Positions 1-64,000 of a DNA stretch of 64,000 nt are shown piece by piece. Made by a program: the position numbers and the translations under genes. Origin of the DNA: Leucobacter coleopterorum (GTDB taxonomy: Bacteria > Actinomycetota > Actinomycetes > Actinomycetales > Microbacteriaceae); contig NZ_CP049933.1 in NCBI RefSeq assembly GCF_011382985.1, positions 1,054,001 to 1,118,000 on the forward strand, written 5' to 3'. The notes under the pieces are model-generated. The model made no database searches. It saw only the letters and a program-made list of their open reading frames with translations, and was not told the DNA's origin. Within the stretch, counting starts at the first letter, position 1. The number at the start of each line of letters is the position of its first letter.

Positions 1-362
1 TCGGACCCGACGGTTTTGCCAAGTTTGAACCGATCGCGCCCGAGGGTGTCGAAGCAGATTTTCAGCCGGGCGGTTTTGACCTGTTCAAAGCGATCCTGAT
101 CGCTCACGGTTGGTTCTACGTTGTGTATCTGATCTCAGATTTTATGCTGTGGAGCCCAATGCGCTGGAACTTCTGGCGATTTCTGCTGATCGCCCTCGGC
201 GGTGTGGTTCCATTCATGTCGTTCATTCTTGAGGCGCGGGTTGTGCGCGAGGTCAATGAGTTCCTTGCCACCCACGATGTTGAACCCGCTGCAGCATCCC
301 CAGATTCTCCAGCTTCATCCACCGCGGCGACGTCCGCACACAGCCCGGAAGGCCGTTCATGA
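1..362 (+). CDS. DUF3817 family membrane protein, C-terminal part
   Basis: The frame is open from the left edge of the window, so the N-terminus is missing. The visible part holds an amphipathic segment with [13 protein letters not shown], then [19 protein letters not shown] and a second hydrophobic stretch ending in EARVVREV. This pattern is that of the small actinobacterial DUF3817 membrane proteins, whose function is unknown. A Pro/Ala/Ser-rich tail follows. The stop overlaps the guaA start (ATGA at 359-362), which suggests translational coupling with guaA. Family assignment is from recognised sequence pattern; no function is claimed. Confidence 0.8.
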
Positions 363-1942
363 CCTCAAGCTCCCACACCAGGCACCGCCCGGTTCTCGTT
401 GTTGACTTTGGTGCTCAGTACGCTCAGCTGATCGCGCGTCGTGTGCGTGAGGCGGGTGTGTACTCTGAGCTTGTACCTCACACTATTACCGCTGAAGAGG
501 TGCGTGAGAAGCAGCCCCTCGGCATCGTGCTTTCGGGCGGACCGTCGTCGGTGTACGCGGAAGGTGCGCCCCAGTTCGATGACTCTATTTTTGAGCTCGG
601 GATCCCGACCCTTGGCATTTGCTACGGCTTCCAGGTCATGGCCCGTGCGCTTGGCGGCGTTGTTGGCAACACCGGAGATCGTGAGTACGGCGCGACCGAT
701 GCGCAGGTGCTTGCCGGTGGTGGGGCGATTCTCGGTGGTCAACCCGACGCGCAAAACGTCTGGATGAGTCACGGTGACGCGGTGCAGCAGGCCCCCGAGG
801 GCTTTGAGGTGCTCGCGAAGACCGCCGTCACGCCGGTTGCAGCCTTCGGCAGCGCCGAGAAGCGTATGTACGGTGTGCAGTGGCACCCCGAGGTGAAGCA
901 CTCTGACCACGGACAGCAGGTGCTTGAGAACTTCCTGCACCACGTTGCTGGCATCGCAAACGACTGGAACGCGGGCAACGTGATCTCGGAGCAGATCGCG
1001 CGGATTCGTGAGCAGGTCGGTAACGCGCGAGTCATTTCGGCGCTCTCTGGCGGGGTCGATTCAGCCGTTTCGACCGCCCTCGTACACCGCGCAATCGGTG
1101 ACCAGCTGACCGCGGTGTTTGTGGATCACGGACTGCTGCGTAAGGGTGAGCGTGAGCAGGTCGAAAAGGACTACGTCGAGTCGACGGGTGTGCGTCTGAT
1201 TACGGTTGAGGCCGCAGACACCTTCCTCGGACATCTCGCAGGCGTCACCGATCCCGAAGCGAAGCGCAAGATTATCGGCCGCGAGTTTATTCGTGCGTTC
1301 GAGCAGGTGCAGCGCGACCTCGTCAGCGAGGCGGCTGCCTCTGGCGAAAAGGTGAAGTTTCTGGTGCAGGGCACGCTGTACCCCGATGTTGTTGAGTCGG
1401 GTGGCGGATCCGGCACCGCAAATATCAAGTCGCACCACAACGTGGGTGGCTTGCCAGATGACCTTGATTTTGAGCTCATCGAACCGTTGCGCACGCTGTT
1501 TAAGGACGAGGTGCGTGCGATCGGTCGTGAACTTGGCATACCCGAGGCTATCGTTGGACGCCAGCCGTTCCCCGGACCCGGGCTCGGCATTCGTATTGTG
1601 GGCGAAGTGACCCGGGATCGTCTTGAGACGCTCCGCGAGGCTGACGCGATTGCTCGCGCTGAATTGACCGCTGCCGGGCTTGACGCCGAGATTTGGCAGT
1701 GTCCCGTGGTGCTGCTTGCTGATGTGCGCTCGGTGGGCGTGCAGGGTGATGGCCGCACCTACGGCCACCCGATTGTGCTGCGCCCGGTGTCGTCCGAGGA
1801 CGCGATGACGGCTGACTGGACGCGGGTGCCCTACGAGGTGCTCGCGAAGATCTCGAACCGGATTACCAACCAGGTGCCCGAGGTGAACCGCGTGGTGCTT
1901 GACGTCACGTCGAAGCCGCCGGGAACGATTGAGTGGGAGTAA
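359..1942 (+). CDS. guaA: GMP synthase (glutamine-hydrolysing)
   Basis: This enzyme converts XMP to GMP with ATP and glutamine, the last step of guanine nucleotide synthesis, in the cytosol. The 527-residue protein has the usual two-part design. Residues about 10-200 are a class I glutamine amidotransferase with nucleophile Cys88 (GICYG) and the His176/Glu178 pair (WHPEV). The ATP pyrophosphatase domain starts with the P-loop SGGVDS at 230-235. The C-terminal dimerisation part ends in the typical PPGTIEWE. Length and motifs are complete and the frame is intact. The start overlaps the stop of the DUF3817 gene. Confidence 0.98.
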
Positions 1943-1974
1943 AGCGCCGAGTTTTCCGGCGTAACGTGGACACC

Positions 1975-2172
1975 ATGAACAAGAACAAAAGCCCGCTGTT
2001 TGGTGTGTCAGCGGTTTGGGTCATCGCCGGAATCGTGCTGGGCGGTGCAGTTGGAGGCTTCGTCGGTTCCATCGGCAACATGATCGGCGCCGGGATTGGT
2101 GTCGGTCTCGCGATAGGTGCGGTCGTCGGCTTTATTCTCGGTATGCCGCGTGGTGATGGAGACGCTGACTAG
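1975..2172 (+). CDS. Small glycine-rich membrane protein
   Basis: A 65-residue protein beginning MNKNKSPLFGVSAVW. It carries two hydrophobic segments (about residues 8-27 and 34-57) with repeated Gly-Gly/Gly-x-Gly spacing, which resembles glycine-zipper helices, and a short acidic tail (RGDGDAD). The same frame is open from 1933, but the ATG at 1975 is preferred because it lies outside guaA. There is no clear Shine-Dalgarno; a TAACGT box lies seven bases upstream, so a leaderless transcript is possible. No family recognised and no function proposed. Confidence 0.6.
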   Translation: MNKNKSPLFGVSAVWVIAGIVLGGAVGGFVGSIGNMIGAGIGVGLAIGAVVGFILGMPRGDGDAD

Positions 2173-2266
2173 CCTGTGAGTGGCCAGGGTGCCCCATCTG
2201 GTCGTGCGAGTTTGCCGGTTCGGATCACTTCAACCTGCAAACCCACACCACCCGTTGGGTGCTGAG

Positions 2267-2629
2267 CTACCTGTCGATCTGGGTGACCCGGCGCTGCAAA
2301 AAGTGGTCGAGCAACTCGATGGGCAATGTTTGTCCCTTTTTGAGGTGGATCGATCCCTTTGTGCTGTCGAGCCCAGCCTCTGTGACGGCCTCGGCGAGCT
2401 CGCCGAGATTTCCGAAGGGGTACACGCCGATGTGTTTTTTGGTGCTCATAACGGCAATGAGACCCTTGCCCTTGTACATAAGCGTGGGCATACCGTAACT
2501 CAGGCCTTCGACCGTTTCTGGAACAACCTCGCGCGCACGCGCGTAAATCTCGAGGATGCGCTCACGTTCCTCACTGGGAAGGGTGGCGAGGTAATCACTG
2601 ATTTCGGTGCCGGTTGGTGCGTTGCCCAT
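2267..2629 (-). CDS. DUF1801 (YdhG-like) domain protein
   Basis: A 120-residue soluble protein. It contains the DUF1801 pattern: an N-terminal helical part (EISDYLATLPSEERERI), the central VEGLSYGMPTLMYKGKGL, then KKHIGVYPFG and a lysine-rich GSIHLKKGQTLP near the end. Members have a frataxin-like fold (Bacillus YdhG/Fra has been linked to iron handling), but the role here is not known. It lies downstream of the Bax-inhibitor-like gene on the same strand, separated by a strong hairpin, so it probably has its own transcription start. A second DUF1801 protein is encoded at 32866-33309. Confidence 0.8.
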   Translation of the reverse strand: MGNAPTGTEISDYLATLPSEERERILEIYARAREVVPETVEGLSYGMPTLMYKGKGLIAVMSTKKHIGVYPFGNLGELAEAVTEAGLDSTKGSIHLKKGQTLPIELLDHFLQRRVTQIDR

Positions 2630-2663
2630 GTAGGCAGTATCCCACGGCGGGATGCAAATACGT

Positions 2664-2733
2664 CAGCCGGTGCTGAGCGCAAGGCCGGTTGGAAACTTGC
2701 GAATCCAACCGGCCGAGCGTTCAGCACCGGCTG
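2664..2733 (-). terminator. Long hairpin between Bax-inhibitor-like and DUF1801 genes
   Basis: Two 30-base arms (2664-2693 and 2704-2733) pair with only three mismatches around a ten-base loop. The inner arm is ggccggttgga / tccaaccggcc and the outer arm cagccggtgctgag / the near-complement. It lies directly after the Bax-inhibitor-like gene, so it most likely ends that transcript. No long T-run follows, as is common in actinobacterial terminators. Confidence 0.65.
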
Positions 2734-2770
2734 AGCGTTCAGCGCATACTGATACGCTAGAAGTCGGAGA

Positions 2771-3610
2771 TTAGTCGCCGCGCAGGATCGCGAGCAGACG
2801 CAGGATCTCGACGTAGAGCCAGATCAGTGTGACCATGAGGCCAAACGCCGCCGACCAGGCCCACTTCTCGGGGACGCGGTTCTTCACGCCGTTCTGGATC
2901 ATCTCGAAGTCCATGACCAGGGAGTATGAGGCAAGGATGATTGCAAGGGCACCGATGGCGATGCCAAGCCAGCCCGACCGCATACCCCAAGGATTGTCCG
3001 TGAGGTTAAACACCATCAGGACAAAGTTCACCAGAGAGAACGCCGCATAACCGATGATAGCGACCATGAAGATTTTGGTCGCACGCGGGCTAGTGCGGAC
3101 CTTGCCGCTGCGGAACAGGAGTAGCACAGTTGCGAACACAATGAGTGTGCCCATGATCGCCTGCGAGACGATTCCTGACCACTGCGCCTCAAAGACGCCA
3201 GAGATGCCACCCAAGAACACACCCTGGAATACGGCGTAGAGCACGATGAGCGGAACGCTCGGCTCTTTTTTAAACGCGTTGACGAGGCCGAGCACGAGGC
3301 CAACAATCGCCGCGGGGAGTGCAAGAGCGGGCATAAACCAGCCCACCGCACCAAACGCGAGCACAATGAGGAACAGCATCACGGTCTTCGAGATGGTGTT
3401 CTCGTAGGTCATAGGCTTGTCGGAGGGAACGATGACCGGTGGCTGCTGAACGGAGTCGGCTGATGCCGATGCGTTCTCAGCGCTCGCCGATGCATCAACT
3501 CCGGGGCGCTGCGTCTGTGCCGCGGGCTGATCGTAGATGCGGCGCAGTTCGTCAGCGGTAAGTGTTTTACCGTTGAGAGCCGGATTGTTGCTGAGAGCCG
3601 GGTTGCTCAT
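2771..3610 (-). CDS. Bax inhibitor-1/YccA family membrane protein
   Basis: A 279-residue integral membrane protein. The first about 95 residues are hydrophilic and Ala/Ser/Gln-rich. Seven hydrophobic helices follow, from TISKTVMLFLIVLAFGAVGW to WSAAFGLMVTLIWLYVEILR. The short C-terminus ends LLAILRGD. This arrangement matches the actinobacterial BI-1/YccA (TMBIM) family, members of which act as proton- or calcium-leak channels or protease modulators in other bacteria. The role here is unknown. The frame is intact. The start is the ATG at 3610, preceded on its strand by a GGAAAGGAAT-type ribosome site. Confidence 0.9.
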   Translation of the reverse strand: MSNPALSNNPALNGKTLTADELRRIYDQPAAQTQRPGVDASASAENASASADSVQQPPVIVPSDKPMTYENTISKTVMLFLIVLAFGAVGWFMPALALPAAIVGLVLGLVNAFKKEPSVPLIVLYAVFQGVFLGGISGVFEAQWSGIVSQAIMGTLIVFATVLLLFRSGKVRTSPRATKIFMVAIIGYAAFSLVNFVLMVFNLTDNPWGMRSGWLGIAIGALAIILASYSLVMDFEMIQNGVKNRVPEKWAWSAAFGLMVTLIWLYVEILRLLAILRGD

Positions 3611-3712
3611 GCGTCGGATTCCTTTCCAGGCGTGTGAGTTTCCTCAAGCCTAGTGGGGAATGGCTTTACTGCGGCTGAGACTTTGGGGCTCGTTCGCCGC
3701 AGGCGCAGGATC

Positions 3713-3718
3713 TAGGCT
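3713..3718 (+). promoter_or_regulatory. -10 box of the GDPD gene, probably leaderless
   Basis: The sequence atctaggctcgaactATG places a TAGGCT -10 box six bases before the start codon. Transcription would then begin at or next to the ATG, as in many actinobacterial leaderless mRNAs. No Shine-Dalgarno is visible in this interval. Confidence 0.45.
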
Positions 3719-3724
3719 CGAACT

Positions 3725-4759
3725 ATGACAGCTTCGTCGCCTGCCCCGCTCGTGATCGGCCACCGTGGCGCCTCCGGGTACCGCCCGGAGCACACCGCGT
3801 CCGCCTACCGCCTCGCGTTCGAGCTGGGAGCTGACGCTGTTGAGCCAGATATCGTCGCAACGAGCGACGGTGTGCTGGTGGTGCGCCACGAAAACGAGAT
3901 TTCAACGACCACCGATGTCGCAGACCGTCCGGAATTCGCGGCTCGACGAACGACCAAAACCGTTGACGGAGTGAGGCTGACCGGATGGTTTACCGAGGAT
4001 TTCACCTGGGCAGAGCTTGCGACGCTGCGTTGCCGGGAAAGGCTGCCGAAGATCCGACCCTCAAACGTTGCGCACGATAACACCGAGCCGATCCTGCGCC
4101 TGCGTGACGTGCTCGCGATCGTTGATGAGCGGAGCGTGGCGCAAATAAGGCCGCTGCGAGTGGTCGTGGAGATCAAACACGATCACTACTTTCGCCAGCT
4201 GGGGCTTGACCTGGTTGAGCTGCTGCTCGCGGAACTTCAGGCAACGGGCTGGGCGGATCGGCCGGAGCAACTCATCATTGAGGCGTTTGAACTCGGGGCG
4301 CTGTCGCGTCTGCGCGAGGCTGGGGTGCGGGCTCGACTCGTGTTTCTTGCCGAGAGGATCGGCAGCCCCGCCGACGAGGTTGCTGCCCATGAGGCAAACC
4401 ACGGATACAAGGCCCGCAGCTACGCGTGGTTTCGCAGCAACGAGGGTCTTGATCTGCTCGCGACCGTTGTCGACGGCATCAGCGTTGCAAAGTGGAACAT
4501 CATTCGGCTCAACGCGCTCGGTCGCGCAACCGGCACGAGCGATCTTGTGCAGCGCGCCCACGACCGGGGGTTGCTCGTCTATACGTGGACGCTACGCCCC
4601 GAGAACCGCTTTCTCAACTTGCGTTTTCAGACTTCGGTGCACGGCGCCGAATGGGGCGACTGGCGGGGAGAGTTCGCGCTCGTGCTGGCGTCTGGGGTGG
4701 ACGGCATCTTCGTGGATCACCCAGACATCGCGCTCGCTGCGCGCAAGGAGCGCCCCTGA
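3725..4759 (+). CDS. Glycerophosphodiester phosphodiesterase
   Basis: A 344-residue cytosolic or peripheral enzyme that hydrolyses glycerophosphodiesters to glycerol 3-phosphate and an alcohol. The GDPD TIM-barrel signature is clear: His13-Arg14 in GHRGASGYRPEH, the metal ligands Glu40 and Asp42 in VEPDIVATSDG, and the second catalytic His55 in VRHEN. Later barrel elements include VVVEIKHD, YTWTLRPEN and the closing GVDGIFVDHPD. There is no signal peptide, unlike periplasmic GlpQ. The frame is intact. It ends just before a perfect inverted repeat shared with the convergent asparaginase gene. Confidence 0.93.
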   Translation: MTASSPAPLVIGHRGASGYRPEHTASAYRLAFELGADAVEPDIVATSDGVLVVRHENEISTTTDVADRPEFAARRTTKTVDGVRLTGWFTEDFTWAELATLRCRERLPKIRPSNVAHDNTEPILRLRDVLAIVDERSVAQIRPLRVVVEIKHDHYFRQLGLDLVELLLAELQATGWADRPEQLIIEAFELGALSRLREAGVRARLVFLAERIGSPADEVAAHEANHGYKARSYAWFRSNEGLDLLATVVDGISVAKWNIIRLNALGRATGTSDLVQRAHDRGLLVYTWTLRPENRFLNLRFQTSVHGAEWGDWRGEFALVLASGVDGIFVDHPDIALAARKERP

Positions 4760-4775
4760 AGGCCGCGATCTAGTC

Positions 4776-4820
4776 GTGCCAGTTTGCCGCATGATCTCAG
4801 ACTAAGCGGCAAACTGGCAC
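4776..4820. terminator. Bidirectional terminator between convergent genes
   Basis: A perfect 15-base inverted repeat (gtgccagtttgccgc at 4776-4790, complement at 4806-4820) with a 15-base loop. It lies between the GDPD stop at 4759 and the asparaginase stop at 4843, so it can serve both strands. Confidence 0.75.
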
Positions 4821-4842
4821 CGCTGGATTAATCGGGAGAAGA

Positions 4843-5847
4843 CTAACCCCGAGTCACGCACTCGCCCACTAGGTTCCGGGACAAGAGCTGCGCGAGATCC
4901 TCGCCCCTGAAACCTGCGTCGAGCAGGTAGCCGAGTTTTGCGATTGCTGCCTCGAGCGTCAGGTCACTACCGTCGAGCACGCCCGCTGCCGCCAACTCGT
5001 GACCCACGGCGTAGCGCGCGAGATCCACACCGCCTGTCGCACACTGCGTGATTGCCAGGACAGGGATCTCGCTGCAGATCTCACGTAGCACCCCCAGCAT
5101 GCCGGGGCGCGCCATCGGGGCGTTGCCGCTGCCGTAGCACTCCAGCACGAGTCCATCGGGTTTGCCACCGACGGCCGCGCGCACGTCTTCTGCCGTGACA
5201 CCCGGTACGAAGCGGAAACTGAGCACACGCACGGGGTTGCGGCTGTCAGGTTCTGCGAGGAGTTTCGGGGTGCCGCTGGGCTGGCTCGCGAGGGGTAGGG
5301 CCGCTTCGAACGCGGTGAGTGAGGTGCTGCTGTGTTTTGTGGTGCGCACTGCGGGCAGGATCGCGCCGCCGAACACAATCGACACCGGTGAGCCGAGTGC
5401 GGCCCTCGCGGCGGTGCGCAGTGCGAGTGTGAGGTTTGCGATGGCATCGGTGTTGTCGGCGCCGTGCGGAAACTGGCTGCCTGTCACAACGACGGGCACG
5501 CCAAGGTCTGCGAGGTCAAAGGCGAGACGTGACGCGGTGTAGGCGAGTGTGTCGGTGCCGTGGGTGATAACGACACCCCTTGGACGCTGCGTGCGCACCC
5601 TTGCGCGGATTGCACGGGCGATGCGCGGTGCAGTGCTCGCGTCGGCGTTGGCGCTGTCAATCGATGGGTGTAGATGATTTATGCGCCAGTTGATCCCGAG
5701 TGGAGTTGCGATGTCGGCGATGAGCGCCTCAAGGATCTCGGGGAAATCGGGATCTGGGGCGAGCCCGTTGTCGGTGCTGCGCATGCCGATCGTGCCGCCC
5801 GTGGCGAAGACGAGTACGGAGGGCTTTGGCCCGGGGTTCGTGGACAT
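4843..5847 (-). CDS. L-asparaginase (type I/II family)
   Basis: Hydrolyses L-asparagine to aspartate and ammonia. With the start at 5847 (MSTNPGPKPSVLVFATGG) the product has 334 residues, normal for the family. The first threonine site lies in ATGGTIG (Thr16) and the second in THGTDT (Thr98-Asp99). Further family signatures are VVTGSQ with NTDAIANL, TKHSS, and a C-terminal domain with VLECYGSGNAP and ITQCATGGVD. An upstream extension to 5916 would add a Pro/Arg-rich stretch without family similarity and is not used. No signal peptide is seen, so the enzyme is probably cytosolic. Confidence 0.93.
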   Translation of the reverse strand: MSTNPGPKPSVLVFATGGTIGMRSTDNGLAPDPDFPEILEALIADIATPLGINWRINHLHPSIDSANADASTAPRIARAIRARVRTQRPRGVVITHGTDTLAYTASRLAFDLADLGVPVVVTGSQFPHGADNTDAIANLTLALRTAARAALGSPVSIVFGGAILPAVRTTKHSSTSLTAFEAALPLASQPSGTPKLLAEPDSRNPVRVLSFRFVPGVTAEDVRAAVGGKPDGLVLECYGSGNAPMARPGMLGVLREICSEIPVLAITQCATGGVDLARYAVGHELAAAGVLDGSDLTLEAAIAKLGYLLDAGFRGEDLAQLLSRNLVGECVTRG

Positions 5848-5962
5848 CCCTCTATTGTGTCTGAAAGTGGGGTGGGGCGTGGGTGGTAAGTGGGCGGGGA
5901 AGCGGACGCGGCGCAAGAGCGAGAGCAGTAGGGCTCAGGGCGTGAATGTCGGTGGTGCAATC

Positions 5963-5968
5963 TAGACT
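5963..5968 (+). promoter_or_regulatory. -10 box upstream of pcrA
   Basis: A TAGACT hexamer in caatctagactgggggg lies ten bases before the ATG at 5979. The same TAGACT box precedes sucC (21222-21227) and the DUF6350 gene (61033-61038). The G-run between box and ATG could still act as a weak ribosome site. Confidence 0.4.
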
Positions 5969-5978
5969 GGGGGGCACA

Positions 5979-8556
5979 ATGAGCGACTTCGAACTTCTTG
6001 ATCCTTTTGGGATCCCCTACGGCCCGGGGTGGCGGGTAACGGCGGTGACGGTAACACGGGTGCCGCCGCAGGCGGGGCTGATCCGCTGCTTGACGGACTG
6101 AACCCGGCGCAGTCTCGGGCGGTGACGGCGCGTGGGCCCGCGCTGCTGATTGTTGCGGGGGCGGGGTCAGGCAAGACCCGTGTGCTGACCCATCGCATTG
6201 CGCACCTGATTCGCCAGCGCGAAGCCTGGCCGAGCCAGATTCTTGCGATCACCTTTACGAACAAGGCCGCGGCCGAGATGCGCGAGCGCATTGACGGACT
6301 GCTTGGTTCGGGGGCCGAGGGCATGTGGGTGTCAACGTTCCACTCGGCCTGCGTGCGAATCCTGCGCCGAGAGGCTGAGCGCTTTGGGTACGTGTCGGGC
6401 TTCACGATCTACGATTCGGCCGATTCGCGCGCGCTGCTGAAACGAATCATCAAGGAGCTTGACGCCGACACCTACGGCTTCACTCCGGCGAACGCTGGAT
6501 CGAAGATATCGCGGTTGAAGAACGAGCTCACCGACGCCGATGCTTACGCAAAAACGATGAACGAGAGCGATCCGCGTGACCGCCTCTTTGTCGAGATCTT
6601 CAAGCAGTACGAGCAGGAGTTGCGCCGGGCCAACGCCTTCGACTTCGATGATCTCATCGGACAGACGGTTCACCTGTTCCGCGCGCACCCCGACGTTGCT
6701 GCGATCTACCAGCGGCGCTTCCGGCACATTCTGGTTGACGAGTACCAGGATACGAACCACGCGCAGTATTCCTTGATTCGCGAACTCACCCGGCCGGTCG
6801 AACCCGAAGAAGTTGAGCGGTTGGTGCCGCCGATTCGAGACCGTGAAATCGACGCGTCGGGGCGGATCCCGGCCGCGAACCTCACCGTGGTGGGTGACTC
6901 CGACCAGTCGATCTACGCGTTCCGCGGTGCCGACATTCGCAACATCGTTGAGTTTGAGCGGGACTTCAAGGGTGCCGAAGTCGTGAAACTCGAGCAGAAC
7001 TATCGCTCGACGCAGAACATTTTGAGCGCTGCCAACGCCGTCATTGGCAATAACTTCGACCGCCAAGAGAAGAACCTCTGGACGGCGGAGGGAGACGGCG
7101 AGCGTATCGTTGGCTTCACGGGGTACTCGCAGCACGACGAGGCTCGGTTTGTCGCCGAAGAGGTCGAGGATCTGCACCGAGCGGGACTCAACTACAGTGA
7201 CATCGCAGTGTTCTATCGCACGAACTCGCAGACGCGTGCGCTTGAAGAACTGCTGATTCGCTCGGCGATCCCGTATCGTGTGCTCGGCGGCACCAAATTC
7301 TACGAGCGCGCCGAGATCAAAGATGCGATGGCGTATCTGACCAGCATTGCGAACCCCTACGATCCAATCACCTGGTCCCGTTTGCTGGGGGCTCCGAAGC
7401 GCGGAATTGGTCCGATGGCCGAGGCTCACCTTGCCAACTTCCAAGAGGCGCAGGGCCTCAATTTTCACGAGGCCATGCTGCGCTGCGACGAACTCTCGTT
7501 CGGGCCGAAGGTGCGCGGGGCGATCCTGAGCCTTGCTGAGCTGCTGACTCGCGCCGCCAAAATGGCCGCCGGGGATCCTGAGCATGATCAGGCACCAGCA
7601 CCCGTTGGCGACCTGCTCAAGCTGATTCTCGACGAGACCGAGATGATCGAGAAGCTGCGGGCCAAGCGCGATCCGCAAGACGACGCGCGCGCCGAGAACC
7701 TTGAAGAGCTCGTGGCCGTAGCTCGCGAGTTCGACGTGAAGCAGCCCGGGGCGGGGCTGATCGCGTTCCTGACCGAGGTGAGTCTGGTGGCGGCCGCCGA
7801 CGATCTCGATGATTCCAGCGGCACTGTGTCGCTCATGACCATGCACACGGCGAAGGGGCTGGAGTTTAAGGCTGTGTTCATTACTGGCGTTGAAGAGGGG
7901 CTGCTGCCGCACCAGATGTCGGTTGATGAGGTCGGCGGCATCAATGAGGAGCGGCGCCTCATGTACGTCGGCATCACGCGCGCTCGTGAGCGGCTGTATC
8001 TTACCCTCGCGAGCACCCGAGCGGTGTTCGGAGACGTGTCTGTGGCCATGCCGTCGCGCTTCCTGCAAGAGATTCCCGAGGGGCTCATTGACTGGCGGCA
8101 GTCACCGGGTGAGGTGACGAGTCGCGGCGGCACCGAGTCGCGGGCGCTGAACGCGCCGCGTGGTGGTGGCTACGGTGGCAGCGGGGCGGGATCCCGCTCG
8201 CGCACTGACTCCTCCGTGAGTTTTGGGTCTGGTGGCGGTTACTCAAGCGCGGCCGTCAGTGAACCCGCGAGCGGCAACATGCAGTCGGCGCTCGACAAGT
8301 GGCGAGAGCGAAAGAAGGCGGCGAAGCAGGCTCAGGCGGCCGGGGAGGGTTCCCTAATACGATCATGGGGAACGTGCGCGACAACGGTGACATGGAGCTC
8401 GCGCCCGGTGACCGTATCCGGCATGACGAGTACGGCGAGGGACGGGTCTCTGCGGTCACGGGTGCGGGATCGAAGCGGATCGCGCACGCCGTGTTTGATT
8501 CCGTGGGCGAGCGAAAGCTGCTTGTGAAGCTCGCTCCGATTGAAAAGTTGGAGTAG
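5979..8556 (+). CDS. pcrA: ATP-dependent DNA helicase PcrA/UvrD
   Basis: A superfamily 1A 3'-5' helicase for repair and replication-transcription conflict. Motifs run in order: LNPAQSRAV (Q motif), AGAGSGKTR (Walker A), VDEYQDTN (Walker B), GDSDQSIYAFRGAD, LEQNYRS, TMHTAKGLEF and VGITRARERL. The PcrA C-terminal beta-barrel is PGDRIRHDEYGEGRV. Two frame breaks are present. One missing G near 6026-6029 joins MSDFELLDPFGIPYGP to the helicase frame, which otherwise starts only at a GTG (6029). One missing base near 8352-8354 joins the body to the C-terminal domain. The restored length is about 859 residues, normal for actinobacteria. Confidence 0.92.
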
Positions 8557-8652
8557 CTGGAAGCTTATTAGCTCGGTAGATCATGAGGCAGGCCCATGCT
8601 GCAGTGCTCCGCTAGTCAATCGAATAATAGAATTTTGCGTGCGGCCGGACAC

Positions 8653-9611
8653 TTATTTTCCATTCGACACACCCATTGAATGAATAACCCTGTCTTGCAC
8701 GCGATACCCTATACATACCTCGCAGTATTCGGTATCGTGATCATGATTTTTTCGTCGTTTTGGGCCGAACATAACAAACCCAACAAGAGCGGGTGCGGCA
8801 ACCATCATAATTAGCCACCAAGGAAACCCCGCTTCCCCCTCTCCGAAGACTTGCTGCTCGGCCTGTTCCGGCAGAGCCGCTCGAACTCCACGTACGAGCA
8901 ACCGGTGGGTATTGACATTAAGGGGGTGCAAGTTACCAGCGTTACATAGTCCTCACCCGGTGTAATAATGAGGTCTTTGATGTTGTCGGGTGTGACGATT
9001 GAGATCTGATCCACTTGATAAGAAAGCTCTTCCCCCATCACTCTGATGGAGAAGTAGTCCCCCCTCTTCACCTCACCCAGCCGCGTGAGCATCGAGGCTT
9101 GCGGTAAACCAGAGTGTGCAGTCATGACGGCGTGTGTTCCTTTTCCCCCGACTGGAAGTGAAGAACCGAAAAGGTGGCCACCACCGTCCTCAAGTGCTTT
9201 GGCCTCTGTGCCATGACGAATGGGCAACTTTACAGCGATCTTAGGGATGCTCAATTCTGCCATTACGTCACTGTCAGGCAATCGGAGTTGCCGTGTGTAG
9301 TCTTCGTAGGTCGCTGACGTGTCCTCACGGTCGTTGCTGTTGCTGTAGGGGTCACGCAACACACCGAGCGGCAGGGTTTTGTTGTAGCTTCTTGCCGCGG
9401 CAAGTATTTGAAGTCGTTCTCTGTCAGGTAAAGATTGGGCTTCTCGCGCGTAAGAATCCACGAGATCTCCCTGCGTACGAGCCGACACCCAAGTCGCTGC
9501 AGCCGGGTAGCACATCACACTGACGCCGACGAATGCGGCGATAAGTACGGCGATTTTTGTCCACATTAGACTGCGATTCGATTTGGCAGCCTCATTCTGT
9601 GCCTTCACCAA
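8653..9611 (-). CDS. Class C sortase (pilus polymerase)
   Basis: Transpeptidase that links pilin subunits on the outer membrane face. The restored product has about 319 residues with an N-terminal membrane anchor (MWTKIAVLIAAFVGVSVM) and a lid segment with VLRDPYSN (class C Asp-Pro-aromatic). The catalytic residues are His in VMTAHSGLP, Cys in TLVTCTP and Arg in RLLVRG. A C-terminal helix (WWLIMMVAAPALVGFVMF) with a basic tail follows, typical of class C. The frame breaks at a five-G run (8922-8926 on the plus strand); a sixth base joins TLVTCTPL to NVNTHRLLVRG. It is the third gene of the tip-backbone-sortase operon. Confidence 0.88.
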
Positions 9612-9704
9612 TACGTGCTCACCCTCAATACTGACTCATACAGCTGACCGGCACGGCGCAAAGGCCACTGCCCTCACGCCGCGCCGATCAGATCAGATCA
9701 GGAA

Positions 9705-11196
9705 TTATGCTTCCTGTGTGCTTCTGCGACGTGCGCGCACGGCAAGCAACACTGTTCCCGCGAGCAGGACAGTTCCAGCCCCATAGAACAGGCCAGCGCT
9801 CAACACAGATCCTGTGAAAGGTAGCTCAAATCCGCCATTTGCTGGTGAGTTCTCAACCGTGAAGTCAACAACTGAGTCAGCATCGCCAACGGTCACCCGG
9901 ACCGGCTCAGCAAGGAGCTCATAGCCGGTAGGAGCCTTTGTCTCAACGATCCAGTAATACTGGTACCCAGGGTCCCCTGGAGAAACAGGGGCATTATTCA
10001 CCCAGCCAGACTGATGCAATCCCGAGATTGTCACGAGACCGCTCGCGTTCGTTGTCCAAGTCGAGACGCCACCGATTTCGATCGGGTTCACGCCATCGCG
10101 AGCATCGTTTTCAGAGGCATAAACCTGAAAAGTCGCTCCGGCAAGTTTCGTGTTGTTGTCTGCTGCACTGACCTTAGAAATGGTGACGTTGCCGTACTTG
10201 ACGACGGGCTCAGGCGTAGGTGTTGGGCCGCCTGGCTCTCCTGGCTGAATATCAAAGCTTGCTGCGTTGGGGTAAATGATCGCCTGGTTAGGAATATCGC
10301 CGACTTCGTTGATGACGGTTGCAATAACTACCTTGACGCTAGCCGTCTTGTTTGCAACGAGTTTCGCGCGACCGTCCGCCGTAAAGTCCACTGTCACACG
10401 AGTGCCATCAGCGCCGCTCGGCGGCACCGTGTTCACCGTGTAATCCGTATTTAGAGTGAGTGGAGTGCCATTGCTCAGTGACACAGTGGTGCTGCTGTAG
10501 GTCAGGCGTGAGTCGAGAGGGTCGACGATGCGGTAACCGTCAAGCGTGTCAACATTGGGAATGTATCCGGTGATAGTCCAGGTGATTTCATCACCAACTT
10601 TGAGCTTGCCAGCATCCTCAACGGTCTTCTCACCGGGATTGTTGACGGCGTTCTTGGGGTAGATATGCACGTTATACATCCACGAGTCGGTGTCGACCGG
10701 ATCTGTCATGGGACCGTCACAAGAAACGGAGCGCCGGCGGTTGTTCCCGCGGGCACAATTGTTTCGGTGACGAGGTAGACGCCGAGCGGCAGATTCGAGG
10801 CAATAGCGTCGCCGTTGTTGTCTGAAGTGGCAGTTGTGGTGTAGCCCTTGGTTGCGAGAGCCGCTGCATTGGGGTGAGCGTTTGCAGGGCAGTCCAGCCG
10901 GCGTTTGTCGTCAGGTTGTAGCTTGCCGGATCAACCTGCTCGACGGAAAAGGTTACGCCGGGTAGAGGCTCAAGGCCAGCTGTGCTGGCGGCGGGCAGTT
11001 CGCGGCCGTCGTGTGCGAGTCCGGTTGCAGTCTCTGGTTTCTTGAACTTATGGATTGAGAGCGTGCCTGTTTGATCCGGGTCGATCGTCGAGGCTGAAAC
11101 CGCTGAAGCGGCGGAAGCCGCGCCGAAAGCGAGTAGTACGGTCGCCGAAACAACCGAAAACGCGCGGATCAGCCGCCGTTTCTTTTGGATTTCCAT
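9705..11196 (-). CDS. Fimbrial major subunit, SpaA-type LPXTG pilin backbone
   Basis: Secreted pilin of about 497 residues after restoration. Order of parts: signal peptide (MEIQKKRRLIRAF, hydrophobic core, ASA); N-domain; pilin motif with lysine in MYNVHIYPKN; isopeptide-forming D2 domain (GDEITWTITGYIPN); Cna-B/SpaA domain (GNVTISKVSA) with the E-box VETKAPTGYELL; LPFTG sorting signal, membrane helix and RARRRS tail. Two single C omissions (plus-strand gggg 10871-10874 and ggg 10710-10712) split the frame. Repairing both gives the continuous text LTPNAAALATKGY and LVTVPMTDPVD. It lies between the tip protein and the sortase, as in SpaABC-like pilus islands. Confidence 0.88.
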
Positions 11197-11274
11197 GAAT
11201 TATCTTCTTTCATTCTCGAGTTTCGGCCTGCGCATAGGCGCGGGCCGAGGAGGAACACCGAAGTTCGGTGTGGT

Positions 11275-13508
11275 CTAGGCCTGAAACGGCTTGCGGCGTC
11301 GCAGGAGGTAAGCGGTGGCGAGTGCGATGGCTACAAGAGCGCAACCTGCCAACATGGGAATGGTCCAGGGGATGTGCCCCCAGCTTTTGGAAGTACCAGC
11401 GTCGCGACATCTGACACAACAAGCGTGTTGCGTTCGATTGAGACAAGGCCATCAGGGGTGGCATCCATGCTTAGCTGGCCATTCGCTGCGATCTGAAATC
11501 GAACCGGATTGGCGAGCAACACGTGACCGTTGGGTGCGCGCACTTCTTCGATCCAGTAGTGACCCGGAGCCACTCCTGTGGCTTCAAAATGTCCGGTGTC
11601 ACCCGTGCCGGTTACCAGTTGGTTTGTGAGCGGTGCCCCCGGCCTACCGGATTCATCCGAAAGTAAACGGAACGCAGCACCGTCAAGGAGAGCGCCACCC
11701 GCGTGTGCCGATGCTCGTTTTTCGATCGCGATCCGTCCGCTTGAAGGAGTGTCGGTCTCGCACTCGGGTTGTGGTGCGGAATTGGGCGCGCAAGACGTGG
11801 GCTCAGAACTACCGTTTCCGGAGACCGTGTTGTGAAGATTTACACTCCAGGCATCGTTATTGACCCGAACCGAGTAAGTGAGCTTGGCCTGCTCTCCAGC
11901 GGGAAGCATGAATGGTTCTGTTTGCAACGACGTGCCGATTGGGTCGGATACCTCAATAGGTGCTTCGCTACCTACTCGCAACTTTGCCGACCCAGAAACA
12001 AAGCTCGCATTATTGAGTACACCACTGAGGTTGTCGCTGAGCACTACATCTTCAACGTCTCCACTGACACTCGTTGCAGTCACGGTGTAGTCCACCTGCT
12101 GACCAGGGTCGACGAAGGTGCCTGCGGGAATCGAAGTTGTCTTTTGCACGTTCCACTCAGGCGGCTCGATGGTTGTGACCGCCTCGGCAGTGTTGTTTGT
12201 GAGATCAGTGTCGATATCGCTGCCAAGTACTTGTGCTCGGTTCACGACCTTCGTACCAGGTGTGCGTGGTGCGGTACCAGCGATTTCGAGATGGAACGTT
12301 TGCCCGGGTTCAAGCACTGAGGGCACAACCTGTGTTGTATCCGTACCCGAAAGTTGAACGTCAACGTCAGTTGCCGCTGCTGGCAGAATCTGCCATTTCT
12401 CTGGTGAAACCGAGCAACTCAGGTCTCGGCCAGTTAGCGAGCAGCCCGTGGGTGCTGAAACTAGTCGCGGGTTCTCCACGGACTCCGGCACCGCATCACG
12501 AATGAGGAAACCGTGTGAGCCCGCGGTGACCTGATCATCGATATCTATGAACGGACGCGTGAGGCCCAGATTCGCGACACTGACGTCGATGTTCCAGTTG
12601 ATGTCGCTCCCGGAGGCAACTGACGCAGGAGCAGATTTGCGGATCGAAAGATCAGCAGAAGGCGACCATGCCTGGATCCCAAGGTTGCTTAGGATAACAG
12701 AGTCCTTGAAGGCAGAGGGGGATTCAACAGACTGTTTAGTGACCATCGCAAAGTAGCGCGCCTCGATAGTGACGCTGCTGACTAGACCGGAAACTTGCAG
12801 GGTGCCCCAATAGCCAAGTGGCCGATTGCCGTTTCGCTCCGCAATCGGAAATTGGTCCCCGCCGTAATCGAAAGTACCGTCTCTGTAGTCCGGGTGAATT
12901 GTTTGATCGCCCCGTTGGATCTCGTGTAGACGTGTCGTGTCGGCCTGAACGCCATCGATCTCGACAATGCTGGGATTCCAGTAGGTGGAGAAATTGAAGG
13001 AGAGGTCCTCGCCGGCAAAAGCAGCATGCACAGGAGCGAACATGACAATCGGGTTCACCTGTGGCCGATCCCAAGAAATAGTCACTCTCGGCGTGTAATC
13101 ACAGTCTCGGATGGAGCCGGTTGGAAGAGGTAAACCGTCGTTGTATAGGCAGTTCTTTACCTCGTCTCGCAATGGCGCTGTTACACTCTGACCAGCGCTA
13201 GCATCTCTATCAGAAATTCCGAGGTTTGACCCACCGCCAGTGGTCACGATGTAATCATTCGGAGACTCAACCTTGACGGTGACATCACCAAAGCCACCGG
13301 GCATCTTCCCCGTATTTGTGTACCCCGGAGTATTTGGCATCAGCGGTCGTTCGTAACTGCGAGTGACGCTGCTTGCTGCTTCTGCAGGACCCGCGACTCC
13401 GTTCGTCACGAGCAGCGCGGTGAGCGCACCGAGTGCCGCGACGCATCTGATGACAAGGCGTGAAACGCGATTTGACCGGTGTGCCGGTCTCAACGTGCTT
13501 GCGTGCAT
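11275..13508 (-). CDS. Large surface protein, probable pilus tip/minor pilin with LPKAG signal
   Basis: About 744 residues. A signal peptide (to PAEAASS) is followed by a region resembling a collagen-binding or adhesin head. DUF11-like repeats follow (SADLSIRKSAP, EPPEWNVQKTTSIPAG with VDYTVTATSV). Then comes a Cna-B/SpaA domain (GRIAIEKRASAHAGGALLDG) with the E-box-like YWIEEVRAPNGH. The frame runs into LVLPKAGG and then breaks at a five-C run (11377-11381). One added base restores LPKAGG, a hydrophobic helix starting HIPWTIPMLAG and the tail RRRKPFQA. LPKAG is a non-standard LPXTG variant. It is the first gene of the pilus operon; GAGGTAA lies six bases before the ATG. Confidence 0.8.
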
Positions 13509-13710
13509 TCTGAGTTACCTCGTAATCCTTTATCATTCCGTGCTCCTTGTGTGTTCAGGAGCACATCCCGAATACAGGCATGCAAGAAGCGGGTTTGAAC
13601 TTACGCGAGCGCCAAAACTTTTTTCGTATGCGCAGATAATTTCCTCTCGGAGTCTCTTTGCAGGTACTTCCAAGGCATTTAGCACAAGTGCAAACTATGG
13701 TGAACGCTTG
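13509..13710. promoter_or_regulatory. Divergent control region, pilus operon / sigma-factor fusion gene
   Basis: A 202-base AT-rich spacer between the tip gene (leftward) and the ECF-fusion gene (rightward). It holds an inverted repeat gtgctcc (13540-13546) / ggagcac (13558-13564) close to the pilus start. A T-rich tract (aacttttttcg) and aggtacttccaagg lie nearer the sigma gene. I cannot assign -35/-10 elements with confidence. The position makes it the natural target for self-regulation by the fused sigma factor. Confidence 0.45.
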
Positions 13711-15414
13711 ATGTCTACAGAACCGATCCTGACCCTTGAATTCACGAGCGACACACCCGCGACGGAAGATGACGACGCTGCCCTTTTGCAGCGGATACGG
13801 GAGGGCGATACATCAGTTTTCAGCGAGCTCTGGGAGAGACACTCAGTGTTCGCGCAGAAGGTTGCCCGGGTTCAAACCTCTTCTTTTGACTCCGATGATT
13901 TGGTATCTGAGTCTTTTACGCGCATCTACCGAATTCTCCTGAATGGTGGTGGTCCCAAGGGTGACTTTCGTCCATATCTGTACGTGACAATTAAAAACCT
14001 GGCGCGCGAGTGGGGGCGCTCGCTCCGCGAATTCACCATGCCCGATGAAGAGTGGTTGGAATCTTTGGAGCTGGAAGAGCCCGGTCCGGAAGCGTTGAGT
14101 AGCGATACGCTCCTCGCACACGCTTTTGCCGAACTCCCTCAGCGGTGGCAAGAAGTCCTCTATCGTGTCGAGATTGAGGGTGTGTCACCCGCGGCCCTCG
14201 CAAAGCACCTGGGTTTGACCCCAAACACAACCCACCAGCTCATACGCCGTGCTCGCGAAGGGCTCCGGGAAGCGTGGGTGCAGGCCCATATTCCTCTTCG
14301 CGTTGCCGGATCGGAGTGTCGTTGGGCGACTGAACGCATGGGAGCATACGAACGTGATCGATTGAGTAAACGAGAACGAGGACGATTCGAACGTCACGTT
14401 GAAGACTGCATCGAGTGCTCTCAACTGGTCAAACTTGCGGAGCAGGCCGGCTCCCGGATACGAGTAGTCTTGTTTCCGATCTTGCTTGCCGGTGGACTCG
14501 AAGTATGGCGGTCCAAACAAGCTACCGTGGCCAGTGCTGATACCGGAGGCCTGGTGAATGCTCGACGAAACAAGCATGTGAGCAGGGGGCAAACATCAAT
14601 GCTGGCCCCTGGGCGAATTGCGGTGGGGGCACTGCTTGTATGCGCTTTGGTGATTCTCTTCACTGCCTTGGACAACGCTTCGCCTGCCGGAGGTGCGGCG
14701 GTGTCGCAACCTGATCCCACACGTGAGACTATTGACGGGGTGAAAGCACCGCTGGTACTTTCAACGCCCTGGTCCCAGCAGGCTGTAACGGCAGCGTCGC
14801 CTCGGAAACGGCTAGGGGCTGTCGAACCGGGTGATGACCAAACTCAAGAAGACACAGCGTCTCGTTCTGCTCAAGACTCAGAACCAGACGATCGTGAGAC
14901 ATCGCCTGATACGAATATAACCGAGCAAACAATCGAGCAGCCAAGCTACAATATTGAATTCTTACCTCTGGCTTGGGGGAGCCGAGGAGGCGAGGGCACA
15001 AACTTTACCGAGCTCGTCTCTCTGCGGATCAGTAATGCGGGTGAAGTGACTCCAAATCAGCCACTCACGTTGTCCGTGTCACACCCGATACCACAGCATT
15101 GGTCGATCTCTGACGTCTTGCGTAACGGACTCACGGATCCTGCCATCTCGTTCACACACTCGTCCGGCTCAACATTTGTCACGATCCAGGATCCACCCGG
15201 TGCTGGTGAGTCCACAGTGATTACGTTTGCGCTCACCTACGACTGGTCGAGTTGGTCTCACGACTTCGTGTTGAACCCGGACTTCTCTTCATCTCGCATC
15301 GATCGACCTGGTACTGCGATAACCGTCCGAGTCTATAGTGACACTCCAGAAGGGTCTAACGTCGAAAGCACGGTTTACTTGTGGAGTCATACAACTGGCA
15401 CACCCGCCCCTTAA
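13711..15414 (+). CDS. ECF sigma factor fused to zinc anti-sigma domain, membrane helix and ectodomain
   Basis: A single 567-residue chain. Sigma region 2 covers about 20-100 (DDLVSESFTRIYRILL, RPYLYVTIKNLAREWG). Sigma region 4 is at about 135-195 (LPQRWQEVLYRVEIEGVSP, LAKHLGLTPNTTHQLIRRAR). A zinc anti-sigma motif H-x3-C-x2-C follows at His229, Cys233 and Cys236 (RHVEDCIECSQL), then a short hydrophobic stretch near 250-266 and a membrane helix near 303-321. An acidic, Thr/Gln-rich linker leads to an extracytoplasmic beta-rich domain that resembles the DUF11/Ig-like modules of the neighbouring surface proteins. The start at 13711 (MSTEPILTLEF) is chosen because the upstream open frame only shadows the divergent tip gene. 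The frame is intact. Confidence 0.85.
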   Translation: MSTEPILTLEFTSDTPATEDDDAALLQRIREGDTSVFSELWERHSVFAQKVARVQTSSFDSDDLVSESFTRIYRILLNGGGPKGDFRPYLYVTIKNLAREWGRSLREFTMPDEEWLESLELEEPGPEALSSDTLLAHAFAELPQRWQEVLYRVEIEGVSPAALAKHLGLTPNTTHQLIRRAREGLREAWVQAHIPLRVAGSECRWATERMGAYERDRLSKRERGRFERHVEDCIECSQLVKLAEQAGSRIRVVLFPILLAGGLEVWRSKQATVASADTGGLVNARRNKHVSRGQTSMLAPGRIAVGALLVCALVILFTALDNASPAGGAAVSQPDPTRETIDGVKAPLVLSTPWSQQAVTAASPRKRLGAVEPGDDQTQEDTASRSAQDSEPDDRETSPDTNITEQTIEQPSYNIEFLPLAWGSRGGEGTNFTELVSLRISNAGEVTPNQPLTLSVSHPIPQHWSISDVLRNGLTDPAISFTHSSGSTFVTIQDPPGAGESTVITFALTYDWSSWSHDFVLNPDFSSSRIDRPGTAITVRVYSDTPEGSNVESTVYLWSHTTGTPAP

Positions 15415-15710
15415 AGTATTGTATTTCGTTTGTATCGGCCTACAAGGATGAGGGTCAGTTTGCTAGGGCCTGTATCGAGAGTCCACTGGCTTGATGCATG
15501 TGATAGCTTTTGCTGTGCAGTATTTCAACACATGTAGATAAATTGTGATTGGGGTCTGATGTTTTTGGGATTTCCCCATGTTTTCAGCTTGCGCGTCTAT
15601 ACTTTAGTCACGTTGTGTTGCCTAGATATATATCTCGTTCGGCCACGACCACATGTTTGGGGCATGGTCTTCGAAAACTAGTGATATTGCTATGCGGTGG
15701 GGAGCCGGAT
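15415..15710. other. AT-rich spacer before the RCC1 surface-protein gene
   Basis: About 296 bases of unusually AT-rich DNA with no convincing gene. A short upstream extension of the RCC1 frame (from 15549) has no family similarity. The spacer probably carries the promoter of the RCC1 gene. I see no clear terminator hairpin after the sigma-fusion stop. Confidence 0.4.
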
Positions 15711-17910
15711 TTGTCTTTGAATACACCTCGGTCTGTTCGTAAGTTGCGCGGTCTGAAATTTGCTGCGGGCAGCGCCGCTCTTTTGTTGCTCGGAGGTTTA
15801 GCTGCACCGGCCGCTGCCGTAGAGACCTCGGTGCAACAGGGGCCAACAGCTGGTGGTACCGAGGTTGCTATTACCGATCTCGCTCTCAATGAGTCCATGC
15901 AGGTCTTTCCGACTTCGCGCTTTACCCTCGGGATCGGCGGAGATGGGGTGCTCTATGGCTGGGGAGCAACAACTATGGTCAGCTGGGTGAAGCTCCACTT
16001 CCAGCAGGCGAATCATGGGTACCAGAGCCGACCGAGGTTGATAGGACCGGTGTGTTCGATAGCCCGGTGGCAAAAGTTGCTCCCGGTCACGGTAGTGCTT
16101 TAGCTCTCACTGAGATGGGGACGTTGTACGCCTGGGGTGACAATAGGGGTGGCCAGCTGGGCAACGGCTCCCTCACTTCAACGCACATACCCACTCCTGT
16201 TGACATGACCGGTGTTCTCGCGGGCAAGGAAGTTGTTGACATTGCGGTGATCGGCATGAATGAAACGTACATGGCGGTCACTCGAGACGGTCTGATGTAC
16301 ACCTGGGGCTACGGCACCACGCACGGCCAGCTAGGTAACGGCATTCTGGGGAATTCCTCCGTACCTGTTGCGGTCGACACGAGTGGAATCTCACCTAGTC
16401 CCAAGGTTGTCGAAGTGTTTGGTGGCACGCAGTCCATGACCTGGCTCGCCCGCACAGATGATGGCAGGCTCATTAACTGGGGGTACGGCCTCCAGGGGCA
16501 GCTGGGGCATGGACGCTTCGGGAACGAGTCAAAACCAGTCGCCGTAAACACAAGTGGTGTCCTCGCGGGAAAACAAATCACTAGTGTCGCGACCTCCGTT
16601 GGTAGCAACGGTGCGGTTTTTGCGCTCACCTCAGACGGGCAGGCATTTAGTTGGGGGTACAACTCCTATGGCCTTCTTGGAAATGGGTCAACAACTGATA
16701 GTTCGATCCCTGTCGCTGTAAACATGAGCGGTGTGCTCGCGGGGAAGACCATAACGAAATTGGTGGCGGGATCCACTTCAAACCACGCGATCGCTCTTGC
16801 AAGCGACGGAAAACTCTACGCGTGGGGAGAAGGTTACTACGGTCAGATGGGGAACGGAACGAGTGGTAACCCTGGGATACGCAACCCTCTTCCTGCAGCA
16901 GTGGATATGACGGGTGTGCTCGCGGGAAAAACCATCGAGGACGTTCAGATCGCCTGGAACACGACACTCGTTATCGCTGATGGTCAGGCTTACTCCTGGG
17001 GTACTTACACCGGAACGCCAGGGCCACGAGTGACGTGAAGACAACTCCCGTTGCGGTCGACACGAGCGGTCCCACAGCTGGTAAGACCATTGTGCGGAGT
17101 TACCTCAGTTCGCGCATCGACTACATGTACCGCACGCTTCAAGATAGCGACGGCAACCTCTACTCTTGGGGTGGGCCGTACGTTCTTGGGGCGGGAGGAG
17201 CTACGATCTATTCCTCGACCCCGGTTGCGGTTCTGATGCCGGAGTCTGACATATCCGTGAATTTTGGTGACTCGCCCGCTGCCTCTATCGAAAGGACGGG
17301 GGTAACCTCGGTTACCGCGGTGACTCCGTCTCATGTCTCGGGGAAAGTTCCTGTGACGGTTCGCTATGGTGACAGGGTCTTCGCCGCTGGCGATTTTACT
17401 TTCGGAACCCCTCCGGTTGTTCTCGTAAACCCTAAATCGGCGAGTGTTTCACCAGGGGCGACCGTTCGGATGCAAGCCGCCGGGCAGGGAGACGAGACGC
17501 CTGCCGTGGCCTGGCAGGTGTCTCAAGACGATGGACAAACCTGGGTTGCTTACGAAGCTGATGCCCCTGCCGCGCTGAGTGAACTTGAGACGTCTGCTGA
17601 ATTAGTTCTCGAGTCGGTCAGCGCTGAACTCGACGGGTCGCTGTTTCGGGCTGTCTTTACAAATGACCTGGGGCAAGCTGTTACGGCTGAAGCCAGTGTC
17701 ACCGTCAACGAGAACGTTGGCCCAACAGAAAAGCCCAAGCCGCCCACAGTGAATCCTGGTGGGAAAGACGAGGGAGAGAATCCCGGCGGAGGACTCCCAA
17801 CCACGGGTGGGAACGAGGATGTAGTGGCGGGCATCGTTTCGGTTGCTCTCATAGGAATCTTCGCTGGAACAATTGTGCTAATGATGAGGAAACGGTCATA
17901 CGTACGGTAA
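15711..17910 (+). CDS. LPTTG-anchored RCC1-repeat surface protein
   Basis: About 733 residues after restoration. The TTG start at 15711 is preferred because ggtgggga precedes it and a signal peptide follows directly (RKLRGLKFAAGSAALLLLGG to PAAA). Seven to eight RCC1-like blades follow, each with a [YFN]xWG..xxGQLGNG core (LYAWGDNRGGQLGNG, MYTWGYGTTHGQLGNG). Next come an IPT/TIG-like domain (ITSVTPS-like VTAVTPSHVSGKVPVTV), an Ig-like domain (VAWQVSQDDGQTW) and a Pro/Gly linker. The end is LPTTGGNED, a helix and MMRKR. Two breaks are single missing Gs at 15961-15964 and 17021-17023. It should be displayed on the wall by a housekeeping sortase not seen here. Confidence 0.85.
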
Positions 17911-18022
17911 AGCAATAACTTAAGTGAGGCAGTGCTTGGGGGTAGAATTTAGGTGGGATCAATCACGCATTCATGTGATGGATTGCTACGGTTTAGAGGC
18001 AACGTAAGGAATCGGTGGGCTC

Positions 18023-18812
18023 TCAGCCAGGGCCCTGAAGTTGGTGGAGACTCGGCGACCTGTTCTCGTCCAATTGCGATGCCCACAAGTTCGATAATTT
18101 TCCAGAGCGTGCGTGCCCATGGTTCGAGGGTGGTATCTCGGAGATATCAGAGCGTAACACGCATGCAGTTTTTTGCTCAGCTGGCGAGTGGAAGTCTCTT
18201 GTCAAACTCCCGTCGATCAAGAAGCAGGAACAGGAGGAATTCCAAGAACCCGCAAGAATGCGTTGCTTTTGCTGCTCGAATTCCGCCGCCCAGTGGTTTT
18301 GCTGACGACGGTTTGTACTGCCAATGACGTGCGTTGCAGCGGACACGCGAGCTGCAGCGCGAAGCAGACTCGTCGTTATTCCCCTCTCGGCTTTCTTGAG
18401 TAGATCTTCTAGTTCGTCGATGGGGATACCGCCAGTAGAAATTTCTCGGCCCCCAGCAGCCGCGATCTGGGCTGCGACGGGAGCGAAGCACCGATCCTTA
18501 AACGCAACTACGACCGCTACCTGGCCGGGGGAGAATTCTGCCGCAACTATCTCTAGATCCTCTGCGTCGAGTAGGTCTGAAGCGGCGCCGCCAAACAAGC
18601 TGGCATCAAAGTCGCCGAAATTGAGTGCGTGGAGGGGAAGCTGAGGCGTTGGTGTCGTTGCGGGACACAAATTCAAGGTCAGGCGGTTTAATGAACCCAG
18701 ATGTCACTCCGTTACGCAGTGCATTACCAAGACCCGCACCCTTGGGTGCAACGACTGCTGCGTATTCAACGGCTCCCGCAAATTCTGGTAGTCTCACCGG
18801 TCGACGCACCAC
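18023..18812 (-). pseudogene. DUF6325/SHOCT-like protein remnant
   Basis: Two frames together resemble actinobacterial DUF6325 proteins. The first is VEYAAVVAPKGAGLGNAL with KPPDLEFVSRND. The second is LLDAEDLEIVAAEFSPGQVAVVVAF, APVAAQIAAAGGREISTGGIP and IDELEDLLKKA. The join near 18635-18645 needs one base removed (or two added), unlike most breaks in this window. The C-terminal third (Ser/Cys-rich) has no family match, so the true stop is unclear. These proteins are thought to be small cytoplasmic stress proteins; no function is assigned. It could be an eroded gene at the edge of the island. Confidence 0.5.
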
Positions 18813-18982
18813 CCACTAGAAGAATACCTCGGGGAGCAAGAGAAGGCGTAAGTTGGGTGCGTTGACTTGCAGATCAAGTGAAGACGGTATGGGATCGGTG
18901 GCGGGCAGGGCAGCCCTCACGCATGATTGCACGGGAGTTACGTTGCTCCACACAAAAAGTGAGACACCACATCGCGCTCACT

Positions 18983-20008
18983 GGCGGCATCCGCCCCACA
19001 CGCCGCAAAAGATAAGTACTGCGTTTATCTCTCCACGAGCGCGAAGAAGTTTCGCGCGGAATCGCGGCAGGAGTCTCGGCAAGAACGATCAGTACCCTTG
19101 TGGGGAAGACCGCGTTGACGATCTCACACAAGATCGAACGCAACGGCGGAAGAGCTCGCTACCGAGCCACCTGGCTGATGAGCGGGCCTGGGAACACTCG
19201 AGACGGACTTGCCCCCTCAACACTTGACCGCAACGAGGAACTCAGTGAGCTGGTGCGCTTCAAACTCGCCGAGGACTGTTCACCGCAACAGATTGCTGCT
19301 TGGCTGAAAACCGTGTTCCCCGATGAACCCGACTGGTGGATCTCGCACGAAGCGATCTATCGGACGCTCTGCAACTCCATACGATTGTCGCTGCTCTCAA
19401 CGCTTGTGAAGCATTTACGTTCTGGCCGCAGGGTTAGACATCCATGCGTTGCTTCGAAAATGGGGCAAGGACGGGGCCGTCTCGTGGGTATCAAGTCGAT
19501 CCGTTCCCGGCCCGTTCAGGTGCAGCAACGAACCGAGGTCGGGCATTGGGAAGGCGATCTCGTCATAGGCAAAGACCTTCCGCTGTCGCGCGTTTGGTCG
19601 AGCGTTCCACCCGACGACTCCGCCTGGTCAAACTCGACGGGATTAAAGCAGGTGATGTGCGGGCCACCCTGGTCCGTAACCTCCGGCAGGTGCCGTCAGG
19701 ACCGTTGCGGTCGCTCACTTGGGTCAGGGCGAGAGATAAGCGAGCATGTCAAGATCGCGAAACAGTTAGGGATTGATATTTACTTCTGTGACCCGGGCTC
19801 CCCTGGCAGAGAGGTCGTAATGAGAACACGAACCAGCTCCTCCGTAAATATCTCCCGAAGAGGACCAATGTCTCTCTATCTCGCACAGGACGAGTTTGAT
19901 CAGATCGCCGAACGCATCAACACGAGGCCTAGGAGGGTGTCGGGCTGGAACACCAGCGAGGACCTCTACCACCTCGCTGCCGGTGACCACGAGACCCATC
20001 TGGGGTGA
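18983..20008 (+). pseudogene. IS30-family transposase, multiply frameshifted
   Basis: The parts of an IS30 transposase are present in order. They are an HTH-like segment LHEREEVSRGIAAGVSART, KIERNGGRARYRA, SPQQIAAWLK, SHEAIYRTL, then the DDE core: GHWEGDLVIGK, SAVARLVERSTRRLRLVKLDG (next frame), LGIDIYFCDPGSP and NTRPRRVSGW. An in-frame TAA (19013-19015) separates the extreme N-terminus. At least four further shifts are needed, one being a missing C at 19800-19803. Some may be sequencing errors, but the number and the stop suggest a decayed copy. No terminal inverted repeats were identified by eye. Confidence 0.75.
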
Positions 20009-20017
20009 CCGGGAAAG

Positions 20018-20260
20018 TCATCGACACAGTGTGCGGAGCGTATCCTCAATGATGTCCTCGGAGAGTGCACCCGCACAGAAAAACCTACCCGCAGTCGCGA
20101 GTACCATAATTTCAAGCACCACTGGAAGCTTGAGCACGCCGTGAACGAAGGGCAAGCAGGCTCCCACACCAAACAGCCTGATTCCCGCCAAGGCTGACAG
20201 TAACGTCATCTTTGTGCCGGTGTCTGCTAGCTCTTTGGGGACAACACCTGGCGTTGTCAT
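20018..20260 (-). pseudogene. C-terminal sorting-signal fragment (LADTG) of a surface protein
   Basis: The frame reads VVPKELADTGTK followed by a hydrophobic stretch (MTLLSALAGIRLFGVGACL). This looks like an LAxTG-type sortase signal and membrane helix, as found in actinobacterial class E sortase substrates. No signal peptide or body domain precedes it in this frame, and the positive tail is weak. It probably represents the 3' end of a surface-protein gene cut off by the IS30 insertion. The assignment rests only on the motif and hydrophobicity. Confidence 0.3.
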
Positions 20261-20393
20261 CGGTGGCGGGATCGGAACCGAAGTTACTCGTAACTCTGCG
20301 GGGATTCAACCTGGAGTATTGTACCGTTCTTAACCAAGAGAGCTTCGCTATCTGCAAGCATTCGGAGTCCGGGGATGCCCTCGAACTGTCTTG

Positions 20394-20924
20394 CTAGGGT
20401 GGCGATAAGTTCAGGTGGGTAAGGGGCAGCAACCCATCAGCGTGCGGGACAATCACCAAATCCACAAGATTAAGGCCACTGAAATCTTCTAGCATAATCC
20501 CTTCAGTGTGGCCGTCGAGCGCAATCGCTGGTTCGATACTTCTTCCCGTGACCATTGCGCCGGCGCTTGCCCCCATATAAGGCAGCCCTGCTCTAACTCG
20601 TTCGGATAAAACTGTATCGGCACCGACGCGCCGCAATGTCGCCATGAGGTAGTCTGCCATGCCTCCGGCTACATAGACTGCATCAACAGACTCAAGGGTT
20701 GACGTGAAATCCTCAGCAGTGCCGTTTCCCACTGTTACTGGCACTACTGAGTAACCAAGTTGCTGCAACTGGCGACGTTCCTCTTCAACAAAGGGAAGGC
20801 TGCCAAGCGGTTTTGAGGCATCGTCGACATAAGCGATTCGTGTAGATGTTCGAGAAGTAAGACCAATTGAATCTAAGAATCCCGGAACTGCACCGATGAA
20901 TCTTGAGAGGAGAAGTATGTGCAT
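20394..20924 (-). CDS. Peptidase S51 (dipeptidase E-like) family protein, short
   Basis: A 176-residue cytosolic protein with the S51/class I amidotransferase-like fold. It contains DAVYVAGGMADYLMATLRR, the nucleophile elbow GASAGAMV (Ser, as in dipeptidase E) and the following LEDFSGLNLVDLVIVPHADG. The family usually has about 200-230 residues. The product stops soon after the catalytic His region (PHADG), so the C-terminus seems truncated or displaced by a frame error. Dipeptidase E cleaves Asp-Xaa dipeptides; activity here is not certain. It is the last gene before the sucC control region and points away from it. Confidence 0.7.
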   Translation of the reverse strand: MHILLLSRFIGAVPGFLDSIGLTSRTSTRIAYVDDASKPLGSLPFVEEERRQLQQLGYSVVPVTVGNGTAEDFTSTLESVDAVYVAGGMADYLMATLRRVGADTVLSERVRAGLPYMGASAGAMVTGRSIEPAIALDGHTEGIMLEDFSGLNLVDLVIVPHADGLLPLTHLNLSPP

Positions 20925-21304
20925 ACGGTCAATTTACAACAAGCAAACTTCAAACCAAGACGCTGGGGTGCGAGGTATTGCAATCTGTCTCACCCAGCAC
21001 TGAGTTTAAATAATGCGAAGTGATCAATGTGCAAGCATGGGGTGTTGCGTTGACCGGTTGAGACCACCATTCGCTAGGTGTACCGGAAACTCTGGATGGT
21101 CTATTGCTGGTTATCATTAATATTCGCGTAAGGGAACATGTGTTTCAAGGGTGACCGTCGGAGCGGTCAGTTTGTCAAACCGCGCGGCGGGCGTTTCCGT
21201 TCCCGAACCGTCGTACGGTGCTAGACTGACCTCTGGTCGATTTATCTCGACATCGAGACATTTTTGCCTCGGGCACCTAAGAATCCCAAGCAAAGGAACA
21301 GTAC
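20925..21304 (+). promoter_or_regulatory. Upstream region of sucCD
   Basis: No gene is seen in these 380 bases. Near the right end, gtgctagactgacc (TAGACT at 21222-21227) is a good extended -10 box, giving an untranslated leader of about 70 bases before the GTG at 21305. AGGAAC at 21295-21300 is the ribosome site. The left half is AT-rich like the island to its left; the composition returns to high GC around 21150. Confidence 0.5.
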
Positions 21305-22469
21305 GTGGATCTTTACGAGTACCAGGCACGAGATCTATTTGAGCGTTACGAGGTGCCGGTGCTGGCCGGCATCATCGCGGACACTCCCGAAGAAGCTCGT
21401 GCTGCCGCAGAGAAGATTGGCGGCGTTGTTGTCGTCAAGGCGCAGGTAAAGGTTGGAGGCCGCGGCAAAGCTGGCGGCGTGAAGGTTGCGAAGAACGCCG
21501 ACGAGGCGTTTGCAGCCGCAGAGGCGATCCTCGGCCTCGACATCAAGGGGCACGTCGTCAAGCGCGTCATGGTCGCTGCCGGTGCAGACATCGCCCAGGA
21601 GTTCTACTTCTCGGTGTTGCTCGACCGCGCGAACCGCTCCTACCTCTCGCTGTGCAGCGTTGAAGGCGGCATGGAAATTGAGCAGCTCGCCGTTGAGAAG
21701 CCGGAAGCGCTCGCGCGCATCGAGGTTGATCCGATCGCTGGCATCGATGCCACGAAGGCCGTCGAGATTGCTCGCGCCGCGAACTTCCCGAAGAACTGGT
21801 CGAGAAGGTCGCAGCGGTCTTCGAGAAGCTCTACGCCGTCTACGTTGGTGAAGACGCAACCCTCGTCGAGGTGAACCCGCTCGTGCTCACCGGCGCTGGC
21901 GACATTATCGCGCTCGATGGCAAGGTCTCGCTCGACGAGAACGCTGAGTTCCGTCACCCAGAGCACGACGCGCTCGCCGACAAGGCCGCAGAGGATCCGC
22001 TCGAGGCGAAGGCCAAGGCGCAGGATCTCAACTACGTGAAGCTCGACGGTGAGGTCGGCGTGATCGGTAACGGTGCTGGGCTCGTCATGTCGACACTCGA
22101 CGTTGTTGCATACGCTGGCGAGAACCACGGCGGTGTGAAGCCCGCGAACTTCCTCGACATTGGCGGTGGTGCCTCGGCCGAGGTCATGGCCGCTGGCCTC
22201 GACGTGATCCTTGGTGATCCGCAGGTCAAGTCGGTGTTCGTCAACGTATTCGGGGCATCACCGCGTGCGACGCGGTTGCCAACGGTATCGTGGGTGCACT
22301 CGCGACGCTCGGTGACTCGGCGAATAAGCCACTTATCGTGCGCCTCGACGGCAACAACGTTGAAGAGGGTCGCAAGATCCTCAACGAAGCTGCCCACCCA
22401 CTCGTCACCCTGGCAGCAACCATGGACGAGGGTGCCGACAAGGCCGCTGAACTCGCCAACGCTCGCTAG
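21305..22469 (+). CDS. sucC: Succinyl-CoA synthetase beta subunit
   Basis: Beta subunit of the TCA-cycle enzyme interconverting succinyl-CoA and succinate with nucleoside triphosphate formation. It starts at a GTG read as [19 protein letters not shown]. Recognisable parts are the ATP-grasp region [28 protein letters not shown] with [15 protein letters not shown], then [16 protein letters not shown], and [10 protein letters not shown]. One missing C (21787-21789) and one missing G (22252-22255) break the frame. Restoring them gives 388 residues with [16 protein letters not shown] and the normal C-terminus. A disrupted sucC next to disrupted sucD strongly argues for sequence error. Confidence 0.93.
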
Positions 22470-22499
22470 CCCGCACCGGAACGTAGAAGAAGGAACACA

Positions 22500-23401
22500 A
22501 TGTCGATCTTCCTGAACAAGGATTCCAAAGTCATCGTCCAGGGCATCACCGGCGGCGAAGGTACCAAACACACGGCGCGCATGCTTGCCGCTGGCACCCA
22601 GGTTGTGGGGGCGTGAACGCTCGCAAGGCCGGCACCACGGTGTCGCACGTTGACGCGAACGGTGCCACCGTCGAGCTGCCAGTGTTTGCCACGGTCGCCG
22701 AGGCAATGGCCTCGACCGGAGCCGACGTCTCCGTCGCGTTTGTGCCACCGGCGTTCACCAAGGATGCCGCAATCGAGGCCATCGACGCGGGCATCGGCCT
22801 GCTCGTGATCATTACCGAGGGTGTGCCCGTCAAGGACTCGGCCGAGCTCTGGGCTCACGCCAAGGCCACCGGTAACAAGACCCGCATCATCGGGCCGAAC
22901 TGCCCCGGCATCATCACGCCGGGCGAGGCTCTCGCGGGCATCACTCCCGCCACGATTACGGGTAAGGGGCCGATCGGTCTCGTCTCGAAGTCGGGCACGC
23001 TGACTTACCAGATGATGTTTGAGCTGCGCGATCTCGGCTTCTCAACAGCCATCGGGATCGGCGGAGACCCGGTCATCGGAACGACCCACATCGACGCGCT
23101 TGCCGCGTTCGAGGCTGATCCCGAGACCAAGGCCATTGTCATGATCGGTGAGATCGGTGGCGACGCTGAAGAGCGCGCAGCCGAGTACATCAAGGCCAAT
23201 GTAACGAAGCCGGTTGTTGGCTACGTCGCAGGCTTCACCGCGCCCGAGGGTAAGACCATGGGCCACGCTGGCGCCATCGTCTCAGGTTCGGCCGGAACGG
23301 CTCAGGCGAAGAAAGAAGCACTCGAGGCGGCTGGCGTGAAGGTCGGCAAGACGCCGTCTGAGACCGCGCGGTTGCTGCGTGAGGTCTACGCAGCGCTGTA
23401 A
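22500..23401 (+). CDS. sucD: Succinyl-CoA synthetase alpha subunit
   Basis: Alpha subunit carrying the CoA-binding domain and the phosphorylated histidine. The start is ATG at 22500 behind GAAGAAGGA. Residues read [20 protein letters not shown], then break at a five-G run (22607-22611); one more G restores [13 protein letters not shown]. Later motifs are [44 protein letters not shown] and the histidine loop [18 protein letters not shown]. The restored length is 300 residues, as expected. It is co-transcribed with sucC across 30 bases and followed by two hairpins. Confidence 0.95.
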
Positions 23402-23403
23402 GC

Positions 23404-23433
23404 GCGCCAGCGTTTACAGGAGAACGCTGGTGC
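23404..23433 (+). terminator. Hairpin after sucD
   Basis: An 11-base stem (gcgccagcgtt at 23404-23414 with aacgctggtgc at 23423-23433, one G-T pair) with an eight-base loop, three bases after the sucD stop. Confidence 0.6.
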
Positions 23434-23492
23434 CGCGCACGGCGGCATTCGCGGCGCTGTAGTTTTACCAGTGGGTCGTGCGATCCACAACG

Positions 23493-23533
23493 AGCCGGGT
23501 TCTTGTCACGAAGAGTGACGGGAACCCGGCTTT
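23493..23533 (+). terminator. Second hairpin after sucD with nested stem
   Basis: agccgggttc (23493-23502) pairs with gaacccggct (23522-23531) and is followed by TTT. Inside it gtcac (23505-23509) pairs with gtgac (23515-23519). This is the stronger terminator candidate for the sucCD transcript and separates it from the EamA gene. Confidence 0.7.
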
Positions 23534-23557
23534 GTCGATGTGTGAGACGGCTGTAGC

Positions 23558-24511
23558 ATGAGTGTGATGCAGGCCCCAACGCAGGATCCTCGCGGCAGAC
23601 TCCCCGCAACGATCGCCGTTGTGGTCACCGCCGCTCTGTGGGGCACAACCGGGCTCGCGGCGAGTTTTGCCGCCCCGCTCAGTGCGATCACCACCGGAGC
23701 TGCGGGCATGGGAATCGGTGGACTCGTGCTTGGGCTCTTCGGGTGGCGCTCGGTCGTTGCTGCGCTGCGCATGCCTGGTGCGCGCCCCACTGTGCTGCTC
23801 GGCGCCCTCTCGCTGTGCGTCTTTACCCTGTGCTTCTATGCCTCAATGGGAATGGCTGGCATCGCGATCGGCACGATCGTTACGATCTGTTCCTCTCCAA
23901 TATTCGCCGCGCTCTTGCAACGATCAATCGATCACACGCCGCTCACTCCACGCTGGTACGTGGCCGCGCTACTGTCGATCGGGGGAGGCGGGCTGCTTGT
24001 CGCGGGCAAGGAGAGCGGCGGCGGGTGGATGGGCTCCGATCCTGCTCAACTGCCCTGGGGTGTGCTGGTGGGGTTGTGTGCCGGGTTCGCGTATGCGCTC
24101 TATGCCTGGCTGCTGAGACGGCTCATTCAGCCTGCTCCGCTTCGCCCCCACGGGCTGCCCCGAAACATGGCCGTATCCGCCATTCAAGCTACTGCCGCCA
24201 TACCGCTGTTGTTATTCGCGGGCGTCACTGGAGGTGGGCAACTTGCAGACCTGGGCGTGTGGCCCGCGCTGCTCTACCTGGGGCTGGTGCCAATGGCGCT
24301 CGGTCACGCGCTCTTTGCCCGATCTCTCGTGGCGCTTTCGGCCGCCACCGCGACGCTGTACACCCTGCTGGAGCCTGTGGTGGCCACGATCCTTGCGGTT
24401 TTGGTGGTCGGGGAGCGGCTGAGTGTAACGGGCTGGGTTGGTCTTGTTGCGGTTCTTTGCGGACTTGTGATTCTCACGCTGCCCAAGAACTACACTGGCA
24501 AACATGACTGA
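23558..24511 (+). CDS. EamA/DMT-superfamily transporter
   Basis: A 317-residue membrane protein with about ten hydrophobic helices in two EamA repeats. The first repeat starts IAVVVTAALWGTTGLAASFA and the second has YALYAWLLRRLI to LEPVVATILAVLVVGERLS. The glutamate-containing LEPV..GE segment near the C-terminus is the usual DMT signature. Such proteins export amino acids or other metabolites; the substrate here cannot be told. The next gene starts inside its last codons (ATG at 24504), which suggests an operon with the MetE/UROD-like protein. Confidence 0.88.
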   Translation: MSVMQAPTQDPRGRLPATIAVVVTAALWGTTGLAASFAAPLSAITTGAAGMGIGGLVLGLFGWRSVVAALRMPGARPTVLLGALSLCVFTLCFYASMGMAGIAIGTIVTICSSPIFAALLQRSIDHTPLTPRWYVAALLSIGGGGLLVAGKESGGGWMGSDPAQLPWGVLVGLCAGFAYALYAWLLRRLIQPAPLRPHGLPRNMAVSAIQATAAIPLLLFAGVTGGGQLADLGVWPALLYLGLVPMALGHALFARSLVALSAATATLYTLLEPVVATILAVLVVGERLSVTGWVGLVAVLCGLVILTLPKNYTGKHD

Positions 24512-25567
24512 CACGCTGCCCGCTCCGGACGTTCACGGGGCCCACCTCGTTGGAAGCATCAACTTTGATGATGCCGAGACCACCATGCGCGTCGCCGCGG
24601 AGACACTGGGGCCCTGGCTCAAGCGGATTCCCGACGGCGAAGTGGGGAGCGCTTCCACTGGATCGCGTTTCAGCCCGGCCGACTCGCGCAGGCTGAGGGG
24701 ATCGAACGGGTGGGAGACACCCCGATTCCGTTGCGCATGCTCGATATTCGCTCGGTCAGGATCGCGGACGGTGTGGAGGCAGGCGACCTTGTTCTGCCAT
24801 CGCTCGGCTATGCGGAGGCTGCCCTCGAATCGTGGACTGTGTTTTCTTCGTTGAAGGAGGCGGGCGTTGTTGCCCCGCACACCAGGTTCCAGGTTTCGCT
24901 GCCGACTCCACTCGGCGTCGTGGGGAGTTTTGTGCGCTTTGAGGACCGTGAAGCCTTTGAATCGGTCTATGAGGGTGCGCTCGCTGCGGAGCTGCAGCAG
25001 ATCCTCGATGAGATTCCGCACAGTGAGCTTGCCGTTCAATGGGATGCAGCGGTGGAATTCGCCATTTTGGAGGCTGCGGAGAGCGACCTGCGGAGCTATG
25101 CGTGGTTCGATGATGTGTGGTCGGGCACGACCGCGCGACTGGCCCGGCAGATTGATCGGGTGCCTGTGGACGTTGAGGTTGGGGTGCACCTTTGTTACGG
25201 CGATGTCGCCGAGAAACACTTCGTGGAACCGAGTGACGCCGCAAACCTGGTGAGGTTTGCGAACCTTACGCTGCAGCAGGTATCGCGTCGCCTGGACTGG
25301 CTACACCTGCCCGTGCCGATCGAGCGCGACGATGACGCGTACTTCGCGCCGCTGGCCGAGCTGGCGCTTCCAGAAGCAACTGAGCTCTACCTCGGTCTTG
25401 TGCATCGCGAAGACGGTGCTGAGGGTGCGCGTCGACGGATCGCTGTCGCGCAGCGACATGTTTCGCGCCCGTTCGGGGTCGCTACGGAGTGCGGATTCGG
25501 GCGCGCACCTGAGGGCACCACGGTTCCCCTGTTTGAGGTGCACCGGGAGGTTGCAGTGGCCTGGTAG
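24504..25567 (+). CDS. MetE/UROD-like TIM-barrel protein of unknown function
   Basis: About 354 residues after restoring one G (24645-24648), which joins RIPDGEVGE to RFHWIAFQPGR. Features are GAHLVGSINFDDAETTMRVA, RIPDGEVG, SLPTPLGVVGSF, a VQWDAAVEF segment, EVGVHLCYGDVAEKHF with His-x-Cys, and ATECGFGR at the end. The H-x-C plus C-terminal ECGFGR arrangement recalls the zinc-binding barrel of cobalamin-independent methionine synthase and UROD-like proteins. It is far too short to be MetE. It overlaps the EamA gene, so it may make or modify what that transporter moves. No function is assigned. Confidence 0.65.
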
Positions 25568-25590
25568 TGGGAGGCTCATTGCCTACAACC

Positions 25591-25630
25591 TGACCTGACC
25601 TGACCTGACCTGACCTGACCTGACCTGACC
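25591..25630. repeat. Pentanucleotide tandem repeat (TGACC)8
   Basis: Eight perfect TGACC copies in a row, with a partial copy before them. The array lies between the convergent MetE-like and aldehyde dehydrogenase genes. Pentamer arrays can gain or lose units by slippage; here the copy number would change only the 3' region, unless the dehydrogenase frame reads into it. Confidence 0.95.
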
Positions 25631-25637
25631 GGCCCGG

Positions 25638-25702
25638 CCCGCGAGAGCGCGATTTGACATGTGATATCTGGCGAAAAACATGTAAAACTTCGCTCTCGCG
25701 GG
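25638..25702. terminator. Large hairpin between convergent genes
   Basis: A perfect 12-base stem (cccgcgagagcg at 25638-25649, cgctctcgcggg at 25691-25702) encloses a 41-base AT-rich loop with two acatgt palindromes. It lies between the 3' ends of the MetE-like gene and the dehydrogenase and could end both transcripts. Confidence 0.65.
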
Positions 25703-25765
25703 AGTAGCAAGACCGGGGGCGGAAAGCAGAGTGGGTAGGGAGAAGGAAAGAAGAACGCGGCGAGG

Positions 25766-27299
25766 CTATCCCTGCGCGGCGGTACCCCAGGCTTTTGACT
25801 CACCCGCCGGGGCGATGGCCCGGGCACCGCGAGCGGGTTCGTGTCTTGCAGAACCTCGGGCAGAAACGCGGTTGGGGCGCTCTGGTAGGCGACCGGGCGC
25901 AGGAACCGCTTGATGGCCGAGGTGCCGACCGAAGTGCTGGAGTCGTTGGTGGTCGCTGGCCAGGGGCCACCGTGCTGCTGCGCGGGAGTGACGGCCACGC
26001 CCGTGGGCCAGCCGTTAAAGAGCACACGGCCGACCTGCTGCGATAGCGCATAAACAAGAGCGCGGAGCTCGGCCGCGTTTGCGGTTTCGCCCGTGGCTTC
26101 TTGAGTCCCGAGGTGGAGCGTGCCCGTGAGGTTGCCCTCGAAGAACTCGGGTACGAGCGCTGCGAGATCGGTGTTCTCGGGGATCTCAACCACAATCGAG
26201 AGCGGACCAAACGCCTCGTCCACGAGTGTGTCCTTGTTGGCCCGGAAGCCCTCAAGCGAGACGGCAACGATTGTTGGGGTGGCCCAGCCGTGTCCCTGGT
26301 CGTCGAAGCGAATGCCGCCCTCGACGAGTGCGCGCACTCCGGGGCGGAGAAGATCGTGGTGCGACGCTCGTTGTAGCTGCGCGAGATTCGGGGGTCCAGG
26401 AGGCGGTGCTCCGTGGGTCCGCCAATGGATTCACTCGCAGCCGCCTGGATTGCCTCGGGAAGATCAGACCCCGTGGGCACGAACACAAAGCCGGGTTTTG
26501 TGCACAGCTGACCGGCTGAGCCAGAAACGCTCACGAGGTAGCCCGAGGCGATCTCTGCCGCGCGCTCGCTGATAGCGTCAGCGGTGATGAATACCGGGTT
26601 CACGGAGCCGAGTTCACCGAAGAACGGGATCGGGGCTGGGCGCGAGGCCGCGATGTCGGCGAGGAGGCGTCCGACGTTGATCGAGCCGGTAAACGACCCG
26701 GCCTTGATGCGCGGATCTTTCAAGACCGCGACCCCGGCGTCACGGCCATGGATGAGCTGGAACGTGCCCTCGGGCATGCCCGCTGCGGTGAGTGCTTCAA
26801 GAGCGACCTCTGCAGTGGCATCACTGAGCTTCGGGTGCCCCGAGTGTGCCTTGACGATAAGGGGACAGCCGGCTGCGAGGATCGCGGCGGAGTCGCCACC
26901 TATGACGGAAAATGCGAAGGGGAAGTTTGAGGCGGAGAAGTTGATAACCGGGCCGAGGGGAATATGGACGCGTCGAATGTCTGGCCGAACACCGAGCGCG
27001 AAGTCGGTGTCAGTGTAGTCAATGCGTACGTCGAGGTAGGAGCCGTCAACGAGTGTGTCAGCGAAGAGTCGCAGTTGAACGGCTGTGCGGGTGACCTCAC
27101 CGTTGAGGCGAGCACTTGTGAGACCGGTCTCCTGTTCTGCGATTTCAACTAGCGTGGCCTTGGCGTTTTCGAGAGCGTCGGCAACTGCAACGAGTGCGGC
27201 TGCGCGTGCTTGCGGGCTCGTGGCGGCCAGCAGGGGTGCCGCGTTGGTGGCGTTGGCGACGACGGTTTCGAGTTTGGGGGTGAGTGCTTCGGTGGTCAT
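25766..27299 (-). CDS. Alpha-ketoglutaric semialdehyde dehydrogenase (ALDH family)
   Basis: NAD(P)-dependent oxidation of 2-oxoglutarate semialdehyde to 2-oxoglutarate, the final step of hydroxyproline breakdown. The sequence is of the KGSADH type: HIPLGPVINFSASNFPFAFS, IVKAHSGHP, GSFTGSINVGR, the catalytic Glu in FFGELGSVNPVF, the catalytic Cys in AGQLCTKPG, and the end FLRPVAYQSAP. The start is ATG at 27299 (MTTEALTPKLE) behind GAAGGA. One missing base (26341-26344) breaks the body. A probable second (25822-25824) would give a stop at 25766 and a 511-residue product. Without it the frame reads on through the TGACC repeat to 25576. Confidence 0.85.
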
Positions 27300-27507
27300 A
27301 CCTACATCCTTCAAATTTGAGGCCGAGAGGCCGATGGTCGTACCCAAGTGCATTGCGGCTGTTGACACATAGATAAGAATCGTGGCCGATTCGTGACTTT
27401 TTGATCAGAACGCTTCAACTATACAATGTACTATTGCACATAGTGTTAGTGTCGAAGCTGCACACTCTCTTCCCAAGATTCAACGAAGTATCCAGGAAAG
27501 GAAGAAC
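27300..27507. promoter_or_regulatory. Divergent control region, KGSADH / liv operon
   Basis: A 208-base spacer with tacaatgtactattgcacat near 27423-27442. It contains caat/attg dyad symmetry and the octamer ATTGCACA (27433-27440). The same octamer occurs in the hydroxyproline-operon and the 52 kb control regions. AGGAAAGGAAG before the ATG at 27508 is a strong ribosome site. Confidence 0.5.
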
Positions 27508-28714
27508 ATGACCTCACAACGATCGGTAATCACGCGGAGGCTCGTAAAATCGAGGCCCGTTAAGTCGAGGCTCGTAGTAGCTGGAGCGGTTGCGCTCTCA
27601 ATCGGCCTTGCCCTCACGGGCTGCTCGGGTGGTCTCGCGAGCGGCGGCGACTCCAGCGACTCAGGCGATGGCGCCATTAAGCTCGGCATGCTCGCACCGT
27701 TCTCCGGCTCAGAGGCAGCGTTCGGCGACTACATGAAGTTTGGCGCACAGCTCGCCATCAACGAGATCAACGCTGATGGTGGTATTGACGGGCGCGACCT
27801 TGAACTCGTCACCGAGGACGACGGCTGCGACCCGACAGCAGCGGTTGCGGCAGCGAACAAGCTTGTCACCGCGGGTGTCAAGGGCTCGGTTGGTGGGTAC
27901 TGTTCCGGGGCAACACTGCCGACCCTGCCGATCTTTGCGGACGCCAAGGTGCCGATGGTGATCCCCGCCGCGAACTCAAACGAGCTCGTCGGCCAGGGGC
28001 ATTCATGATCAACGGCACCGGCACACAGCAGGCCGAGTCAGCGGTGACCTATATCAAGAAGGTCGGTGCAAAATCCGTCGTTGTGATTGACGACAACACC
28101 GACTACTCGGTCGACCTTGCAGACTCCGTTGAGAAGCAAGCCGACGGGTTCAAGATTGTGAAGCGCGAGTCGATTAACCCCAAGGAGAAGGACTTCTCCG
28201 CCAACGTCAACAGTGTGATCTCGGCGAAACCCGACTTCGTTGTGTGGACCGGCTACTACCAGGCGGGTGGGCTTCTCATCAACCAACTTCGCGGCGCTGG
28301 CTACGACGGGCCGATCCTGGTCGGTGATGGTTCGGTGGATGCGCAGTTGGCGGCCATCGCCGGAGCGGACTCCATTAAAAACGTTGTGGGAACCTTCACC
28401 AAGACCCCCGACATGCTTGAGGGCGGCGACAAGTGGATCGCCGATTACAAGAAGGTGTCAGGCGGCGCGGATCCGGGGCCGTACTCGATTCAGAGTTACG
28501 AGGCGGTCAAGACGCTCGCCGAGGCCTACAAAAACGCTGGCGGCACAGACTACGACGCGGTTGTGAAGGCCCTGAAAGATCTCACGGACTTCCCGCTTCT
28601 CACCGGTGAGCTGACGTTCGCTGCTGACGGCTCCCGCGAGGGGGTGGCTTTGTGATCGTGGAGCCCACGGGCGACGACGGTGCATTTGTGCTGAAGGACG
28701 ACCTGAAGAGTTAG
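27508..28714 (+). CDS. livK: Branched-chain/amino-acid ABC transporter substrate-binding lipoprotein
   Basis: Binds the substrate outside the membrane for the following liv-type importer. It has a basic N-terminus, a hydrophobic core and the lipobox LTGC (LALTGCSGG), then a Ser/Gly/Asp linker. The periplasmic-binding type I core begins IKLGMLAPFSGSEAAFGDYM and contains AINEINADGGIDGRDLEL and VKGSVGGYCSGATLPTLP. Two missing Gs (27996-27999 and 28640-28644) break the frame; restoration gives about 402 residues ending VLKDDLKS. Substrate is not readable from sequence. Divergence from KGSADH and the neighbouring imino-acid genes point to proline, hydroxyproline or a related compound. Confidence 0.88.
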
Positions 28715-28719
28715 TGCGG

Positions 28720-28750
28720 CGGACCGCCCGGAGCGATTCCGGGCGGTCCG
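28720..28750 (+). terminator. Hairpin between livK and livH
   Basis: A perfect 12-base stem (cggaccgcccgg at 28720-28731, ccgggcggtccg at 28739-28750) with a seven-base loop, six bases after the livK stop. Such hairpins after the binding-protein gene usually cause partial termination or protect the livK message, which raises binding protein over permease. Confidence 0.7.
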
Positions 28751-28793
28751 TTCCCAACTCTGCACGTCCACTCGACAGCAAAGAGGCTATTAG

Positions 28794-29685
28794 ATGTTCC
28801 AATTGATTTGGAACGGGCTGTTTGTCGGCTCGTTCTACGCGCTCGTCGCGCTCGGTTACAGCATGGTGTACGGCATCATCAAGCTGTTGAACTTCGCCCA
28901 CGGCGACCTGTACATGCTCGGCTCCTTCCTCGCGTTTGTGGTGCTTGGTGGTTTGACCGGTCTGTTCGGGCTCGGGTCGATCCCGATCCTTTTGCTTGTG
29001 CTGCTCATTACCATGCTGCTCACCGGAGGCATTGGTGTGCTCATTGAGCGCGTCGCCTATCGCCCGCTGCGCACAAGCCCGCGGCTTGCAGCACTGATTA
29101 CCGCGGTTGGCGTTTCGTTCACGCTTGAGTACGTGGTTCGGCAGATTTTCGGTGCCAGCCCACTCGTCTTTCCGATCCGATTACAGGGGCTCCTGTTGAG
29201 GTGTTCGGGGCGCGGATCACGATGCCGCAGCTCGTGCTGATGCTGGTCGCCGCGATCCTCATGTTCCTGCTGCAGCGCTACGTGATGCACTCCCGCGAGG
29301 GTCGTGCGATGCGCGCGATTGCGCTGGACCAAAAGGCCTCCCTGCTGATGGGGGTCAACGTCAACAAGGTGATCTCTCGCACGTTCTTTATAGGTTCCGC
29401 GCTCGCCGGTGCTGCCGGCGTAATGGCTGCGGCCTACTACGGAACGATCGACTTCTTGATGGGGTTTGTGATCGGCCTCAAAGCGTTCACCGCGGCGGTG
29501 ATCGGCGGCATTGGGAACCTCTACGGCGCGATGTTGGGTGGGATCGTGCTCGGACTGCTCGAATCATTCGGCACCCACTTTCTCGGGGTCAGTGGCGTGA
29601 CGTGTTTGCGTTCGGGTTCCTGATCCTGTTCCTCGTCTTTAAACCGACCGGTATTCTCGGCGAACGCGTCGTGGAGAGGGTGTGA
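28794..29685 (+). CDS. livH: ABC transporter permease, LivH type
   Basis: Membrane subunit with about eight helices. It starts MFQLIWNGLFVGSFYALVALG, followed by the family segment GIIKLLNFAHGDLYMLG and VIERVAYRPLRTSPRLA-like text. The EAA-like loop is AMRAIALDQKASLLMGVNV, and the conserved AFTAAVIGGIGNLYGAMLGG is near the end. Missing Gs at 29186-29189 and 29585-29588 break the frame. The restored 297-residue protein ends LFLVFKPTGILGERVVERV, the typical LivH C-terminus, two bases before the livM start. Confidence 0.9.
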
Positions 29686-29687
29686 CC

Positions 29688-30824
29688 ATGTCTCAGAGTA
29701 AGTCTCCGCGCCTGAAAGCTCCTCGGCCCACCATCGAGCGTCCGCCAGCCATCTCGGGCATTCTCGCGCCCGAGCGATTCATGAAGCTGCTCGCACTCGT
29801 GCTCTTTGTGGTTGCCGCGATCATTCCCTTTATCTCGGCGACGCCCTACATCATCTCGATTCTCACCTCGGCGTTTATCTACATCGTGCTGGCGATGGGG
29901 CTGAACGTTGTGGTGGGATATGCCGGGCTGCTCGACCTGGGCTACATCGCCTTTATGGCGGTGGGGGCGTACACGAGTGGGATCCTGACCACCCAGTTTG
30001 GTTTGTCGATGCTCGAAACGATTCCGTTTGTGATTGTGGCCTGCGTTCTCGCGGGCGTGATCATCGGCGGGCCAACCCTGCGGCTCCGCAGCGACTACCT
30101 CGCTATTGTGACCCTCGGCTTCGGCGAGATCATTCGCATCACCGCGAACAACCTCAAGATTACGGGTGGGCCGAGTGGCATTCACGGCATCCCAACCTGG
30201 TCGTTTTTCGGGTGGTCGTTCGCTGACGGGCTCGACATCGGCGGTATTCACTTCAACTCGAAGGTGCTGTTCTACTACTTCGTCTTGTTTGTGGGGATCG
30301 GCCTCGCGGTCGTTGCTGTCTCGCGTCTTGGCAAGGGCAAACTCGGTCGCGCATGGAAGTCGGTGCGCGATGACGAGGACGTCAGCGAGGCGATGGGCAT
30401 CAACGGCTACGCCACGAAACTGCTCGCCTACATCATCGGTGCGGTTTGGGGTGGCTTCGCCGGAACGCTCATGGCGAGCCACCTCTCGGCGATATCGCCC
30501 AACAGCTTCGAGTTTTTGTACTCAGCGCTCGTGCTGATGGCGGTGGTGCTCGGTGGCATGGGCTCGACACCGGGTGTGATTATCGGCGCGCTGTTTGTGT
30601 CGCTCGCTCCCGAGTTGCTCCGCAATTTCTCTGAGTGGCGCTACTTGATATTCGGTGTGCTGCTGGTTGTTGCGATGATCTTCAGGCCGAAGGGGATGTG
30701 GCCAGCCAACGCGGTGTTGCCATTCCTCAAGAAACGCGAGATCCCCGGGGTCCCACCGACCTCGGTTGTCTCCGTGGTCGGTGCATCGGACGAAGAAGTA
30801 TTCACGGATGAGGAGCGACGATGA
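29688..30824 (+). CDS. livM: ABC transporter permease, LivM type
   Basis: 378-residue membrane subunit, frame intact. A basic N-terminus precedes the helices. The LivM core is GLNVVVGYAGLLDLGYIAFMAVGAY (hydrophobic), LRLRSDYLAIVTLGFGEIIRI, and the EAA-like loop GRAWKSVRDDEDVSEAMGINGYATKL. The end has VVLGGMGSTPGVIIGAL and MIFRPKGMWPA. GAGAGG lies before the ATG at 29688. A GTG two codons earlier is an alternative. The stop overlaps the livG start (ATGA). Confidence 0.92.
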   Translation: MSQSKSPRLKAPRPTIERPPAISGILAPERFMKLLALVLFVVAAIIPFISATPYIISILTSAFIYIVLAMGLNVVVGYAGLLDLGYIAFMAVGAYTSGILTTQFGLSMLETIPFVIVACVLAGVIIGGPTLRLRSDYLAIVTLGFGEIIRITANNLKITGGPSGIHGIPTWSFFGWSFADGLDIGGIHFNSKVLFYYFVLFVGIGLAVVAVSRLGKGKLGRAWKSVRDDEDVSEAMGINGYATKLLAYIIGAVWGGFAGTLMASHLSAISPNSFEFLYSALVLMAVVLGGMGSTPGVIIGALFVSLAPELLRNFSEWRYLIFGVLLVVAMIFRPKGMWPANAVLPFLKKREIPGVPPTSVVSVVGASDEEVFTDEERR

Positions 30825-31599
30825 GCCAGACGGCGAATACCCTGTTGGAAGTCAAGGATCTCGCAGTCTCCTTCGGCGGCATTAAAGCGGTCGACGGCGT
30901 CACCTTCTCTGTCGGTGAGGGGGAGATCGTCTCGGTGATCGGTCCGAACGGAGCTGGCAAAACCAGTGCCTTCAATTGCATCTCTGGTTTCTATCAACCG
31001 AATCGGGGATCCGTGACCTTTGGCGGCGAGCCGATCACGCGCCGCAAACCCTCGTACATTACGAAGCGAGGCATGGCGCGCACCTTTCAGAACGTGCGCC
31101 TCTTCGCCGAGATGACCGTGCTTGAAAACGTGAAAACGGCGATGCACTCCCACCTGCGGCAGAACTTTCTCGACGCGATGCTGCACACACCCCGCTACAA
31201 ACGAAGCGAGCAGCAGTGCGACGAGGACGCCCGGGGGTGGCTCGACTTCGTGGGCTTCCGAGCCGACGACGAACTGCTCGTCACCCAGTTGCCGTACGGG
31301 GAACAGCGGCGTGTAGAGATCGCGCGAGCGCTCGCGACCCAGCCCAGGCTGCTGCTGCTTGATGAACCGGGTGCCGGTCTCAACCACAGCGAAAAGAACG
31401 AACTGATGGGACTGATTCGCAAGATCCGAGACCTTGGGGTCGGGATCGTGCTCATTGAACACGACATGGGACTTGTGATGGAGGTGTCGGAGCGGATCGT
31501 TGTGCTGAACTACGGCAAAGAGATCGCCGATGGCACCCCCGAGCAAATCAAACAGGATCCGGTTGTGATCGCCGCGTACCTCGGGAGGAAGAAGAATGA
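30821..31599 (+). CDS. livG: ABC transporter ATP-binding protein, LivG type
   Basis: Cytosolic ATPase. Walker A is GPNGAGKTS, the LivG-specific segment is [17 protein letters not shown], the signature [15 protein letters not shown], Walker [12 protein letters not shown] and the switch histidine IEHDM. In the sequence as given the frame runs on over livF to 31669 with an unrelated Arg-rich tail. One more G at 31583-31585 turns the end into AYLGEEEE and a stop at 31597-31599. That overlaps the livF start by the usual ATGA, and the length (259 residues) then fits the family. Confidence 0.9.
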
Positions 31600-32304
31600 G
31601 CACGCTCAAACTCGAACACGTCGAGCTGTTCTACAACCGAGTCCACGCGCTGCGGGACCTCTCGCTTGAAGTCAATGAGGGTGAGATCGTGTCGCTGCTC
31701 GGCAACAACGGGGCTGGCAAAACCTCGACACTGTCGATGATCTCCGGGCTCGTGCGCGCCAAGAGTGGTCGTGCGGTCTGGGGGATCAGGATCTCACTAA
31801 GCAACAACCCTGGGACCTTGTGGGGCGGGTCTGCTGCACATTCCTGAGGGGCGCCGCATCTTCTCGACCATGACCGTGCACGAGAACCTACTGTTGGGTG
31901 GGTATCTTGTGAAGGATCAAAAGCTCATCGCTGAGCGCGCAGACTACGCGTACGAGCTGATGCCCCGCCTGGCGGAGCGGCGCACGCAGCAGGGAGGCAC
32001 CCTCTCGGGTGGCGAACAGCAGATGCTGGCGCTCGGGCGGGCGCTCGTCGGTGGACCAAAACTGCTGCTGCTCGACGAGCCCTCAATGGGGCTTGCGCCG
32101 CTGATCGTGAAGCAGGTCATGGACATAATCACTGAGGTGAATAAACAGGGCACGACGATCCTGCTTGTTGAGCAAAACGCTCGCGCTGCGCTGAAGATTG
32201 CCGATCGTGCCTATGTATTGGAGTCCGGTCGCGTTACGATGCATGGTTCCGCGGAAGAGCTCGCGGCTGACCCGCGCGTGATTGAGGCGTACCTGGGGGC
32301 GTGA
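31596..32304 (+). CDS. livF: ABC transporter ATP-binding protein, LivF type
   Basis: Second ATPase of the liv importer. Walker A is GNNGAGKTS, then [21 protein letters not shown], the signature [15 protein letters not shown], Walker [14 protein letters not shown] and VEQNA. Two missing Gs (31780-31784 and 31827-31829) split it. Restored text between them reads [20 protein letters not shown], and the total is 236 residues. It closes the livKHMGF operon. Confidence 0.9.
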
Positions 32305-32386
32305 TGCGTCGTCGTCCAGGGAATTCCGCCGCGGCTGGGCTCAAGATGGCACGTTTTGCACAGTCCGAATTGTTTACGCTTCTGGC

Positions 32387-32856
32387 ATGACGAATGCACA
32401 GATTGTTGAAACCCGTCCATTTACCGTTCTCGGCTATGCGGTTCGCACGGACTCGCGGGCTCCCTCACGGCTATTCCGCAGTTGTGGCAAGAGATCTACT
32501 CGAAGGGACTGCTGCAGCGGGTGCCCGGTCGTGTGGGCGAGAACACCTACGCCGTATACTCGCAGCTCGAAGACGCGGGGAAAAGTCGGGAGGGGTGGTT
32601 TACGTTTCTGATAGGGGTGAGCGTTGACCCCGCGACCCCCATTCCCGAAGGCATGACGCTGGTATCTGTTCCCGGAGGAACCCGAGCTAACTTCACGGTT
32701 CCGGAAGGTGACCCGAGTCGGGTGATGGAAGCCTGGAACCAGGCTTGGGGGTTCGACGACGGGCTGAAATCGTTCCACTGTGAGTACGAGGAGTACGGTA
32801 CAGAAGGGGCCGTTGTTAGCCTTGGGTTGGCAGCAGGACGTCGCGATAATGGGTGA
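32387..32856 (+). CDS. GyrI-like / effector-binding domain protein
   Basis: About 156 residues after adding one G at 32457-32459. It begins MTNAQIVETRPFTVLGYAVR, then WQEIYSKGLLQRVPG, YAVYSQLEDAGKSREGWFTF and GTRANFTVPEGDPSRV. This is the stand-alone form of the effector-binding (GyrI/SOUL-like) fold found at the C-terminus of AraC and MerR regulators. It may sequester or sense a small amphipathic molecule. The next genes include an AraC protein with the same kind of domain (33417), so the three may form one sensing unit. No DNA-binding part is present. Confidence 0.75.
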
Positions 32857-32865
32857 GCGGGTGCA

Positions 32866-33309
32866 GTGGCGATGAACAGATCTGATGCGGGCGAAGAAGG
32901 GCAGCTACTTGCCGCGATGCTACCCGACATTCGTGCGGTCTTCGATGGGTGGCCGGAGTGGGCCGCCGATCAACTCGCGGAGGTACGACGTATCGCGTAC
33001 TCGGTCGCCACAGAGATTCCAGAGACCGGTGGCCTCGACGAGTACCTTGCCTGGGGGCAGCCAAGCCTTCGACCGAGGAAGCCTCGGGTAGGAACCGCGA
33101 TCCGGCTGGGCGTTGAACACGGCGAGCGCCCAGCGATGCTCGTCCACTGCGCGACCTCGCTGATTTCGGAGTACAAGACCGTTGTGGGGCACCTTGAATT
33201 CGAGGGGAAACGCGCGGTGCTGTTTTCGCGGGATGAGAAGTTGCCAGATGCGGAGGTGCGGGTGATGATCGAGCTTGCCTTTACTTCGTATCTGCGTAGA
33301 CAGAGGTAG
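32866..33309 (+). CDS. DUF1801 domain protein
   Basis: 147-residue soluble protein. Residues about 15-135 match DUF1801: DIRAVFDGWPEWAADQLAEV at the N-terminus, GGLDEYLAWGQPSLRP (the usual WGQP.. signature), TAIRLG, a VHCATSLISEYKTV segment and LFSRDEKLPDAEV. It starts at GTG 32866, or at ATG 32872, ten bases after the effector-binding protein, so the two are probably co-translated. Function unknown. Confidence 0.78.
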   Translation: MAMNRSDAGEEGQLLAAMLPDIRAVFDGWPEWAADQLAEVRRIAYSVATEIPETGGLDEYLAWGQPSLRPRKPRVGTAIRLGVEHGERPAMLVHCATSLISEYKTVVGHLEFEGKRAVLFSRDEKLPDAEVRVMIELAFTSYLRRQR

Positions 33310-33416
33310 CTGCGACTCTGCTCGCGCAGTGAGTGGAATGCAACCAATACGCTGCCTATTGACTTTGCTGAATTGATTGGTAGAGTTTTGCGGGGGAGAT
33401 TTGGGGAGATTTTACT

Positions 33417-34358
33417 GTGCCAGAAACTAGGGGAGTCGTTTCTTACGAGGAGCGTTTCGATCTGGTTCTCGAGCATATCTACAGGCACCCCGACCAGCCA
33501 CTTGATCTTCTTCGCCTTTCTGAGGTCGCCGGGTTTTCTCCGCGGCACTGGCACCGCGTGTTTTCAGCTGCCTTTGGAGAATCAGCCGCCTCGCTTGTTA
33601 AGCGGGTCCGAATGCAGCGGGCAACGGTCCTGCTAGCTAAGGGCAAATCGATTCACCAGACTGCTGTTGAGTGTGGTTACCCCGATGTATCTTCGTTCAC
33701 CCGTGCGTTTCGACAGAGCCTCGGGGTATCACCGGCAAACTATCGAGACGAGGGCGCCCACGTTGCGTTGCGGGTAGCGCGTGTTGAGGGTGATCCAAAG
33801 CGCTTTTGTGTGACTTCTTCGGACTTCACTGCTGTGCGATGCGTTGCCATGCGTCACTATGGATCGTTCTTCACGATAGACCGCACTTTTCAAGACCTAC
33901 AGATTTGGGCTAGAGGGCAGGGAATTCAGCCGGAACTGCTTGATATGTACGGGGTATACCTGTCGGACCCGTCGAGCGTGACTGAGCAGAACCTTGAATC
34001 ACTGGCCTGTCTGGCCTTGCCACAAGACTTCGACGGTGATTTTCGTCCACTCTCGCCCGATACCGCTGCTCCTGAGGAATACACGATTCGAGGTGGACAC
34101 TACGCGGTGATGGAACACCGGGGAGCATACGCCGATATGCCAGACAGCTACGCGTGGCTCTTTGGGTGCTGGGTACCCGCCGCCGAGGTTGATCTTGATG
34201 ACTCCCCTGTCGTAGAGCACTACGTGTCCCACCCGAGAGGGAAGAGCCCGGTCGCGGCTGTCACCAGACTCATGCTTCCTATCAAAGACCATCATCAATT
34301 AGCACTCCCCAGGGGGCCAAGATTCGCCCCATCATGTCACCGAATGGAGCCAGAAGTG
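33417..34358 (+). CDS. AraC-family regulator with effector-binding domain
   Basis: Residues about 10-105 form an AraC double helix-turn-helix: LVLEHIYRHPDQPLDLLRLS, SPRHWHRVFSAAFGE, then VECGYPDVSSFTRAFRQSLG. From about residue 120 a GyrI-like domain follows (FTAVRCVAMRHYGSF to VAAVTRLMLPI). It starts at GTG behind GGGGAG. The frame has no stop before the next gene and continues through the signal peptide of the propeller protein. Two added bases (the cccc and ggggg runs near 34305-34315) would create a TGA overlapping the GTG at 34356. I place the end there, but that is an inference. Confidence 0.7.
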
Positions 34359-35956
34359 AGCGTATTTACAACGAAGCCCTCGCGGTCAAAACGAAAGCGG
34401 GCGGCCTCGGCTTTTGTGCTCGCCGCGGGTCTTGGCCTGCTCAGCGTCGTTCCCGCAACCGTCGCCTCAGCCGACCCACTCGTGCCGGTAGGCCAGAACA
34501 TCTATCTTGCGGATCTGGTAAGTTCTACACCCGCTTGGTTTGACGCGTCTGACCAGACCTGGAAGACGCTGACACTTCCCAACGATTCGAGCGCCGTTGT
34601 GGTCTCGCCCGATGCGAAGACGGTCTACTTTAATTCTCCGACCGCTGAGGCCGTTTTTGAGGTCGACGCGGAGAGCGCAGCTCTTGTGCGCACGATTCCT
34701 CTCGGAGTCAACGCGGGGTTCATTGGAGGCCCGCTGCTCGCGCTCGACCCGAGCGGTTCACACCTCTATGTCGCGGGAGTTAACGGCGTGGTGAGCCGCA
34801 TTGATACCGCTACCGGTACTGTGACAGGTTCGATCGACGTGGGTGGGCAACTCGGTGGTGTCGCCACTTCGCAAGACGGAGCAACTGTGTTTGTGGCCGG
34901 ATGGGCTGACAACACGCTGGTGGAACTTGACGCCGCAACCATGACTGTTACCCGAACTACTCCGGTAGACAACGATCCGCAGGGATTGCAGGTTTCGCCG
35001 GATGGTGCTTCTCTCTACATCGGACACACCGCGGTCACAAATGCAACCTCTGCGGCGCTGACTGTTCTTGATACCGCGACTGCCGCAAAACAGTGGACCG
35101 TGACGCGTGACGACTACGGTGCCATTCAAGGTCCGTCTGTGCTCGCTCTTTCTGCTGACGGCTCCAAGTTGTACGGTGTTGATCGTTTGTCGGGGCATGC
35201 CATGGTTGACACCGCCACACGCGTTTCTACACGCGGCACGTTGCCTTTGTCGGCTACGCCGTTCCCGTATATGGGACTCACCGCTGACAGTCGCACAGCG
35301 CTGTTCTCGATGTCTGCAAACGGGATAACCTATCTTGATACCGCCACCAACGCGTTTAGTCCCGCAGAAGCGCGCGGCGCTTCTGTCGGTGGTGTTGCGT
35401 TCGCTCCCGACCAGGCTCCAATCGCTGAGTTCACGGCTACCCGGGAAACACGGGAAAGACCACCACGTTTGACGCTTCAGCGAGTACCGCAGAGATGTGC
35501 CCGATTGGCACCTACGATTGGGACTTCGGTGATGGCGCCACTGCTACTGTTACAACCCCAACGGTAGAACACACCTTCAGCACAGCGGGCGACTACAACG
35601 TTCAGCTGACCCTCACTACTGTGTGCGGAACATCGACCACAAAAGTTTTTACCGGTCAGAGCCTTGTGCGAAACGGTGGGCCGAGCGCTGTTATCTCTAC
35701 TTCCGTGACGGTTACGGATGCAAGGCCGACAACTCCTCCGACTACGCCACCGCCCACAACAAACCCACCGCCCACAACGAATGCTCCCAAGACCGAGGTG
35801 CCGACAACCACGGGCGGTGGCTCCGACGGTGTTGGAGCCGAACACCTCGTTAGGACCGGAGGCGGGTCGAACGGCCTCCTTGTTGGCGCGTCAATCGTTC
35901 TTGCGGTTGGGGCCGTCTGCCTCGTACTGCGCCGCCGCAACAGCACTGCTCGCTAG
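34356..35956 (+). CDS. Secreted beta-propeller / PKD protein with LVRTG sorting-like signal
   Basis: About 533 residues from the GTG at 34356 (MSVFTTKPSRSKRKRAASAF). A signal peptide ends near VASADP. Repeats of the YVTN/NHL type follow, with recurring VVVSPDAKTVYF, LDPSGSHLYVAG and VSPDGASLYIGH units that form a propeller. Then comes a PKD domain (APIAEFTAT, TYDWDFGDG, HTFSTAGDYNVQL), a long Thr/Pro linker, and LVRTGGGSNG with a helix and LRRRNS tail. One missing C (35440-35442) breaks the frame before the PKD domain. LVRTG lacks the usual proline, so anchoring is plausible but not certain. A surface-binding role is likely. Confidence 0.78.
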
Positions 35957-36016
35957 TCCTCGGTTCTCGTGTGAGCGCCGTTCGCCCTTCCAACCTCGCA
36001 GAAGGTTGAATTGCGC

Positions 36017-37479
36017 TCACACCTCGGGGAGGTCGCGCAGCGCAGCGAGCGGGACGGGCTGCGCGACCGGGCGCTTTGCCGACGTCCGCAGTGAGTCGGC
36101 TGGGTCCGAAGCCGACATACATGCCACCGCGAAACCGCACACGCGACCCTGGCACCAGCCCATACCGGCGCGGGTGACACCTTTCTGCGCACGCAGGTCT
36201 TCGGCCACCAGCTCGGCGTTCCCGCGGCGCAAGGCGCCCGCGGGCACCTCTTCGCAGCGGCACACGAGTGTGTCTTCGTCTACTCGGTCTTGCCAGCCTT
36301 CGGGCACGGGATGCGCGCGGTGCATGGCATCTGCGAAGGCGCGCTGCCTGGCGACGCTGCGACGCTCGGCAGCGGTAACCGAGGCGGCAGCTGTGTCCGC
36401 GGCCGAGCCAACGGCTTCTGCCCCGCGGCACGCCCCGCGATCCTGCCCTCTAACACTGCGAGCACAGCGCCACCCACACCGGTGAGTTCGCCAGCGAGAA
36501 ACAGGCCAGGCACAGACGAGCGGCCGACACCGTCAACCACGCCTACAAGAGAACCATCTGTGTCCACGCGGGTCTCGACGCCCAATTGCACCGGTAGCTC
36601 CATCTGGGGGGTGAACCCCCATCCGAGGCCGACCCCGTCGATCCCCTCGATGAGGCGAGAGCTGCCCGAGACGAGCGCACCCCGCGCGTTGACGCGGGCG
36701 GTGCGCACGGCCTCGACTCGATCGGTGCCGAGAATCTCGGTAATGACGGTGCGGGTTCGGTAGGGGATCCGGTGGCGCAAGAACGCCGCCGCGTATTCGC
36801 CGCCCTCAAGCGCTTTTGAGGGGACCCCCGCTGCCCGGTGCGCGCGTGGAATCCAACCCGCGAGGCTGGCCGCCTCGCAGACTGCGGCAACCGAGCCACC
36901 CGCCTGCACAATGTTTGCGGCGACGGGCAGCAGGAATGGACCCGTACCGGCAATGACGAACCGCGACCCCGGAAGCATGCCGTTCTGCTTTACGAATGCC
37001 TGGATGCCGCCCGCCGCCATGACGCCGGGCAGATCCCACCCCGGCACCGGCAGCTGGCGGTCGTAGCCGCCCGTCGCAAGCACCAGCTTGGATGCGCGCA
37101 GCGAGGGAATTGCCGCGGTACCCGAGCCGTGGCTTGGCGCGAGTTCGAGGGCGAAGCGGGAATCAGTGAGCTGCCGCGCGAACCAGACACTCGTTGACGG
37201 CAGGTAGCGGATGCTGCCCGATGCAACACCCTCGTCAAACGAGGCGCGCAACCGCAGGTAATCGCTCCAGCCGTGGTGGAACGCACCATCGTCGGTGACT
37301 CCCGCGGCCTCGGAGCGGTGCCGCCAGAATTGGCCGCCCGGCTGCTCAGCGGAATCGATGACGGCAACACTCGCGCCCTGCGCGACCGCGGCGCTCGCCG
37401 CGGCGAGACCCGCGGGGCCAGCACCGACAATCGCGACGTTGACGTGGGGAGGAGTCTGAACCCGCCGGGTCTCGTTCAC
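36017..37479 (-). CDS. FAD/NAD(P)-type oxidoreductase subunit with BFD-like [2Fe-2S] domain (D-hydroxyproline dehydrogenase alpha-like)
   Basis: Alpha-like subunit of an HcnABC/opine-oxidase type dehydrogenase. It starts at GTG 37479, overlapping the stop of the Fe-S subunit. VAIVGAGPAGLAAA (dinucleotide fold), GGYDRQLPVPGWDLPGVM and VPGLFLAGELTGVGG follow. The C-terminal BFD-like domain has VCRCEEV and WCQGRVCG (four cysteines). One missing base (36421-36424) splits the Fe-S domain from the body; the restored length is 487. In the neighbourhood of 4-hydroxyproline epimerase and the DHDPS-like deaminase, oxidation of cis-4-hydroxy-D-proline is the likely reaction. Confidence 0.82.
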
Positions 37480-37778
37480 GCGTCTGCCTCCTGACCGGGA
37501 CCCCGCGACGGGCGAATCTGCATGCCCTCTTGCAGCGGAATCATGCAGGCCCGCTGGCCCGATTCGCCGTCGATCTCTACGACGCAGTCGAAGCAGACCC
37601 CGATGCCGCAAAAGAGCCCGCGAGGCTTTCCGTCGCGGGTGGTGCGCCAGGCGGGTTGACCGCTCGCCAAGAGTGCCGCTGCAACACTTGAGCCCGCCTC
37701 AGCGGTGAGGGGCTCGCCGCAGAATGACGCCTGCACTTGCGCGGCAGCCTCGGTGTTTTCGCCGGGTAGGGTGCTCAT
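37476..37778 (-). CDS. (2Fe-2S)-binding small subunit of the D-hydroxyproline-dehydrogenase-like complex
   Basis: 100 residues. A plant-type ferredoxin-like fold with C-x4-C-x2-C (FCGIGVCFDC) and a fourth cysteine in QRACMIP. It corresponds to the HcnA-type gamma subunit, which carries electrons between the two flavin subunits. The start (37778) overlaps the stop of the DAO-type gene and its stop overlaps the start of the alpha-like gene, so the three subunits are tightly coupled. Confidence 0.88.
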   Translation of the reverse strand: MSTLPGENTEAAAQVQASFCGEPLTAEAGSSVAAALLASGQPAWRTTRDGKPRGLFCGIGVCFDCVVEIDGESGQRACMIPLQEGMQIRPSRGPGQEADA

Positions 37779-38924
37779 ACGGTGACCTCCTCGAATCGTT
37801 CAGGGCGGAAAGGATCGAGCGAAAGCTCGGACGTATCGCCCGCGAGTGCCTGCGCCAGCAGTTTGCCTGTGCCAGCGGCGAGGCCGATCCCCGCCCCTCG
37901 TGCCCGCAGGCGTGCCACAGCCCGGGCGCGCGCGGGTCGGGGCCGATGACCGGAAGATGGTCTGGGCAGTACGGGCGAAAGCCGTGGTAGTGGCGCAGGA
38001 TCCGCGTGCGCTCTAAAAACGGGAACAGCTGGATTGCGTTCTCGGCGATGGTGCGCAGGGCCTCGGGGCTCACGGTCCCGTCGAAGCCGACGCGCTCGCG
38101 GCTGGAGCCGATGAGGATCGTGCCCGCCGGAGTGCCCTCAACGACGGGGGATGCCTGCAGTCCGGCGTCGGAGCTGCCGACGTTATCGACATACTCGGCG
38201 GCGTACACCTTGTGGTGCACCATTGGAGGCAGCGGTTCGGTGACGAGCACAAATCCGCGCCGCGGTTTGACGGGAACGTTGACGCCAGCGAGTGCCGCGA
38301 TCTCTCCAGCCCAGGTGCCCGTCGCGTTGACGATGTGCTCGGCAAAGAAGTCGCCGTTGGGGTACGCACACCGGTGATTCGGTCACCATTCCGGAGAAAG
38401 CCTGTGACCGGGGTGCGCACCTCAAGTTGTGCCCCGGCGGTCCTCGCGAGGCGGAGTAGCTCACTCGCGGCGAGGATCGGCTGCACCTGGCTGTCTTCGG
38501 GGTAGTAAGCCGCGCCGAGTGCGCGGTCGGTGACGTTCGGCTCAAGCTCGCGCAGTTCTTCAGGGGAGAGTGTGCGCGACGTGATCCCGAACGACCGCTG
38601 CGCCGTGGAGAAACGATCAAGGGACGCGAGACTCGACTCCTTCGAAGCGACGATGATGCCGCCCTTTGACTCAAACTCCCAGAGCGCGCCGTGTTCTGCG
38701 AGTTCACCCTTCCAGAGACCGAGCGAGTAACGGGTGAGTTCGAGTTCTGGGCCGAGCTCTTTGTCGGAGACCAAGATGTTCCCCTCGCAGCGCGAGGTGG
38801 TGCCGCTCGCCGGAAGGTCGCGCTCAATGACACGGACTGACAGCCCCGCCCTGGCTACAAAGTAGGCGGTGGCGGCTCCAATGATGCCGGAGCCAATAAC
38901 TATCACGTCCGTGGTTTTTGTCAT
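37775..38924 (-). CDS. FAD-dependent DAO-type oxidoreductase (D-hydroxyproline dehydrogenase beta-like)
   Basis: The catalytic flavoprotein subunit. It starts MTKTTDVIVIGSGIIGAATA (GxGxxG), followed by CEGNILVSDKELGPELELTR. The end has HGFRPYCPDHLPVIGPDPRAPGLW-type text, which is the DAO C-terminal FAD loop, and GHEGAGIGLAAGTGKLLA. Missing bases at 38359-38362 and 37894-37897 break the frame; the restored length is 383 with DPFRPERFEEVTV at the end. It overlaps the GntR stop (ATGA at 38921-38924) and the Fe-S gene start. Substrate is inferred from the operon. Confidence 0.85.
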
Positions 38925-39639
38925 GTGTCGCTGTCTGCCTTGCTGTTTTCGGGGTACCCGTAGCCCACGAGTTGCGGGTGTGGGCGATGTGCTCGTGCAT
39001 GAGATGTTCGGCGGCGTCTGCGTCGCCGGCCCTCAGCAGTTCGATGAGTTGCTGGTGCTCCTGCGCGGAGTGCGCGAGCAGCCCGTTCTCTGCGAGTGTT
39101 GCGATGCCGTACATGCGCGCCCTGATGCGGAGGGAAGTTGCGAGATTCGCGAGTTGAGGGTTGCCGGACTGCTGCAGCAGCAGTGCGTGGAACTCGCGGT
39201 CATCGCGAAGGTACTCGACAAGGTCACCACGCTTGGCGGCCTCCTGGCAAGCCTCCGCCAGTGCGACCAGCTCTGCGTGAGTGCCGTCATCGATGTTGCC
39301 AACGACCAACTGCATGGCCGGGGGCTCGATGAGGCGACGAAGCTGGGCAAGGTCGTCGAGGTCAGCATCGCTCATGGTCGTGACCCGAAAACCCTTGTTT
39401 TTGATCGTCTCGACGAGACCCTCGCGCACCAGATCCATCATGGCCTCGCGCACAGGGGTCGCGGAGACCCCAAGTGCCTGCCCCAGGGTTGGCGCTGAGA
39501 CCAGCTCGCCCTCAGCGATCTCGCCCGTGATGATGGCGGTGCGCAACTGCTCGAGGACCGTCTCGCGCAGGTTAAGTGGTCTGGTGAGTGGCCTCAGGGG
39601 TGAGTGCTGACCCTCTTTGGACGCGTGAAACGGTGGCAT
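38921..39639 (-). CDS. GntR-family regulator, FCD subfamily
   Basis: Residues about 20-90 are a winged helix (LRETVLEQLRTAIITGEIAE, TLGQALGVSATPVREAMMDL, VREGLVETIKNKGFRV). Residues about 95-225 are an FCD helical effector domain with the metal-binding pattern (DLDDLAQLRRLIEPPAM, DREFHALLLQQSGN, EHQQLIELLRAGD). As given, the frame continues to 38824. One more base at 38951-38954 gives an end in ENSKADSDT and a stop overlapping the DAO gene start, with 239 residues. It is embedded in the hydroxyproline operon, so it is probably its regulator; the effector could be a hydroxyproline pathway intermediate. Confidence 0.88.
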
Positions 39640-39686
39640 GGTGGTCTCCTCAGTGCAGTCTCATGAGCGCTACCTCAGCAGCGACG

Positions 39687-40658
39687 TTATGCTGACCGTC
39701 CCTCGGTGAACACCGCGGCCGCACAAATGAGATCTTCCCACGACATACCGACTCCGGTATAGCAGGCAGGCCGCCCCGGGGTACGAACGAAGCGACCAGC
39801 AACCAGATCTTTCAGGTTCGCCGGTGGAGTGTTCTCCCAGTCGGCGTCTGAAAGAGCTGTCGACAGGTTGCCGTTTTCAGTGCGGGCCGACTTGCGACCC
39901 TCCACCACGATGTCGGAGCGAGCCACAAGCGCGTCATCGAGTTCGCGGGCGTCGAGTCCGTGGGTTCCGACGGCCGCAACAATGGCGTTGTCGCGAACGA
40001 GCGAACCGTCGAAGAGCGGGGTTGTTGAGGTGGTGGTGCAGAGGATCACATCCGCCTCACTCACAGCAGCGTCGCGGTCGGCAGCGTGACCGGATCCGCG
40101 ATCTACTATGTCGAGTTCTGGGAACTGTGCGATGAGCTGTGCGACGCGCTCGGGGCTGCGCCCGATGATCTCGAAGCGCGCCGAGGGATACAGCGCGTGC
40201 GCGGCGGCGACGTGTCCGATCGCTTGAACGCCGGCGCCGAACACGAGAATTCTGGGACTCTCGGGGAGTTGCTGCTCGGGGGTTTTCACTGCCGCTGCGA
40301 TGCGGCTGACCGCGAGCAGGGCAACGGCTGGGGTGCGGATCGCCGTCAGACTCGCGCCCTCAAGCACCGCGGCGGGGGCGAGCGTGTCAGAGGAATAGAG
40401 CACGTAGAGGCCCTGGATTTTTTCGAGACCGCGGGCAGGGTTCTCAGGGGCGATTGTGAGCGCCTTGACCCCACTGAACGCACCGCCCTGCGCAGGCATC
40501 AGCAGAAACTCGCCGTTTGGGGCCGGGCTGAACAGGCGCGGGCCGTCTTCTTCGGGGTCAACATCGTTCTGGAGTGCGCTTTCGAGCGCCAGCACCGCGC
40601 GATCGTAGGGAAGGAGCGTGCGCACCTCATCGGCGTCGAAGTAGGGGAGATTGGTCAC
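39687..40658 (-). CDS. Ornithine cyclodeaminase/mu-crystallin family protein, probable pyrroline-2-carboxylate reductase
   Basis: 323 residues, frame intact. It begins TNLPYFDADEVRTLLPYDRA. The domain contains MPAQGGAFSGVKALTIAPEN, ALTAIRTPAVALLA-like SLTAIRTPAVALLAVSR, the dinucleotide motif VFGAGVQAIGHV, and VILCTTTSTTPLF. In hydroxyproline clusters this family acts as NAD(P)H-dependent delta1-pyrroline-2-carboxylate reductase, which forms L-proline from the product of trans-3-hydroxyproline dehydration or D-proline oxidation. Its start overlaps the stop of the epimerase gene. Confidence 0.8.
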   Translation of the reverse strand: MTNLPYFDADEVRTLLPYDRAVLALESALQNDVDPEEDGPRLFSPAPNGEFLLMPAQGGAFSGVKALTIAPENPARGLEKIQGLYVLYSSDTLAPAAVLEGASLTAIRTPAVALLAVSRIAAAVKTPEQQLPESPRILVFGAGVQAIGHVAAAHALYPSARFEIIGRSPERVAQLIAQFPELDIVDRGSGHAADRDAAVSEADVILCTTTSTTPLFDGSLVRDNAIVAAVGTHGLDARELDDALVARSDIVVEGRKSARTENGNLSTALSDADWENTPPANLKDLVAGRFVRTPGRPACYTGVGMSWEDLICAAAVFTEGRSA

Positions 40659-41662
40659 AGCAGAAACCCTTTCGGAAACGGGTCGGTGGGATCGAGAAAG
40701 TACTGCGCGGTGCCGGTCACCCAGGCTCGCCCCGTGATGGTCGGGATAACCGCGGGTTTGCCCGCAACCTCGGTCTTGGCGGTGAGCCTGCCGGTGAAGC
40801 GGGAGCCGATGTAGGACTCGTTGACGAAGTCGGTGTCGAGTGGCAGTGCTCCGCGCGCGTGCAACTGGGCCATGCGTGCGCTGGTACCGGTGCCGCAGGG
40901 GGAACGGTCAAACCAGCCCGGGTAGATCGCCATCGCGTGCCGCGAGTGCTCCGGGGTGGATCCGGGTGCCTGTAAATACACGTGGTGGCAGCCGCGAATG
41001 TCGGGTCTCTCGGGATGAACCGGTTCGTCGGCGGTGTTGATGGCGTCCATGATGCTGTGGCCCGCCTGAAGAAGCTCCTCCTTGTTTGAGCGATCCTCAC
41101 GCCACTCGATGCCGAGCTTCTCAAGCTCAACGATGGCGTAGAAGTTGCCGCCGAAGGCGAGGTCGTAGTCGACCTTGCCGAACCCCGGCACGTCAACTTG
41201 TGCGTCGAGCCGCTCGGCAAACGAGGGTACGTTCACAATGGTCACCCGCTCGGCGTGGCCGTCGCGCACGGCAACCTCCGCAACAACGAGCCCGGCTGGA
41301 GTGTCGAGTCGAATAGTGGTGACCGGCTCCGTGACCTCAACCATGCCCGTTTCGATGAGCACCGTGGCCACGCCGATCGTGCCGTGGCCGCACATGGGTA
41401 GGCAGCCCGAGACCTCAATGTAGAGCACACCCCAGTCGGCGTCGGGTCGTGTCGGGGGCTGCAGAATGGCCCCGCTCATCGACGCGTGCCCGCGCGGTTC
41501 AAACATGAGCAGCTGACGGATCTCGTCGCTGTTCTCCATGAACCAGGTGCGGCGCTCCGCCATGCTGTCGCCGGGGAAAACGCCAACACCACCTGTGATG
41601 ACTCGGGTGGGCATGCCCTCGGTGTGGGAGTCGACCGCGTGAAAAACCCGGGACGTGCGCAT
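40655..41662 (-). CDS. 4-hydroxyproline 2-epimerase (proline racemase family)
   Basis: 335 residues, frame intact. The two catalytic cysteines are present: Cys91 in LPMCGHGTIG and Cys256 in DRSPCGTGTSA. FHAVDSHTEGMPTRVITGG at the N-terminus and NKEELLQAGHSIMDAIN are typical of 4HypE. The enzyme turns trans-4-hydroxy-L-proline into cis-4-hydroxy-D-proline, the first step of the route. The gene lies between the deaminase and the reductase in the same operon, and ATGA couples it to the reductase. Proline racemase activity cannot be excluded from sequence, but the context favours hydroxyproline. Confidence 0.88.
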   Translation of the reverse strand: MRTSRVFHAVDSHTEGMPTRVITGGVGVFPGDSMAERRTWFMENSDEIRQLLMFEPRGHASMSGAILQPPTRPDADWGVLYIEVSGCLPMCGHGTIGVATVLIETGMVEVTEPVTTIRLDTPAGLVVAEVAVRDGHAERVTIVNVPSFAERLDAQVDVPGFGKVDYDLAFGGNFYAIVELEKLGIEWREDRSNKEELLQAGHSIMDAINTADEPVHPERPDIRGCHHVYLQAPGSTPEHSRHAMAIYPGWFDRSPCGTGTSARMAQLHARGALPLDTDFVNESYIGSRFTGRLTAKTEVAGKPAVIPTITGRAWVTGTAQYFLDPTDPFPKGFLL

Positions 41663-41756
41663 ACTGGGCTCCTGTTGTGCTCGGTTGAAGAGGTGAGTGG
41701 GTGATGCAGAGGGGTGAGGATCCGGGCGCTCAGATCCTCACCCCATTACAGCGAGG

Positions 41757-42664
41757 TTACTTTCCGTATCCCTTGGCTACTGCAGCCTTGGTTTCGGCGA
41801 TGATCTTGTCAGCGGTGACCTGCGGTAGGGGCAGACGTGGCGGGCGGCACGCGCCACCTTTACGACCGAGCACGTCCATCGAGAGCTTGATGGCCTCGAC
41901 GAACTCAACCTTGGAGTCCCAGCGGAGCAGCGAGTGCAGGTCGCGGTAGATCTCTTGCGCGCGCACGAGGTCTTGCACGTTACCCGAGGTGCAGAGATTG
42001 TACAGCTCGATGCAGCTCTGCGGGATTGCGTTCGGGTAGCCCGAAACCCAGCCGACGGCGCCCGCAAGACCAACCTCGAGTACGGTGTCATCGGTGCCGA
42101 TGAGGATGTCGATGTCGGGTGCGAGCTCCTTGATCTCGTAGATGCGGCGGGGATCGCCGGAGAACTCCTTGACACCCACCATGTTGCCCGCTGCGTGAAT
42201 CTCTGCAATGAGATCGGGCACAAGGTCAACCTTGGTGTCGATGGGGTTGTTGTAGCCAACGATGGGTAGGCCGACCTTGCCGACGGTGGCGTAGTGATCT
42301 TTCACCTGCTCGCGGTTTGCACGGTAGGTGTTCGGGGGAGCAGCATGACACACTGCGCGCCGGCTTCTGCGGCCTGCTCTGCCCAGTGTGCTGACTGAAG
42401 CGCGCCGTAGGCACCAACACCTGCCATCACGGTGAACCCCTCGGGGGAGGCGTCGACGGCGGTCTTGATGACCTGCGCACGCTCGGCCTCGCTGAGGTTT
42501 TGGTACTCACCAAGCGAGCCGTTCGGGGCAACGCCGTCGCAGCCGTTCTCGGCGAGCCAGGCGACGTGCTCGCCGAAGGCGTCAAAATCTACGGAGAGGT
42601 CGTCATTGAAGGGGAGCGCGGTGGCGACGAGGACTCCGTGCCAGGGCTGCGTTTTCTCGGTCAT
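41757..42664 (-). CDS. DHDPS-family lyase, probable pyrroline-4-hydroxy-2-carboxylate deaminase
   Basis: A class I aldolase-like TIM barrel of 302 residues. It starts MTEKTQPWHGVLVATALPFN. Family features are GCDGVAPNGSLGEYQNLS, FTVMAGVGAYG, the Schiff-base lysine in VGVKEFSGDP, and DILIGTDDTVLEVGLAGAVG. One missing base (42334-42338) breaks the frame; restoration reads VMLLPPNTYRANREQ. In hydroxyproline clusters this enzyme converts delta1-pyrroline-4-hydroxy-2-carboxylate to 2-oxoglutarate semialdehyde plus ammonia. It is the first gene of the leftward operon. Confidence 0.87.
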
Positions 42665-42948
42665 GTGGTGCCTTTCAATAGGAGTGATGGTGGGTAAAAA
42701 TCTTTATAAGGTGTGACATTGCACAATGTAGCACCTTGGCTGGGGCTTGGCAAGAAGGTGGACTTTTGGTGTTGCTTTCACCGCGATTCGCTTGCCCTGG
42801 CTCGCCATGGCGATTATGTTATGTGACATGGCACTTATTGAGTGGTGGCACTGAGCTTAGAGATCGCTTCTGAGCTGTGGCACAACCTGGTCTGTCGCTT
42901 TCTTGAGCGCCATGCTCACCTATCCAATGACGGAAGGAAACATCTCGA
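42665..42948. promoter_or_regulatory. Divergent control region, hydroxyproline operon / AGCS symporter
   Basis: 284 bases with no gene. A perfect palindrome acattgcacaatgt (42716-42729) lies about 50 bases upstream of the deaminase start. A related sequence, gtgacatggcactt, lies near 42822-42837 on the symporter side. Both fit half-site spacing of FCD-type GntR operators. CGGAAGGAA before 42949 is the symporter ribosome site. Confidence 0.6.
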
Positions 42949-44445
42949 ATGGACGAACTGCTGAGGGTCATCGGCTCCATCAATACGGCAATCTGGAACC
43001 CCATGGCCTATCTTGCGCTGGGGCTTGGGTTGTTTTACACCGTGTGGACCGGAGCGGTGCAGGTGCGGCATCTGCCGTCTCTCGTCAAAGTGCTGCGTGA
43101 GGAGAGTAAGGGGGAGGGTGAGATATCCAGCTTTCAAGCGCTGATGCTCACGCTCTCGAGCCGTGTTGGTGTTGGCAACATTGCGGGTGTCGCGACGGCC
43201 ATAGCCGCCGGCGGTCCGGGTGCGCTCTTCTGGATGGTCGTGATGGCACTGTTCGGTGGGGCGACAGCCTTCGCCGAATCAACCCTCGCGCAGATCTATA
43301 AGCGGCGTGTTGGTGGAGAGTACCGCGGTGGCATCCCCTACTACATCGAGAAGGGGCTTGGTCAGAAATGGTTAGCCGTGGTTGCCGCGGTGGCGACCCT
43401 TGTGTTGTACTCGGCCCTCGCTCCCGGGGTGCAGAGCTTCAATATCGCGAACAGCATGGGGGTGGGCTTTGGCCTGCCGGGCTGGGTGAGCGGTCTTGTT
43501 GTCACCGCTCTATTTGCGCTTGTGGTGCTGGGCGGTACGAAGAGGATCGCCGCGGTCGCCGACAAGGTGGTGCCCATCATGGCCATTGGGTACCTACTCA
43601 TGGCGCTCGTGATCATCATTATTAACATCGCTGAGGTGCCCGCGGTTTTTGCTCTGGTCTTCTCAAGCGCGTTTGGTGTGCACCAGGTGTTTGGTGGCAT
43701 CGTGGGCGCCGCGATTGCGTGGGGTGTGCGTCGGGCGGTGTTCTCGAACGTGGCCGGTGTTGGTGAGGGAACCTACGCCTCTGCCGCGGCAGCAGTGTCA
43801 CACCCGGCAAAGCAGGGGATTGTGCAGGCGTTCTCCGTGTACGTTGACACCGTGCTGGTGTGCTCAGCGACCGGAATCATGATCCTCATGACGGGAAGCT
43901 ACAACGTGATTACCGAGGCAGGCAAAACGCTCGTTGAGAATCTTCCCGGGGTGAGTGCTGGCACAGCCTACACGCAGTCCGCGATCGAGACGATTCTGCC
44001 TGGCTTTGGGCCAGGATTTGTGGCGGTCGCACTGTTTCTCTTTGCGTTCACAACACTCATCGCCTTTAACTACATCGCCAGCTCTGCCACAGCCTATCTG
44101 TTCTCGGAGCGCTCGCTGCCCCTGGCAACACGCGTGATGCAGATCGTGATGCTCGCCATGGTGTTCTTTGGTGCGGTTGCGCCAGCTGATCTCATCTGGG
44201 GGCTCGGCGACATTGGCTACGGCACGCTTGGCTGGGTCAATATGATCTGCTTGATCTTTCTTGCGGGCATCGTTCGTAAGACACTCAAAGACTATGACCG
44301 CCAGCGGAGAGCTGGACTCGATCCAGTGTTCGACCCGATTAAATTGGGTATACGCGGCACAGAGGTGTGGAACACTGCGACACCCACAAATAGTGTTCGC
44401 ATTGCCATGCTCTACAACGAAGAGCTTGAACGCTCTCGAAGCTAG
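42949..44445 (+). CDS. Sodium/proton-amino acid symporter, AGCS family
   Basis: 498 residues with about ten to eleven helices, frame intact. The AGCS signatures are clear: TVWTGAVQVRHLPSL, LSSRVGVGNIAGVATAIAAGG, GGIPYYIEKGLGQKW, GVRRAVFSNVAGVGEGTYASA and the C-terminal IWGLGDIGYGTLGWVNMI. Family members carry alanine, glycine or other small amino acids with Na+. Divergence from the hydroxyproline operon across a shared palindrome suggests an imino acid or hydroxyproline as substrate, which is inference. Confidence 0.92.
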   Translation: MDELLRVIGSINTAIWNPMAYLALGLGLFYTVWTGAVQVRHLPSLVKVLREESKGEGEISSFQALMLTLSSRVGVGNIAGVATAIAAGGPGALFWMVVMALFGGATAFAESTLAQIYKRRVGGEYRGGIPYYIEKGLGQKWLAVVAAVATLVLYSALAPGVQSFNIANSMGVGFGLPGWVSGLVVTALFALVVLGGTKRIAAVADKVVPIMAIGYLLMALVIIIINIAEVPAVFALVFSSAFGVHQVFGGIVGAAIAWGVRRAVFSNVAGVGEGTYASAAAAVSHPAKQGIVQAFSVYVDTVLVCSATGIMILMTGSYNVITEAGKTLVENLPGVSAGTAYTQSAIETILPGFGPGFVAVALFLFAFTTLIAFNYIASSATAYLFSERSLPLATRVMQIVMLAMVFFGAVAPADLIWGLGDIGYGTLGWVNMICLIFLAGIVRKTLKDYDRQRRAGLDPVFDPIKLGIRGTEVWNTATPTNSVRIAMLYNEELERSRS

Positions 44446-44573
44446 ACACTGATGCTTGAGAGCTCGGAGTGCTGGGCAGGCGTCACTGAAACGAGTGGCC
44501 GGTGGCATGATTTGATGGGTTCTATGTGTCTAGGGCTTACATAATTAGATTCGAGAGTGAGGACCGCACGACG

Positions 44574-45875
44574 ATGAATGACATCTGGTACCCGATCGGG
44601 CAGAAACTTGTGGCACGTGATCTGTGGGTGGAGACGCCGCTCGATTGGTCGCAGCCCGACGGTGAGACCATACGGGTCTACGCCCGCGAGGTCGTCGACG
44701 CGACGCGCCAGGGAGAGGATCTGCCGCTGCTCGTGTTTTTGCAGGGCGGCCCCGGCGGCAAGTCACCGCGTCCGCTCGATGCTGATGGCTGGATCGCGAG
44801 CGCTGTGAAGCGGTTCCGTGTGATCCTGCCCGACCAGCGTGGCACGGGCAGATCGACGCCGCTCTCTGCTGCCGATTTTGCCGTGCTCACACCCGAGGAG
44901 GGTGCGCGACGACTCGCGCTGCACCGTGCTGACTCGATCGTGCGTGACTTCGAGGCGCTGCGGGAGCGACACTTTTCTGGTCGGCAGTGGTGGACTCTGG
45001 GGCAGAGCTACGGTGGGTTCCTCACGCTGCAGTACCTGTCGCACTTTCCGCAGTCCGTCGTGGCGTCGGCGATTACGGGAGGTATTCCGAGTATCGATCC
45101 CGACCCGGCGGTCGTCTACGCCCGCACCTTCCCGCGCATCGCTGAGAAGAACCGCCTATTCCGTGCGCGGCACCCGCAGTTGGTCGCGCGGATCGACCGC
45201 GTTGCAGATCTGCTAGCGTCGAGCGACGTGCGGTTGCCGTCGGGGGATCGGCTGACTGTGCGGCGACTGCAACTGCTGGGGCTGGATTTTGGCATGAAGC
45301 CCGGGTTTGATCGCGTGCACTGGATCTTTGATGAGGCGTTTGCCGACGAAGCCGAAACCCGGTTGAGCGACGTGTTCCTTGCAGAGGTTGAGGCCGCCAC
45401 GAGCTTTGCGACCAATCCGTTGTTCATCGCGCTGCAGGAGGCGATCTACGGGCCGGGTCCTTCTGCTTGGGCGGCGCAGCGGGAGCGCGAGCGTCACCCC
45501 GAGTTTGCGGAGGACGCTCGGCCGCTGAGTTTTACCGGCGAGACAGTGTTTCCGTGGATGTTCTCGGAGATCTCACCGCTTCGTGGCTTTGAAGCGGCGG
45601 TTGAGCATCTCGCGACGCACGAGCAGCCGATCGAGCTCTACGATGTCGCTGTGCTCGCTCGAAATGAGGTGCCGGTTGAGGCGGCGGTCTACTACGACGA
45701 TATGTATGTCGACGCGCAGCTGTCGCTTGAAACGGCGGGCCGGATTGCCGGGCTTCACGCCTGGGTCACTAACGAGTTTGAGCACGACGGGCTGCGGCTG
45801 GGCGACGTTGCGGAGCGTCTGTTCGCAGCCCTTGAGGTGCGCCTCGGCGGCACGAAGCGCTCGCGCGAACTGTAA
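44574..45875 (+). CDS. Prolyl aminopeptidase-like alpha/beta hydrolase (S33)
   Basis: 433 residues, frame intact. The start is ATG 44574 behind GTGAGGA; the frame is open from 44526. Motifs are the oxyanion loop FLQGGPGGKSPRP, DQRGTGRSTP, the nucleophile elbow GQSYGGFLTL (Ser), and a large cap domain. The GGPG and DQRGTG segments are the standard prolyl-aminopeptidase signatures of the roughly 430-residue class. The enzyme releases N-terminal proline (or hydroxyproline) from peptides in the cytosol. It fits with the Xaa-Pro peptidase encoded next. Confidence 0.9.
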   Translation: MNDIWYPIGQKLVARDLWVETPLDWSQPDGETIRVYAREVVDATRQGEDLPLLVFLQGGPGGKSPRPLDADGWIASAVKRFRVILPDQRGTGRSTPLSAADFAVLTPEEGARRLALHRADSIVRDFEALRERHFSGRQWWTLGQSYGGFLTLQYLSHFPQSVVASAITGGIPSIDPDPAVVYARTFPRIAEKNRLFRARHPQLVARIDRVADLLASSDVRLPSGDRLTVRRLQLLGLDFGMKPGFDRVHWIFDEAFADEAETRLSDVFLAEVEAATSFATNPLFIALQEAIYGPGPSAWAAQRERERHPEFAEDARPLSFTGETVFPWMFSEISPLRGFEAAVEHLATHEQPIELYDVAVLARNEVPVEAAVYYDDMYVDAQLSLETAGRIAGLHAWVTNEFEHDGLRLGDVAERLFAALEVRLGGTKRSREL

Positions 45876-45894
45876 AGACCTGAACGGAGAACAC

Positions 45895-47386
45895 ATGTCA
45901 CAGCAAGACGCTGGCATTCAACTGACCGGACTCGCACAGCAGGTGCTCGTGGTCGACTGGGAATCGAGCATTCCCATGTCGCGCGCGGTGCGTCGCGATC
46001 CGCGCATGCCTAAACTCACAGAGGTGCCGGGTTTTACGAACTGGCTGCGTGAGGGCTGGGGCGACGCCGATCGGACCCCGCATCTGGAGGACGGCGCCGT
46101 TGCTGCGGCTGCCGCGCACCGCCACCGACTATCGGAGGCCCTGCCGGGTCGCACCCTGGTGATCACGGCGGGCCGCGCGCAACTGCGAGTGGGGGACACC
46201 TTCTTTGAGTTCCGCGCTGATAGCGACTTCCTGTGGCTGGTCGGCCACTCGGTCGAAGATGGTGTGCTGGTAATGAGTCCCGTCGCCGGTGGGCACGAGG
46301 CGACGCTGTACCTGACACCGCCCGCGCGGCCTGGAGACACCGCGTTTCACGCCGACGCCAATCACGGCGAGCTATGGGTTGGTCCGCTGCCCGGACTCGC
46401 TGAGCTTGAACCCGCGCTGCAGCTTCACACGGCGCCACTCTCGGAGTTGAACGTGGCTGACGACGCGCTCGTCGCGGGTGCTCCCGTCGTGGGCATCGGG
46501 GCCGGTCGCGCGCTTGACGGGTGGGCCCGCTCGGGCTGCTTGCTCGGGTGATCTCGGAGCTGCGCGCGTTCAAAGACGAGTGGGAGATCGCCGAGCTGCG
46601 CAAAGCGGTCATCGCCACCGCAGAGGGTTTCGCCCAGGTGCGACGCGAGATCCCGCGCGCGGTTGAGGGCGGTGGTGAGCGCTGGCTGCAGGGCACGTTT
46701 GACCGCTGGGCGCGCACGGTTGGCAACGGCCCTGGCTACGCGAGCATTGTTGGATCGGGCGCGCACGCCCCCATCTTGCACTGGGTGCGGGCCGAGGGTG
46801 AGGTGGGCGCAGACGAACTGCTGCTGCTCGACATGGGCGTGGAGAACCGCAGCGGCTACACCGCCGATGTGACCCGCACGATTCCGGCCTCTGGGCGTTT
46901 CAGCCCCGAGCAGCGTGCCGTGCACGATCTTGTTGAGAAGTCGCACCGAGCTGGACTTGACGCTGTGCGCCCGGACGTCTCTGGGCAGATTTTCACGCGG
47001 CCTGCATGGAGGTTATTGCGCAGGGGCTTCACGACTGGGGAATGCTGCCGGTCTCGGTTGATGAGGCGCTCTCTGAAACGGGGCAGCACCACCGTCGCTA
47101 CATCGTGTGCGGTGTGGGCCACCACCTCGGTCTTGACGTGCACGACTGCGAGTCGTCGCGCTACGAGACCTACCTCGGCGGCACGATCCAGCTCGGCATG
47201 GCGCTGACGGTTGAGCCCGGGCTGTACTTTCACGCCTGGGATGAGACGGTGCCGCCCGAGCTGCGCGGCATTGGTGTGCGCATTGAGGACGACCTCGTGG
47301 TGACCTCCGACGGCATCGACGTGCTGAGTGATGTGCTGCCGATTGATGCTGCCGGGCTTGAGGCGTGGATGGACCAGACCAGCTAA
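45895..47386 (+). CDS. Xaa-Pro aminopeptidase (M24B)
   Basis: Metallo-aminopeptidase of 497 residues after restoration. An N-terminal AMP_N-type domain (residues about 1-200) precedes the pita-bread catalytic domain. Metal ligands are visible as Asp in LLDMGVENRSGYTADVTR (two Asp), His in VGHHLGLDVHDC, Glu in LTVEPGLYF and Glu in GVRIEDDLVV. Missing Gs at 46519-46521 and 46983-46985 break the frame; repaired text reads ALDGVGPLGLLARV and VSGADFHAACMEV. It cleaves N-terminal residues ahead of proline. It follows the prolyl aminopeptidase by 19 bases, so both belong to one peptide-degrading operon. Confidence 0.9.
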
Positions 47387-48216
47387 CACCTATCGCTGTT
47401 CAACGTAGTGAGCGCCTCCGCGTGCAACTCGGGCGTCGCCGCGGCGAGGAACGTGGAGGTCGAGTGTAGCGTAATCGGCTCCCCGAAGCCGTCACTGCAC
47501 TTGCCTCCCGCTGCCTCGATGATCGGGGCTAGCGCGCAGACATCGTGTGGGCCAGTGGTGCCGCTCTCGATCGCCAGGTCGAGCGCGCCCGACGCTAGGC
47601 GCCCGCACCCGAACGCCGCCGCACCGAACACCCGCCAGGCGGTGAGCGCGTTGAGGCGTTCTCGACCCGCGAGGTGAGGATCAAGCACAACCTCGGGGTT
47701 GCTCCACGACACGGTGGCCCCCGCGACCGTCGTGCGCCCGCTCGTGTGCACCACCTCACCGTTGTGTGTGGTGACCCCGCCGCTGACTCCAAGCCAGCGG
47801 TCATCTGTTGCGGGTGCGTCGATCAGGCCTACCACGGGGGTCCCGTTGTGGCAGAGCGCGATGAGCGTGGTAAACACCGGAATGCCGGCGATGAACTGCT
47901 TCGTGCCGTCAATGGGATCCATGATCCACACAAACTCTGCGTCAGGCAGCTCCGCAGCAAACTCCTCGCCAACGATGCCGTGGTCGGGGTAGCGGTGGTG
48001 GATACGGTCGCGCAGCATCTGCTCAACGGCCCGGTCGAACTCGGTAACGGGACTCGCGTCGTCTTTTGTGTCGAAACGACGAACCCGATGGTGGTCCGAC
48101 AGCGCAGCTCGGGCCGTGTTGGCGAGTTCGGCGATAAACGCCATGAACTCGCCAACACGAGAGTGATCGGCAAACGTCACCACTGCTGCGTCTACCGCGC
48201 TCAGTTCTTTGCCCAT
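47383..48216 (-). CDS. Inositol monophosphatase-family phosphatase (HisN-like)
   Basis: 277 residues, frame intact. The FIG-superfamily metal motifs are GIVGEEFA (Glu), WIMDPIDGTKQFIAG (DPIDGT) and GPHDVCALAPIIEAAGG near the end. The sequence pattern resembles actinobacterial histidinol-phosphate or inositol-phosphate phosphatases. It is the last gene of a leftward ABC importer operon and its start overlaps the stop of the binding-protein gene by 16 bases. A role in dephosphorylating the imported compound is therefore more likely than histidine synthesis. Its stop overlaps the convergent M24 stop. Confidence 0.82.
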   Translation of the reverse strand: MGKELSAVDAAVVTFADHSRVGEFMAFIAELANTARAALSDHHRVRRFDTKDDASPVTEFDRAVEQMLRDRIHHRYPDHGIVGEEFAAELPDAEFVWIMDPIDGTKQFIAGIPVFTTLIALCHNGTPVVGLIDAPATDDRWLGVSGGVTTHNGEVVHTSGRTTVAGATVSWSNPEVVLDPHLAGRERLNALTAWRVFGAAAFGCGRLASGALDLAIESGTTGPHDVCALAPIIEAAGGKCSDGFGEPITLHSTSTFLAAATPELHAEALTTLNSDRC

Positions 48217-49195
48217 GAGGAGAGGAACGTCTCGCGACCCTTGGCATCTTCTGGGCCGTGAATGTCGACGATAGTGAGGTCTTCGAGCTTCTTAAAGTCA
48301 ACGAACTCGGTCGGGTCGATGTCATCTCGAACGGGGCGACGGAACGATTGCTTCAGGTTTTCTTCCTGTGCTTCCTTCGAGAGGATCACGTCGATCAGCT
48401 GCTTTGCTGCCGCCGTATGCGGCGCACCCTTCACAACAAATGCCGAATCGTACTCAACGAAGGTGCCGTCCTCGGATACACCATTTCGATCCCTGCTTGC
48501 TCGCCAGCGACGTAGGGGTAGATGTTGGACTCGTACGCAATAGCCACGGCGTATTCACCCTGGGCCACCGCCGGGTACACGTTGCTTGAGTTTTCGGTGA
48601 CCTCGAGATTCTCCACAAGTTTTGTGAAGTCGTTCTCGCCGAGCACCTTCGAGGCCCCGTAGAGTGCCGTGAGCGCCGTCGAAGATTGGCTCGGATCGGC
48701 AACGATCACTTTGCCTTTCCACTTGGGGTCAGTGAGGTCTTTCCAACTCGTTGGAGCCTTCCCGCCGTCAATCTGGTCGGTGTTGGCCATCAGTGCAACA
48801 ACGTGGGTGTTGGTGGGAACCCACCGATCCTCGGCGTCCAAGAGATCTGCGGGGATTGCGTCGGCCTCGGGTGAGCGGTACGGTTCCGCAAACTCACTGA
48901 AATCGGCAAACGTGGTCGCGGGGGCGCTGTAAAACACGTCCGCGGCCGGAGCGCTCGCTTCGCTCTTGATGCGCTGCAGCAGTGGACCCGAGCTGCCCGT
49001 GACGGCTTCGACCTTCAGTGACGGATCGCTCGCTGCCGCTGCCGAGGTCACAACCCCAACCGTCGTTTCGTTGTTAGAGGTGTACATGACGGCCTTCGAG
49101 GTCTCGGCTGCGGAGTCACCACCCGAGCAGCCTGCAAGAAGAAGAGCGGTGGCGACGATGCCAATGCTCGATGTGATGGCGTGGGACAGTTTCAT
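48201..49195 (-). CDS. ABC transporter substrate-binding lipoprotein (Fe3+/phosphonate type)
   Basis: 331 residues after adding one base at 48474-48475. Lipobox LAGC (LLLAGCSGG), then AVMYTSNNETTVGVVTSAAA, a PAADVFYSAPATTFADF segment, WKGKVIVADPSQSSTAL and the restored VYPEDGTFVEYDSAF. This is the type II binding fold used for ferric ion, 2-aminoethylphosphonate, thiamine and similar ligands. The ferric-binding Tyr-Tyr pair is not obvious. With a phosphatase and a UTRA-type GntR regulator nearby, a phosphorylated or phosphonate ligand is plausible (inference). Confidence 0.85.
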
Positions 49196-49223
49196 GGGGG
49201 TGCCTTTCTAAGGGAGGGCAGAA

Positions 49224-50931
49224 TTAGGTGAACAGTCGGATCTTGAAGACCCGCGTGGCGACAACAATGGGAACAATGGCGAGCAGAACGAGGATCAGCC
49301 CGTAGGCCGCAGCCTGGCTGTTTAACCCGGTGTTCATCAGTTGGAACACCTTGATGGTGATCGTCTCGCGACCCGCGGAATACACCACGAGGGAAGCGGA
49401 AAGCTCGGCGATGATGGTGGTCCAGGTCAGCACGGTGGCGGCCGCAATGCCAGGAACCATCAGCGGCAAGACCACTTTTACGAACGAGCGGAAGGGCGGG
49501 ACACCCAGGCTGATCGAGGCATCTTCAAGGGAATCCGGGATCGCGTGCAGTGTCGCTGAGGCGCTGCGCAGACCGTGCGGGAGTCGTCGTACAACAAACA
49601 CAAGCACGATGATCGCGGAGGTGCCAGAGAGCGTGATCCAACTCCCGCTGCCGAACGCCGTCATCATGCCGATGCCGAGGACCGTACCGGAGAGGGCCAT
49701 AGGCAGCATGACGAGGTAGTCGAGCGCGGGCGTGAGCGGGTTCTTTTTCTTCACGATGAGCACGCTGATGATCGAGCTGGCAACGACCCCGATCAGGCAG
49801 GCAAGACCGCCAAACATGACCGTGTTGAGTATCGGTTGCGGTTCGCGAGCGAGAACGGTCGTGATGCTGTCAAGGGAGAACTCGCCCCACTTCAGCACCG
49901 GCCCGCTGCTCTTGGTGAACGCAATGAGCACAACCATCACCAGGGGGAGCGTTGACGCGACAAGCAGAATCCCCGCGACGACCGCGGTGGCGGAGCCCGC
50001 GAATCCGCGAAGTGGGATTGGGGTCCAGGAGCGCCCCTGCACCATCTCGTACTTCTTGCGCCCGACCGTCAAGCGCTGAACAAACAGCACGAGCGCAACA
50101 ATTGCAATGGACACGGTCGCGAGCGTTGACTGCATCGTGGGATCACCGCCGGTCTCCGCGAGGAACACTTTGTAGGTGAGCGGAGCGAGCAGCTTGACGT
50201 CTCCACCGACAATCGTGGAGGTGGCGAAGTTGCCGAGTGTGAGGGTGAACACAAGCAACGAGGTGGCAGCGATGGCGGGGAACACCGCGGGGATCATCAC
50301 CTTGAGACGTGCTTTTAGTGGCGAGGATCCGAGGCTCATCGCGGCCTCTTCGAGCTGAGCGTCGAATCCCTTGAACGCGGCGAGGGTGCCGAGGTAGACG
50401 TAGGTGTAATACAGAAACGGCAGGATCAGAATGAGTCCGGTCCAGCCGTAGAGTGAGGGAGTGCCACCCGAACGCGTCGCGTACGAACCGGGTGAGGAAC
50501 CCGTTGTTGCCAAGGAACATAAGCCAGGACTGTGCCACGATCACCTCTGGCACCAGGATCGCCGTGATCGGCAGAACCGCGATAACGGCCTTTGCCCAGA
50601 ACGAGAACCGCGAGGTGAAGTAGGCGAGAAACACGCCGATCGCGGTTGCGAGTACCGTCACGATGGTCGCGAGCAGCAGTGTGTTGCCGACCGCGCGAGT
50701 GTATTGCTCGTCGGCAAAGAAGGTCGACCAGCCGGCGAAGGCCCCTGTCTCGCTGCTTGAAATCGAGCCGATAAGAATGTTGATAATGGGCCAGGTCACA
50801 AACGCGAGGATCAACGCCAGAAAGATCACACTGAGAAGTAGCCAGGGCGAAAACTGCCGCTTCTTCGCCTCCCGAGTGATCGTGTAGGCGCGGGTTTCCG
50901 TGGCAACAGGTGGGGGAGCCGTGAGGGTCAT
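49224..50931 (-). CDS. ABC transporter permease, fused double unit (FbpB/PhnU-V type)
   Basis: About 568 residues with two six-helix permease units in one chain. Each has an EAA loop: LEEAAMSLGSSPLKARLKV in the first and LEDASISLGVPPFRSFVKV in the second. The N-terminus reads MTLTAPPPVATETR. The frame break near 50466-50468 has the opposite sign to the others: one base too many, or two missing, between RFVRDAFG and GTPSLYGWTG. The start overlaps the ATPase stop by ATGA. Fused permeases of this kind accompany ferric, phosphonate and thiamine importers. Confidence 0.88.
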
Positions 50932-52022
50932 GAGGCCATCACCAGCGTTTCTGCGGTCGGAAACACCACGGAGACGAGGTCGCCCGCACTGTGGCTGCTT
51001 CCCGAAGCGGGCTCCGCACTCGCGATCACGGTGCCGTCAGTGAGGCGCACGCTGTACTGGTGTTTGTAGCCGAGGTACTGGTGGCGAATCACCTCGCCAG
51101 GGATCACCGAGCTTCCGGTCTCTTCGTGCGAGGGATCACTGTGGCCGTCGCCGGGCAAGAGTCGTAGGTGTTCGGGCCTTGCAACGGCGTATGCCGATCC
51201 CGCGCGCAATGCCGTGCGCCGTATGCCCCGCAGGGAGGCTGAACCGAGGCTCACGGTGACGGTTTCGTCGTTGGTTGCGGCATCGTCTGCGATCGTTACC
51301 GGGAGCACGTTCGCCGCCCCAATAAAGTCGGCCGCGTAGCTCGATGCGGGCCTGCGGTAGATTTCGTTGGGTGTTCCCAGCTGGTCAATGTTTCCGCTGC
51401 GAAACAGTGCGATCCTGTCGGAAAGTGCGAGTGCCTCCTCCTGGTCGTGGGTCACAAACACGGTGGTGATCCCGAGCTCACGCTGCAGGTCGCCGATCGC
51501 CTCGCGGATCGAGAGCCTGAGTTTTGTGTCGAGGTTTGAGAGTGGCTCGTCCATCAGCAGAACCCTGGGGCGAATGGCGAGCGCACGCGCGAGTGCCACG
51601 CGTTGCCGCTGCCCGCCCGAGAGTTCGCCGGGAAGGCGGTCGCCGTAGCCGGTCATGCCGACCTGTTCGAGCGCCTCCTCAACGCGGTTCGGGATCGCAC
51701 TTCGCTCCAGGTGGCGCGCCTTGAGGCCGTAGGCGACGTTGGTGTTGACGGTCTTGTCGGGAAAAAGTGCGTAATCCTGAAAGACCATGCCGATGTCGCG
51801 GCGATGGGTTGGCACCCGTGTGACGTCGGCGTCGTCGAACGACAGGCGACCGGCCACCGGTGTGATGAAACCGGCGATGGTGCGAAGCAGGGTGGTTTTG
51901 CCGCACCCGGAGGGGCCGAGGAGCGTAAAGAACTCACCGTCGTGAATGGTGAGACTGAGTTCATTGATGACTTTTGTGTCGCCGTACGACACCGAAAGTT
52001 GATCCACCTGGATTGCGGTCAC
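50928..52022 (-). CDS. ABC transporter ATP-binding protein (FbpC/PotA/PhnT type)
   Basis: 364 residues from the GTG at 52022, which follows AGGAGGAAAC. Walker A is GPSGCGKTTLL, the Q-loop MVFQDYALFPDKTV, the signature LSGGQRQRVALARAL, Walker B VLLMDEPLSNLD and the switch VTHDQEEA. A C-terminal TOBE region (GEVIRHQYLGYKHQYSVRL) follows. An upstream in-frame ATG would add 24 residues without similarity. It is the first gene of the operon ATPase, permease, binding protein, phosphatase. Confidence 0.9.
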   Translation of the reverse strand: MTAIQVDQLSVSYGDTKVINELSLTIHDGEFFTLLGPSGCGKTTLLRTIAGFITPVAGRLSFDDADVTRVPTHRRDIGMVFQDYALFPDKTVNTNVAYGLKARHLERSAIPNRVEEALEQVGMTGYGDRLPGELSGGQRQRVALARALAIRPRVLLMDEPLSNLDTKLRLSIREAIGDLQRELGITTVFVTHDQEEALALSDRIALFRSGNIDQLGTPNEIYRRPASSYAADFIGAANVLPVTIADDAATNDETVTVSLGSASLRGIRRTALRAGSAYAVARPEHLRLLPGDGHSDPSHEETGSSVIPGEVIRHQYLGYKHQYSVRLTDGTVIASAEPASGSSHSAGDLVSVVFPTAETLVMAS

Positions 52023-52099
52023 GTTTCCTCCTGACAGCCACAGTGCTGTTGTTGTGTGTCTCGCCGAAACGAAACGAGTTGTGCAATGGTACACAGACT

Positions 52100-52129
52100 T
52101 TTCTCAACTGGTCAATACCAGTTGAGAAA
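52100..52129. promoter_or_regulatory. Palindromic operator upstream of the ABC operon and GntR gene
   Basis: A perfect inverted repeat, tttctcaactggt (52100-52112) and accagttgagaaa (52117-52129), with a CAAT spacer. ACTGGT/ACCAGT half-sites are of the kind bound by HutC/UTRA-type GntR proteins, and the gene for one starts 135 bases downstream. The spacer between 52023 and 52264 also holds tgtgcaat (52080-52087), the complement of the ATTGCACA octamer. Confidence 0.7.
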
Positions 52130-52264
52130 CTGGTGCGTGAAAACCATCTGATTTGATTGGTTTTCGACGCTGTGTGTTTCCGGGGATTGGTAACTTTTGC
52201 GTTAAGGTATGAACCAGTTTGAGGGATCCGTGCGTGTCAGAGTTCGAGGGGTTAGGGTGAAACG

Positions 52265-53012
52265 ATGAGCACAAACCTTCCACTGCACTCGCAGGTGTAT
52301 GGGACGCTCCGTGAGTGCATACTCTCGGGTGAGTGGGAGCAGGGAGACCGGGTGCCGAGCGAACGGCGCCTCGTTGAGGAATTCGGTGTGTCGCGCGGCA
52401 CCGTTCGCCAGGCGCTCGCCGCACTGCGGGCTGAGGGGCTGGTGCTTGGGGGATCGGATCAGCACCCCGGGTACAGCGGGTGGTGCCATCGCAGTCGTTT
52501 GACACCTTTGTGTCGTTCACGGAGTGGGCAAAGAGCCTCGGTCGAGTGCCCGGCCAACGGGTGATTGAGATTTCTCGCCGCCTCGCTGACACTCAGGAAG
52601 CGGAGGGGCTCGGGATCGAGCCGAGTGCGTCGATCGTGGAGGTGCTTCGCGCGCGGTACTTCGACGATCAGCCCGTCATGCTCGAGTCAGCGCTGTACCC
52701 GCTCGACGTCGGTCGCTACTTTCTTGTCGAAGATCTCGAGCAGGCCAGCATGTACCAGATTCTGCGGGAGCACGGCCTGGCTCCCGTGCGAGCCCACAAC
52801 GTGATCGACGCCGAGGGTGCGGGGCAGCGCGAGGCGAAATGGCTGGGTGTTGCCGAGGGAAGCGCGTTGCTGCGGGTGCGGCGCACCTCTTACGGTGCGC
52901 GCGGCATGATCCTCGAACTCGCGACCAACCGCTACCTGCCCAACATGGCGAACTTCACCATTGACAATGCGGTTGACCCCGCTGTGGTCGGCGGTCCTCA
53001 GTTGTCCCGTAG
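52265..53012 (+). CDS. GntR-family regulator, UTRA (HutC) subfamily
   Basis: The winged helix covers residues about 5-75 (PLHSQVYGTLRECILSGEWE, PSERRLVEEFGVSRGTVRQAL, LRAEGLVLGG). The UTRA domain follows (FDTFVSFTEWAKSLGRVPG, EVLRARYFDDQPVMLESALY). One missing G (52448-52452) breaks the frame; repair reads LVLGGIGSAPRVQRVVPSQS. As given, the frame runs to 53187, overlapping the convergent racemase gene. A missing C at 52977-52980 would give a stop at 53010-53012 and a normal 249 residues; I use this end with reserve. It probably controls the ABC operon through the adjacent palindrome. Confidence 0.78.
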
Positions 53013-53137
53013 TGCCGCTCCGCGCGACTCGGGCAAGGCTGATAACCGAAGGCAAGGATGCTTACCCGCTAGTTTCTTTGCCGGCGGTAAAGTCCCTTGC
53101 CGTTGGCGCAATTCGTATCGCCCCGCCACACGAAGCC

Positions 53138-54186
53138 CTACCGCAGCACAAACCCACTGCCGAGGGGGTCCGCGGGATCAAGCATGAAGCGGTGCTCGCC
53201 GGTTTGGTAAGCGGTGCCCGTCACGAACGGGGTGACGAGTGTTTCGCCGCTGAGGTCCACCCCCGCCGCCTCCCAGCGCGCTCGAAACACCGTGTCGACA
53301 ATCGAGTGGTGTTCGAGGGTGTCAGTTGCAGTGAGGGTGCCATCGTCGGCGAGCAGGGCAACGCGCGCGCCGGTACCGGAGCCGCAGGGCGAGCGATCCA
53401 CCTCACCGTCAGCGAAGACCGTCACGTTGCGCTGCTTGGGACCCTCGGTGCCTCGGCCCAGGTCATCCCACAGAATTGTGCCGTAGACGCCGGAGAGCCG
53501 CGGGTCAGCGGCGTACTGTGCCTCGACGGCATCGTTGAGCGCCCACTTCACCTCGCGACCGAGCGCGATCAACTCGGTGTAGTGCTCAGGATCAACGGAG
53601 AGCCCCACATCGGTGGCGCGCACCGAGGCGTAGATTGCGCCGCTGAAACTGAGATCGACGAGCACCGAGCCACGGCTTGTTTCGAGGCACACCCCTCTGG
53701 CAATGACGTGCGAGGCTACGTTGCGGAATGTGGCGCTGACCAGCTTGCCGTTCCGCCGCTCAACTTGTGCTGCCACGCGGCCTGAGGGCACATCGATGCG
53801 CACCTCGGTCACGCCATCGGGATCACTCTCGACGAGACCAGTGTCGGTCGCCCACACTCCAAGCGCAATCGTGCCGTGCCCACAGGCCGTCGAGAAGCCG
53901 TCCTTGTGCCAGAACAGCACACCGAAGTGGGCCCCGCATCATCGGGCGGCACAATGAATCCGCCGTACATATCGGCGTGACCGCGAGGCTCACTGCAGAG
54001 CAACTCGCGGACACAGTCAGCTTCTGAGCCCGCCGTCATTGCCGCGACGCGGCGTTCCCCAACGGTTTCGCCGGGCGGAACGGGGGCATCCTCGTGCACG
54101 ATGCGGAAGGGTTCGCCGGCCGTGTGGTAGTCGGTCGTGCGAATCCACTGCCCAAACAATGACCCAGCCGGTGAGCCCCCAAACAC
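53138..54186 (-). CDS. Second proline racemase/hydroxyproline epimerase family protein
   Basis: 349 residues after adding one base at 53932-53935. It starts at a GTG overlapping the putA stop (TAGTG). The N-terminal WIRTTDYHTAGEPFRIV is typical of the family. The two active-site positions are Cys102 (STACGHGTIAL) and Cys268 (DRSPCGSGTGA). Because the second position is Cys and not Thr, the trans-3-hydroxyproline dehydratase reaction is less likely than a two-base racemisation or epimerisation. Translational coupling to putA suggests conversion of D-proline or a hydroxyproline isomer for the proline route. Confidence 0.82.
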
Positions 54187-57100
54187 TAGATCACCCCATC
54201 GCTCAGATGGTTCGGCGTGCCGAAGCGGTGCGCCGTGATCGACACTGCCTGCTCGCGCAGGTGCGGCAGCATCTCGACGCGACCCGCCGACACGACGGGA
54301 CCGCCGTAGACCGCGATGTCGGGTTTGCCACCCGAAGCCTCGTAGGTCGCCGAGATAACGTCCTCGCGCGAATCGCCCGCGATGATCCTGATGCGTGCAC
54401 CGGCGGCTGGCCCTTGGCGTCGGGCAAGGCCGGCAACGCGGGTGGCCCAGGCATCGTCATCTTCGAAGTGGATCGCGACACCGGCTGTTTCGAACGCCGC
54501 GAGAATAGCCTGGGGGAGCGCTGTCGGCAGACTCAGTAGCGGGGCCGATCCCGCTGTCACTCCTGCGGCAACTGCACGAACAACGTGGGCCACAGAGGCA
54601 TCCGCTGTCGCGCGAATCACAGTTTGGGCCGGCAGATAACGCAGCACGTTGCGCTCGATCCCGAGCCCCGAGGCATCGCGGCGCACACCGAATTCCTGCT
54701 CCCAGGCTGCGGCGTCCGAGCCGAGAGCTGCGCGCAACCACTCCAGTGACTCCTCGGGCAGATCGGCCTGCTGCGCGGCCCGCAGTAGCGGGGCCGCCGC
54801 GGGCATCGGCCGGATCGGATCGGCACTGCTCGGATCAGCAGCGCTTGGCGCGTCTTTCCAGTCGCCGAGCCCGAACAGGTAGCTCGGGCCGCCGGCCTTA
54901 GTGCCCGCGCCGATCGCCGACTTCTTCCAGCCGCCGAAGGGCTGGCGGCGAACGATAGCGCCGGTGATACCGCGGTTGACGTAGAGGTTGCCCGCCTCGA
55001 TGCGTGAGAGCCACAGCGTGAGCTCATCGCGGTCGAGGGAGTGCAGGCCGCTCGTGAGACCGTAGTCGATGTCGTTGACCATGTCGATCGCCTCATCAAG
55101 CGTCGAAGCCGTCATGATGCCGAGGATCGGGCCGAAGTACTCGGTGAGGTGGTACTCACTTCCGCGCCGCACACCCTCGCGAACGCCGGGTGTCCACAGC
55201 TTTGAAGCGCCTGAAGCGTCGCGGGCGAGCGGGTGATCACCCTCAACGGGACCAGGCTTCACCATCCAGCTCTGCCCCGGCTCAAGCTTCGTGAGACCGC
55301 GCTCTAGTTTGCCGGAGGGGGCCGCGATCATTGGCCCCATCTGGCTCGTAAGCTGATCGGGGGTGCCGATGTCGAGCGAGCGCACCGCGTCAAGCAACTG
55401 GCCGCGGAAGCGCTTGGACTGCGCCACCGAGCCGACGAGAATCACGAGTGACGCCGCCGAGCACTTCTGACCGGCGTGACCAAACGCGGACTGCGCGACA
55501 TCGCGGGCGGCGAGATCGAAGTCGGCGTTCGGGTGACGATGATGGCATTTTTGCCGCTGGTCTCGGCGAGAATCGGTAGATCCTGGCGCAGGCCGCGGAA
55601 GGTCTCCGCGGTTTCGTAAGCACCGGTTAGGATCAGCCGGTCGATCCGTGTGTCGGCCACAAGGGCCGAACCAAGCGCGCGGTCCGTAAACTGCACCATC
55701 TGCAGCACGTCGCGGGGAACTCCTGCCTCCCACAGCGCCTCAACCATCACGGCACCGGAGCGGGCCGCCTGGGTTGCGGGCTTGATGATCACTGAGGAGC
55801 CTGCGGCGAGTGCGGCGAGGGTGCCTCCGGCGGGATTGCGACCGGGAAGTTCCACGGCGGAATCACCGCGGTGAGCTTTTGCGGCACGAATGTCGCACCC
55901 TCGACCTGCTCAAGCGCCTGGCCGAGCGCCGCGTAGTAGTGCGCGAAGTCGATGGCCTCGGAGACCTCGGGGTCGCCCTGGTCGAGCGTTTTGCCGCACT
56001 CCGATCCCATTACCTCAAGCAGAGCAGCGCGGCGAGCTTCGAGTTGCTCGCCCGCGCGGTGCAGAATCTGTGCCCGTTCGTCTGCGCTGAGCGCCTGCCA
56101 ACCAGAGGCAGACGCGCGGCCACGCTCGATGGCGGCTTCCAGATCGGCACTGTCTGCGATGAGAGAGGCATCGACGGTCGCCTTGCCCAGCTGTGAGTGA
56201 ACCATGCGGTTCGCGATCTCACGACCCCACTCGCGGTTGCCGGGCAGGTCAGGGTCGGTGTCGGGTGTGTTCTCAAACCCCTCGATGCCCGCGGCTACTC
56301 TTGCGGCGATGCGATCGTCAGCGGTGTCCGCGCGAGACACGCGACGATCTTGGCTGCGCTGCGGGCTGGGCACGTTGAAGTGCTCGGGATCACCGTCGGC
56401 GGTGATCGCTTCGAGGTCGGCGAGCGACGCGAGAAAGCGGTCTTTTTCGCGCTCAAAAAGCGCGGAGTTGTCGTTGAGTTCGAAAACGGCCGACATGAAG
56501 TTCTCGTGGCTGGCTCCCTCTTCGAGGCGGCGAATTAGGTAAGCGATTGCAACGTCGAACTCCTGCGGGTGCACGACCGGCACGTAGAGCAGCAGACCGC
56601 CGACCTCGCGCCGCACGGCCTCCGCCTGCCCCGTCGCCATGCCGAGCAGCATCTCGAACTCGATGCCGCTCTGAGCCCACGTGCCTTTGCGAGAAGCCAG
56701 GCCAAAGCCACATCGAAGAGATTGTGACCGGCAACGCCGATCCTCACGTTCTTCACACGTTCGGGGTGCAGCGCGTAGTCGAGTACGGCCTTGTACCCGG
56801 TGTCGGATTCCTGCTTTGATCCCCAGGTCGCGGCCTCCCAGCCATGAACGGTCGCCTCGACCAGCTCCATCGGCAGGTTTGCGCCCTTCACGACGCGCAC
56901 CTTGATGGGCGCGCCACCGCGCGCGACGCGGGCCGCCGACCACTTCTGCAGACGCATCATCGCGCTAAGCGCGTCGGGCAGGTAGGCCTGCAACACGATG
57001 CCTGCTTCGAGATTGAGAAACTCGGGGCGGTCGAGGATTTTGGTGAACACGGCGAGTGTGAGATCGAGATCTTTGTACTCTTCCATGTCGAGGTTGATGA

Positions 57101-57752
57101 ACTTGCGTGGCGACGCGGCCGCGGCCCTCTCGAAGAGCGGCAAGAGGTGTTGCTCGATTTCGACGACTGCCTCGTCAAACGCCCAGTGGTTGTGCGGTGC
57201 AACGGTCGATGACACCTTGATCGAGACGTAGCCGACGTCGTCGCGCGCGAGCAGCTTGTGGGTGCCCTCGATGCGGCGCTCTGCCTCTGCCTTGCCGAGG
57301 ATCGCCTCGCCGAGCAGGTTGATGTTGAGGCTCACACCGTCGCGCTTGATCTTCGCGATGGCGGGCCCGAGCTTCGAGTCGCTCGCGTCGATAATCAGGT
57401 GGCTGACCAGTTCGCGCAGCACACGACGGGCCACCGGCACCACAACTCCCGAGAGCGGCTTCGCGAGTGCACCGCCGAGGGTCATGCCTCCGCGCATGTA
57501 GCCGGGCAGAAACTTTGGGGTGAGTGAGGTCAATTCGCTGAGGCGCTTCGCTGCGACGTTGAGGTCTTCGGGGCGCACCACACCGTCGACGAATCCGACA
57601 GCAAAGTCGAGGCCGTTCGGGTCGCGGAGCAGGCCCGCGAGACGCTCGGCTGAGGGATCAGCTGGAACCTGCGCGGCTTCGGCGAGCCAGCGGCGCACAA
57701 GGGCAATTGCTTCATCCGCGAGTTGCTGGGGGCGGACGTCAGTTGTGGCCAT
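54186..57752 (-). CDS. putA: Bifunctional proline dehydrogenase / P5C dehydrogenase
   Basis: About 1189 residues. The N-terminal ProDH barrel (FAD) has VSIKVSST, KFINLDMEEYKDLDLTLAVF, AYLPDALSAMMRLQKWSAAR and VRVVKGANLPMELVEA. The middle part contains EFEMLLGMATGQAEAVRRE and YVPVVHPQEFDVAIAYLIRRLEE. The ALDH domain has IPPWNFPVAIPAGGTLAALA, the catalytic Glu in LAETSGKNAIIV and the catalytic Cys in HAGQKCSAASLVIL. It converts proline through pyrroline-5-carboxylate to glutamate. Missing bases at 56676-56678, 55832-55834 and 55531-55533 break the frame. The start MATTDVRPQQL has GAGG upstream. Confidence 0.92.
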
Positions 57753-57868
57753 GGTTACCTCGCTCGTTGGGTTGTTCATGAGACCAGTTTCACCCCTTGC
57801 AAGAGTGAAGTAAAGCAACAGTTTATGTGGGATAGTGTGAAGTAAAACTGCATGAATTGGGGTGCGCT
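57753..57868. promoter_or_regulatory. Divergent control region, putA / LysR gene
   Basis: A direct repeat gtgaagtaaa occurs at 57805-57814 and 57837-57846, 32 bases apart (about three helix turns). tttcac at about 57788-57793 is an inverted half-copy. This spacing on one DNA face fits cooperative binding by the LysR protein encoded to the right. Confidence 0.5.
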
Positions 57869-58786
57869 GTGCTTGAGATGAAACGGCTCCGTCTGCTCTG
57901 GGAACTTGATGCCCGTGGAACCGTCGCGGCGGTGGCCGAAGCGCTGCGTTACAGCCCCTCCGCCATATCGCAGCAGCTCGCGTTGCTCGAGCGGGAGGCC
58001 GGCGTGACGCTGCTACGTCGAGTCGGGCGCACGCTTGAATTGACAGCCGCAGCGCAGGCGCTCGTGGCCGAGACGCAGGAGCTGCTCGCAGGACTTGAGC
58101 GTGCCGAGGCGGCACTGCATCGCGCGCACGCCGAGGTATCGGGCACCGTGCGGCTGGCTGTGTTTCAGACGGCACTCTTGGCACTGATGCCGCAGGTACT
58201 CAGGAGGTTGCGAGCGGCGCACCCGAGGCTCCGAGTCGAAATGGTGCAGCACGAACCTGAGGCAGGTCTTGAGGAGACGCGCGCAAGAGCGTTCGATCTT
58301 GTGGTGGCTGAGCAATACCCGGGGCACTCGGCGCCGCACTTTTCCGGGTTGGATCGCGAACCCCTAGTGCGGGATCATATCCGTCTGGGCTTGCCTCCGC
58401 TTGATGCGGGAGATCCTGAATTTGATCGTGTCGAGCGGCTGCAAGACGCTGCTGGGCTGCCCTGGGTGATGGAACCAGAGGGAGCAGCCTCGCGGCATTG
58501 GGCCCTGCAGTTGTGTCGAAGCGCCGGGTTCGAACCCGACGTGCGTTACGAAACTGCCGATCTGCAGACACACGTGCGGCTCATCGAGACGGGTAACGCG
58601 GTCGCGCTTTTGCCAGACTTGGTTCACCGCGGCGCCATTCACCAACTGCGACTCGTCTCGTTGAAGGGGGATCCTCAGCGCACGGTGTTTACTGCGGCTC
58701 GCTCCTCGAGCGGCATTCACCCGGCACTAGAAGCGGTAAGGCACGCGCTTCACGAAGAAGCTGCTGCGCTTGATGAGGTGGAGTAA
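57869..58786 (+). CDS. LysR-family regulator, probable putA activator
   Basis: 305 residues from the GTG at 57869 (MLEMKRLRLLWELDARG), six bases after GGGG. The HTH reads VAAVAEALRYSPSAISQQLALLEREAG. The effector domain begins VSGTVRLAVFQTALLALMP. The sequence is of the LysR type common in actinobacteria. Divergence from putA across a repeated element suggests control of proline breakdown, with proline or P5C as a likely effector (inference). The frame is intact. Confidence 0.88.
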   Translation: MLEMKRLRLLWELDARGTVAAVAEALRYSPSAISQQLALLEREAGVTLLRRVGRTLELTAAAQALVAETQELLAGLERAEAALHRAHAEVSGTVRLAVFQTALLALMPQVLRRLRAAHPRLRVEMVQHEPEAGLEETRARAFDLVVAEQYPGHSAPHFSGLDREPLVRDHIRLGLPPLDAGDPEFDRVERLQDAAGLPWVMEPEGAASRHWALQLCRSAGFEPDVRYETADLQTHVRLIETGNAVALLPDLVHRGAIHQLRLVSLKGDPQRTVFTAARSSSGIHPALEAVRHALHEEAAALDEVE

Positions 58787-58898
58787 CTCTGCTCTGCCCT
58801 GCCCTGTTTGCTCTGACCGTCCGCGATTTCTCGGTTCGCGTACCGCGAATTGCATCCCCTAATTTGATTTGCTGAGTTGAGAGTGGAAGCCTCAACCC

Positions 58899-59926
58899 AT
58901 GACCCGGAGAATATTGCTTGTGGCTGGGGGCATCATCACCCTGATTTTTGCCCTCTTCGTATTTGCGCCTGGATTCGCTCCGATTCAAGCCCTGAGCACA
59001 TACTTTCCATTCGCTCAAGTGCTCTCGTTTCCGAGAGTGTTTGCGCCATTCGTTGCTGCGCTCTGCGTGATCGTATATTTGATGACGGTGCTCGCGGCAT
59101 ACGTTCGACGTCGCCGGTTGGCAAAGGTTGATGGAGTTCGCACTCCTCGTCGTTTTGTCGGGCTAATTCTCATCTGCGTGATGAACGTGTCTAGCATCTG
59201 GGTGGTGGTAGCGCCTTCGGGGCATCTCACCAGCGAAACCCGGCCTCTCCAAACAGGGGAGGCCAAAGACGTGACCTTGGTGGCCTTTAACACACTGCGC
59301 AATCTCGATGGTGAGACGATGCAGTACATGATTGACCGTTTTGATCCAGACATCCTGGTCTTGCCTGAGACCTCGCAGCTCGAAGTTGAGGAGGCAATAC
59401 TCGGAACGAATTTTGTCGGTTATTCATACGTCGGAACCCCCGATCTGGGTGGGGCGTCTCCGACAACAGTGATGACGAACCCGCGTTTAGGGATTTGGCA
59501 CCAGCGCAAAGGCCCCAACACAACATTTGGCACCGTGACGCTGCAAAACACTGATTCCGACATGCCAATGATCGTTGCCACTCACACCTCACCCCTTTGC
59601 CGGGGCGCATGAGCCAGTGGCGTGCAGACCTTGAGAATCTCGCGCACTACGATAGCCTCGATCAGCCGATCATTATGGCGGGGGATTTCAACGCAACGTT
59701 GCGGCATGGCTTCTTCACCGACTTGCATTCTCTCAGCGATGCTGCGGTGGAGTGTGGAGCTGCGAACATGGGAACCTGGCCCGTCAGCGTGAACTCAGCG
59801 ATTGCGGCTCCCATTGACCACGTGCTTGTGAGTGCAGACATCAAGGTGACAGGCTGCGAGGTGTTTGCAACCGATATCTCAGACCACAGAGGGATCGCGG
59901 TCTCAATTCGATTGCCCGTGGAATAA
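58899..59926 (+). CDS. Membrane-anchored endonuclease/exonuclease/phosphatase (EEP) family protein
   Basis: About 342 residues after adding one C at 59592-59595. Three N-terminal hydrophobic helices (ILLVAGGIITLIFALFVFA, VFAPFVAALCVIVYLMTVLA and FVGLILICVMNVSSIWVVVA) precede an extracytoplasmic EEP domain. It has LVAFNTLRN, DPDILVLPETSQ (Glu metal ligand), ATHTSPPLPGRMSQW, IIMAGDFNATLRH (D-x-N) and ISDHRGIAVSIRL (DH at the end). All catalytic motifs are in place. The substrate (nucleic acid or phosphoester) is not known. Confidence 0.82.
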
Positions 59927-59968
59927 CCCGAGCCGAGGCAGCACGACCCGGCCTCTCGCCAACAGAGA

Positions 59969-60937
59969 TTAGCCGCGATCGAACGATTCACGCAGCGCGG
60001 GTTCGAGGTCTGAAAATTGAAAGGTGAAGCCCGCCTGCTGCAGCTTTTCTGGCAGAACCCAGCGGCTCTTCAATACAAGTTCTGTCTCGGTGCGTATCAG
60101 AGAAGCTCCGATTTCCAGCATCCATCGTGGTGTTGGGAGCCCAAAGTTCACCCCGAGCACACGTCGGACGGTTGCCATAAATGTGCGGTTATCAACGGGG
60201 TTCGGTGCACTTGCGTTAATCGGACCGGATAGTGTCGGTGTGGCCTCCGCAAAGTCAATAATTCTGCCTACGTCTTCGATGTGTATCCAGCTGAATCGCT
60301 GCTGACCTCGCGCGGCGCCTCGCAGGTGCGCGGTTCCCGCGGCCTTCCGAGCACGGCTCACGGGCCAGCGGCCGTCGTGTTGTGGGCCACCGAGGCCAAA
60401 TCTTGTCAGGGTGCGGATCGGGCCGAGCACCCCGCCTTGCCCCAGCACGATTGCGCTGCGAAGTGCGATGCGGCGAGTCGATGGAAGCGGATCAGCGAAC
60501 AGGGCTTTCTCCCACGCTTTCGCAACCTCGACCGAGAATCCTGTTCCTATATCGCCGTGACTCTCCGTCATCGCGCGGTCTTCGGCATGGCGGTAGATCG
60601 TCGCCGTTGATGAATTCACCCAGAGTGCCGGGGGCGTGTTCGCCGCTGCGATGGCGGCTGAAAGTTCCGCGGTGGTTTCCAGGCGCGAGCGAAAGATCTC
60701 TGCACGGTTAGGCGCGGTGTACCGACAATTCACACTCTTGCCAGCGAGCCCGACCACAAGTGCAGCGCCGTCGACTGCTGCAGCGATCCCGATCGCATCG
60801 CCCCAACTCAGGTCAGCCCCGGCGCGTCCGATTGTCACCACCTCTCGACCGGATTCGCGGTATCGTCTAGCGAGGTATGAACCCATAAATCCGCCGGCGC
60901 CGCCAACAACAACTCGGCCAGTGTGTTCGGACGTCAT
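59969..60937 (-). CDS. TIGR01777/DUF1731-type NAD(P)-binding epimerase-like protein
   Basis: 322 residues, frame intact. VVVGGAGGFMGSYLARRY is the nucleotide-binding loop, AALVVGLAGKSVNCRYT and RLETTAELSAAIAA follow, and WVNSSTATIYRH is the catalytic S/Y region. The C-terminal DUF1731 part (VLGVNFGLPTPRWMLEIGAS, SRWVLPEKLQQAGFTF) is diagnostic of this family (YfcH-like). The reaction is unknown. It is convergent with the EEP gene. Confidence 0.9.
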   Translation of the reverse strand: MTSEHTGRVVVGGAGGFMGSYLARRYRESGREVVTIGRAGADLSWGDAIGIAAAVDGAALVVGLAGKSVNCRYTAPNRAEIFRSRLETTAELSAAIAAANTPPALWVNSSTATIYRHAEDRAMTESHGDIGTGFSVEVAKAWEKALFADPLPSTRRIALRSAIVLGQGGVLGPIRTLTRFGLGGPQHDGRWPVSRARKAAGTAHLRGAARGQQRFSWIHIEDVGRIIDFAEATPTLSGPINASAPNPVDNRTFMATVRRVLGVNFGLPTPRWMLEIGASLIRTETELVLKSRWVLPEKLQQAGFTFQFSDLEPALRESFDRG

Positions 60938-61032
60938 AGCCTGCCTTCCAACTGAGTATCGACCTCTAGCCTATGTCGAGATTGAAGCCAAGATGTCCGT
61001 GGATTCCAAGGGATCCGTGCGCTTGAAGGCGC

Positions 61033-61038
61033 TAGACT
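61033..61038 (+). promoter_or_regulatory. -10 box directly upstream of the DUF6350 gene
   Basis: gctagactttggggcgATG has TAGACT eight bases before the ATG at 61047. The hexamer is identical to the boxes before pcrA and sucC. This supports a leaderless or very short-leader message and the choice of the 61047 start. Confidence 0.45.
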
Positions 61039-61046
61039 TTGGGGCG

Positions 61047-62753
61047 ATGAGACCCATGTTGACGGCAGTGGTTGCTGCAATTGAAGCGCTCGCCGTTGCC
61101 ATCGCGGGGGTCGCGATTGTTGCCGTGCCTGCGCTGCTGCTGTGGGCGGTAACGTTTGGTTTGGCTGCCGAACCGGGCGACGTCGCGACGAACATATCCG
61201 CGGTCTGGCTGCTTGGCCATTTTGTGCCGCTCACCTTTTCGCTGACCCAGGAAGCAGCGGTTTCCTTCGGCTTAGCGGCAGCACCGTTGAAGTTCACACT
61301 GTCACTTGCGCCGCTCGGCGTTACGCTCATTACCGCATTACTCGCAATGCGCTCGGGCTGGCGCTTTGGACGCCGCGGTGGAACGGGCGTTGCTGGTGTG
61401 GTGGGCGGCGCGCTCGGGTTTGCCCTTGCTGCGAGCCTCGTTGTTCCGTTCGCGCACGGTCGAATTGTGTGGTCTGCAGGGTTGGCGATCTTTGTTGCCG
61501 CGCTCGTCTACGGCTGCGCCTCAGGCGCGGCGTTTGTGGTGAGAGCCGCCCGAGACGAACATGATTGGTGGCTCGTAATCTTGCGCTGGAAGCAACAGGG
61601 CCTTGATCGACTCGGGGTACCTGCCGCTGGTGCGCTTCCCGCGCGACTCGCTGAGGTGGTGAGGATCGCCGCGGCGCTTATCGCCGGGGTCATGGGAATC
61701 GCGGGTATCGCCCTCACCGTCGCGATTATTGCGGGGTATGTGAGTATTACAACTCTCAGTCAGAATCTGCAGCTTGATGGGGTCGGGGCCTTCCTGCTTT
61801 TCCTTTTGCAGCTTGCGTACCTGCCGACCATGTTAATTTGGGGTGTTTCCTGGGTTTCAGGCGCGGGGTTCGCGGTTGGTGCGGGAAGCTCGGCCTCACC
61901 CTTTGGGGCGTTGCTTGGCCCGATGCCTGCGCTACCGATGTTCGGGGCGATTCCCCAGGGGTGGGGAAGTGCTGGTTTGATTGCTCCCCTGCTGTTTGTG
62001 CTCGTGGGAGTCGGGATCGGCGTGCTGTTTGCAAGTCGCGATGAGATTCGTCGTGCGAGTTGGGTAGTGGGGCTCATTCTTCCGGTGGCTGCCGCGGTGC
62101 TTGTGGGCCTCGCCGTGACCGCACTCGCCTCGTTTGCGACCGGTTCGATTGGGCCTGATCGACTCGTCACGGTGGGGCCTGAACCCTGGCTTGTTGGCGG
62201 CTTAGTCGCCCTGGAACTCGGAGTTGGGGCAGTAGTCGGTGTCGCCGCTCGCAAGACCGACTATTCCCGCCTTCGTGCCATGTTGCCCGAGCTTTCGGAT
62301 GCGTCAGATCGGCTTCCCGGGATAGGCGCAAACCAAACTGACCACATCGAGGCTGGTCACCTTGGCGAGCACGAGACCGTCGAGCTTGGCGAGGTAGGGG
62401 AAATGAGGGGGGTGCGCAGTGTTGTAACGCTCCCGGAGTCCGAACGCAGCGACAACGAAGGTGCTGCTTCTGAACCGTTTGAAACGGGGGCGTTCGAGAC
62501 TGAATCGTTCGAAACTGAGCCCTATGATATTGAGACGCCGCCGCGCGATCCCGAGCTGTATGACCAGGAAACGCATGCGCCCGATTCTGAACCTGCTTTG
62601 GCCGAAACCGTTGGTTCAGGACCCGTCAGTGCTGAGGACATGGAGACCGAGGAACTGCTGAGGGCCTACTCGTGGGATGCAGTGGATGCGGCTGAGTCTG
62701 AAGAACCTAAAGACCACCACAGGGGTTGGCGCTGGCCGGGCAAGGAGCACTAG
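61047..62753 (+). CDS. DUF6350 family integral membrane protein
   Basis: 568 residues with about nine to eleven helices, frame intact. It begins MRPMLTAVVAAIEALAVAIA. The helix-rich part contains LLWAVTFGLAAEPGD, FVPLTFSLTQEAAVSFGLA and GSSASPFGALLGPMPALP. The last about 150 residues are acidic and probably disordered, with repeats of the FETxxFETExFETEPYD type. Start candidates exist further upstream (60993, 60636), but they lie within or beside the divergent epimerase gene. In Microbacteriaceae, as far as I recall, this gene usually lies directly after sucCD; here it is 38 kb away. Function unknown. Confidence 0.8.
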   Translation: MRPMLTAVVAAIEALAVAIAGVAIVAVPALLLWAVTFGLAAEPGDVATNISAVWLLGHFVPLTFSLTQEAAVSFGLAAAPLKFTLSLAPLGVTLITALLAMRSGWRFGRRGGTGVAGVVGGALGFALAASLVVPFAHGRIVWSAGLAIFVAALVYGCASGAAFVVRAARDEHDWWLVILRWKQQGLDRLGVPAAGALPARLAEVVRIAAALIAGVMGIAGIALTVAIIAGYVSITTLSQNLQLDGVGAFLLFLLQLAYLPTMLIWGVSWVSGAGFAVGAGSSASPFGALLGPMPALPMFGAIPQGWGSAGLIAPLLFVLVGVGIGVLFASRDEIRRASWVVGLILPVAAAVLVGLAVTALASFATGSIGPDRLVTVGPEPWLVGGLVALELGVGAVVGVAARKTDYSRLRAMLPELSDASDRLPGIGANQTDHIEAGHLGEHETVELGEVGEMRGVRSVVTLPESERSDNEGAASEPFETGAFETESFETEPYDIETPPRDPELYDQETHAPDSEPALAETVGSGPVSAEDMETEELLRAYSWDAVDAAESEEPKDHHRGWRWPGKEH

Positions 62754-62768
62754 GCTAAGAGGGTAATC

Positions 62769-62856
62769 CACGGGAGTCCCTGCGCGAGGGGCTGAGAGGG
62801 AGCACGCGAGCTCCGACCGTTCAACCTGATCTGGTTCATACCAGCGGAGGAAGGAA
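62769..62856 (+). ncRNA. TPP riboswitch (THI element)
   Basis: The conserved core is plain: acgggagtccc, gggctgagaggg (CUGAGA), then accgttcaacctgatctgg and ttcataccagcggaggaagg. Sequence order and spacing match the thiamine pyrophosphate aptamer. The 3' end (gaggaagga) is also the ribosome site of thiB, so ligand binding would hide the start region and switch off translation when TPP is plentiful. Confidence 0.95.
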
Positions 62857-62862
62857 CTCTTC

Positions 62863-63945
62863 ATGACGCATGTTCGTGCGCGCGCTCGCCGCGCCATAGT
62901 TGCCCCGATCGCCCTGATTGCGGCGGTAGGTTTAACACTCAGCGGGTGTTCGGCGGAACCGCAGGCCGGGGCCACCGAGAAGGACTCGAAGAAGGTCACA
63001 ATTGCCGTGCACGATTCGTTTCCGAACAAGGAGTTTGCGGCTGCGGCGAGTAAAGCAACCGGCTACGACATTGAGGTGATCTCAGCGGGTGACGGTGGTG
63101 AACTCACAAGTAAACTTGTGCTCACGAAGGGTGCGCCAATTGCGGACGCATTTTTCGGCGTAGACACAATTTTCGCCTCCAGGGTCGTCGATAACGACGT
63201 GGTTGAGGCCTACGCGCCTAAAGACCTGCCTCAAAGCGCAGCTGATTACGCCTTTGACAACAAGGGATCACTCACGCCGGTTGATGTTGGGGCGACGTGC
63301 ATCAACATCGATACCGGATGGTTCAAGGATCACGGGGTCGCAGAGCCCCAGGGATACGAGGATCTTACGAGCTCTAAGTATCGGGATCTCACGGTGCTGC
63401 TTGATCCCACAGCCTCCTCGACAGGGGCCTCATTTCTGATCGGCACTGTCTCCGCATTCGGTGAAGACGGCTTTGTTGACTACTGGAAAAAGCTGGTCGA
63501 CAACGGCGCCCGGGTCGAGCAGGGCTGGACCGAAGCCTACAACGGGCAATTCACTCAGGGTGGTGGCGACGGCACCAAACCGATTGTCGTTTCCTACAGT
63601 TCGTCACCCGCGTTCACGACTAGCGAAGACGGCACCTCCACGACTACCAAGGCACTGCTTGACACCTGCTCCAACCAGGTTGAGTACGCGGGTGTGCTCG
63701 CGGGGGCTGCGAACCCGAAGGGCGCGAAGGCGGTGCTCGACTACATGGTCTCGGGGGAGTTCCAGAAGACGATCCCTGACACGATGTACATGTACCCGAT
63801 GGATGCTGAGGTCGAGCTTCCCGCGAACTGGGCTCAGTTTGCGCCGATGCCGACTCAGGATCAACTGCACGACCTGCCTAGCGACAAGATTGAGCAGGGG
63901 CGTGAGGGATGGCTGCGCAAACTCAGTGATCAGATCGGCCTCTAG
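62863..63945 (+). CDS. thiB: Thiamine ABC transporter substrate-binding lipoprotein
   Basis: 360 residues, frame intact. Lipobox LSGC in LTLSGCSAEP, then VTIAVHDSFPNKEFAAAASK, GDGGELTSKLVLTKGAPIAD, FFGVDTIFASRVV, TCINIDTGWFKDHGV and DPTASSTGASFLIGTVSAFG. The latter segments are the ThiB/TbpA signature (type II binding fold, thiamine-specific). The TPP riboswitch directly upstream supports the substrate. Seven bases separate it from the permease start. Confidence 0.95.
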   Translation: MTHVRARARRAIVAPIALIAAVGLTLSGCSAEPQAGATEKDSKKVTIAVHDSFPNKEFAAAASKATGYDIEVISAGDGGELTSKLVLTKGAPIADAFFGVDTIFASRVVDNDVVEAYAPKDLPQSAADYAFDNKGSLTPVDVGATCINIDTGWFKDHGVAEPQGYEDLTSSKYRDLTVLLDPTASSTGASFLIGTVSAFGEDGFVDYWKKLVDNGARVEQGWTEAYNGQFTQGGGDGTKPIVVSYSSSPAFTTSEDGTSTTTKALLDTCSNQVEYAGVLAGAANPKGAKAVLDYMVSGEFQKTIPDTMYMYPMDAEVELPANWAQFAPMPTQDQLHDLPSDKIEQGREGWLRKLSDQIGL

Positions 63946-63952
63946 CCACTCG

Positions 63953-64000
63953 ATGCACGCCGGGCGGTGGCTCGGGTGGACGTTCGCCACCCTGCTGCCG
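63953..64000 (+). CDS. thiP: Thiamine ABC transporter permease, N-terminal fragment
   Basis: Only 16 codons are inside the window (MHAGRWLGWTFATLLP). The hydrophobic start and the position just after thiB fit the thiP permease. The gene is cut by the window edge. Confidence 0.55.
   Translation, partial: MHAGRWLGWTFATLLP

Follow-up and report, generated by a model that had tools for sequence, protein, structure and literature searches.

The window, by which is meant the whole stretch of 64,000 nucleotides of Leucobacter coleopterorum DNA that was analysed, carries a gene in which an ECF sigma factor, a zinc anti-sigma domain, a membrane helix and a putative ectodomain are joined in one chain, and this gene lies between a sortase pilus operon and a gene for an anchored surface protein. 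With a probability of about 0.55 we read the protein as a one-protein sigma/anti-sigma device that in Leucobacter has been applied to surface structures, where the ectodomain would read the state of the surface or pilus and cutting of the chain would free the sigma factor onto the adjacent operon. Across the genus the fused sigma genes often lie beside surface genes, in relatives a promoter-like motif varies with the clade of the sigma factor, and in nine relatives the ectodomain is homologous to a pilin.

The fused sigma factor and its locus

The open reading frame has no internal stops, and the positions of its parts and of the surrounding genes are collected in Table 1. The ECF assignment comes from TIGR02937 (sigma70-ECF), which covers residues 37-188 with 61.9 bits against a cut-off of 42.9, and from Sigma70_r4_2, above its cut-off at 28.7 bits, with Sigma70_r2 at residues 43-104 reaching 20.1 bits, below its cut-off of 24. 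C-terminal to this sigma part follow zf-HC2 (26.5 bits, above cut-off), with an H-x3-C-x2-C motif at residues 229-236, and the only hydrophobic helix above threshold in the hydropathy profile, starting at residue 303, which is the order expected of a fused ECF/anti-sigma protein. The motif is kept in 68 of the 70 called relatives that score above 110 bits, a count that is free of the selection for the zinc motif by which the rows of the sigma alignment were chosen and by which the motif is invariant there. The cysteine at residue 203 is invariant across 14 aligned rows.

Table 1. Positions of the fused sigma factor, its parts, the neighbouring genes and two chimera examples from relatives
Feature	Position	Strand	Basis or remark
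Class C (pilus) sortase	8811..9611	-	Pfam Sortase; NF033745 above cut-off, 225.9 bits
Backbone pilin in two pieces (10717-11196, 9705-10709)	9705..11196	-	Pfam: GramPos_pilinD1, GramPos_pilinBB, SpaA; LPFTG anchor
Tip pilin	11331..13508	-	Pfam: DUF7927, DUF11, SpaA; LPKAG close to the end of the open frame
Intergenic divergent region, tip gene / sigma gene	13509..13710		Weak profile match inside
Fused ECF sigma / zinc anti-sigma / membrane / ectodomain protein	13711..15414	+	567 aa, one frame
Sigma region 2, residues 37-104	13819..14022	+	TIGR02937, sub-cut-off Sigma70_r2 and model helices
Sigma region 4, residues 135-183	14113..14259	+	Sigma70_r4_2 over cut-off
zf-HC2 zinc anti-sigma domain, residues 203-236 (C203, H229, C233, C236)	14317..14418	+	Pfam, over cut-off
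Membrane helix, residues 303-321	14617..14673	+	Hydropathy and model helix 303-322
Post-helix linker, residues 322-410, predicted disorder	14674..14940	+	pLDDT mostly <50
Ectodomain core, predicted beta-rich, residues 413-510	14947..15240	+	Low-confidence models, without family match
RCC1-repeat surface protein in pieces (16052-17038, 17035-17910)	15549..17910	+	Pfam; TIG domain, terminal LPTTG anchor
Chimera example with pilin-domain ectodomain	L164:9305-11032	-	
Chimera example with pilin-domain ectodomain	L061:8559-10268	-	

A full-length model built from 14 sequences has a mean pLDDT of 56.6, most of the sigma and zinc parts exceeding 70. Helices are predicted over residues 19-100, with block pLDDT values of 74-86 from residue 21, and are well predicted across most of the sigma and zinc parts; the membrane helix is then followed by a long linker of low confidence and, at about 413-510, by a beta-rich region. 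Most of the PDB entries that this model matches at E <= 0.001 are ECF sigma factors, with TM values of 0.25-0.49 when scaled by target length; amongst them are sigmaE-RseA, AlgU-MucA, CnrH-CnrY, SigW-RsiW and SigK-RskA. As the matches include both anti-sigma complexes and RNA polymerase complexes, they do not indicate the state of the model. An earlier note, made from the letters of the sequence, had read here a single uninterrupted chain of sigma, zinc, helix and outer domains, and Pfam, NCBIfam, hydropathy and the model all bear this out; the domain build likewise supports its picture of a sigma factor tied to the membrane with its anti-sigma domain in the same chain. Such a build suggests that the sigma domain would be held inactive by the zinc domain fused to it.

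The same note placed the sigma gene divergent from a pilus operon and upstream of an RCC1 surface gene, and it was right on both counts, as seen from Pfam, from NF033745 and from the LPxTG-type anchors. The operon is of the SpaA type and adjoins the sigma gene, with its pilin split and the end of the tip gene broken; in the N piece of the backbone pilin GramPos_pilinD1 is below cut-off. Positions 15549-16103 are perhaps a further piece of the RCC1 protein and have no Pfam match. Frame changes split the pilin, the RCC1 gene and also a succinyl-CoA synthetase-like gene at 21305-22515 (the last named by eye), and their presence in several window genes suggests an indel-prone assembly or gene decay; the sigma gene itself is free of them.

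The fusion in related genomes

Matches to the window protein at E 1e-8 are found in 27 of 40 genomes: its own, 22 of 24 further members of the genus and four of 15 genomes from other families. When a relative was used as the query at E 1e-20, 147 of 398 sampled genomes of the family gave a match, some of these rows matching solely via the pilin part of the query. A scan of named genomes with a four-row alignment of closer sequences gave matches in Leucobacter and Microbacterium; the contig scan of named genomes with a single protein as the query found no relative. It is apparent that the fused sigma factor recurs in many Microbacteriaceae, and that it is present in several copies in the window's own genome, where 14 matches at E 1e-8 include nine in which a single called gene also holds the zinc motif, the window gene being one of the nine.

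The earlier note had named a sequence error that merges two genes as the finding that would overturn its reading. Such an error is ruled out at the joint because the same order of sigma, zinc domain and helix recurs in the genus and the family, genomes of a single contig included. Separately, truncated fused-sigma copies of the own genome lie beside transposase-like frames, seen by eye, at L009:7057-8279 and L016:6685-7899, and a fused-sigma copy in L009 carries an internal TAG.

Ectodomains and the sigma-pilin chimera

The outer part of the window protein resembles little else. Within residues 326-567 no Pfam family is found at E 0.1, and at this threshold no carbohydrate-binding domain of the ECF52 type is recognised; phmmer gives no match to the neighbouring proteins at E 0.01, neither phmmer nor Pfam gives homology to a pilin domain, and a search of 54 Leucobacter genomes returns only the ectodomain itself. 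The likeness to the Ig/DUF11 modules of the adjacent surface proteins, on which the earlier note had drawn, is thus not borne out by Pfam or phmmer. A single-sequence model of the ectodomain alone is beta-rich (mean pLDDT 53.7), and its top PDB matches, at E 0.003 and TM of about 0.4, are mostly beta-sandwich domains, with none at E <= 0.001; the fold is predicted to be beta-rich and we conclude nothing further of it.

A different outside part is found in sigma clade B. There phmmer aligns the ectodomain of L059, L060, L061, L067 and L072 with the second half of the backbone pilin encoded two genes away, with E values of 2e-52 to 2e-63 against the pilin of the same locus in all five. Full-length relatives of this chimera are present in seven of 54 Leucobacter genomes and in both genomes of a second genus, g66, which gives nine genomes in two genera; in each of the nine, a class C sortase and a separate copy of the pilin domain are encoded no further than about 6 kb from the chimera. 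SpaA is above its cut-off in the ectodomain of the chimera L164 and marginally below it in L061. The pilin C-terminal domain has been retained complete with its anchor helix and basic tail, and in the nine chimeras (seven aligned, two read by eye) so have a lysine, a glutamate and an asparagine, which we take to be those of the internal isopeptide bond of such pilin domains.

Homology between ectodomain and neighbour was considered as a general rule and was rejected, as phmmer on the called fused genes and profiles of four groups found it in clade B only. Within clade B the pilin part is missing from L071, L073, L077, L166 and L167, which end in a short outside stretch. An order-wide search for chimeras gave 0 of 396, a search with no positive control, so that the empty answer shows nothing.

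Which side of the membrane the ectodomain lies on depends on the number of helices before it. An additional hydrophobic stretch lies close to the zinc motif in 46 of 68 fused relatives, and the window protein has none over threshold. This stretch could be the helix with which the anti-sigma domain ends, or it could cross the membrane as a second helix, in which case the ectodomain would be inside. In the chimeras the second anchor is followed by a basic tail, which speaks for a single helix ahead of the pilin domain and hence for a position outside.

It may be that the ectodomain of these proteins is a ligand sensor in the style of ECF52, binding an external sugar, or a host or wall polymer, in which case the surface genes would be a mere regulon whose assembly is not sensed. 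ECF52 members are described as bearing a carbohydrate-binding domain outside the cell (PMC5826349), and the anti-sigma factors of the RsgI sets of C. thermocellum, which sense substrates, offer an analogue (PMC12203970, PMC6056542); the ectodomains of the other clades tested are moreover Ig-like or unassigned, without homology to their neighbours. Against this, the pilin-domain ectodomain of clade B has a copy of the same pilin encoded nearby in nine of nine genomes, which points to self-sensing there at least, and we regard a ligand sensor as the less likely explanation.

The sorting signals of the chimeras have changed in a consistent manner. Seven aligned pilins end in LPLTG or LPMTG and the nine chimeras in LARTG, LAQTG, LSNTG, LSMTG or LVNTG, such that the proline of LPXTG has become alanine, serine or valine in nine of nine, with the threonine and glycine retained in nine of nine. 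The altered signal would either be unusable for the pilus sortase, leaving the chimera as a permanent membrane decoy, or be passed to a class E sortase, a gene for which is above cut-off in all ten genomes searched (those of the nine chimeras and that of the window). Four of the nine signals are of the LAxTG form, which is given as the signal of class E sortases (PMC5148588), and it could be argued from this that in the pilin-bearing relatives the protein is an anchor and not a sensor, a pilus base or wall tether fixed by the class E enzyme and tying the sigma factor to the wall or pilus. The other five chimeras have LSxTG or LVxTG and the window protein is without such a signal at its C-terminus, both of which count against an anchor, and we think this explanation improbable.

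Returning to a device that reads surface assembly, we put forward, tentatively and with some doubt, that Leucobacter and the second genus hold a sigma-pilin chimera that acts as a decoy amongst the waiting pilins and reports pilus assembly to RNA polymerase, and that the window protein, of the same regulator family, does the same job for its own pilus and RCC1 surface genes by way of another ectodomain.

Surface genes beside fused sigma factors

A C-terminally anchored surface gene directly adjoins 38 of 59 fused genes in the related genomes, against 8 of 208 control genes, the controls being taken from 20 regions of genus genomes at round coordinates rather than at random. The 59 include four genes from outside the genus as well as near-identical pairs; for the genus only the count is 38 of 55, and 32 of 46 once near-identical copies are collapsed. 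Three loci that are counted in the 38 of 59 (L117, L118 and L121) appear to repeat L100, L105 and L107 and were dropped from the ectodomain comparison onward. All six Leucobacter genes from the scan of named genomes have a surface neighbour, three of them apparently repeats of loci counted before. The gene calls were made by a simple script, which leaves neighbour counts approximate, most so in the own genome with its many split genes, where an anchored surface gene is directly beside two of the nine fused sigma genes and within two genes of five, and where surface-type Pfam domains are found in 7 of 10 long neighbours picked by hand. Besides the window, class C sortases are found near three separate sigma branches: clade A (L055, L100, L105), clade B and L088.

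Beyond these genera the pairing fades. Of the Microbacterium fused sigma genes none of seven has a surface neighbour (an eighth locus, L128, ends within the gene and is outside the seven), and in other genera the count is one of 15 loci, chosen from the best matches of the family-wide search. The pairing with surface genes is a trait of Leucobacter and genus g66 and not of the whole family, so that the expectation of the earlier note, that homologues should lie near surface-protein genes, holds in Leucobacter, on the strict count as well, and fails in Microbacterium and the other genera.

In the own genome, further RCC1-type surface proteins lie near other fused-sigma copies in L017, where Pfam finds RCC1 repeats and He_PIG, and in L016, where RCC1 is seen by eye only. 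An invasin-like protein (Big_1, Invasin_D3), actinobacterial, is encoded directly downstream of a fused sigma paralogue at L011:7796-11038.

A promoter-like motif in relatives

Dyad counts find TCAT-17-GTCT upstream in 13 of 84 non-redundant fused-sigma regions, against a maximum of 8-10 in shuffles, and find no enriched dyad in 44 regions upstream of surface genes (top 6, shuffles 5-7). Reading of the upstream regions led to the pattern [CT]GCGTCA[GCT]-N16-19-TCT (GCGTCA-N17-20-TCT), which was extended and counted on the same material, with related loci that are not independent, and the numbers that follow thereby overstate the case. In 1806 kb of sigma regions the pattern has 75 matches against 28-32 in shuffles; in control regions it has five against 5-11, and in the regions of the own genome (240 kb) three against five, three and one.

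With the own genome omitted, the motif is found in the upstream 300 bp in 12 of 89 cases for fused sigma genes and in 14 of 105 for anchored surface genes, compared with 10 of 1117 for other genes in the same regions and 1 of 308 for genes in control regions (Fisher 4e-9 for the sigma genes and 5e-10 for the surface genes). All 14 of the surface-gene matches are in Leucobacter or g66. Ten of the 12 sigma-gene matches are in other genera and two in Leucobacter, both of them in clade A, so that autoregulation in Leucobacter rests on one clade. The base that follows GCGTCA goes with the clade of the sigma factor, being G in clade A, C in clades B, E and W, and T in the other genera, an agreement that holds for 26 of 26 genes, or 21 of 21 with one taken per near-identical pair; with the other genera also left out it is 11 of 11, with a permutation value of 0.013.

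In the window no clear instance of this motif is found. In the own genome it is upstream of none of nine fused sigma genes, none of 11 anchored genes and one of 188 others. In the window's divergent region the pattern has no match, a relaxed scan gives one poor match that falls within a coding region, and shared dyads stay inside the shuffled range; a weak profile match on the minus strand at 13628-13603, directed toward the tip gene, has 4.6 bits and an E value of 9.7 over 286 kb and is not significant alone. Of the recurring promoter motif for which the earlier note proposed a test ahead of the tip, sigma and RCC1 genes, a promoter-like candidate is thus seen at sigma and surface genes of relatives; it is not found in the window by pattern, nor upstream of the called sigma and surface genes of its genome, and the window sigma factor may use a different promoter sequence.

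Some further sites were seen by eye or lie outside these counts. On the plus strand at 13614-13655 of the window the elements AAAACTTTT, TGCGCAGAT and TCT resemble by eye the element of the relatives minus two bases, a likeness that has the support of none of the tests and was not counted. The best profile match of the own genome is a site in L011 (E 0.012), and this region shares GCGTCATAAAT with L178, a relative from another genus. In L178 about 355 bp separate this sequence from the sigma gene that it precedes, and in L011 it precedes an uncalled frame seen by eye. In other genera a second copy of the motif lies directly downstream of the fused sigma gene (L173, L176, L179, L180, L181, L182 and L183), with GTCAT-only variants in L171 and L172. 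In seven of these nine loci the downstream copy is directed against a convergent gene whose product has about 252 aa, beside one of about 600 aa, a pair which from size and order we presume to be sdhB and sdhA. No small open reading frame at the downstream copy passes the filter in eight of the nine loci, and an antisense or small RNA is possible.

An ordinary envelope-stress sigma factor that has expanded by chance in Leucobacter, with the nearby surface genes reflecting shared variable regions of the genome, would suit the split genes, and the transposase-like frames seen by eye, that lie close to some copies in the own genome, the other genera in which the fused sigma lies away from surface genes, and the own-genome surface genes without the upstream motif, and is nonetheless very doubtful given the enrichment of the motif at the adjacent surface genes of relatives, in variants that match the clade, and the homology of the clade B ectodomain to a pilin.

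A proposed surface-coupled sigma switch

If the fused device does read surface assembly, it might work as follows. At rest the zinc domain (residues about 203-259) would hold both sigma regions, 2 and 4, at the membrane in an inactive state, whilst the ectodomain would sense the state of the pilus or surface layer that is built by the adjacent genes. A signal would then cause the chain to be cut step by step, within the membrane helix or close to it, and the zinc domain to be lost; the sigma domain, once free, would activate the surface operon next to it and, in some members, also the gene that encodes it. Inhibition, sensing and cutting are proposed because of the published fused relatives (PMC5826349, PMC8999054); direct control of the operon is likewise our inference, and it is the neighbours and relatives of the window gene that suggest what its target and signal would be. 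A Peptidase_M50 gene, whose product would be a candidate for this cutting, is found in the own genome, as it is in all 14 control genomes.

Were this true, a pilin domain outside the cell and an inhibitor inside it would connect an extracellular fibre with RNA polymerase by a very short feedback loop, and sets of paralogues with clade-specific promoter variants would form a natural set of surface-coupled sigma switches.

Comparison with known systems

The order of domains is not itself new. The earlier note had thought the full arrangement unusual, and sigma, zinc domain and membrane helix are already described in one chain for ECF48, ECF52 and ECF53 (PMC5826349, PMC8999054). By its domain build the window protein belongs with this fused kind, Pfam and NCBIfam yielding no ECF group, and like SCO4117 of Streptomyces (ECF52) and the members of ECF48 and ECF53 it is an actinobacterial sigma factor with a C-terminal zinc domain, a helix and an outside part (PMC5826349, PMC8999054). 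Release by proteolysis has been proposed for fused sigma factors of the SCO4117 type, and evidence from truncation or proteolysis is reported for SCO4117 and IutY (PMC5826349, PMC8999054). In contrast to these groups, the Leucobacter system has sortase pilus and adhesin genes as neighbours and several paralogues in a genome, and it differs from ECF52 in that no carbohydrate-binding domain is recognised in the window protein and that the outside part is a pilin in nine relatives. Both the sigma-pilin chimera and the link with sortase pili appear to be new, as the open-access literature searched gave no paper with a title or abstract on a fusion of sigma factor and pilin, or on sortase pili together with a fused sigma factor.

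IutY (ECF243) of Pseudomonas putida likewise combines a sigma factor and a membrane anti-sigma factor in one chain, and is processed by Prc and RseP (PMC8999054). Unlike the window protein, it serves siderophore signalling. Its anti-sigma part is of the FecR kind and not a zinc domain, and we know of no surface-fibre genes as its neighbours.

The SigI-RsgI sets of Clostridium thermocellum are similar in having several paralogues and in controlling a surface machine, and their RsgI anti-sigma factors sense substrates and are cleaved in the membrane helix (PMC12203970, PMC6056542). They differ in being two separate proteins, in belonging to another sigma family and in sensing polysaccharides. 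To our knowledge the manner in which Gram-positive cells match the supply of pilin to the assembly of pili is largely open. A comparable case is RlrA-RrgA of the pneumococcus, in which transcription of the pilus is said to be under feedback from one of its subunits, there through a separate transcription factor and without the fusion of sigma factor and pilin that is found in the relatives of the window protein.
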